Part shown: in pieces, positions 1 through 32,905 of the stretch
How positions within the stretch are numbered: position 1 is the stretch's first letter
Layout of the letters: each line of letters opens with the position of its first letter
The notes under the pieces: model-generated
What the model was told of the DNA's origin: nothing
Database searches by the model: none
Seen by the model: only the letters and a program-made list of their open reading frames with translations
Made by a program: the position numbers and the translations under genes
Assembly: GCA_011525905.1 (NCBI GenBank)
Contig: WYBK01000262.1
Span: forward strand, 1 to 32,905
Source of the DNA: Acidobacteriota bacterium
GTDB lineage: Bacteria; Acidobacteriota; Thermoanaerobaculia; Multivoradales; JAGPDF01
Reading direction: 5' to 3'
DNA length: 32,905 nucleotides

Positions 1-1574
1 CTGGCGTTGATCTGCAGCCGTCGGCCCGCCGGGCTCGCCGGATCCTCGACCATCTCGTAGACCGCCGCCGGGCAGAAACGCGTGCAGGGATTGGCGAACT
101 CACGCGCGCAGCGGTCGACGCAGATCGACGTGTCGGCGACCAGCAGATGGACGGGCTGGTCCTCCTCGTGGGTCGTGCCGGAGTTGTAGACGTCGCCCAA
201 CCGGTCGAAGGTGAGCGTGCCGTCGACCGGCACCGGCGGCGCCGGACGGTAGTCGGAACGCTCGGCGTCGAGCCGTCGCATGCGCGCGTGCCCCGGCTCG
301 CCCGCGAGTCGGTCGAGCACCCCGAAGCCGCGGCCGCCCGAGATCGAGGCCAGCGCCGCGTTGACCAGGCCGTCGAAGCCGCCGCGCTCGAACCCCTGGT
401 GGAAGTTGCGGCTCCCCCAGAGCTCGCGGCGCGCCCAGCTCGTCTCGAAGCGGCGCGGGTAGTCCGCGCCGGCTTCGGCCAGCGGCCGCCCGGCGACCGC
501 GGCGGCGAAGATCGCTTCGGCGGCGAGCATGCCCGACTTCATCGCCAGGTGGATCCCCTTGAGCCGCTCGCCGTTCAGAAAGCCGCCCGAGTCGCCGATC
601 AGGCAGAAGCCGGGTCCGCCGAGGCGCGGCATCGCCCAGAAGCCCCCCTCCGGAATCGCCTTGGCGCCGTAGTAGGCCATCTTGCCCCCGTCGAGCAGCT
701 TGCGCAGCGCCGGGTGGGTCTTGAAGCGCTGGAATTCGAGGTGGGGGTCGGTCCAGGGGTTCTCGTAGTCGAGGCCGACGACCAGGCCGACGATCAGCTG
801 CTGGTCGCGCATGCCGTAGAGGAAGCCGCCGCCGAACAGGTCGGGCCAGAGGGGCCAGCCCATCGTGTGCCAGATCTCGCCCGCCTCGAAGCGCCCCGCC
901 GGCAGGTCCCAGACCTCCTTCAAGCCGATCGCGTAGACCTGCGGGTTCCTGCCGGCCGACAGGCCGAGCCGCGCCTCGAGCTGCTTGGCGAGCGTGCCGC
1001 GGGGCCCCTCGCCGAGCAGCGTCACCTGGGAGCGCACGTCGACGCCGGGCTCGAAGTTGGCCTTGGGCCGGCCATCCTTGCCGATACCCCGGTCGCCGGT
1101 GCGCACGCCGACCACGCGCTCGCCGTCGAGCAGGATCTCCCGCCCGGAGAACTCGCAGAAGATGTCGACCCCGAGCGCCTCCGCCTCCTTGGCCAGCCAC
1201 TTGACCAGCTTGCCGAGCGAGGCGACGTGCTTGCCCCGGTTGCGCAGCGGCGGCGGCAGCACCGGGATCTCGCGCGCCTTGCTGCCGGTCATCCACCAGA
1301 GGTGCTCGCGCTCGATCGTCGCCTCGAAGGGCACTTCGCCGAGCTTCTCGGGGAAGAGCTCCGAAAACGCTCGCGGGTCGACGACCGCGCCCGAGAGCGC
1401 GTGCGCGCCGATCTCCGAGCCCTTCTCGAGCACGGCGATCGAGAGCTCGAGCTTGCGCTCGGCGGCGGCGTTGTGGCGGGCGAGAAGGCGGGCGAGGTGG
1501 CAGGCGCCGGCCAGGCTGGCGGGGCCGGCGCCGACGAAGAGGACGTCGATCTCGAGGGTTTCGCGCTCGGTCAT
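1..1574 (-). CDS. Electron transfer flavoprotein-ubiquinone oxidoreductase (ETF-QO), 3' truncated by window edge
   Basis: A continuous reading frame of 524 codons starts at ATG 1574 and runs off the left edge without a stop. The N-terminus has the FAD-binding dinucleotide fold (DVLFVGAGPASLAGA, residues 11-25). The middle shows ETF-QO features such as the GEGPRGTLAKQLE stretch and GDSGGFLNGERLKGIHLAMKSG. Near the edge the frame reads CTRFCPAAVYEMVEDP followed by GRRLQINA, which in this family directly precedes the NCVHCKTCDI ligands of the C-terminal [4Fe-4S] cluster; those ligands lie outside the window. The enzyme passes electrons from reduced ETF (fatty-acid and amino-acid oxidation) to the membrane quinone pool. 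Extra cysteines (SICVDRC, NPC) precede the usual cluster region, as I recall for some non-proteobacterial ETF-QOs. It diverges from the S46 peptidase gene and probably has its own promoter at 1612-1617. Identity is firm. Confidence 0.94.
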   Translation of the reverse strand, partial: MTERETLEIDVLFVGAGPASLAGACHLARLLARHNAAAERKLELSIAVLEKGSEIGAHALSGAVVDPRAFSELFPEKLGEVPFEATIEREHLWWMTGSKAREIPVLPPPLRNRGKHVASLGKLVKWLAKEAEALGVDIFCEFSGREILLDGERVVGVRTGDRGIGKDGRPKANFEPGVDVRSQVTLLGEGPRGTLAKQLEARLGLSAGRNPQVYAIGLKEVWDLPAGRFEAGEIWHTMGWPLWPDLFGGGFLYGMRDQQLIVGLVVGLDYENPWTDPHLEFQRFKTHPALRKLLDGGKMAYYGAKAIPEGGFWAMPRLGGPGFCLIGDSGGFLNGERLKGIHLAMKSGMLAAEAIFAAAVAGRPLAEAGADYPRRFETSWARRELWGSRNFHQGFERGGFDGLVNAALASISGGRGFGVLDRLAGEPGHARMRRLDAERSDYRPAPPVPVDGTLTFDRLGDVYNSGTTHEEDQPVHLLVADTSICVDRCAREFANPCTRFCPAAVYEMVEDPASPAGRRLQINA

Positions 1575-1611
1575 GTCGTGTCGGTCGCGGATCGTCCCGA
1601 AGGGCCGGAAA

Positions 1612-1617
1612 ATGCTA
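1612..1617 (-). promoter_or_regulatory. Candidate -10 element (TAGCAT) for the ETF-QO gene
   Basis: On the - strand the hexamer TAGCAT lies 37 nt upstream of ATG 1574 in otherwise very GC-rich DNA. No convincing -35 box is visible. It fits the TAnnnT pattern seen before most genes of this window. Confidence 0.4.
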
Positions 1618-1686
1618 CCACGCGCTCTCCGCGCGAACGGGGGCGGCCCGCCCCGGCGGGTCGGCGGCGCCGGCGCGGCACGCGGC

Positions 1687-1692
1687 TACCAT
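1687..1692 (+). promoter_or_regulatory. Candidate -10 element (TACCAT) for the S46 peptidase gene
   Basis: TACCAT lies on the + strand about 72 nt before the chosen TTG start at 1765, leaving a leader of about 65 nt with a Shine-Dalgarno sequence. No clear -35 box is visible. The 190-bp divergent gap (1575-1764) holds this element and the one for ETF-QO, and nothing else I recognise. Confidence 0.4.
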
Positions 1693-1764
1693 CGGAGCGC
1701 GGACCGGCGCGCCCGCAGGCCAGCGACGCGCCACCTCTTCGGAGGCTCCGACCGGGAGGCCCCC

Positions 1765-3921
1765 TTGAAGCTCCACGTCCTGTCGCTCGCGCTGCCGCTG
1801 CTCGCCGCTCCGCTGACCGCGGAGGAGGGGATGTGGCTGCCTCGTCAGATTCCCCTGCTGGCGCCGCAGCTCGCCGCCGCCGGCCTCGAGCTCGAACCGC
1901 GACGGCTCGCCGAGCTGACCGGCGATCCGCTCGGCGCCGTCGTCTCGCTCGGCGGCTGCAGCGCCTCGTTCGTCTCCTCCGAGGGGCTGATCGTCACCAA
2001 TCACCACTGCATCACGCGGACGCTGCAGTACAACTCGACTCCGGAGCGCGACCTGGTCGCCGACGGCTTCCTGGCGGCGACGCGTGCCGACGAGCCGCAG
2101 GCGGCCCCCGGCTCCTACGTCTACGTGACCACCGAGCTGCGCGACGTCACCGCGGAGGTGCTGGCCGGCCTCTCCGAGGAGGTGCCCGACGCCGAGTGGG
2201 ACGCGCGCGTCGAACGGCGGAGCCGCGAGCTGGTCGACGCCTGCGAGGCGCCCGGCGGCGTGCGCTGCCGGGTGGCGAGCTTCTACGAGGGCGCCCTCTT
2301 TCTCGAGATCGGCCAGATCGAGATCCGGGACGTCCGGCTGGTCTACGCGCCGGCCGAGGCGATCGGCAACTTCGGCGGCGAGATCGACAACTGGATGTGG
2401 CCGCGCCACACCGGCGACTGGGGCTTCCTGCGCGCCTACGTCGGCCCGGACGGGCGCCCCGCCGATCCCTCTCCGGCGAACGTCCCCTATCGGCCGCGCC
2501 GCTGGCTCGAGGTCTCGACCGAGGGCGTGGAGGAGGGGGATCTGGTCTGGATCGCCGGCTATCCGGGCCGCACCTACCGCTACCGGACGGCGGCCGAGGT
2601 ACGCGCGGCTCGCGAGTTCGAGATGCCGGAGTACGTCCGCTGGGCGCGCGCCCTGATCACGCTGCTCGAGCGGGAGGACGAACGGGGGCGCGAGGTCGCG
2701 CTCGCCAACTACGGCCGGCAGCGCGGCTACGCCAACGCCATGAAGAAGTACGAGGGCATCCTGCTCGGCCTGCGCGACGGCGCGGTCGAGCGGCAGCGAG
2801 CCGAGCGCGAAGCGGCGATGCGCGCGGCCGACGGCCTCGGCCCGGCGACCGCCGACGTGCTCGACCAGCTCGCGGCGTGGACGGCGCGCGGACGGGAACG
2901 GGAGCGGCTCGATCACGCTCTCGATTGGCTGGGTCGCAGCTCACCGATGCTCGACCAGGCGATCGAGCTCTGGCGCTTCGCCGAGGAGCGCGCGAAGCCG
3001 GACCTCGAGCGCGCTGAGGGCTATCGGGAGCGCGACCGCACCCGATTCGAGCAGGCGCTCGCGCGCGCGCAGCGCTCGATCGAGCCGGGCAGCGACCGCG
3101 CGACGCTGCGCTGGGCGCTCGAGCAGGCGCTCGATCTGCCCGCCGGCCAGCGGATCGCGGCGCTCGACCGCAAGCTCGCCGCGACCGCCGTTCCGGACGA
3201 CGCGGCGCGCCTGGAGGCGCTGCTCGATACCCTCTACGGCGGCACCCGCATCGGCGACCTGGCGGAGCGCCAGAGGATGGCGGCCGAGACGGGCGAGCGG
3301 CTCGCCGCGCGCGGCGACGCGATGCTCGACTTCGCGCGCGAGCTCGCTCCCGAGCTGGCGGCGCGGCGCGCCTTCGAGGGCGAGCGGCGTGGCGCCATGC
3401 TGCGCCTGCGGCCCCGCTACCTCGGCGCGCTCGAACGCGCCGAGGGGGGCCGTCTCTACCCGGACGCCAACTCGACGCTGCGCTTCACCTATGGCGTGGT
3501 GACCGGCTACGCCCCCCGCGACGCCGTGCGCTACCTGCCGCGCACGACGCTCGGCGGCCTGCTCGCCAAAGCGACCGGCCAGAAGCCGTTCGCGCCGCCG
3601 GCGACGCTGCTCGCGGCCGCCGGACGCGTGCCGCGTCCGTACATCGACTCCAGGCTCGGCGACGTCCCGGTCGACTTCCTCTCGACCTGCGACATCACCG
3701 GCGGCAACTCCGGCTCGCCGACGCTCGACGCCCGCGGCCGGCTGGTCGGGCTGGCCTTCGACGGCAACTACGAGGGCGTAGTCTCCGACTACCGGTTCGA
3801 CTCGGAGCTCGCGCGCACCATCCAGGTCGACGCCACTTACATGCGCTTCGTGATGGACGCGGTCGACCGGGCGCACCACCTCTTGCGCGAGATGGGGCTG
3901 CCGGTCTACACGGCAGAGTAG
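1765..3921 (+). CDS. Secreted S46-family dipeptidyl-peptidase (DPP7-like)
   Basis: The protein has 718 residues, the usual S46 length. It should release dipeptides from oligopeptide N-termini in the periplasm or outside the cell. The TTG start at 1765 is chosen because GGGAGG lies 5 nt upstream and it yields a signal peptide (KLHVLSLALPLLAAPLTA, likely cleaved before EEGMW). The trypsin-like catalytic residues are visible: His81 in TNHHC, an Asp in the EIDNWMWPRHTGDW stretch (Asp218, or less likely Asp208), and Ser649 in GGNSGSP. Eighteen residues after Ser649, in AFDGNYE, is Gly667. By alignment this is the position that is Gly in DPP7 (hydrophobic P1) and Arg in DPP11 (acidic P1), so DPP7-like specificity is inferred. 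The frame stays open far upstream, but that is a GC artefact. It converges with the next gene with 10 bp between stops. Confidence 0.93.
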   Translation: MKLHVLSLALPLLAAPLTAEEGMWLPRQIPLLAPQLAAAGLELEPRRLAELTGDPLGAVVSLGGCSASFVSSEGLIVTNHHCITRTLQYNSTPERDLVADGFLAATRADEPQAAPGSYVYVTTELRDVTAEVLAGLSEEVPDAEWDARVERRSRELVDACEAPGGVRCRVASFYEGALFLEIGQIEIRDVRLVYAPAEAIGNFGGEIDNWMWPRHTGDWGFLRAYVGPDGRPADPSPANVPYRPRRWLEVSTEGVEEGDLVWIAGYPGRTYRYRTAAEVRAAREFEMPEYVRWARALITLLEREDERGREVALANYGRQRGYANAMKKYEGILLGLRDGAVERQRAEREAAMRAADGLGPATADVLDQLAAWTARGRERERLDHALDWLGRSSPMLDQAIELWRFAEERAKPDLERAEGYRERDRTRFEQALARAQRSIEPGSDRATLRWALEQALDLPAGQRIAALDRKLAATAVPDDAARLEALLDTLYGGTRIGDLAERQRMAAETGERLAARGDAMLDFARELAPELAARRAFEGERRGAMLRLRPRYLGALERAEGGRLYPDANSTLRFTYGVVTGYAPRDAVRYLPRTTLGGLLAKATGQKPFAPPATLLAAAGRVPRPYIDSRLGDVPVDFLSTCDITGGNSGSPTLDARGRLVGLAFDGNYEGVVSDYRFDSELARTIQVDATYMRFVMDAVDRAHHLLREMGLPVYTAE

Positions 3922-3931
3922 CGCGGCACGC

Positions 3932-5722
3932 TCAGCGGCCGCGGCGGATGGCGAGGATGGCGGCGAGGGCGAACAGGGGGCCCCAGAGGTAGGGCGGCGC
4001 CTCGAAGGCGGCGAGGATCGCCCCGGCGACCAGACAGAAGCCCGCGAACATCGTGCCGCGCATGCCGGCGAACGGGTTCTCCGAGGGCCGCGTCGTCGCC
4101 TGCTCGAGCGCGCGCAGCCCGGCGCTGATCAGCATCGGGACCTTGACCAGGGTGTCGAGCAGCTCGGGCGCCCCCTGCAGCCCTTCGCGGGCCAGGCGGA
4201 AGGGGTTGACCTGTTGCAGCAGGACGGCGTTCAGGTGGCGCTGCGAGACGGCGGCGACGTCGAGGTGCGGGTCGAGCATGCGGCCGACGGTCTCGAAGGT
4301 GACGATTGCCTTGACCATCAGCACCAGCTCGAGCGGGAAGTACATCCGGTAGCGCACGCCGCGCGAGACCGACTCGAGGATCAGGTGGCCGAGCGTCGAG
4401 GAGTCGTCGGCGGCGTGCCGCCGCCAGCGCCGGGCGATGTCGGCGACCTCGCGGGCGAAGCCTTGGGAATCGGCCTTGGGTCCCGCCTGCGCGATGCCGG
4501 CGAGATAGCGCGCGGCGGTTTCCGCCTCGCCCAGCACCAGGCAGTAGAAGTAGAGCAGCAGGTGGCGGCGCAGGTGCTCGTCGAAACGCCCGACCTGTCC
4601 CAGGTCGATGAAGCCGACGCGGCCGCTCGAGAGCACCAGCAGATTGCCCGGGTGCAGGTCGGCGTGGAAGAAGCCGTCGCGATAGAGCATGCGAATGACC
4701 GCGCCGGCACCGAGGTCGATCGCCCGCGCGCGATCGTCGGGCGGCAGCTCGGCGGCCTCGGCCGTCCCCGGCTTGACGCCCCGCAGGTACTCCATGCAGA
4801 GCAGGTTCGCCGTGCTGTGGGCGCGCAGGATGCGCGGGAAGACGACGTCGGGCTGGTCGGCGAAGTTGGCGGCGAAGACCTCGGCGTTGTCGGCCTCGAG
4901 CTCGAGGTCCACCTCGCGCAGGATGTAGTAGGTGAAGTCCTCGATCGCCCGGCGAGGGCGGAAGCGGGGCAAGACCCAGTTGAGCAGCCGGCCGACGCCG
5001 CGCAGCAGCGCGAGGTCCCGGCGCAGCAGCTCGCGAATCCCCGGCTTGACCAGCTTCAGCACGACCGCCTGGCCGTCGTGGGTGCCGGCGCGGTGTGCCT
5101 GGCCGATCGAAGCCGAGCCGATCGGCCGCGTCTCGATGTAGGAGAAGACCTCCGCGGGGTCGCGCCCCAGCTCCTGGCCGACCAGCTCGACGAAGCGGGC
5201 GTGGGGGAGCGCCGGCAGCCGGTCGAGCAGGCCGGCGAGCTCGCGGGTCACGGAGTCGGGGAGCAGGTCCTGGCGCAGCGCGAGCAACTGGCCGAGCTTG
5301 ACGTAGGTCGGTCCGAGCCGCTCCATGCGCCGGCGCAGCTGAGCGGCGAAAGGCAGCTCGATCAGCTCGGGGTCGACGAAGGGGCGGGTGAAGAAGTTGA
5401 CGAAGCGCTCGGCGCGGTAGCGCAAGCCGCGCCGTTCGAGCTCGGACAGCTCGCGCAGCCGCGCGGCGAGCCCCCCGGCGAGCAGTCCGAGGGCCTGCTT
5501 GTAGGTCACGAGAAGCCGGCGCAGATAGCCCTGCGGCCTCGGCTCGACGTAGACCTCGTACTCCTCGGGAGCGGCGTGGACGAACTCGCGCGGCGCTTCG
5601 CTCTCCGTGGGCGGGGGGACGGGGTCGAGGGCCATGGCAGGCGGGCCGCGGCGGCCGTTCGCCTCCTGCGGCCCGGCTTCGGCCGCGCGGAATGCGCCCG
5701 GGCGGAAGTCGGCCCGGCTCAT
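3932..5722 (-). CDS. ABC1/UbiB (AarF) family kinase-like membrane protein
   Basis: Up to 596 residues. The family's atypical kinase fold is clear: the extended KxGQ motif (YVKLGQLLALRQDLLP, KLGQ at 142-145), the Ala/Gly-rich nucleotide loop (SASIGQAH, 203-210), the ATP-site lysine (VVLKLVKPG, Lys223), the catalytic-loop equivalent HADLHPGN and the DFG equivalent FIDLGQVG. Two hydrophobic segments at the C-terminus (GTMFAGFCLVAGAILAAFEA and YLWGPLFALAAILAI) anchor it in the membrane. In proteobacteria UbiB supports ubiquinone biosynthesis, and other members act on isoprenoid lipids; the substrate here is unknown. The start is uncertain. ATG 5722 overlaps a TAACAT -10-like hexamer, which would put it upstream of the transcript start, so ATG 5635 (Met30) may be the real start. 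Residues 1-50 are low in conserved features. Confidence 0.9.
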   Translation of the reverse strand: MSRADFRPGAFRAAEAGPQEANGRRGPPAMALDPVPPPTESEAPREFVHAAPEEYEVYVEPRPQGYLRRLLVTYKQALGLLAGGLAARLRELSELERRGLRYRAERFVNFFTRPFVDPELIELPFAAQLRRRMERLGPTYVKLGQLLALRQDLLPDSVTRELAGLLDRLPALPHARFVELVGQELGRDPAEVFSYIETRPIGSASIGQAHRAGTHDGQAVVLKLVKPGIRELLRRDLALLRGVGRLLNWVLPRFRPRRAIEDFTYYILREVDLELEADNAEVFAANFADQPDVVFPRILRAHSTANLLCMEYLRGVKPGTAEAAELPPDDRARAIDLGAGAVIRMLYRDGFFHADLHPGNLLVLSSGRVGFIDLGQVGRFDEHLRRHLLLYFYCLVLGEAETAARYLAGIAQAGPKADSQGFAREVADIARRWRRHAADDSSTLGHLILESVSRGVRYRMYFPLELVLMVKAIVTFETVGRMLDPHLDVAAVSQRHLNAVLLQQVNPFRLAREGLQGAPELLDTLVKVPMLISAGLRALEQATTRPSENPFAGMRGTMFAGFCLVAGAILAAFEAPPYLWGPLFALAAILAIRRGR

Positions 5723-5726
5723 GTTA
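5721..5726 (-). promoter_or_regulatory. Candidate -10 element (TAACAT) overlapping the first ATG of the UbiB-type gene
   Basis: TAACAT on the - strand shares two bases with the ATG at 5722. If it is a working -10 element, transcription starts inside the annotated frame and Met30 at 5635 becomes the likely start. It sits in a 71-bp divergent region opposite the TAGGTT at 5764-5769. Confidence 0.3.
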
Positions 5727-5763
5727 GCCCATCGCGACCGCGCCGGCGCCGGCCGCGCTGGTG

Positions 5764-5769
5764 TAGGTT
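5764..5769 (+). promoter_or_regulatory. Candidate -10 element (TAGGTT) for the DUF445 gene
   Basis: TAGGTT lies 24 nt before ATG 5794. It fits the recurrent TAnnnT pattern, and no -35 box is recognisable. Confidence 0.35.
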
Positions 5770-5793
5770 CGGCGGCGCGAGAAGCGCGCCCGA

Positions 5794-7008
5794 ATGAGCC
5801 TCCCCTTCGATCTCGAGATCCTCAAGCTCGCGAGCATCCCGGTGACCGCCGCCCTCGTGGGTTGGATCACCAACTGGCTCGCGATCAGGATGACCTTCCA
5901 TCCGCTGCGCTTCCTCGGCATCGCCCCCTGGCTCGGCTGGCAGGGGATCGTGCCGCGCAAGGCGGAGAAGATGGCGCGCATCTTCGTCGACTCCTCGATG
6001 CAGCGGCTCGGCTCGGTGCCCGAGCTGTTCGAGGGGATGGAGCCGGAGGTGATCGCGCGCCACGTGCAGCAGGTCTTGCGGCCGCGCCTCGAGCACTACA
6101 CCGACGACGTCATGATCGCGAGCAAGGGCGAGGCCTGGGAGCGCGCGCCGCTCGCCGTCCGGCGGCGCGTCTACCAGGCGGTCGACGAGCAGTTGCCCCG
6201 GCTGGTGCAGAACACCCTCGCCGACGTCGGCGAGCACCTCGAGAGCCTGCTCGACTTCCGGCACATGGTGATCACCCGTCTGGTCCAGGACCGGCGCCTG
6301 CTCAATCGGCTCTTCCTCGAGAGCGGCGCGCGGGAGTTCCGCTTCCTGATCGACTCGGGGCTCTATTTCGGCTTCCTCTTCGGCCTCGTCCAGCTGGTCA
6401 CCTGGTTGCTCGTGCCCGGCCAGTGGCAGCTGCCGATCTACGGCGCGGTGGTCGGCTGGGCGACCAACTGGCTGGCGCTCAACCTCGTCTTCCGCCCGCT
6501 CGAGCCCCGCCGCGTCGGCCCGTTCGTCGTCCAGGGGCTATTCCTGCGGCGGCAGAAGGAGGTCGCTGCGGTCTGGTGCGCGATCGTGACGCGCGAGATC
6601 CTGACGATCCGCCGCTTCATGTCTTCGATGATCACCGGCCCGCACGGCGCGCGGACGCGGCAGACGCTGCTCGAGCATCTCGAGCCGGTGATCCAGGAAG
6701 CGTTGGCCGCGGCCGGGCCGCTGGCGCAGCTGTCGCTGCGCGCGGGCGACCTGCAGAAGATCACCCGCAACTTCGGACGCAAGGCGATCGAGATCTCGGC
6801 CGACCCGTTCGAGGACGAGCGCTTCAACGAGGAGCGCTCGCAGGTGATCGAGCGGATGCTGCGCGAGCGGATGGAGGCGATGCCGCCGGAGCAGTTCCAG
6901 GATCTGCTGCGCCCCTGCTTCAAGGAGGACGAGTGGATCCTGATCCTGCTCGGCGCCCTGCTCGGTTTCCTGGCCGGCGTCGCGCAGATCTATTTCGTCT
7001 TCGGCTGA
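5794..7008 (+). CDS. DUF445 family membrane protein
   Basis: 404 residues. The family hallmark occurs twice: GWITNWLA at residues 23-30 and GWATNWLA at 221-228, each in a hydrophobic segment and each followed by a short basic/aromatic run (IRMTFHPL and LNLVFRPL). This suggests an internal duplication typical of DUF445 proteins. A further hydrophobic segment precedes the second copy (GLYFGFLFGLVQLVTWLLV), and a last one ends the protein (ILILLGALLGFLAGVAQIYFVF). Between them lie long amphipathic helices. The molecular function of the family is not established. The gene diverges from the UbiB-type gene with a 71-bp gap, so they may share a control region. The ribosome-binding site is weak (GAGAAG about 8 nt before the ATG). 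Confidence 0.88.
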   Translation: MSLPFDLEILKLASIPVTAALVGWITNWLAIRMTFHPLRFLGIAPWLGWQGIVPRKAEKMARIFVDSSMQRLGSVPELFEGMEPEVIARHVQQVLRPRLEHYTDDVMIASKGEAWERAPLAVRRRVYQAVDEQLPRLVQNTLADVGEHLESLLDFRHMVITRLVQDRRLLNRLFLESGAREFRFLIDSGLYFGFLFGLVQLVTWLLVPGQWQLPIYGAVVGWATNWLALNLVFRPLEPRRVGPFVVQGLFLRRQKEVAAVWCAIVTREILTIRRFMSSMITGPHGARTRQTLLEHLEPVIQEALAAAGPLAQLSLRAGDLQKITRNFGRKAIEISADPFEDERFNEERSQVIERMLRERMEAMPPEQFQDLLRPCFKEDEWILILLGALLGFLAGVAQIYFVFG

Positions 7009-7011
7009 GGC

Positions 7012-7044
7012 GTGTCGACACCGTCTCCGGCACCTGCCCGGGCA
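7012..7044. repeat. Two short perfect palindromes just after the DUF445 stop
   Basis: GTGTCGACAC (7012-7021) and TGCCCGGGCA (7035-7044) are perfect 10-bp palindromes starting 3 bp after the DUF445 stop codon. They may form the 3' end structure of that transcript or be part of the extragenic repeat cluster that continues to 7179. There is no U-tract. Confidence 0.4.
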
Positions 7045-7114
7045 CCGCCGGAATGGGGACTGGCTCCAACTGGGTGCAACGCTCGCCCGAGCAGCACGCT
7101 GACGACCTCTGTGC

Positions 7115-7179
7115 GTGTCCCCCGAAAGTGTCCCCGGTACGTGTCCCCCGTGCGTGTCCCCCGCAGGTGTCCCTGGCCT
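7115..7179 (+). repeat. Five 13-bp tandem units with GTGTCCCC core
   Basis: GTGTCCC recurs at 7115, 7128, 7141, 7154 and 7167, a strict 13-bp period. Four units read GTGTCCCC and the last reads GTGTCCCT. The final three bases of each unit vary (AAA, TAC, TGC, CAG, CCT). The array lies between the DUF445 stop and the M16 peptidase gene, upstream of the candidate -10 at 7218. The core is also found in the arms of the hairpins at 22028-22064 and 25251-25287. Confidence 0.85.
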
Positions 7180-7217
7180 GGGGGCGCCGCGGGCGCAACC
7201 TGGGGGCTCCTGGATCG

Positions 7218-7223
7218 TAGATT
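7218..7223 (+). promoter_or_regulatory. Candidate -10 element (TAGATT) for the M16 peptidase gene
   Basis: TAGATT lies 58 nt before ATG 7282 and 38 nt after the 13-bp repeat array, so the array would sit at about -45 to -110 from the transcript start. No -35 box is recognisable. Confidence 0.4.
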
Positions 7224-7281
7224 CCTCGACCCCGCCGCGCTCCGCGGCTCGTAGACCGTCTTTCTCGTCCCGGGAGGACCC

Positions 7282-10047
7282 ATGCCGAAAGCCGTTCGCC
7301 AGCTGACCGCCCTCGCCCTGTTGCTGCCGCTCGCGGCGGCGGGAGCCGGCGCCGCCGAAGCGCCCGCCGCTTCGGACGTGCCGAAGGTCGAGTTCGAGAA
7401 GTTCACCCTGCCCAACGGGCTCGAGGTGATCCTGCACGTCGACCGCAAGCTACCGGTCGTCCACGTCAACCAGTGGTACCACGTCGGCTCGAAGAACGAG
7501 AGATCCGGGCGCACCGGCTTCGCGCACCTGTTCGAGCACATGATGTTCCAGGGCTCGGCCAACGCCAAGGAGGAGTACTTCAGCTACGTCGAGCGCGCCG
7601 GCGCCAACCTGTTCGAAGGGGGCGTCAACGGCACGACCAACAGCGACCGGACGAACTACTTCGCGACGGTTCCCTCGGCCAACCTCGAGAACCTGCTCTG
7701 GCTCGAGTCGGACCGGCTCGCCACGCTGCTCGAGGTCACCGACCAGGCGAAGCTCGACAACCAGCGCGACGTCGTCAAGAACGAGCGCCGCCAAGGGCTC
7801 GAGAACGTTCCTTACGGCCGCTGGTACGAGCTGCTGGCCGAGAACCTCTTCCCGGCCGGCCACCCCTACTCCTGGCCGGTGATCGGCTCGATGGCCGACC
7901 TCTCCGCGGCCTCGCTCGACGACGTCAAGGAGTTCTTCCGGACCTACTACACGCCGAACAACCTCTCGCTGGTGATCGCCGGCGACTTCGATCCGGCCGA
8001 GGCCAGGCGACTGGTCGAGAAGTACTTCGGCCCGATCCCTCCCGGCCCGGCGCTCGCCCGTCCGGCGAAGTGGATCCCGAAGCTCGACGGCGAAAAGGTG
8101 ATCGAGGTCGCCGACCGCGTGCCGCAGGAGCGGGTCTACGTCGCCTGGCCTTCGCCCCCGCTCTACGGCGAGGGGGACGCCGAGCTCGACCTCGCCTCGC
8201 AACTGCTCACCGACGGCCTCTCCTCGCGCCTGCAGAAGGCGCTGGTCTACGACCGCCAACTGGCGACTGCGGTCGCCTCCTTCCAGAACTCGCAGGAGAT
8301 CTCGGGCGGCTTCGTGGTGATCGCCACCGCCCGCCCCGGCGCCGAGCTCGCCGAGATCGAGCGGATCCTCGACGAGGAGATCGCCCGTCTGGCCGAAGAG
8401 GGCCCCGACGCGGCCGAGCTGGCGCGCGCCAAGACCAAGGTCGAGTTCCAGTTCGTCTCCGGCCTCGAGCGCATCGGCGGCTTCGGCGGCAAGTCCGACC
8501 GGCTCAACCAGTACAACACCTACCGAGGCGACCCCGACGGCTTCTCCTGGGACCTCGATCGCTACCGGCGCGCCAGCGCCGAGGACGTGCGGCGCGCCGT
8601 CGGCCGCTGGCTCGCTCACCGCGACCGGCTGGTGCTGCGCTTCCGCCCCGAGACTTCTGGGCGGGGCGAGGCGGCCGAGATCGACCGCGCCGCCGTGCCG
8701 CCGCTCGGCGCCGATCGCCCCTTCCGGGCGCCCGAGGTCCGGTCGGGGCGGCTCGCCAATGGCCTGGAGGTCCTGGTCGTCGAGCGCGACGATCTGCCCA
8801 AGGTCGCCGTCGGCCTGGTCACGCGCGCCGGCACCGGCGCCGATCCGGCGGGCAAGGAGGGCGTCGCGAGCCTGACGCTGACCACGATCGACCTCGGCAC
8901 GGCGACGCGCGGCGCCCTCGAGATCGAGCAGGCTCTCGGCGACCTGGGGACCGAGCTCGACGGCAACGCCGGCCGGGAGGCCACGACGCTCGGCTTCGAG
9001 GTGCTGCGACGCCACCTGGACGCGGCGCTCGGCATCGTCTCCGACGTCGTCCAGCATCCGGCTTTCCCCGAGTCCGAGGTCGAGCGGGAGCGCAAGCGGC
9101 GGCTCGACGCGCTGGCGCAGCAAGAGAAGAACGCCAACGCGATCGCCGGTCGCGTGCGCGCGATGCTCGCCTTCGGTTCCGAGCACCCCTACGGCCGGCC
9201 GGCGCAAGGGCTGCCCGCGACCGTCGAGTCGATCACCCGGGCCGACCTGGCCACCTTCCACGCCAGCTACTGGAAGCCGGCGAGCTCGGCCCTGATCTTC
9301 GTCGGCGACCTCGATCTCGAAGGCGCCCTCGCCCTCGCCGAGCGGCACTTCGGCTCCTGGACGGGAGGCGCGGCTCCGGCGCTCGCCGTGCCGACGCCCG
9401 CCCCCGCGACGCCCGGCAAGATCTACCTGGTCGATCGCCAGGACGCGGCGCAGAGCGTCGTCTCGCAATTCTTGCCGGCGCCGCCGCGCGCCAGCGCCGA
9501 CCGCTACGCGCTCGACCTCGCCGACGCGGTCTGGGGAGGCGGCGGCTTCGGCACTCGCCTGAATCTCAACCTGCGCGAGGACAAGGGCTATTCGTACGGC
9601 GTTTTCTCGGCGCTGGCGCGCTACCGCGAGAGCGGGCTCTGGTTCGCCGGCGGCGGCGTCCAGACCGACAAGACCAAGGAGGCCGTGGTGGAGTTCCTCG
9701 CCGAGCTCGAGGCGCTCGCCGGCTCGCGGCCGATCTCGGCGGAGGAGTTCGAGACGGCGAAGCTGCGCAAGGCGCGCGGCTACGCGCAGCAGTTCGAGGC
9801 CTACGAGCGGGTCGGCACCCAGGTCGCCGACCTCTGGGTCGCCGGCCTGCCGATGACCGAGCTGCAAGCCGAGAGCGACGGCATCTCCGCGGTGCCGCTC
9901 GACGGGGCGCGCGCCGCCGCGGCGCGTTGGGCGCGGCCGGGAGCTTCGGCGATCCTGGTGGTCGGCGACCGCAAGAAGGTGGAAGCCGGCTTGCGCGAGA
10001 TCGGCGACGTCGTGGTAATCGACTCGGCCGGCCGGCCGGTGGACTGA
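7282..10047 (+). CDS. Secreted/periplasmic M16 zinc metallopeptidase, two-domain
   Basis: 921 residues. The ATG at 7282 follows a strong ribosome-binding site (GGGAGG, 7272-7277). A signal peptide covers about residues 1-25 (ALALLLPLAAAGAGAAEA). The first M16 unit has the inverted zinc motif HLFEH at 82-86 (His82, Glu85, His86) and a distal Glu168 in KNERR, so it should be catalytic. The second unit begins near VRSGRLANGLEVLVVERDD. At the equivalent place it reads GKEGVASLTLTTIDLG with no HxxEH, as expected for the inactive partner half. It keeps the substrate-binding REDKGYSYG motif (LNLNLREDKGYSYG). The two halves form a clam-shell that degrades peptides. The gene stands alone on its strand and converges with the ICMT-like gene across a GC-rich hairpin. 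Identity is firm; the substrate is unknown. Confidence 0.95.
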   Translation: MPKAVRQLTALALLLPLAAAGAGAAEAPAASDVPKVEFEKFTLPNGLEVILHVDRKLPVVHVNQWYHVGSKNERSGRTGFAHLFEHMMFQGSANAKEEYFSYVERAGANLFEGGVNGTTNSDRTNYFATVPSANLENLLWLESDRLATLLEVTDQAKLDNQRDVVKNERRQGLENVPYGRWYELLAENLFPAGHPYSWPVIGSMADLSAASLDDVKEFFRTYYTPNNLSLVIAGDFDPAEARRLVEKYFGPIPPGPALARPAKWIPKLDGEKVIEVADRVPQERVYVAWPSPPLYGEGDAELDLASQLLTDGLSSRLQKALVYDRQLATAVASFQNSQEISGGFVVIATARPGAELAEIERILDEEIARLAEEGPDAAELARAKTKVEFQFVSGLERIGGFGGKSDRLNQYNTYRGDPDGFSWDLDRYRRASAEDVRRAVGRWLAHRDRLVLRFRPETSGRGEAAEIDRAAVPPLGADRPFRAPEVRSGRLANGLEVLVVERDDLPKVAVGLVTRAGTGADPAGKEGVASLTLTTIDLGTATRGALEIEQALGDLGTELDGNAGREATTLGFEVLRRHLDAALGIVSDVVQHPAFPESEVERERKRRLDALAQQEKNANAIAGRVRAMLAFGSEHPYGRPAQGLPATVESITRADLATFHASYWKPASSALIFVGDLDLEGALALAERHFGSWTGGAAPALAVPTPAPATPGKIYLVDRQDAAQSVVSQFLPAPPRASADRYALDLADAVWGGGGFGTRLNLNLREDKGYSYGVFSALARYRESGLWFAGGGVQTDKTKEAVVEFLAELEALAGSRPISAEEFETAKLRKARGYAQQFEAYERVGTQVADLWVAGLPMTELQAESDGISAVPLDGARAAAARWARPGASAILVVGDRKKVEAGLREIGDVVVIDSAGRPVD

Positions 10048-10055
10048 GCCGGCGA

Positions 10056-10072
10056 GCGGGCGCGGCGCCCGC
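10056..10072. terminator. GC-rich perfect inverted repeat between convergent genes
   Basis: GCGGGCGC and GCGCCCGC are perfect complements separated by one base, lying between the M16 stop (10047) and the stop of the convergent gene (10081). It could act as a bidirectional transcript end, but there is no U-tract on either strand, so this is only a candidate. Confidence 0.35.
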
Positions 10073-10080
10073 GGCCCGGG

Positions 10081-10617
10081 TCAGAGCCAGCGGCGGACCC
10101 GGGCCGCGTAGCCGGCGTAGCGCTCGCCGAAGAGCTCCGTCATTCGCGCCTCCTCCTCCGGGATGACCCAACGGTCGAGGGCGGCCCCCAGCGCGAGGGT
10201 CGCAGCGAGGATCCAGCAAGAGGCGAGCAGCAGGCCGAAAGCCGCGAGGGTCGCGACCAACGCGACGTAGAGCGGGTTGCGCGACCAGCGGAATGGACCC
10301 CGATCGAGCAGCGAGGTGGCCCTGCCGAAGGGGAGGAGCGTCGTCTGCTGCGCTCGGAACTGAGCCATCGCCCAGACCGCGAGGGCGCCGGCGGCGGCGA
10401 AGAGGCCGAGCGCCGGGCCGAGCTGCCAAGCGAGCGAAGGAAAGGGGATCGTCAGCGGCCAGGAGCGCTCGAGCCCCCAGCCGGCGAGCAGGCAGCCGAA
10501 GAACCAGAGCGCCGGCGGGATCCGCTCGTGCCAAGCCGCGGTCGACGCCGGCGGCGGTGGGACCGCGGCCGCGCGCTCGGCCGCCGGCTCTTCGGGCTCG
10601 ATCGGGCGCGGCGTCAC
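10081..10617 (-). CDS. Isoprenylcysteine methyltransferase-like (ICMT/PEMT family) membrane protein
   Basis: 178 residues from GTG 10617. The GTG overlaps the TGA of the upstream VOC gene (GTGA), so translation is probably coupled; the frame is open further upstream but there it runs inside the VOC gene. Several hydrophobic segments are visible (ALWFFGCLLAGWGLE, LGLFAAAGALAVWAM, ALVATLAAFGLLLASCWILAATLALGAAL). The C-terminal half has the family signature: RGPFRWSRNPLY (106-117), then IPEEEARMTELFGERYAGY and a final RVRRWL. This is the SAM- and substrate-binding part of membrane methyltransferases related to ICMT and phospholipid N-methyltransferase. The first 30 residues are Pro/Ala-rich. The methyl acceptor cannot be told from sequence; many bacterial members are unstudied. 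Confidence 0.85.
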   Translation of the reverse strand: MTPRPIEPEEPAAERAAAVPPPPASTAAWHERIPPALWFFGCLLAGWGLERSWPLTIPFPSLAWQLGPALGLFAAAGALAVWAMAQFRAQQTTLLPFGRATSLLDRGPFRWSRNPLYVALVATLAAFGLLLASCWILAATLALGAALDRWVIPEEEARMTELFGERYAGYAARVRRWL

Positions 10618-11009
10618 TGCGGATCGGAGGAGGGCGGCGGCTCCCAGAGCTCGACGCGGTTGCCGTCGGGATCCATCACCCAGCCGAACTTGCCGAACTC
10701 CGACTCCTCGACTTTCTCGTCGACCTCGCACCTCTCGGCGCGCAGCGTAGCGAGCAGCGCGTGCAAGTCCTCGACCCGGTAATTGACCATGAAGGGCGCC
10801 GGGCTCGGGTCGAAGTACTTCGACTCGGCCGGCATCACGCTCCAGACGGTCGTGCCGTCCGGGTTCGGGTGCTCGGGCGTCTGCCAGCGAAAGCTCGCGC
10901 CTCCCCATTCCTCGACCGGGATGCCGAGGTGCTCCCGGTACCAGGCGCGTAGCCGCTGCGGGTCTTTCGACTTGATGAAGATGCCGCCGATCCCGGTCAC
11001 CCGTCGCAT
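10614..11009 (-). CDS. VOC-family (glyoxalase/bleomycin-resistance fold) protein
   Basis: 131 residues, a single VOC domain made of two beta-alpha-beta-beta-beta modules. The first begins GIGGIFIKSKDPQRLRAWYREHLGI and the second NYRVEDLHALLATLRAERCEV, ending in the classical WVMDPDGNRVELWEPP. The Glu in VELWE is the usual C-terminal metal ligand. A strong ribosome-binding site (GAGGAGGAG) precedes the ATG at 11009. Members act as dioxygenases, lyases, isomerases or resistance proteins, and this sequence does not say which. It is the first gene of a two-gene unit with the ICMT-like gene, which overlaps it by 4 bp. Confidence 0.9.
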   Translation of the reverse strand: MRRVTGIGGIFIKSKDPQRLRAWYREHLGIPVEEWGGASFRWQTPEHPNPDGTTVWSVMPAESKYFDPSPAPFMVNYRVEDLHALLATLRAERCEVDEKVEESEFGKFGWVMDPDGNRVELWEPPPSSDPQ

Positions 11010-11098
11010 GGCTCTCCTCCTCGGCCTCGCCGCGGCCCAGGCCGCGCGCGCCGGCGCCCGAGCCTATCGCGACGCGCCGGTTCGGCCGGGACCGTGCG

Positions 11099-13867
11099 TT
11101 AGCCCGCGGCGCGGGCGGCGAGGGCTTCGAGGCCGAGCGACCGGGCCTCGCGGGCCAGATCGGCGCGGCGGGTGCGCGCCGCGGCGGCGTCCGGAGCGAA
11201 GCGCGCGAGCTCGAGTCGTAGCTCGAGCTCGTCCGAGCGACGCCCGGAGCGTCGCGCCAGGGCGAGCGCCGATTCGAGGTCGGCGCGGGCGTCGTCGGCG
11301 TGGCCGGAGGCCCTGGCGAGCGCCGCGCGCGCGCCGAGGTAGGCGAGGCGCCTGCCGACGCTCGGCGCGCGCTCGCCGTCGCCGCCGAGCTCGGCGAGCC
11401 GCCGGCTCGCCTCGGTCAGGCGCCTCTCTCGGACGTCGAGGCGGACGCGCAGCGTCTCGGCGAAGTAGCCGGCGAACGTCGTTTGAGCCTCGTCGAGCCC
11501 CGCCAGCGCCTCGTCGAGGATGCGTGCCGCCGCGGCCGCGTCGCCGTCGCGCGCTTCGGCCTCGGCCCAGGCGAGGTCGGAGAGCGCCGCCAGGTCGCGC
11601 TCCCCTTGAGCGACGAAGATCTGCCGCGCCTCGGTGAAGGCCTCGCGGGCACGGTCGAGATCGCCGCGGACCGCCGCCCGGCGCCCCGCGACCGAGCGCG
11701 CGAAGCCTAGCGGCCGGCGCTGCAGGCTCGCTTCGGCGAGCCGCTCGAGCTCGGCGACGAACCCCTCGAGCCGGTCGAGCCGGGCGCTCTCGAGGTCGAA
11801 GAGCGCCTGGGTGTGCAGGGCGGTTCCCAGGGCCGTCGAGGTCGGCGAGGCGCGCACCAGAGCGAGCGCTTCCTCGAGGCAGGTCGCGGCCTCCTCGGCG
11901 CGGCCGAGGTCACGCACGATGAGGGCGAGGCGGGTCAGCCCGTCCGACGCGCGCGCCGGATCCGGGTAGCGGCGCAGCCCCTCGAGCGATTGCCGTGCCA
12001 GCGGCTCGGCGAGGTCGGGGCGGCCGCGCAGGAACTTGACCTCCGCGAGGTTGGTGAGCACGATGACCGGCTCGAACCCGACCCTGCGCGCCGAGTCGAC
12101 CGCAGCCTCGAAGAGCGCCTCGCCGCGGTCGAGCTCGCCCTGCTGGAAGCTCAGGATCGCCAGCTCGTTGAGCGCGCGGTAGAGCGCGCGGTGGTCGCCG
12201 GCGCGCTCGAGCTCGGCACGCGCGGCCTCGAGCTCGGCGAAGCCGGTGTCGCGCTGGCCGAGCGTCACCAGCGTGCCCCCGCGAGCCAGCAGGATCGTGC
12301 CGACGAGATCCGACCGCCCCTGGGCCAGGGCGCGCTCGCGCGCGTGGGTGAAGAAGATCAGCGCCTTCTGGTGCTCCCCCGCGCGGCGCGCGAGGTCGCC
12401 GGCCGCGAAGTCGACGAGTGGGTCGTCGTCGGCGCCGGGCACCTGGCGCAGACGGCCGAGCACGATGCGCCCCTCGTCGAAGCGCCGTTCGCGTCCGAGC
12501 CGGACCACCAGCGCGGCGCCGGCGACCCGGTCCTCGGGGGACTCGGCGAAGCGGCGCTCGCTCTCCTCGGCCGGCGGGGGATTGACGGGATCGAAGGGGA
12601 AGAACCGGTTTCCGGTCTCCGCCGCGCTGCTCGTCGCTGGCGCAGTCCCGTCGCCGGACCGCCCCAGGAGCGCGAAGCCACCGACGAGCAGCAGGCCCGC
12701 GACCGCCGTGGCGGCGCTCCAGTGGACCAGGCGCCACGGGGCCCTCGGCCGGGGGCGCGGCGCCTCGACGCCCTGGCCGGCGAGCATCCGGCGCAGATCG
12801 GCGGCGAGCGCCTCGGCGCTCTCGTAGCGCTCCGCGGGCCGGCGCCGGAGCGCTTTCAGGCAGATGGCATCGAGGTCGCGGCGGATCTCGCCGCGCGGCG
12901 CCGGGCGGGTCGGCCGGCCACCGTCCGGGTCGGTCGCCCGTCGTGCCTTGCGCAGCGCGGCGCTCGGCGGCTCGGGGTCGCTCTCGAGCACCGCCCGCTC
13001 GAGCGCGCCGCTCGAGGAGCCGGCGCTCGCGAAGGGCCGCGCGCCGGCGATCAGCTCGTAGAGCAGGACGCCCAGCGACCAGACGTCGGAGCGCGTCGTG
13101 ACGCGCTCGCCGCGGAACTGCTCCGGGCTCGCGTAGGCCGGGGTGAGCGGTCGCCAGTCGGTCAGCGTGGCGGCGTCGTGTTCGTCGTCGCCGCCGACCA
13201 GCTTCGAGATGCCGAAGTCGAGCAGGCGGGGGCGGCCGTCGGAGCCGACCAGGACGTTGGCCGGCTTCAGGTCGCGGTGCACCACGCCCCGGCGGTGCGC
13301 GTAGGCGACGGCGTCGACCACGTCCAGGAAGAGCGCGGTGCGGCCGGCGACCGTCAGCCCCGCCTCGTGGGCGTGCTCCACCAGGTTGCGGCCGTCGACG
13401 AGCTCGAGCGCCAGGTACCAGATCCCCTCGGGGCTCCTGCCGCCGTCGAGGAAGCGCGCGATGCCGGGGTGCTCGAGCGAGGCGAGGATGCGCACCTCGT
13501 CGCGGAAGCGGCGCACCGCCTCCCCTTCGGGGCCGGGGCGGTCGATCAGCTTGAGCGCCACGGTGCGCCGGAAGTCCTCGGTCTCCTCCTCGGCGAGGTA
13601 GACGCGGCCCATGCCGCCGCGCCCCAGCTCGCGCAGGAGCCGGAAGCGGCCGACACGCTCGGGCGGGCCGGCTGGGGCCGAGTTCGGCAGGCGCCAGGGG
13701 GAGCCGTCGATCGGCGAAGGTTGCTCCGCGCCGTGGCGCAGCAGCCGCTCGAGGTCGGCGAGCAGGTCGGGGAAGTCAATCGCGACGCTGTCGAGCAGCC
13801 GGCGGCGGCCCCCGGCATCGAGTCCGGAGGCCTCGAGATAGAGGTCCTGCAAGCGATCCTCGGTCAC
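11099..13867 (-). CDS. Transmembrane Ser/Thr protein kinase with C-terminal TPR-type helical repeats
   Basis: 922 residues from GTG 13867. The kinase domain spans about residues 73-365: glycine loop LGRGGMGRVY (81-90), Lys106 in VALKLI, HRDLKPAN with catalytic Asp199, DFG at 217-219, SPEQ in place of APE, and DVWSLGVLLYEL. A short N-terminal region (1-70) resembles the leader found in sigma-factor-linked kinases. One transmembrane helix follows (about 384-402). The roughly 500 remaining residues, outside the membrane, are Ala/Leu/Arg-rich helical hairpins of TPR type (for example ALNELAILSFQQGELDRGEALFEAAVDSARR). The start overlaps the stop of the ECF sigma gene by 4 bp (GTGA), so the two are translationally coupled. 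The usual inference is that the kinase senses through its repeats and acts with the sigma factor; the signal is unknown. Confidence 0.93.
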   Translation of the reverse strand: MTEDRLQDLYLEASGLDAGGRRRLLDSVAIDFPDLLADLERLLRHGAEQPSPIDGSPWRLPNSAPAGPPERVGRFRLLRELGRGGMGRVYLAEEETEDFRRTVALKLIDRPGPEGEAVRRFRDEVRILASLEHPGIARFLDGGRSPEGIWYLALELVDGRNLVEHAHEAGLTVAGRTALFLDVVDAVAYAHRRGVVHRDLKPANVLVGSDGRPRLLDFGISKLVGGDDEHDAATLTDWRPLTPAYASPEQFRGERVTTRSDVWSLGVLLYELIAGARPFASAGSSSGALERAVLESDPEPPSAALRKARRATDPDGGRPTRPAPRGEIRRDLDAICLKALRRRPAERYESAEALAADLRRMLAGQGVEAPRPRPRAPWRLVHWSAATAVAGLLLVGGFALLGRSGDGTAPATSSAAETGNRFFPFDPVNPPPAEESERRFAESPEDRVAGAALVVRLGRERRFDEGRIVLGRLRQVPGADDDPLVDFAAGDLARRAGEHQKALIFFTHARERALAQGRSDLVGTILLARGGTLVTLGQRDTGFAELEAARAELERAGDHRALYRALNELAILSFQQGELDRGEALFEAAVDSARRVGFEPVIVLTNLAEVKFLRGRPDLAEPLARQSLEGLRRYPDPARASDGLTRLALIVRDLGRAEEAATCLEEALALVRASPTSTALGTALHTQALFDLESARLDRLEGFVAELERLAEASLQRRPLGFARSVAGRRAAVRGDLDRAREAFTEARQIFVAQGERDLAALSDLAWAEAEARDGDAAAAARILDEALAGLDEAQTTFAGYFAETLRVRLDVRERRLTEASRRLAELGGDGERAPSVGRRLAYLGARAALARASGHADDARADLESALALARRSGRRSDELELRLELARFAPDAAAARTRRADLAREARSLGLEALAARAAG

Positions 13868-14436
13868 GCGGCCCCGGCGAGCTCGGCGCGCAGCCAGGCA
13901 CGCGCGAAGCTCCAGTCACGCTTGACCGTGGTCGGCGAAACCTCCAGGCAGTGGGCGATCTCTTCCAGCTCGAGCTCGGCGAAGTAGCGCATCTCGACCA
14001 CTCGGGCCTGGCGGGGGAAGCGCTCGGCGAAGGCGTCGAGCGCCCGGTCGAGGTCGAGCAGGTCGACCTCGGGCTCGCCGCCGGCGACCAGGGTGAGCGC
14101 GGGGACCTCCTCCTCGCGCCGGCGCTTGCGCGCGTTGCGCGCCCGCGCATGGTCGACCAGCACCCGGCGCATGGTCACCGCGGCGAGGCCGAAGAAGTGC
14201 GCCCGGTCGCGCCAGTCGACGCCTCGCTGGCCGAGCAGGCGCAGGTAGGCCTCGTGCACCAGCGCGGTCGGCTGCAGCGTGTGGCCCGCCCGTTCGCCGC
14301 GCAGTTGGGCCGAGGCGATCGCGCGCAGCGTCCGGTAGACCTGGGCGAGCAGCCTCTCGCCGGCGCGCGCGTCGCCGCCGCGCCAGGCGCGCAGGAGAGC
14401 GGTGACTTCGCCCGGGGTCGGGTCCGGCGGGTTCAC
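13864..14436 (-). CDS. ECF-type RNA polymerase sigma factor (TIGR02999-like)
   Basis: 190 residues from GTG 14436. The sigma-2 part has the AGHTLQPTALVHEAYLRLL signature of the sigma-70 subgroup typical of Acidobacteriota and Planctomycetota (the TIGR02999 group), followed by RAHFFGLAAVTMRRVLVDHARARNARKR. The sigma-4 helix-turn-helix reads ELELEEIAHCLEVSPTTVKRDWSFARAWL. GTG 14436 is preferred because VNPPDPTPGEVTALLRAWR matches where such proteins begin and a TAGGCT hexamer lies 8 nt upstream; GTG 14478 would add 14 non-descript residues. Neither start has a Shine-Dalgarno sequence, so the message may be leaderless. The gene is coupled to the downstream Ser/Thr kinase through a GTGA overlap. 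No anti-sigma gene is visible. Confidence 0.9.
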   Translation of the reverse strand: MNPPDPTPGEVTALLRAWRGGDARAGERLLAQVYRTLRAIASAQLRGERAGHTLQPTALVHEAYLRLLGQRGVDWRDRAHFFGLAAVTMRRVLVDHARARNARKRRREEEVPALTLVAGGEPEVDLLDLDRALDAFAERFPRQARVVEMRYFAELELEEIAHCLEVSPTTVKRDWSFARAWLRAELAGAA

Positions 14437-14444
14437 GGCGCCAG

Positions 14445-14450
14445 AGCCTA
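14445..14450 (-). promoter_or_regulatory. Candidate -10 element (TAGGCT) for the sigma factor-kinase unit
   Basis: TAGGCT on the - strand ends 8 nt before GTG 14436. This spacing puts the transcript start at or next to the start codon, as for a leaderless mRNA. Confidence 0.4.
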
Positions 14451-14612
14451 CGCCCAACTCGGCGCGGCCGCCCCTCACCTTTGGCGGGGAGGGCGCGCCG
14501 GTGGTCCGCGGCGCGCGCTCCCCGCGCGTAATGGCCGGAGCGCGATCCGTCCCGGCGCCGTCGCCGGGCCGGGGGCTCCGTTGACCTACCGAATCCTCCG
14601 AGGAGGGAGATC

Positions 14613-15431
14613 ATGACCATCGCCAGCATCGACTTCGCCGGTCTCAAGAACCGCCAGCGCGGCACCTGGGCGGCAGGGGACTACGCCGTCGTCGGCACGA
14701 CGCTGCAGATCGTCGGCGAGAGCCTGTGCGAAGCGCTCGACCTGCGCGCCGGCTCGCGCGTGCTCGACGTCGCCGCCGGCAACGGCAACGCCACGCTCGC
14801 CGCGGCCCGCCGCTTCTGCGAGGTCACCGCCACCGACTACGTCCCCGAGCTGCTCGCCGCGGCGCACCGGCGGGCCGAGGCGGAGGGGCAGAAGATCGAC
14901 TTCCGGGAGGCAGACGCGGAGAGCCTGCCCTTTCCCGAGGGCGCCTTCGACGTCGTGCTGTCGACGTTCGGCGTGATGTTCACTCCCGATCAGGAGCGGG
15001 CGGCCGCCGAGCTCGCGCGCGTCTGCCGGCCGGGTGGCCGGATCGGCCTGGCCAACTGGACCCCGGACGGCTTCGTCGGCCGGCTCTTCCAGACGCTCGG
15101 GCGCTACCTGCCGCCTCCGGCCGGAGTGAAATCTCCGGCGCTCTGGGGCACCGAGGCGCGGATCGAGGAGCTCTTCGCCGGGCGGGCGACGCTGCTGCGC
15201 GCCACCCGGCGCCAGTTCGAGTTCCGCTATCGCTCGCCGATGCACTGGCTCGACGTCTTCCGCACCTATTACGGACCGATCCGCAAGGCCTACGAGACGC
15301 TCGACGCCGAGCGCCAGGCGGCCCTGACGCGCGACCTGTTCGACCTGATGGAGCGCGGCAACCGCTCGGGCGACCGGACGCTGGTGCTGCCCAGCGAGTA
15401 CCTCGAGCTCGTTCTCGAGCGCGACCGCTGA
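14613..15431 (+). CDS. Class I SAM-dependent methyltransferase
   Basis: 272 residues. ATG 14613 is preceded by GAGGAGGGAG, a strong ribosome-binding site. The Rossmann-type SAM site is clear: motif I VLDVAAGNGNATLAA (about 50-64), the acidic residue ending strand 2 (VTATDYVPELL), motif II/III region FREADAESLPFPEGAFDVVLSTFGVMF, and the following RVCRPGGRIGLANWTPDGFVGRLFQ. This order is that of Methyltransf_11/UbiE-like enzymes. The C-terminal third (residues 180-272) contains a helical region with FRYRSPMHWLDVFRTYYGPIRKAYETLD, which I do not recognise as a specific subfamily. The substrate is unknown. It is a single gene diverging from the sigma-kinase unit and converging with the hybrid sensor kinase across a small hairpin. 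Confidence 0.9.
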   Translation: MTIASIDFAGLKNRQRGTWAAGDYAVVGTTLQIVGESLCEALDLRAGSRVLDVAAGNGNATLAAARRFCEVTATDYVPELLAAAHRRAEAEGQKIDFREADAESLPFPEGAFDVVLSTFGVMFTPDQERAAAELARVCRPGGRIGLANWTPDGFVGRLFQTLGRYLPPPAGVKSPALWGTEARIEELFAGRATLLRATRRQFEFRYRSPMHWLDVFRTYYGPIRKAYETLDAERQAALTRDLFDLMERGNRSGDRTLVLPSEYLELVLERDR

Positions 15432-15433
15432 AC

Positions 15434-15453
15434 GGCGCCCGGCCGTGGGCGCC
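15434..15453. terminator. Perfect 7-bp inverted repeat between convergent genes
   Basis: GGCGCCC and GGGCGCC flank a 6-nt loop in the 32-bp gap between the methyltransferase stop (15431) and the kinase stop (15464). It is well placed to end both transcripts but lacks a U-tract. Confidence 0.4.
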
Positions 15454-15463
15454 GCGGGCCGGC

Positions 15464-17866
<2,403 letters not shown>

Positions 17867-17890
17867 GGTCTCGACGTCCGAGCGCGAGCG

Positions 17891-17896
17891 ACGATA
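17891..17896 (-). promoter_or_regulatory. Candidate -10 element (TATCGT) for the solute-binding hybrid kinase
   Basis: TATCGT on the - strand lies 24 nt before ATG 17866 and fits the recurring TAnnnT pattern. Confidence 0.35.
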
Positions 17897-17959
17897 GCAG
17901 TCGGCAGAGCCGGCTGACGCCAGGCCGTGGGGTGGGGCGGCCGGAAGCCCAGCCCAGGC

Positions 17960-18139
17960 TCAGGCGGCCCGCGCCGGCAGGCGCTCGAGGAGCCGCTCGA
18001 CCAGTTCCTGGCGCTCGACCATCGGGTGGCGCAGCTCCCGTTTCTCGGTGCGCGCCACCTCCCGTTTCAGGTCGGGCAGGTAGCCCGCGAGCAACTCGCG
18101 CAGCAGCTCGGCTTCGTGGCCGGTCAGCTCGAGGATCAT
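17960..18139 (-). CDS. Small conserved-type helical protein, 59 aa, function unknown
   Basis: The frame MILELTGHEAELLRELLAGY... is preceded by GGAGG 5 nt before the ATG at 18139. This supports starting here, not at the longer in-frame ATG at 18298, whose extra 53 residues are Arg-rich and look non-coding. The protein is almost wholly alpha-helical and charged, with a heptad-like pattern (LLRELLAGYLPDLKREVARTEKRELRHPMVERQELVERLLERL). I recall similar short proteins of about 60 residues in Acidobacteriota and Deltaproteobacteria, without known function. A GATAAT hexamer at 18188-18193 is a good -10 match. It lies between two genes on its own strand. Confidence 0.7.
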   Translation of the reverse strand: MILELTGHEAELLRELLAGYLPDLKREVARTEKRELRHPMVERQELVERLLERLPARAA

Positions 18140-18187
18140 GGCGGCCTCCGATCCCGCCCCGGGGCGGCGCCCTCGGGGCGCACCCCC

Positions 18188-18193
18188 ATTATC
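18188..18193 (-). promoter_or_regulatory. Candidate -10 element (GATAAT) for the 59-aa gene
   Basis: GATAAT on the - strand differs from TATAAT at one base and lies 48 nt before ATG 18139. It stands out in a GC-rich gap. Confidence 0.4.
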
Positions 18194-18300
18194 GCGCGCG
18201 GGCCGACGATTCCGGCGACACCACGCCGCTCGCCGATCTGCCCTTCGCGGACGGCTTCGAGCTCGGCGATCTGTCGCTCTGGTCCGCCTCGACGTCACCG
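18194..18300 (+). pseudogene. Orphan fragment encoding a DGFE-x-GD-type protein tail
   Basis: On the + strand, in the gap between two - strand genes, the frame reads ADDSGDTTPLADLPFADGFE then LGDLSLWSA. The core (PFADGFELGDLSLW, 18241-18282) matches the C-terminus of the SGNH hydrolase at the other end of the window (IFRDGFESGDTSLW) at 10 of 14 residues. There is no nearby start codon with a ribosome-binding site, no plausible protein body upstream and no stop directly after the motif. It therefore looks like the remnant of a secreted-protein gene whose body has been lost. The rest of the 237-bp gap (18140-18376) holds only the promoter of the 59-aa gene. Confidence 0.5.
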
Positions 18301-18374
18301 AGAGCGAGCTGGCGTGGTCGGGCGCGGTGCGGCGCGGACGATCCCGCGCGCGACCCGGCGTCGGCCGGTCCGGC

Positions 18375-18839
18375 TCAGGCGGGGACGCGGCCGCGGCGGC
18401 TCAGCCACCAGCAGAGGCCGCGGTGGAAGAGATCGACCGGCTCGCAGTACATCAACGGACAGCCACCGACGATCGCCTCGACGCCGCGAGCGCGGCATTC
18501 GCGCAGCGCTTCCTGCGAGACGCTCCCTTCTCCGATCGAGCGGTGGAACCAGATGCGCGGCACGCCGCGCTCGGCGCACTGGCGCACGCTGTCGGTCGCG
18601 AAGCGGGGATGGCTCGCGAAGATCACGCCATCGAGCGCTCCGGGCACCGCGCTCAGGTCGGGGTAGCAGGGTGCGCCCTCGAGCTCGGTGGCATTCGGGT
18701 TGACCGCGACCACCTCGTAGCCGGCCGAGCGCAGCTTGCGCAGGATGACGTTGCCCACGCCGCTCTGGCGCGAGACGCCGGCGATCGCGAAGCGTCGGCC
18801 GCGCAGGAACTCGGCGATCGAGGGGGGCGGCTTCGGCAT
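18375..18839 (-). CDS. CoA-binding domain protein (YccU-like)
   Basis: 154 residues forming a single CoA_binding_2 Rossmann domain. Visible signs are the first strand and glycine turn FAIAGVSRQSGVGNVILRKLRSAGYEVVAVNPN (residues 17-49), then the family pattern CYPDLSAVPGALDGVIFASHP, and VPRIWFHRSIGEGSVSQEAL followed by GVEAIVGGCPLMYCEPVDLFHRG at the end. Proteins of this group bind CoA or a nucleotide, but their cellular role is poorly known. The ATG at 18839 is preceded by AGAGGAGA. It is the only gene on its transcript that I can see. The upstream gap (18840-18983) holds nothing I recognise. Confidence 0.9.
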   Translation of the reverse strand: MPKPPPSIAEFLRGRRFAIAGVSRQSGVGNVILRKLRSAGYEVVAVNPNATELEGAPCYPDLSAVPGALDGVIFASHPRFATDSVRQCAERGVPRIWFHRSIGEGSVSQEALRECRARGVEAIVGGCPLMYCEPVDLFHRGLCWWLSRRGRVPA

Positions 18840-18983
18840 GGTGTCGTCTCCTCTGCGGCCATGACAGCACCGTGCCGGCGAGCGCGCGCCCTCCCCCGGG
18901 GTAGTCAGCGGGGCGCGGGTCCTGGGCGGTCGGTCGGTCGGGTGGGGCGGTGCCGGGCGGGCCTCGGTGGCGGGTTGACCGGA

Positions 18984-20852
18984 TCAGCCGCCGGTTTCGG
19001 CGTCGCGACAGGCCTCGTAGTCCTCGCAGGCCTGGGGGTGACGCAGGCAGAAGCCGAGGATGCTCTCTTCCTTGTCCCGCAGGCGGTTCTGCCGCTCGTG
19101 CATCCGGTCGGCCAGCGGCTCGAGCTCCTCGATCAGGCGCAGGTAGGCGTAGGCGCCGTCGAGCACGCTCTCGAGCGTCGGCGCGCCGCATCCTTGCAGG
19201 CGCTGGCGGAGCTGCTGGGGTGAGGAGCTCCCCAGGCTCGCGTAGCCGGCGACGAACTGGTCGTAGTAGTTCTCGACCGCGAGCCACTCGCTGCCACCGA
19301 CCGGGGTGTTCGCCGAGGGGAGCAGCCAGGAGGGATCGCCCGACGCGATCTTCTCGAGCTGGCCGGCGTAGTTGAGGAAGTTGTAGAAGCCCGCCAGCTC
19401 GGTGGCGGTCGCGGGCGCACCGGCCAGCCCCGAGGAGAGGACCCCGATCAGGAGCTGCGCGAACCCCCAGAGGTTGCAGTCGCGCATGGCGTGCTCGAAG
19501 TCGCCGGACCACTGCGCTGCCTGAGACTGGAGACGGTCGACTTCGGCGGTCACGCGCAGCAGCTCGGCGGCGTAGAGCCGCCACTGGTCGAGCAACAGGT
19601 CGAGCTGCGCGCGGTCGGGCGCGGTCTCGTCGCAGGGGCGCCGGGGCTCCGGCGGCGGCTCCCGGTCGGGCGGCGGCGGCGGCGGGCAGGCGACGCCCTC
19701 CCGGCAGATGCTCCAGGCGACCTCGGTCCGCGGACAGCAGCCGGTGCAGGCCCCGGAATGAGCGCCGCGCAGGATGCCGCCGCCCTCCACCATCCGCACC
19801 TGCTGATCGGAGCATTCGGCGCCGCCGTAGGAGGGGATCCAACCCAGGACCGCGGAGACGAAGTCGGCGCGCCACGTGGCGCCGTTCGAGCAGGAGATCT
19901 CGAACTCGGCGTCGTCGCGCGGCGCGATGCCGACGATGTAGAGCGTCGCGCCGGTCGGGATGTCCACGCCGAGGATGGGGGCGAAGTCGCGGTCGCTGCT
20001 CTTGTGCCAGGTTCCACCGGCGACTCGAGCGTCCTGGCTCGAGACGTCGGTGACCGTGACCTCGCCCTGACCGCTACAGGTGCCGTAAGCGCTGGTCGAC
20101 CGGAAGACGTTGCGGATCCGAGAGCCTTCCGAAGTGAACCGCGCGAGGGTGCCGCAGCGTACGGTGGTCGGTCGTCCGCTCGCGTCGGCGCCCGGGCAAG
20201 ACAGGGGATAGCGGTACTCGCGCAGGCGCACGTCGATGCTGTAGCTCCACTCGGAGAAGGTTTCGTCGACGGTGCCGAGGTTGCGGCCCGTGATCGTGCC
20301 GGTCCAGAGCGCGCCGCGCTCGCCGTCGGGCGGGTGCGGAGGCGGAGGCGGGGGGGTCGGGGTCGGGATCGGCGTCGGCGTCGGAGGAGGCGTCGGCGTC
20401 GGTGCCGGAGTGGGCGTCGGCGGCGGCGTCGCCGTCGGGCGGACGATCGGCGGCTCTTCCCGCTGTCCGGGAGCGGGCGCGGCGAAGAGCACCCAGGAGA
20501 CCTGGTCGCGGTCGTGCGAGCCCGCTTCGGTCGCGACCACGCCGAGCGAGATGCCGACGATGCGGGCGACAACGATCGCGCCCCCCGCGAGGTGGACCTC
20601 GTCGGTCGCGGTCTGCGACGCCGCCGGCGGGGGCGTGGTGAGGTCACCGAAGGCGATCGCGGCGATCGCCGCGCGCGGCACCGTCGAGCCGGAGAGCCCG
20701 CAGCTCTCCCCGACGCAGGCGGCGAGCGCGCCGGCGCGCTGGGTGCCATCGCGCAGGAAGAGGATGTCGGCGCGCGCGGCGAGCGCGAGCAGGGAGAGAG
20801 CGCTCGCGACGAGCGCGGCACGGCGGTCGGCCCGGCCCCTGCGACTCGTCAT
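18984..20852 (-). CDS. Large secreted protein of unknown function with Pro-Thr linker
   Basis: 622 residues, no recognised family. A signal peptide ends about residue 28 (ALVASALSLLALAARA). Two short beta-rich modules follow: ILFLRDGTQRAGALAACVGE ending VPRAAIAAIAFGD (30-70), and VHLAGGAIVVARIVGISLGV ending RDQVSWVLFA (86-124). They share an LSM-like pattern (hydrophobic, G, hydrophobic, basic residue before the last strand) and may be a duplication. A Pro-Thr linker (about 138-175) leads to a beta-rich region with paired cysteines (YGTCSGQG, GAECSDQQ, SGACTGCCPRTEVAWSICREGVAC). A second proline-rich linker precedes a helical C-terminal domain rich in Gln, Leu and Tyr, ending with CLRHPQACEDYEACRD. 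Probable disulfides suggest an extracytoplasmic location. TAGAAT at 20884-20889 is a likely promoter. Confidence 0.82.
   Translation of the reverse strand: MTSRRGRADRRAALVASALSLLALAARADILFLRDGTQRAGALAACVGESCGLSGSTVPRAAIAAIAFGDLTTPPPAASQTATDEVHLAGGAIVVARIVGISLGVVATEAGSHDRDQVSWVLFAAPAPGQREEPPIVRPTATPPPTPTPAPTPTPPPTPTPIPTPTPPPPPPHPPDGERGALWTGTITGRNLGTVDETFSEWSYSIDVRLREYRYPLSCPGADASGRPTTVRCGTLARFTSEGSRIRNVFRSTSAYGTCSGQGEVTVTDVSSQDARVAGGTWHKSSDRDFAPILGVDIPTGATLYIVGIAPRDDAEFEISCSNGATWRADFVSAVLGWIPSYGGAECSDQQVRMVEGGGILRGAHSGACTGCCPRTEVAWSICREGVACPPPPPPDREPPPEPRRPCDETAPDRAQLDLLLDQWRLYAAELLRVTAEVDRLQSQAAQWSGDFEHAMRDCNLWGFAQLLIGVLSSGLAGAPATATELAGFYNFLNYAGQLEKIASGDPSWLLPSANTPVGGSEWLAVENYYDQFVAGYASLGSSSPQQLRQRLQGCGAPTLESVLDGAYAYLRLIEELEPLADRMHERQNRLRDKEESILGFCLRHPQACEDYEACRDAETGG
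20356..20438. repeat. Low-complexity GTCGGN/GGCGTC tract encoding the Pro-Thr linker
   Basis: On the + strand the tract is made of GTCGGC, GTCGGG and GTCGGA hexamer-like units; on the coding strand these give Pro-Thr dipeptides. Such a tract is prone to copy-number change, so linker length may vary between strains. Confidence 0.7.
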
Positions 20853-20883
20853 CGCGGCCCCCGCATCCTGGATTGGAGGCTCG

Positions 20884-20889
20884 ATTCTA
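20884..20889 (-). promoter_or_regulatory. Candidate -10 element (TAGAAT) for the 622-aa secreted protein gene
   Basis: TAGAAT on the - strand lies 31 nt before ATG 20852 and just downstream of the hcrB stop (20922). It suggests that this gene is transcribed separately from the hcr genes. Confidence 0.45.
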
Positions 20890-20921
20890 GGCCGATTCTG
20901 GCGCCGGCGCGCGTCTCGGCT

Positions 20922-21908
20922 TCACAGCCCGGCGGCGCGGCGCAGGGTGCGCTCGACGTGGACCGGGGTGACCTGGCCGCGCCAGCGGGGGTCGAGGTCG
21001 GTGTTGTCCATCGGCGTCGCGGCGGCGCGGGTCTTCGCGGCGGCGGCGCGGAGCGTCTCCTCGGTGAGCGGGCGGCCGACGAGCTCGGCGGCGGCGTCGG
21101 TCGCCGGGGAGGGGAAGGAAGCCACCGCGCCGAGGACGATCTTCGCGTCGGCGACGATGTCGCCCTCGAGCCAGAGGGCGACCGCGACCGAGAGGACGCC
21201 GAAATCGATCGAGCCGCGGCGGCGGAGCTTGAAGAAGCCGCTTCGGCAGGCCGTGGCGTCGGAGCCGCGCGGCAGCACGACGCGCGTGACGATCTCCCCC
21301 GGGCGCTTGGTCAAGTAGTCGATGCCGTCGTCGCGGTAGAGCGCCTCGGCCGGGATCTCGCGCTCCCCCTCCGGCGAGGCGAGCGCGACCCGCGCGCCGA
21401 GGGCGAGGAGCATCGGCGCCGAGTCGGCCGACTGCACCGCCCAGCAGCGCGGGGAGGAGGGGGCGACCCAGCAGATCTTCCCCTCGGCCTTCATGCAGTA
21501 GTGGATGGCGCGGCGCCACTCCTCGTTCTGGTCGTAGTAGGTGCAGCGCGTGTCGAGGCAGAGGTTGCCGCCGAGCGTGCCCAGGTTGCGCAGCGGCGGC
21601 GAGCTGATCGAGGCGACGGCCTCGCCGAGTGCGGGGAAGCGGCTGCGCACCGCCGGATGGCGCTCGACGTCCGCGAGCGTCTCCATCGCGCCGATCGCGA
21701 GATCGCCGTTGGCGCGCAGGCCCCGCAGCGCGCCGACGCCGGCGAGCGAGACGACGTGCGCCGCCTTCTGGTGCCGGCGCTTCAGGTTCGGCCAGAGGTC
21801 GGTGCCACCCGCGACGACGCGCGCGGCCGGGCCCTCGCCGGCGAGGATCGCGAGCGCCTCGTCGAGGGTATCGGGCTGGTGGAGGCGGAAGGGCGGGAGT
21901 CTCAGCAC
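20922..21908 (-). CDS. hcrB: 4-hydroxybenzoyl-CoA reductase-like beta subunit (FAD + [4Fe-4S])
   Basis: 328 residues. The FAD domain of molybdenum hydroxylase medium subunits is clear: VVAGGTDLWPNLKRR (31-45) and SSPPLRNLGTLGGNLCLD (102-119). Inserted after it is a region with cysteines at 122, 138, 146 and 155 (TRC, HYC, KIC, PRC). As I recall, these are the very positions that bind the additional [4Fe-4S] cluster in Thauera aromatica 4-hydroxybenzoyl-CoA reductase; the insertion is absent from xanthine and CO dehydrogenases. The surrounding motif, DTRCTYYDQNEEWRRA, is also HcrB-like. The subunit passes electrons between the cluster chain and FAD. A ribosome-binding site (GGAGG) is 7 nt before ATG 21908. 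It is the last gene of the hcr set, separated from hcrA by 471 bp that contain a repeat. Confidence 0.88.
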   Translation of the reverse strand: MLRLPPFRLHQPDTLDEALAILAGEGPAARVVAGGTDLWPNLKRRHQKAAHVVSLAGVGALRGLRANGDLAIGAMETLADVERHPAVRSRFPALGEAVASISSPPLRNLGTLGGNLCLDTRCTYYDQNEEWRRAIHYCMKAEGKICWVAPSSPRCWAVQSADSAPMLLALGARVALASPEGEREIPAEALYRDDGIDYLTKRPGEIVTRVVLPRGSDATACRSGFFKLRRRGSIDFGVLSVAVALWLEGDIVADAKIVLGAVASFPSPATDAAAELVGRPLTEETLRAAAAKTRAAATPMDNTDLDPRWRGQVTPVHVERTLRRAAGL

Positions 21909-22027
21909 GGTGTCGCCTCCGAGCGCGCGGGCGCGAGTGGGCGAGCGGAGCGTCGAGGCCCGGTCGGCAGCCGGAGGTTCCGAGCCGGTTCACCTCGGGG
22001 GTCCGCCAACCGCTTCGGCGTCTGCTC

Positions 22028-22064
22028 GGGGACATGTTCCCAGCGCAGCTGGGTACGTGTCCCC
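22028..22064. repeat. REP-like hairpin at the edge of repeat copy A
   Basis: Arms GGGGACATGTTCCCAGC (22028-22044) and GCTGGGTACGTGTCCCC (22048-22064) pair with 2 mismatches in 17, around a 3-nt loop. The equivalent hairpin occurs in copy B. Confidence 0.8.
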
Positions 22065-22090
22065 GTCCCAGCGAGGGCCAGCGGATGGAG

Positions 22091-22119
22091 GAGGACACGA
22101 AGCCTCGCTTCATGTCCCC
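22091..22119. repeat. Second hairpin, unique to repeat copy A
   Basis: Arms 22091-22103 and 22107-22119 pair at 11 of 13 positions around the loop CTC. The outer end is again GGAC/GTCCCC, like the first hairpin, but the inner sequence (GAAGC) differs. It lies in the segment absent from copy B. Confidence 0.7.
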
Positions 22120-22379
22120 GTCCCAGCGCCGGTCCCCTGGATTCGCCGGCCCACAGACTGCCGCGACGGTTCTCCACCGGATGGGGGAGGAGCTTCTCTG
22201 CGCGCGGCGCTGTCGCGCCGTGCTCGAGAACTTCCCCCGATACGGACCGGCCTCGATTCCGTGCGTTCTGCCGGCGGGCCGGCTCGTTCCGCGCCACGCC
22301 CTTCGAGCTCGTGGATTCGATCGAGCCTCGCATCCGACACTTCACGAACTGCCCCCGGGTCAGCTCGGTCGACGCCACG

Positions 22380-24965
22380 CTAGTCACCCTTCTTCCCCTC
22401 GAGCCGGGTCGTCAACGACTCGACGCCCTTGGCCTTCAGTGCCGCGTCGCGCTCCTGCATGGTGCCGGCCTGCGAGGCGCGCCCCATCGCCAGCCGGAAC
22501 TCCGCCTCGTTCGAGGCCTGGCCGTCGCCCCCTTCCCAGGGCGTCGGCACCTTCAGGGTGAAGCCGAAGTCGACCTCGGGGAACGAGGTCGGACCGAAGC
22601 GCGGCTCCTTGCCCCGCGCCTTGGCGTCGAGCGCCTTGAGCACGTGCTGCGGGTGGATCGGCACCTGGTCGACGCGCACGCCGACCGCGTCCCAGATCGC
22701 GTTGGCGCAGGCCGGCGGGATCGGCAGCAGCGGCCCCTGGCCGACCTCCTTGGCGCCGAAGGGCCCCGCCGGGTCGGGCTCCTCGATCAGGTAGGTGGTC
22801 ACCGGCGGCATCTCCTCGAAGGTCGGGCTCTTGTACTCGAGCAGCGAGGGGAACTCGTGGACGAGCGCCGCCGAGCGCGATTTCGGCAGCCGCCGGAAAG
22901 CCGACTCCTCCATCATCGCCTCGCCGAGGCCCATGTAGACCGAGCCCTCGACCTGGCCCATCACCAGCACCGGGTTGATCGACCTGCCGATGTCGTGGGC
23001 GATCCAGACCTGGAGGGGCCGCCAGACGCCGGTCGCCGGGTCGACCTCGACCTCGACGACCGCGGCGGAGTAGGAGTAGGTCGGGGAGGGCCCGACGCCG
23101 GCGCCGCGGTACTTGCCGGGAGAGCGGGGGGGGATGTAGCTGCCGGTGGTCGCCAGGGTGCCGAATCGCGCCTCGGCGGCGATCACCGCCTCCTCCCAGC
23201 CGAGGCCGCGCTCGGGGTCGGCGGCGTCGAAGACCCGGCGCTCGGCGAAGACGAGGCGCTCGCCGGGCACGTCGAGCTGCTGCGCGACGGCGCGCGCGAT
23301 CGTGTCGCGCGCTCGCTCGGCCGCCTCTCTCGCCGCCTGGCCCATCATCAGGGTGACGCGCGAGGAGTAAGAGCCGAGGTCGACCGGCGTGAAGGCGGTG
23401 TCGGCGACCTGGAGGCGAACGTCGGCGAGGTCGACTCCGAGCACCTCGGCGACGATCGCCGCCAGCACCGAGTCGGAGCCCTGGCCGATCTCGGTCTCGC
23501 CGCAGAAGACCGCGACGCCGCCGCCGCGGTCGAGGTGGAGCGCCACGCCCGACTGCGGCATGTGGTTCCAGTAGATCGGCAGCCCGGCGCCGCACAGGTA
23601 GGACCCGCAGGCGAGGCCGAGTCCCCGCGGTCGATCGGAGTCGCGGGGGAGCTTGCCCCAGCGCTCGCGGAAGCCCGAGCCGGCGACGACTGCCTCGATG
23701 CACCTGGCGAGCCCGATCGTGCCGAGCTTCAGCCAGTTCGCGGTGACCGTGCCGGGTCGTTCGACGATCTTCAGGCGCAGGTCCGCCGGGTTGAGGCCTA
23801 GGTCGACCGCGATCTTGTCGAGCTGCACCTCGAATCCGAACCGGGGCTGCGGCGTGCCGTGCCCCCGCTTCGGCCCGCAGGCCGGCTTGTTGGTGAAGGC
23901 GCGGATCGACTCGAACTTGTAGCGCGGCAACCGGTACGTGACCGTCTGCAGCGCTCCGGTGTAGTAGGTGGAGGCCACGCCGTAGCTGCCGTAGGCGCCG
24001 CCGTCGAGCGTGGTCTGCAGCGTCTGCGCGACCAGGGTGCCGTCCCGCTTCACTCCCGTGCGCAGACGCATCTGGACCGGATGGCGGCCGCGATGGCAGT
24101 AGAAGACCTCCTCGCGGGTGAGCGAGATCCTCGCCGGCCGGCCGAGCTTCAGCGCCATCGCGGCGCAGACGATCTCGTGGCCGAACGGGTCGCTCTTGCC
24201 ACCGAAGCCGCCGCCGTTGGGAGTCGCGACGACGCGAATGCGCGACGCCGGCAACCCCAGCACCTTGGCGAGCGCGCGATGGAGGTAGTGGGGCGTCTGG
24301 GTCGAGGAGTAGACGGTCAGTCGCCGCTCGTCCTCGGGGACGGCGACGGTCGCGTGCTGCTCCATCGGCAGATGGGTGTTGCCGTCGTAGAAGAAGAGGT
24401 CCTCGTAGATCCGGTCGGCCTCGGCGAAGCCGGCCTCGACGTCGCCGAACTCCATCGAGACGACTTTGTGCAGGTTGCCCCGGTCGGCGTAGGCGTGCAT
24501 TCGCGGCTCCGGCGTCGAGATCGCCTCCTCGACGGTCGCGATCGTCGGCAGCGGCTCGTAATCCACCTCGACTGCGAGCGCCGCCTCGTGCGCGGCATCC
24601 TCGGTGACCGCGGCCACCGCGACCACCGGATCGCCGACGTGACGGACGAGCTCGAGCGCGAGCGGGTGCTCGTCCTGCGAGACCGGCAGAATGCCGAAGG
24701 TGGTCGGCAGGTCCTGACCGGTCAGGAAGCCGACGACTCCCGGCACGGAACGCGCGCGCTCGAGGTCGATTCCGCGGATCCGGGCGTGCGGCAGGGTCGA
24801 GCGGACGAGCTTCAGGTGGACCTGGCGTGGGAAGGCGAGGTCGTCGGCGAAACGGGTCTGTCCGGTGACCTTGGCGCGGCCGTCGACGCGGCGGAAGGGA
24901 GTGCCGACGAGGCGGCTCGCCGCGGGCGTCGCGGGCGGTTCGGGGCGTTCGATCGGGTCGGTCAT
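22380..24965 (-). CDS. hcrA: 4-hydroxybenzoyl-CoA reductase-like alpha subunit (molybdopterin)
   Basis: 861 residues. The order is that of the xanthine dehydrogenase large-subunit family: N-terminal hammerhead domain (RRVDGRAKVTGQTRFADDL, 25-43), the first molybdopterin domain with NGGGFGGKSDP, CGPKRGHGTPQPRFGFEVQLDK, and the second with GETEIGQGSDS, DLGSYSSRVTLMMGQ and GPFGAKEVGQG, whose Glu740 is the expected catalytic glutamate. Features shared with HcrA and not with xanthine dehydrogenase include EFGDVEAGFAEAD, RGHGT, and the GSYSSRVT block. It should bind the Mo cofactor and, in low-potential electron flow, remove the 4-hydroxyl of 4-hydroxybenzoyl-CoA; the real substrate could be a related aryl-CoA. 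It is about 90 residues longer than the roughly 770 I recall for HcrA, mostly a C-terminal tail from about 780. The ribosome-binding site is weak. Confidence 0.87.
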   Translation of the reverse strand: MTDPIERPEPPATPAASRLVGTPFRRVDGRAKVTGQTRFADDLAFPRQVHLKLVRSTLPHARIRGIDLERARSVPGVVGFLTGQDLPTTFGILPVSQDEHPLALELVRHVGDPVVAVAAVTEDAAHEAALAVEVDYEPLPTIATVEEAISTPEPRMHAYADRGNLHKVVSMEFGDVEAGFAEADRIYEDLFFYDGNTHLPMEQHATVAVPEDERRLTVYSSTQTPHYLHRALAKVLGLPASRIRVVATPNGGGFGGKSDPFGHEIVCAAMALKLGRPARISLTREEVFYCHRGRHPVQMRLRTGVKRDGTLVAQTLQTTLDGGAYGSYGVASTYYTGALQTVTYRLPRYKFESIRAFTNKPACGPKRGHGTPQPRFGFEVQLDKIAVDLGLNPADLRLKIVERPGTVTANWLKLGTIGLARCIEAVVAGSGFRERWGKLPRDSDRPRGLGLACGSYLCGAGLPIYWNHMPQSGVALHLDRGGGVAVFCGETEIGQGSDSVLAAIVAEVLGVDLADVRLQVADTAFTPVDLGSYSSRVTLMMGQAAREAAERARDTIARAVAQQLDVPGERLVFAERRVFDAADPERGLGWEEAVIAAEARFGTLATTGSYIPPRSPGKYRGAGVGPSPTYSYSAAVVEVEVDPATGVWRPLQVWIAHDIGRSINPVLVMGQVEGSVYMGLGEAMMEESAFRRLPKSRSAALVHEFPSLLEYKSPTFEEMPPVTTYLIEEPDPAGPFGAKEVGQGPLLPIPPACANAIWDAVGVRVDQVPIHPQHVLKALDAKARGKEPRFGPTSFPEVDFGFTLKVPTPWEGGDGQASNEAEFRLAMGRASQAGTMQERDAALKAKGVESLTTRLEGKKGD

Positions 24966-25017
24966 CGTCGTTCACCGCCGGCTCGCGACGGGCGGAAACC
25001 CTCCGGCGCCATCGGCG

Positions 25018-25023
25018 TAGACT
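25018..25023 (+). promoter_or_regulatory. Candidate -10 element (TAGACT) for the 64-aa membrane protein gene
   Basis: TAGACT lies 18 nt before ATG 25042 on the + strand, and a G-run acting as ribosome-binding site follows it. Confidence 0.4.
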
Positions 25024-25041
25024 GTTTCGAGGGGGCACGCG

Positions 25042-25236
25042 ATGCTCACGTTCCTGCTCTGGCTGCTGCTCTTCGTCGTTTGCTGGCCGCTCGCGCTGCT
25101 GGCGCTGGTGCTGTATCCGCTCGTCTGGCTGCTGCTGCTCCCCTTCCGATTGCTGGGGATCGCCGTCGAGGGGGTCTTCGCCTTCCTCAAGGCGATCCTC
25201 ATGCTGCCCGCTCGCCTCCTCGGCGCCCGCGTCTGA
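25042..25236 (+). CDS. Small integral membrane protein, 64 aa, function unknown
   Basis: Nearly the whole chain is hydrophobic, with two or three membrane segments: LTFLLWLLLFVVCWPLALLA, LVLYPLVWLLLLPFRLLGIA and VFAFLKAILMLPARLLG. Prolines and single Arg/Lys residues punctuate them. ATG 25042 follows GAGGGGG by 6 nt, and TAGACT lies further upstream. I recall short membrane proteins of this make-up, with a similar LYPLVWLLLLPFRLLG core, in other high-GC bacteria, with no function assigned. The gene lies on the strand opposite to hcr, inside the hcrC-hcrA gap, and ends 5 bp before repeat copy B. Chance occurrence is possible, but the start signals and composition argue for a real gene. Confidence 0.65.
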   Translation: MLTFLLWLLLFVVCWPLALLALVLYPLVWLLLLPFRLLGIAVEGVFAFLKAILMLPARLLGARV

Positions 25237-25240
25237 TCTG

Positions 25241-25470
25241 CCGTCGGCTCGGGGAGATGGTCCCAGCCCAGCTGGGTCCGTGTCCCCGTCCCCGCGCCCG
25301 CCCCCGCGGTTCGCCGGCCCGCAGACCGCCTCGACGGTGCTCTACCGGATGGGGGGGAAGCTCCCCTGCGCGCGGCGCTGTCGCGCCGTGCTCGAGGACT
25401 TCCCCCAGTACGGACCGGCCGCGACACCCGGCGTTCTGCGGGCGAGCCGGCTCTTTCGACGCCTCGCCTC
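25241..25470. repeat. Dispersed extragenic repeat, copy B (hcrC-hcrA gap)
   Basis: The partner of 22020-22300, in the same orientation and about 50 bp shorter. It begins 5 bp after the stop of the 64-aa gene and ends 5 bp before the hcrC stop codon. A conserved core includes GCGCGGCGCTGTCGCGCC, itself partly palindromic, and TACGGACCGGCC. It carries no recognisable gene. Confidence 0.85.
25251..25287. repeat. REP-like hairpin at the edge of repeat copy B
   Basis: Arms GGGGAGATGGTCCCAGC (25251-25267) and GCTGGGTCCGTGTCCCC (25271-25287) pair with 3 mismatches in 17, around CCA. Position and structure match the hairpin of copy A. Confidence 0.75.
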
Positions 25471-25474
25471 CGCA

Positions 25475-26023
25475 TCATGTCTTGCCGTCGGCGGATTCCG
25501 GCACCGCCGCCCCGTACAGCGCCTCTCGCTCCGGCGCCCAGGCCTCCCCGCGCAGCAGCGCCGCGGCGCCCTCGACGGCCTCCAGGATCTTCTGGTAGCC
25601 GGTGCAGCGGCAGAGGTTGCCGGCGAGCGCGGCGCGGATCTCGGCGCGGCTGGGCGAGGGATTCTCGTCGAGCAGCGCCCGGGCCGCCATCAGGATGCCC
25701 GGGGTGCAATAGCCGCACTGCGCCGCGCCGAGGTCGGCGAAGGTGGCCTGGAGCGGGTGGAGTGAGTTGCCTCGCTGGAGCCCCTCGACGGTCTCGATCG
25801 CTCTCCCTGCCATCTCGGCCGCGAGCACCAGGCAGGAGAGCACGGGACGGCCGTCGACCAGCACCGTGCAGGTGCCGCACTCGCCGAGCTCGCAGCCATG
25901 CTTGGTGCCGGGCAGGGCGAGCTCTTCGCGCAGCACCTCGAGCAGCGTGTGGTGGACGGCGAAAGCGACGGTTCTCGCCTCGCCGTTGACCGTCAGGGTG
26001 CGCACGACGCTGTCGCCGTTCAT
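25475..26023 (-). CDS. hcrC: 4-hydroxybenzoyl-CoA reductase-like gamma subunit (two [2Fe-2S])
   Basis: 182 residues from ATG 26023. The start overlaps the TetR stop as ATGA; the longer open frame upstream lies inside tetR. The N-terminal plant-type [2Fe-2S] site has Cys44, Cys49, Cys52 (KHGCELGECGTCTVL) and Cys64. The C-terminal helical [2Fe-2S] site has Cys103 and Cys106 (QCGYCTPG) and Cys138 and Cys140 (NLCRCTGY). This is the standard arrangement for small subunits of molybdenum hydroxylases and fits HcrC in length plus a short C-terminal tail (from about 155). It carries electrons between the Mo site of HcrA and the FAD/[4Fe-4S] subunit HcrB. Coupling to the regulator suggests one transcript, tetR-hcrC, which may or may not read on through repeat B into hcrA, whose start lies 509 bp downstream. 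Confidence 0.9.
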   Translation of the reverse strand: MNGDSVVRTLTVNGEARTVAFAVHHTLLEVLREELALPGTKHGCELGECGTCTVLVDGRPVLSCLVLAAEMAGRAIETVEGLQRGNSLHPLQATFADLGAAQCGYCTPGILMAARALLDENPSPSRAEIRAALAGNLCRCTGYQKILEAVEGAAALLRGEAWAPEREALYGAAVPESADGKT

Positions 26024-26658
26024 CGATCCCTTTCCCCGCCGTTCGGGCGCGCCGCCAACCCGTCGACCAGCAGCGAAGCGAAGGCGGCGCCGACTTCCTG
26101 GGCGTTCATCCGCCCCCCCGGAGCGAACCACTTGACCGTCCAGTTGACCGCGCCCAGCAGGGCGAGCGCGGCGAGCGCCGGATCGACGGGTCGCAGGCGC
26201 CCGTCCTCGATGCCCTGCGCGACCAGCCGCCGGAAGAGCCGCTCGTAGCGCTTGCGCCGTCCGAGCAGCGCCGCGCGACGCGGTTCGGCGACCTCTTCGA
26301 TCTCGAGGTGGGCGAGCGAGCCCGGGGTCGCCTCGTTGAGCACCTCGACGTGCGCCTTGATCAGGCGCCGCAGCTTCTCGTCCGCCGGCACCTCCGCGCG
26401 CTCGATCTCGGCGGCGCGCGCCGCGAGCTCGACGAGCGTCTGCTCCTGACAGTAGGCGAGCAGGTCCTGTTTCGACGGGAAGTAGTAGTAGAGATTGCCG
26501 GCCGTGCGGCCGAGCTCGGCGGCGATGTCCCGCATGCCGGTGGCGTGCAGTCCCCGGGCGCGGAAGAGCCCGGAAGCGGCGGCCAGGATCTCGCGCCGGC
26601 GCTCCTCGGCGCCGGGTCCGCTGGCCTCCGGGCGGGTCGGGGATGCCGTTTGAACCAC
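26020..26658 (-). CDS. TetR/AcrR-family transcriptional regulator of the hcr genes
   Basis: 212 residues. The N-terminal helix-turn-helix is canonical: RRREILAAASGLFRARGLHATGMRDIAAELGRTAGNLYYYFPSKQDLLAYC (20-70). The C-terminal ligand domain ends with ALLGAVNWTVKWFAPGGRMNAQEVGAAFASLLVDGL, a pattern I associate with TetR proteins that sense acyl-CoA or aryl-CoA compounds, such as the KstR2 group. The start is GTG 26658, the only plausible one, and it lies inside a perfect palindrome (26649-26666). This suggests autorepression that also controls hcrC, whose ATG overlaps this gene's stop. There is no Shine-Dalgarno sequence, so the mRNA may be leaderless. The effector is likely to be a CoA thioester of the pathway, but that is inference. 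Confidence 0.9.
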   Translation of the reverse strand: MVQTASPTRPEASGPGAEERRREILAAASGLFRARGLHATGMRDIAAELGRTAGNLYYYFPSKQDLLAYCQEQTLVELAARAAEIERAEVPADEKLRRLIKAHVEVLNEATPGSLAHLEIEEVAEPRRAALLGRRKRYERLFRRLVAQGIEDGRLRPVDPALAALALLGAVNWTVKWFAPGGRMNAQEVGAAFASLLVDGLAARPNGGERDR

Positions 26659-26666
26659 GGTTCAAA
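26649..26666. promoter_or_regulatory. Perfect 8-2-8 palindrome over the tetR start codon: candidate operator
   Basis: TTTGAACC, then AC, then GGTTCAAA. The arms are perfect complements, and the site is AT-rich in a GC-rich window. It covers the GTG at 26656-26658, so a bound TetR dimer would block transcription start or translation of tetR-hcrC. I saw no second copy in the window. Confidence 0.7.
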
Positions 26667-26718
26667 TTCTGTCCGCCAGGCCCGCCGCCGTCAAGCGGCG
26701 GAGTTCATCTCGGCGGCC

Positions 26719-27471
26719 TCAGTCGGGAGAGAGCGCCCGCGGTGAGCGCGGCGGCTCGTCGGCGAAGCGCACGACCACGGCCCGAATCGGTTCGTCCGGC
26801 AACGCCCGTCCGGCGAAGTCGAGCGCCAGCTCGGCCAGCGCGTCGCGCGCGGCGGCGCGGCCGAAGGCCATCAGTCGAGGCTCCCGGGCGCGCGCCGAGA
26901 GCAGGGGCGTCAGCTCCCGCTCGAGCCGGGCCAGCTGCTCGGCGCCGTCGAAGCGCAGCCAGTCGGCCTCGACCCGCCGCTCGATACCGTCGGTATGGAT
27001 CGCCGGCGGCAGCGAGGGCTCGAGCGTCGGCGCCTCGATCGCCAACACGCCCTCCTCGAGCGTCGCGCGCCACTCTCCCTCGAGCAGCGGCACGTGCCAC
27101 CGCCAGGTCACCGGCACCCGGAGCCCCACGGTCGCGCGCCCGAGCGGTACCAGATCCCAGAAGGCCCGCCGCTCGTCGCTACGCTCCAGAGTCTCGACGG
27201 TCTCGGCGACCGCCAGCTCGAGCCGGGCCTCGCCGCGGACGCTCGGCAAGGAAGAGAGGAAGCGCTCGGTCACGTCGGCGGTGAGGAAACCGTGCGCCGC
27301 GGCGCCGAGCTCCCGGGCGGCGCGCGCCGGGGCGCCCGCGAGCGACTCGGCGGCGTCGAGGAAGCGGTCGAGCGTCGCCCAGAAGCCCCAGACCAGCAGA
27401 GCGCCGGCGACGAGCGCGATCGCGGTCGCCCGGCGGGAGGAGGGCGCTCGGCGCCCGGCGGGTCCGGTCAT
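26719..27471 (-). CDS. Membrane-anchored protein of unknown function
   Basis: 250 residues. A basic N-terminus precedes one transmembrane helix (about 15-33, TAIALVAGALLVWGFWATL). The remaining roughly 215 residues lie outside the cytoplasm. They contain an amphipathic helix, then beta-rich sequence (ARLELAVAETVETLERSD, RATVGLRVPVTWRWHVPLLEGEWRATLEEGVLAIEAPTLEPSLP) and a C-terminal helical pair ending in VVVRFADEPP. The layout reminds me of DUF4230 proteins, but I cannot confirm this. TAGGAT lies only 6 nt before ATG 27471 with no Shine-Dalgarno sequence, so the transcript may be leaderless. It diverges from the hotdog-fold gene, and tetR follows 60 bp downstream on the same strand, so readthrough into tetR is possible. 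Confidence 0.75.
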   Translation of the reverse strand: MTGPAGRRAPSSRRATAIALVAGALLVWGFWATLDRFLDAAESLAGAPARAARELGAAAHGFLTADVTERFLSSLPSVRGEARLELAVAETVETLERSDERRAFWDLVPLGRATVGLRVPVTWRWHVPLLEGEWRATLEEGVLAIEAPTLEPSLPPAIHTDGIERRVEADWLRFDGAEQLARLERELTPLLSARAREPRLMAFGRAAARDALAELALDFAGRALPDEPIRAVVVRFADEPPRSPRALSPD

Positions 27472-27477
27472 GCCGGG

Positions 27478-27483
27478 ATCCTA
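27478..27483 (-). promoter_or_regulatory. Candidate -10 element (TAGGAT) abutting a start codon
   Basis: TAGGAT on the - strand is 6 nt from ATG 27471. A matching CAGGAT on the + strand (27522-27527) is 7 nt from the divergent ATG 27535. Both spacings suit leaderless transcription. Confidence 0.45.
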
Positions 27484-27534
27484 AGCGACGGCGGGCGGCC
27501 CGGGGAGGGCGCGCCCTGTGGCAGGATTGCCGCG

Positions 27535-27864
27535 ATGAGCTTCAACCACGCGCTCGGCTTCCGCCTGTCGGGCGACGGCTCGACCATTCTGCTCGACGCC
27601 GGCGAGCGGCACGAGGTCGCGCCCGGCACCATCCACTTCGCCGTGCTCGCGACGCTCGCCGAGGTGGCCGCGGCGCAGGCCGCGGCGGCCTCGGTGGTGC
27701 CGACGCAGGTCTCGTTGCAGCTGGTCAAGCGCGCCCAGACCGGCAAGCTCGAGGCGCGCGGCCGCGTCCTGCGCTCCGGCCGCACTCTGGTCTTCGCCGA
27801 GGGGGAGGTCTTTCAGCTCGGCGAGCTGGTCGCCAAGGCGACGGTGACCTTCGCGCGCGTCTGA
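27535..27864 (+). CDS. Hotdog-fold thioesterase-like protein (PaaI/DUF4442 type)
   Basis: 109 residues from ATG 27535. One hotdog domain: the central helix is in APGTIHFAVLATLAEVAAAQAAA (29-51), followed by strands VVPTQVSLQLVKRAQTGKLEARGRVLRSGRTLVFAEGEVF and LVAKATVTFARV. The usual HGG motif of PaaI enzymes is replaced by APGTIHFA, and a catalytic acidic residue is not in its standard place, so activity is uncertain. Hotdog proteins commonly hydrolyse acyl-CoA or aryl-CoA thioesters. A hotdog gene about 1 kb from an aryl-CoA reductase is suggestive, but it is on the other strand and not in the same unit. The start has no good Shine-Dalgarno sequence but has CAGGAT 7 nt upstream. Archease follows 73 bp downstream on the same strand. 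Confidence 0.8.
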   Translation: MSFNHALGFRLSGDGSTILLDAGERHEVAPGTIHFAVLATLAEVAAAQAAAASVVPTQVSLQLVKRAQTGKLEARGRVLRSGRTLVFAEGEVFQLGELVAKATVTFARV

Positions 27865-27878
27865 GCGAGAGCTCTCGC
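27865..27878. repeat. Perfect 14-bp palindrome directly after the hotdog gene
   Basis: GCGAGAGCTCTCGC begins at the first base after the stop codon (27864). It could be a weak transcript-end hairpin or a protein-binding site in front of the archease promoter (TATCGT, 27884-27889). Confidence 0.5.
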
Positions 27879-27883
27879 CGGAG

Positions 27884-27889
27884 TATCGT
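27884..27889 (+). promoter_or_regulatory. Candidate -10 element (TATCGT) for archease
   Basis: TATCGT lies 48 nt before GTG 27938, after the palindrome that follows the hotdog gene, suggesting an independent archease transcript. Confidence 0.35.
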
Positions 27890-27937
27890 GGAAGCGCGCC
27901 GGCGGAGAAGCTCGGCGCCGCGCGCCGGAGGAGCCCC

Positions 27938-28351
27938 GTGAGCCACCGCCTGCTCGCCCACACGGCCGACCTGCGCGCCGAGCTCGAGGCGCCGGACTTC
28001 GCCGCGCTCCACGACGAAGCGGTGGCCTTGGTGCGCGAGCTGCTGGTGGGCAGCTCGCCGGTCGCGATCCGGATCGCGCGGCGGCCGGAAATCGACGGCG
28101 GGACGGCCGCGCCGCCCCAGCCGGAGGCCGAACGCTTCTTCCGCTTCGTGCGCGAGCTGGTCTACCTCGCCGACGCCGAGCGCTTCCTGGCGGCCGCGGT
28201 GACGCTGGACGGAGGCGTCACCCTCTTCGGCGAGACCTTCGATCCGGAGCGCCACGCGAGCGAACGGCAGATCAAGGCGGTCACCCGCCATACCTATCGC
28301 TTCGAGAAGAGCGAGCGCGGCTACCGCGTCGAGCTACTCTTCGACCTCTGA
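27938..28351 (+). CDS. Archease (RtcB-activating protein)
   Basis: 137 residues from GTG 27938, which follows GGAGGAG by 4 nt. The N-terminus has the family's HTAD motif (His8-Asp11), whose acidic residue takes part in metal binding. The C-terminus has the conserved IKAVTRHTYRFE followed by YRVELLFDL; the common form is KAVTYH. The middle, FFRFVRELVYLADAERFLAA, is also archease-like. Archease promotes guanylylation of RtcB and lets the RNA ligase turn over. RtcB itself is encoded 1.6 kb downstream on the same strand, with a histidine-kinase gene on the opposite strand between them. Archease ends 7 bp from the convergent kinase stop. Identity is firm. Confidence 0.92.
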   Translation: MSHRLLAHTADLRAELEAPDFAALHDEAVALVRELLVGSSPVAIRIARRPEIDGGTAAPPQPEAERFFRFVRELVYLADAERFLAAAVTLDGGVTLFGETFDPERHASERQIKAVTRHTYRFEKSERGYRVELLFDL

Positions 28352-28358
28352 GCCCGGT

Positions 28359-29888
28359 TCACCCGTCGAGCAGGGCGCGCACTGCGGCGAGCAGCCGCTC
28401 CGAGCCGAACGGCTTCTCGAGCAGCGTTTCGCCCTCCGCGAGCAGGTGGCGCTCGGCGATGGCGCTGCCCGGGTAGCCCGAGACGAAGAGCACGGGCAGG
28501 CGAGGGCGCTCGCGGCGCAGCAGCTCGGCGAGGGCCGGGCCCGTCACTCCCGGCATGACCACGTCGGTGACGAGCAGGTCGAGCCGGGCGAGTCGGGCGA
28601 GCGTCGCGGCCGCCGCGGGGCCCCCTTCCACCTCGGTCACGCGGTAGCCGGCGCGCCCGAGGACGCTCACCATCAACCCGCGGAGTTGGGGGTCGTCCTC
28701 GACCACCGCGATCCGCTCGTCGCCGGCCCGCGGCTCGCCCGCCGGGCGTATCTCCGGGCGGGACGCCCCCGCCTCGCGTCGCGGCAGGTAGACACGGAAG
28801 GTGGTTCCCTGACCGGGCTCGCTGTAGACGTTGATGTAGCCCCCCGCCTGCTCGGCGATGCCCATGCAGACCGAGAGGCCGAGTCCCGTGCCCTGACCGG
28901 GAGGCTTGGTGGTGAAGAAGGGGTCGAAGATTCTCTCGAGGTGCTCGGGTGCGATGCCCGTGCCGCTGTCGCTCACCGCGAGTAGGACGTAGTCCCCGGC
29001 GGCGATCGGCCGCCCCCAGCGCATGCGCACCGGCTCCGCGAGCGTCTGATTCGAGGTCTCGATCCGCAGGCGTCCTCCGCGGGGCATGGCGTCGCGGGCG
29101 TTGACGGCGAGGTTGAGCAGCAGCTGCTCGAGCCCGCCGGGATCGGCCTCGATCGGCCAGAGGTCGGGCGCGAGCCGGGTCGCGATCTCGCACGACTCGT
29201 CGACCAGCCGGGGCAGGACTTGGAGCAGTCCGGCGATCAAGTCGTTGAGATCGATCCCCTGCGGGCGCGACGGCGCTTCGCGCGCGAGGGCGAGCAGCTT
29301 CCTCGTCAGCTCGGCGGCGCGATCGACCGCGCGGAGAGCTTCCTCCAGGTGCGCCGCGGCCGGCGCGCCGGCCGGGAGCTCCCCCTTGGCGAGATCGGCG
29401 AAGCCGCCGATCACGGTCAGCAGGTTGTTGAAGTCGTGCGCGACGCCGCTGGCGAGCCGGCCAATCGCCTCCAGCTTCTGTGCCTGACGGAGCTGCGCCT
29501 GCAGCTGCTGGCGCTCGGTGATGTCGATCGAGAGGATGGCGAGCCCGCCGCCGGTCGGCTGGACGCGCAACTCGAAGAGCGCGCGCTGGCCGTCGGGGTA
29601 CTCGAACTCGTTCTGCAGCTCGGCACGCTCGCCGGTCGCCTGGCAGCGGCGCAGGAGGTCGAAGAGGGGCGTGCGGTCGATGCCGGGGTAGGCCTCGATC
29701 ATGGAGCGCCCGAGCAGCGCCTCGCGCTCGCGACGCGCGTGCACCACCGCGGCGTCGTTCAGGTAGACGTAGCGAAAGTTCCGGTCGACGACCTGGAAGC
29801 CCTCGTGCAGGCGGTCGAGCACGAGGCGCAAATCGGGCGCGTCGAGGTCGGAGGGCTGGCTGGTTCGTCGCTGCTCTTCTTCCCGCAC
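28359..29888 (-). CDS. PAS-containing hybrid histidine kinase with C-terminal receiver
   Basis: 509 residues from GTG 29888, no transmembrane segment, so cytoplasmic. Domains in order: PAS (about 18-125, LHEGFQVVDRNFRYVYLNDAAV), HisKA with His151 in SGVAHDFNN, HATPase with NLAVNARDAM, DSGTGI and GQGTGLGLSV, and a receiver with VEDDP, phospho-acceptor Asp442 (LVTDVVMPG) and Lys492. The kinase core resembles that of the periplasmic-sensor kinase at 15464-17866, so the two are probably paralogues with different sensors. No output domain is attached and no response regulator is adjacent. It separates archease from rtcB and diverges from rtcB, sharing a 105-bp promoter region, so a link to RNA-repair control is possible but untested. 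TAGACT at 29922-29927 is a candidate -10. Confidence 0.92.
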   Translation of the reverse strand: MREEEQRRTSQPSDLDAPDLRLVLDRLHEGFQVVDRNFRYVYLNDAAVVHARREREALLGRSMIEAYPGIDRTPLFDLLRRCQATGERAELQNEFEYPDGQRALFELRVQPTGGGLAILSIDITERQQLQAQLRQAQKLEAIGRLASGVAHDFNNLLTVIGGFADLAKGELPAGAPAAAHLEEALRAVDRAAELTRKLLALAREAPSRPQGIDLNDLIAGLLQVLPRLVDESCEIATRLAPDLWPIEADPGGLEQLLLNLAVNARDAMPRGGRLRIETSNQTLAEPVRMRWGRPIAAGDYVLLAVSDSGTGIAPEHLERIFDPFFTTKPPGQGTGLGLSVCMGIAEQAGGYINVYSEPGQGTTFRVYLPRREAGASRPEIRPAGEPRAGDERIAVVEDDPQLRGLMVSVLGRAGYRVTEVEGGPAAAATLARLARLDLLVTDVVMPGVTGPALAELLRRERPRLPVLFVSGYPGSAIAERHLLAEGETLLEKPFGSERLLAAVRALLDG

Positions 29889-29920
29889 GATTCGAGGCCT
29901 GCAAGCGAAACGGACGAACC

Positions 29921-29927
29921 TAGTCTA
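29921..29927. promoter_or_regulatory. Candidate overlapping -10 elements in the kinase/rtcB divergent region
   Basis: TAGACT on the - strand (29922-29927) lies 33 nt before the kinase GTG, and TAGTCT is read on the + strand from 29921. Closer to rtcB, TACCCT (29973-29978) is 15 nt before its ATG. The 105-bp gap holds nothing else I recognise. Confidence 0.35.
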
Positions 29928-29993
29928 CCAGCTCCGCCCGCGCGGGGGATTCCGCTCCGGATCCGGAGGGACTACCCTTCCCCTGAGGGAACC

Positions 29994-31439
29994 ATGGCGA
30001 CGAAGCTCGAGCTCGAGCGGATCGACGACTGGCGCTGGCGGCTGCCGCGCGCCGGGGCGATGCGCACCGACGGGCTGGTCTTCGCCTCGGCGGCGCAGGT
30101 GCGCGATCTCGAGGGGGAGCAGGCGCTCCTCCAGGTGGCCAACGTCGCCTGCCTCCCGGGCATCGTCGGGCCCTCGATCGCCATGCCCGATCTGCATTGG
30201 GGCTACGGCTTCCCGATCGGTGGAGTCGCGGCGTTCGATCCGCGCGACGGAGTGATCTCGCCGGGCGGAGTCGGCTACGACATCAACTGCGGCGTGCGGC
30301 TGCTCGAGGTGCCGCTCGGGGTCTCCGACCTGCGGCCCCGGCGCGTCGAGATCGCCGAGGAGCTCTTCCGCTGCGTCCCATCGGGCGTCGGCTCGTCCCG
30401 ATCGGACCTGCGGCTGACCGACCGGGAGCTCGACCGGGTCTTCGAGCGGGGCGCGGCGCGGGCGGTCGACCTCGGCTTCGGCCGCGAGGAGGATCTCGAG
30501 GCGATCGAGGCCGGCGGGCAGCTCCCGGGCGCGGAGCCGAAGCGGGTGTCGAAGCGGGCGCGGGAGCGGGGCCGCGATCAGCTCGGCACGCTCGGGTCCG
30601 GCAACCACTTCGTCGAGGTCCAGTGGGTCGACGAGGTCTACGACGCGACGCTCGCCGCGCGGCTCGGTCTCGCCGTGGGCGGGGTGACCGTACTGATCCA
30701 CACCGGCTCGCGCGGCCTCGGCCACCAGGTCTGCGACGACCACCTCGACGCGATGCTGGCGGCCGCCGCGCGCTACGACATCCGCCTGCCCGACCCGCAG
30801 CTCTGCTGCGCGCCGCTCGGCAGCCCGGAGGCGGCCGCCTACTGGGGGGCGATGGGCTCGGCGGCCAACTTCGCCTTCGCCAACCGCCAACTGATCACGC
30901 ACCACGTGCGGCGCGCCTTCGGCCGGCTGTTCGGCGCCGCGGTCGAGGCGGGCGTCACGATCGTCTACGACGTCGCGCACAACATCGCCAAGCTCGAGGA
31001 GCACGACATCGATGGGCGGCGTCGGCGCCTCTGCGTTCACCGCAAGGGCGCGACGCGCGCCTTCCCGCCCGGCCACCCGGAGTTGGCGCCGCGCTTCCGG
31101 GAGACCGGCCAGCCGGTGCTGGTCCCGGGGGACATGGGTCGCTACAGCTTCGTGCTCGTCGGCTCGGCCGGCGCGGCGGCCGAGACCTTCGCCTCCTGCT
31201 GCCACGGCGCCGGCCGGCGCCTCTCGCGCCACGCGGCGAAGAAGGCGGCGCGGCCGCGCAACCTGCCGCGCGAGCTCGCGGAGCAAGGGATCGTGGTGCG
31301 CGCGGCGAGCCGCGCGACGGTCGACGAAGAGATGCCCGAGGCGTACAAGGACGTCGCGGGCGTCGTCGACGTGGTCGACCGGGCGGGGCTCGCGGTCAAG
31401 GTCGCGCGCCTCCGGCCGCTCGCCGTGGTCAAGGGCTGA
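29994..31439 (+). CDS. rtcB: RNA-splicing ligase RtcB
   Basis: 481 residues. The ATG at 29994 is preceded by GAGGGA. It joins RNA 2',3'-cyclic phosphate (or 3'-phosphate) ends to 5'-hydroxyl ends using GTP and two Mn ions. The active-site residues are all visible: DINCGVR with Asp96 and Cys99, GSGNHFVE with Asn204 and His205, IHTGSRGLGHQ with His236, DVAHN with His329, and CHGAGRRLSR with His404, the residue that becomes guanylylated. The length and spacing are those of the full-length archaeal/metazoan-like class, not of the shorter E. coli-type RtcB, and this class usually depends on archease. Archease is encoded just upstream. In bacteria RtcB serves RNA repair; no RtcA or RtcR is seen here. 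Confidence 0.96.
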   Translation: MATKLELERIDDWRWRLPRAGAMRTDGLVFASAAQVRDLEGEQALLQVANVACLPGIVGPSIAMPDLHWGYGFPIGGVAAFDPRDGVISPGGVGYDINCGVRLLEVPLGVSDLRPRRVEIAEELFRCVPSGVGSSRSDLRLTDRELDRVFERGAARAVDLGFGREEDLEAIEAGGQLPGAEPKRVSKRARERGRDQLGTLGSGNHFVEVQWVDEVYDATLAARLGLAVGGVTVLIHTGSRGLGHQVCDDHLDAMLAAAARYDIRLPDPQLCCAPLGSPEAAAYWGAMGSAANFAFANRQLITHHVRRAFGRLFGAAVEAGVTIVYDVAHNIAKLEEHDIDGRRRRLCVHRKGATRAFPPGHPELAPRFRETGQPVLVPGDMGRYSFVLVGSAGAAAETFASCCHGAGRRLSRHAAKKAARPRNLPRELAEQGIVVRAASRATVDEEMPEAYKDVAGVVDVVDRAGLAVKVARLRPLAVVKG

Positions 31440-31459
31440 GGCCCGGTCGCCGACGGCCG

Positions 31460-31885
31460 TCAGTAGCCCGGGGGGGGCGGCGGCGCGCCCGAGCCGACGC
31501 GCACCGAGCCCTGCATCTGGCAGCAGAAGTAGTGGCTGTTGCACTTGTAGGTGATCGTCCGTCCCGCCAGGTCGGTGCCGAAGACCCGCTCGTAGGTCGC
31601 GCCGCTCTGGGTGAAGACGAAGCCGCTGTCGAAGCTGCCGTCCTCGGCGGTCACCGTGTGGCCGGCGAGGCTGCCGCGGAAGACCCAGCGCACCCGGTCG
31701 CCGGGCTGCACGACCACCGACTTCGGCGAGTAGGCGCTGTCCTGGATCTCGACGGTGACCAGACTCGGCATGGGCGTCGCCACCGGCGCCGTCGGCGAGG
31801 AGGAGCCGCCGCCGCAAGCGACCGCGAAGAGCAGCGGGAGCGCGGCGGCCTCCACGAGAAACCGGGTGGAGCGGGGAGTCGGCAT
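31460..31885 (-). CDS. Blue-copper (plastocyanin-like cupredoxin) lipoprotein
   Basis: 141 residues. A lipoprotein signal ends in LLFAVAC (lipid-bearing Cys24), followed by a Gly/Ser linker. The cupredoxin fold has the expected type-1 copper ligands: His76 in LAGHTVTA, Cys115, His118 and Met124 in YKCNSHYFCCQMQG. The ligand loop is C-x2-H-x5-M and includes an unusual vicinal Cys121-Cys122 pair, one residue before Gln-Met. The protein ends in a short Gly/Pro-rich tail. It should carry single electrons at the outside of a membrane; its partner is not in the window. A GGAGG ribosome-binding site lies 5 nt before ATG 31885. It converges with rtcB with 20 bp between stops, across a short palindrome GACGGCCGTC (31452-31461). 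Confidence 0.9.
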   Translation of the reverse strand: MPTPRSTRFLVEAAALPLLFAVACGGGSSSPTAPVATPMPSLVTVEIQDSAYSPKSVVVQPGDRVRWVFRGSLAGHTVTAEDGSFDSGFVFTQSGATYERVFGTDLAGRTITYKCNSHYFCCQMQGSVRVGSGAPPPPPGY

Positions 31886-31960
31886 GGGAACCTCCGGATC
31901 GGCCTGTGCTCCATGAGTTCCCGCCGCGGGTCCCGCGGTTCCCCGCCCCCGAGGGGCGAC

Positions 31961-32863
31961 TCAGGGTGGTGATGGCTGCCAGAGGCTCGTGTCGCCGCTC
32001 TCGAAACCGTCGCGGAAGATGCCGTCGAAGGCGAAGTGGTAGTACTCGCGCCAGAGGCTCTCCGCGACGCCGGCGTAGCCCGGGTCGCCGAGATGAATGC
32101 AGTCGCCGCCCAGCCACATCGCCTCGATCGGGCTGGGCAAGGCCGAATCGCCCGGCGGCAGCAGCGCGCCCGGCGGGATCGGCGGCTCGGCGCCGGGGAA
32201 GCCGAACGCGTACTGCATCAGGCCCCAATGGTGCACCACCGCGAGGCGGGGCCGGGTCGCCGCGAGCCCGTCGAGCAGGGAGCCCATGGCGACGATCGCC
32301 GAGTTCAACTGCAGCGGCGCCGGACCGCCCAGGCCGTCGTCCATCGAACAGCAATAGGCCAGGCAGAACGCGAACGAGAAGTCGACGAAGTTCGGATAGT
32401 CGTAGCCCGAGAGCAGGACGCGCAGCGCGGGATCGAGCGCCAGCACGTGGTCGACGACCGTGGCGACGTCGCTCGCGATCGCGACGTAGAGCGCGCCGGC
32501 GTCGGGCATGCCGAGGTACCAACCGCCGCCGGGTTCGCCGGCGAGGAAGTCGTTGCCGCCCAGGGTGATCTGGACGATGTCGATCGTCGGGTTGGCGGCG
32601 AGAGCGCCGTCGATGAGCCCGAGCATCGCCGGATCGACCCACTCGCTCGCCTCGGAGCCGGAGACCGTGGTCTCGCCGCCGAGCTCGACGAATTCGGGGT
32701 GGCCGTGGAGCGCGAAGGTCTCGGCGAGCGAGCGCGCCTGCCAGAGGAAGTCGGCCCAGCTGTCGCCGACCAGCAGGACGCGCGGGGTCTGGGCGCCGGC
32801 GAGCGGGCTCAGGAAGGCGATGCAGGCGAGCGCGGCGACGATACGGGTGCGGCTGCGGCTCAT
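31961..32863 (-). CDS. Secreted SGNH/GDSL-type hydrolase with DGFESGD-type C-terminal tail
   Basis: 300 residues. A signal peptide covers about residues 1-24 (IVAALACIAFLSPLAGA). The SGNH blocks are visible: catalytic Ser35 in VLLVGDSWADF, Gly103-Asn104 in TLGGNDFLAG, and Asp254 and His257 in GGDCIHLGDPGY, the block-V D-x-x-H. It is therefore probably an esterase or lipase-type acyl hydrolase acting outside the cytoplasm. An insert with clustered cysteines (FCLAYCCSMDD, about 166-176) may form disulfides. The last 20 residues, FDGIFRDGFESGDTSLWQPS, form a tail that I recall at the end of many otherwise unrelated secreted proteins in some phyla; it is also found as an orphan fragment at 18241-18282. 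ATG 32863 follows AGGAG, and TAGGCT (32897-32902) is a likely -10. Cleavage or anchoring at the tail is a guess. Confidence 0.88.
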   Translation of the reverse strand: MSRSRTRIVAALACIAFLSPLAGAQTPRVLLVGDSWADFLWQARSLAETFALHGHPEFVELGGETTVSGSEASEWVDPAMLGLIDGALAANPTIDIVQITLGGNDFLAGEPGGGWYLGMPDAGALYVAIASDVATVVDHVLALDPALRVLLSGYDYPNFVDFSFAFCLAYCCSMDDGLGGPAPLQLNSAIVAMGSLLDGLAATRPRLAVVHHWGLMQYAFGFPGAEPPIPPGALLPPGDSALPSPIEAMWLGGDCIHLGDPGYAGVAESLWREYYHFAFDGIFRDGFESGDTSLWQPSPP

Positions 32864-32896
32864 CTCGACCGACTCCTCGGTTCCCCCGGGGCGCTG

Positions 32897-32902
32897 AGCC
32901 TA
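32897..32902 (-). promoter_or_regulatory. Candidate -10 element (TAGGCT) for the SGNH hydrolase gene
   Basis: TAGGCT on the - strand lies 33 nt before ATG 32863. It is the same hexamer as that in front of the sigma-factor gene. Confidence 0.35.
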
Positions 32903-32905
32903 GCC

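Follow-up and report, generated by a model that had tools for sequence, protein, structure and literature searches.

A 13-bp tandem array upstream of an M16 peptidase gene in an Acidobacteriota bacterium as a probable solitary arm of a TIR-associated Y1 transposase element

Y1 transposases act on single strands of DNA and read hairpin ends. Within this group, the TIR-associated tyrosine transposases (TIRYTs) were named by Di Nocera et al. (2013), in whose available text the terminal inverted repeats (TIRs) share the motif GGGGWSAS (PMC3733652). Most TIRYTs fall into TnpA-REP subclass 2.1 in the available text of Quentin et al. (2018; PMC6006769).

The window analysed here, i.e. the whole stretch of 32,905 nucleotides from an Acidobacteriota bacterium (assembly GCA_011525905.1, contig WYBK01000262.1), contains a tandem array of five units between a DUF445 family protein gene and an M16 peptidase gene (Table 1). 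As full copies of the same repeat flank a gene for a transposase of single-stranded DNA, the five repeats in the window are most likely the end sequence of a transposon and not a switch for the peptidase gene. In particular, the array is probably the solitary arm of a dispersed non-coding element belonging to a TIRYT.

Table 1 Features of the window around the 13-bp array and the related hairpins
Feature	Position	Strand
DUF445 family protein gene, upstream	5794..7008	+
GGGGACTG, possible remnant of the missing left arm; weak, could be chance	7055..7062	-
13-bp array of five units, read as one TGTCCC-orientation arm of a TIRYT-associated element	7115..7179	+
Array units in order: GTGTCCCCCGAAA, GTGTCCCCGGTAC, GTGTCCCCCGTGC, GTGTCCCCCGCAG, GTGTCCCTGGCCT	7115..7179	+
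First core GTGTCCCC, matching GGGGWSAS on the complementary strand as GGGGACAC	7115..7122	+
Outermost degenerate unit GTGTCCCTGGCCT	7167..7179	+
Two-domain M16 peptidase gene, downstream	7282..10047	+
REP-like hairpin GGGGACA...GTGTCCCC, module H	22028..22064	+
Structured module M, no array behind	22142..22286	+
Second hairpin copy, module H	25243..25296	+
Second module M copy, no array behind	25305..25453	+

The array in the window and its copies in the genome

The five units start at 7115, 7128, 7141, 7154 and 7167, an exact 13-bp step. The strict five-unit array described in the first-pass annotation was borne out by Tandem Repeats Finder (7114-7173, period 13, 4.6 copies, score 78) and lies beyond chance, as none of 60 first-order Markov simulations exceeded three identical 7-mers per run. 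Nowhere else in the window is a 7-mer repeated five times in a row at one fixed spacing (steps of 8 to 30), and the window as a whole has six occurrences of GTGTCCCC against 1.0 expected. Four of the five units contain GTGTCCCC, while the fifth and outermost has GTGTCCCT. Across the units of the window's genome (G000), a set chosen by the presence of TGTCCC, the tenth base (G) is nearly constant too, so that the 13-bp unit is closer to GTGTCCCC-S-G-NNN. No hairpin was found in the window array, whether folded with or without its 5' flank (z -0.77 against shuffles for the array alone), and no hairpin pairing was seen between GGGGACTG at 7055..7062 and the array. Another tandem repeat in the window, GC-rich and with a period of 6/18 (about 4.7 copies of 18 bp), lies at 20356-20439 in a predicted coding region.

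Within G000, the pattern GTGTCCC-N6-GTGTCCC is found at 43 places and its reversed control at none, and GTGTCCCC is found 167 times compared to 12 times for the reversed pattern. The array places form 13 groups, one of them the window array, at 12 distinct sites, because the contig ends C74 and C190 overlap and represent one locus.

Inverted arrays around a Y1 transposase gene

A Y1 (HUH, IS200-like, PF01797) transposase gene of 249 codons with an intact reading frame is located at 7781-8527 of contig C203 (39.9 bits to PF01797, cut-off 23). It has an eight-unit array on its left (minus) and a four-unit array on its right (plus) in inverted arrangement, and these inverted flanking repeats carry GGGGWSAS, as GGGGACAC before the gene and GTGTCCCC after it. 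An alignment of 13 proteins shows no variation at H60, H62 and Y119, residues with a catalytic role in such transposases. In the four transposases scanned against Pfam (E up to 1), Y1_Tnp was the sole match, with no match for the C-terminal helix-turn-helix (HTH) domain of subclass 2.1. Scores to the NCBIfam model of REP-associated transposases, which has a cut-off of 80, were 63 bits for P0001, below that value, and 81.1 bits for the homologue L051. In a tree of 85 rows (13 plus 72, with 8 of 80 loci excluded for stops or length), the four array-flanked transposases form one clade with a support of 99/86. Further related Y1 transposase genes lie at contig ends of G000 (L211 on C134, L031/L046 on C188); upstream of L211 there are GGGTGACAGTTACCTC-type repeats, and L031 has copies of GTGACAGTTACCT, a second core variant in this genome.

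The pattern of three units with TGTCCC and the 13-bp step fixed occurs in 4 of 59 relatives, a class-level scan recovered the same 4 of 148 genomes, and a stricter form was found in 2 of 396 phylum-sampled genomes, a sample in which two of the four array-bearing genomes are not included. These four (G000, G001, G004 and G006) are among eight genomes of one family. Core and step are kept between the species and the linkers change, being S-G-NNN in G000, TTTGT in G001, AAACGAC and GAACGTG in G006 and mixed in G004. Within a genome, the linkers of dispersed arrays are similar to those flanking the transposase (e.g. TTTGT in G001 and AAACGAC in G006). The constant core and step between species, with free linkers, agree with the earlier view of the array as a pattern of repeated binding sites. 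In all four array-bearing genomes, arrays stand on both sides of the best homologue of the C203 transposase. A close homologue is thus present in 4/4 of these, compared to 9/55 array-free genomes with one above about 170 bits (hypergeometric 0.0016); with nine array-free relatives carrying a related transposase, the transposase does not imply arrays.

Homologues elsewhere in the order are accompanied by single inverted repeats, such as GGGGACACAATACGTAATTC or GGTGACAGTTTACTTATATCG. None of 80 homologues from other taxa shows a chain at step 13. The core was found on the left in 54, on the right in 45 and on both sides in 36 of these 80 loci, counts that represent lower bounds because some flanks are short at contig ends. 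In 46 of the 80, there is an inverted repeat with GACA that is 10 bp or longer, and its consensus, AATTCCGGGGACASNATACTTAATT, in which the GACA columns are fixed by the way the repeats were selected, matches the published GGGGWSAS (PMC3733652). In the same loci (L087-L166), bases outside the TIR are also conserved, with a consensus AATT before CCGGGGACA; this may reflect a TIR that extends further, or a target preference for AATT.

In the loci retrieved from the four genomes, 36 groups were counted, of which 23 are two-armed and 13 solo; these correspond to 35 distinct groups and 12 distinct solo arrays when the C190 and C74 ends are taken as one locus. The order of the arms is GGGACA (minus) followed by TGTCCC (plus) in 23 of 23 two-armed groups (1.2e-7 if the order were free), and the spacer between them ranges from 10 bp up to the length of a transposase gene. 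When the 14 two-armed copies of up to 150 bp were folded as single-stranded DNA, 13 did better than their shuffles (z -2.4 to -10.1); L041, a two-armed copy from the window's species, folds no better than shuffles (z -0.69). By exact complementary length, an element's own arms are better matched than the arms of other elements in three of four cases in G004 and two of three in G006 (the third is tied), and in only one of five elements in G000, while the comparison is uninformative in G001, where units are too uniform. Two array-flanked elements of G001, a sister species (L083:580-898 and L183:1062-1454) have a common 243-bp middle with 69% identity, a passenger module different from module M (Table 1).

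Based on these comparisons, a full element would consist of GGGGACAC units, followed by a spacer, a passenger module or the transposase gene, and then GTGTCCCC units. The short terminal repeat GGGGACAC would have been turned into multimeric arrays with a step of 13 bp in this bacterial family, possibly by tandem duplication of the 13-bp TIR block reaching from GGGGACAS to NATAC, and this block is still visible in units of G004 (e.g. GGGACACGATAG and GGGACACAATGA). Where the DNA is single-stranded, for example on the template of the lagging strand, most copies could form a long hairpin by pairing of their arms. The transposase would then recognise the GGGGACA core at the base of the arm and act on the element by binding and cleavage, with movement presumably passing through single strands. 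Judging from sequence, the likeliest binder of the array would be the Y1 transposase whose own gene carries the same arrays. The window copy appears to have lost its left arm and kept the right one; with the right arm alone, folding is probably beyond it, and the copy is likely a remnant that no longer moves and has no role of its own at the M16 gene.

Mosaic modules and alternative origins of the array

The core of the array equals the arm end of the hairpins near 22 kb, as had been stated correctly at first pass. Counting itself, the hairpin near 22.03 kb is matched 36 times in G000. In several places, a hairpin copy and an array are separated by about 200-240 bp that contain the conserved module M (about 165 bp). 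In G000, 16 copies of module M were counted, a lower bound because 40 of the 148 first-look candidates were scored, and an array stands behind 8 of these 16. Copies are found at L212-L228 and at the two window positions of Table 1. In the window, the modules are separate: M twice follows a hairpin without an array, and the array stands without M. As the mosaic modules lie apart, the same core is visible in both the array and the hairpins. The hairpins 15 kb from the array belong to the same mosaic elements as the arrays, and three oddities of the window, namely the 13-bp array and the hairpins at 22 kb and 25 kb, can be explained as pieces of one mosaic family.

Gyrase and IHF are among the host proteins bound by REP/BIME elements. 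The mosaic built from hairpin H and the structured module M could be read as a REP/BIME-like structural repeat that has been domesticated by the host and is no longer moved by a transposase. Module M is strongly structured: in an alignment of 15 copies (a partial sixteenth was excluded), compensatory changes on both sides occur at 11 of 42 predicted pairs, and in percentage paired, both-side changes and covariation score the module surpasses every one of 500 shuffles and every slid control. The number of additional pair types is not exceptional, being reached by 180 of the 500 shuffles, and Rfam at E up to 1 returned no known RNA family. The compensatory changes, like the poorly matched arms in the window's own species, are what a domesticated repeat might show. 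However, no clear copy of M was found in 20 relatives, and its confinement to G000 among 21 genomes, save for a single borderline match of 34 bp in G004, is unlike a conserved host function. In addition, the reading frame of the C203 transposase is intact. A domesticated repeat is consequently improbable, and the species-specific module M could be either a passenger or a structured RNA.

Alternatively, the array could be a passive minisatellite that arose by replication slippage without any link to a transposase. At first pass, absence from relatives together with many copies in 3' regions had been named as a pattern that would favour such a repeat. The array is indeed absent at the orthologous locus and copies are many, but they show no 3' bias. 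The same core and step recur at many unlinked sites in four species with different linkers, pairing is strictly inverted (23/23), and arrays occupy both sides of the transposase gene in 4/4 array-bearing genomes, all of which speaks against slippage, even though the near-uniform units of G001 show that units do duplicate and the window array itself has one degenerate outer unit. Plain slippage as the sole cause, dropped because of the multi-site and multi-species arrays and the 23/23 arm order, is quite improbable. Slippage may, on the other hand, set the number of units in an array.

The position of the array, which ends 102 bp before the M16 start, had also suggested a regulatory function. 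A candidate -10 proposed at 7218 was not supported by a scan limited to promoters of the sigma-70 type, which gave no sites. At the orthologous locus, where a comparison had been recommended, the array is absent within 600 bp upstream, counted from the start of the matched M16 stretch, of five M16 homologues, those of G001, G004 and G006 being 66-75% identical and those of G005 and G007 44% identical. The gene upstream of M16 differs in G001 and G004, and the relatives thus offer no clean empty site for the window array. The proposed genome-wide search for further arrays, which yielded the 12 sites in G000, gave no bias towards either gene end over the groups of the four genomes: of 36 groups, 19 are closest to a gene start and 17 to a stop, with gene calls from a home-made codon-usage scorer. 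A preference for gene 3' ends was considered for distances of up to 30 bp (19 stop-side against 10 start-side) and rejected in view of these nearest-end counts. As the array is absent upstream of the M16 homologues and shows no gene-position bias, promoter regulation of the peptidase is unsupported. A cluster of operators, used by a regulator to control either the M16 gene or a regulon across the genome, would match the constant core and spacing, the location upstream of M16 and the 12 genome sites, but with no sigma-70 site, no array at the five homologues, the 19 to 17 split and arrays on both transposase flanks that are inverted about a centre, it was dropped as the leading reading and is highly improbable.

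Relation to known transposon and repeat systems

IS200/IS605 ends are imperfect single hairpins with guide sequences. The elements described here, of which the window array is probably one arm, have the Y1 HUH domain (PF01797) in common with the IS200/IS605 family and its non-autonomous derivatives, but end in inverted arrays. Like REP, REPIN and BIME sequences with their RAYTs, they occur as intergenic repeats that are dispersed and linked to a Y1 transposase, and they show hairpins and mosaic clusters. In contrast to these, the array units are without a constant GTAG or GGAG foot and without a unit hairpin, and a hairpin requires two opposed arrays.

The TIRYT/TIRtron systems likewise consist of a Y1 HUH gene flanked by GGGGWSAS inverted repeats, a motif which the core fits exactly. 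Their repeats are also dispersed, in the available text as single, dimeric or grouped copies, and here at the 12 sites in G000. A clear difference is that the terminal motif is multimerised here at a strict 13-bp step on both sides, whereas the available text of the publications describes no such array for TIRYTs. In a search of the open-access literature, 13-bp arrays next to transposases of this kind did not turn up, and, by this literature and the 80 homologues, the multimerised 13-bp terminal array is a form new for TIRYTs. TIRYTs are widespread, and a fixed core and step with free linkers points to a recognition determinant, for which natural arrays of two to nine units are ready substrates for multimeric recognition.

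Eukaryotic fold-back (FB) transposons possess long inverted repeats made of short tandem direct repeats. The array elements share this architecture as an analogy, with no homology claimed, and differ in the transposase and in the domain of the host. Perhaps they represent a bacterial counterpart of fold-back transposons, a proposal that we regard as evenly balanced: a TIRYT clade with multimeric 13-bp arrays, in which the opposed arms would close into one long hairpin of single-stranded DNA in several registers, core and step would be fixed by the transposase, and linkers would vary freely and be replaced between species, with structured passengers such as module M.
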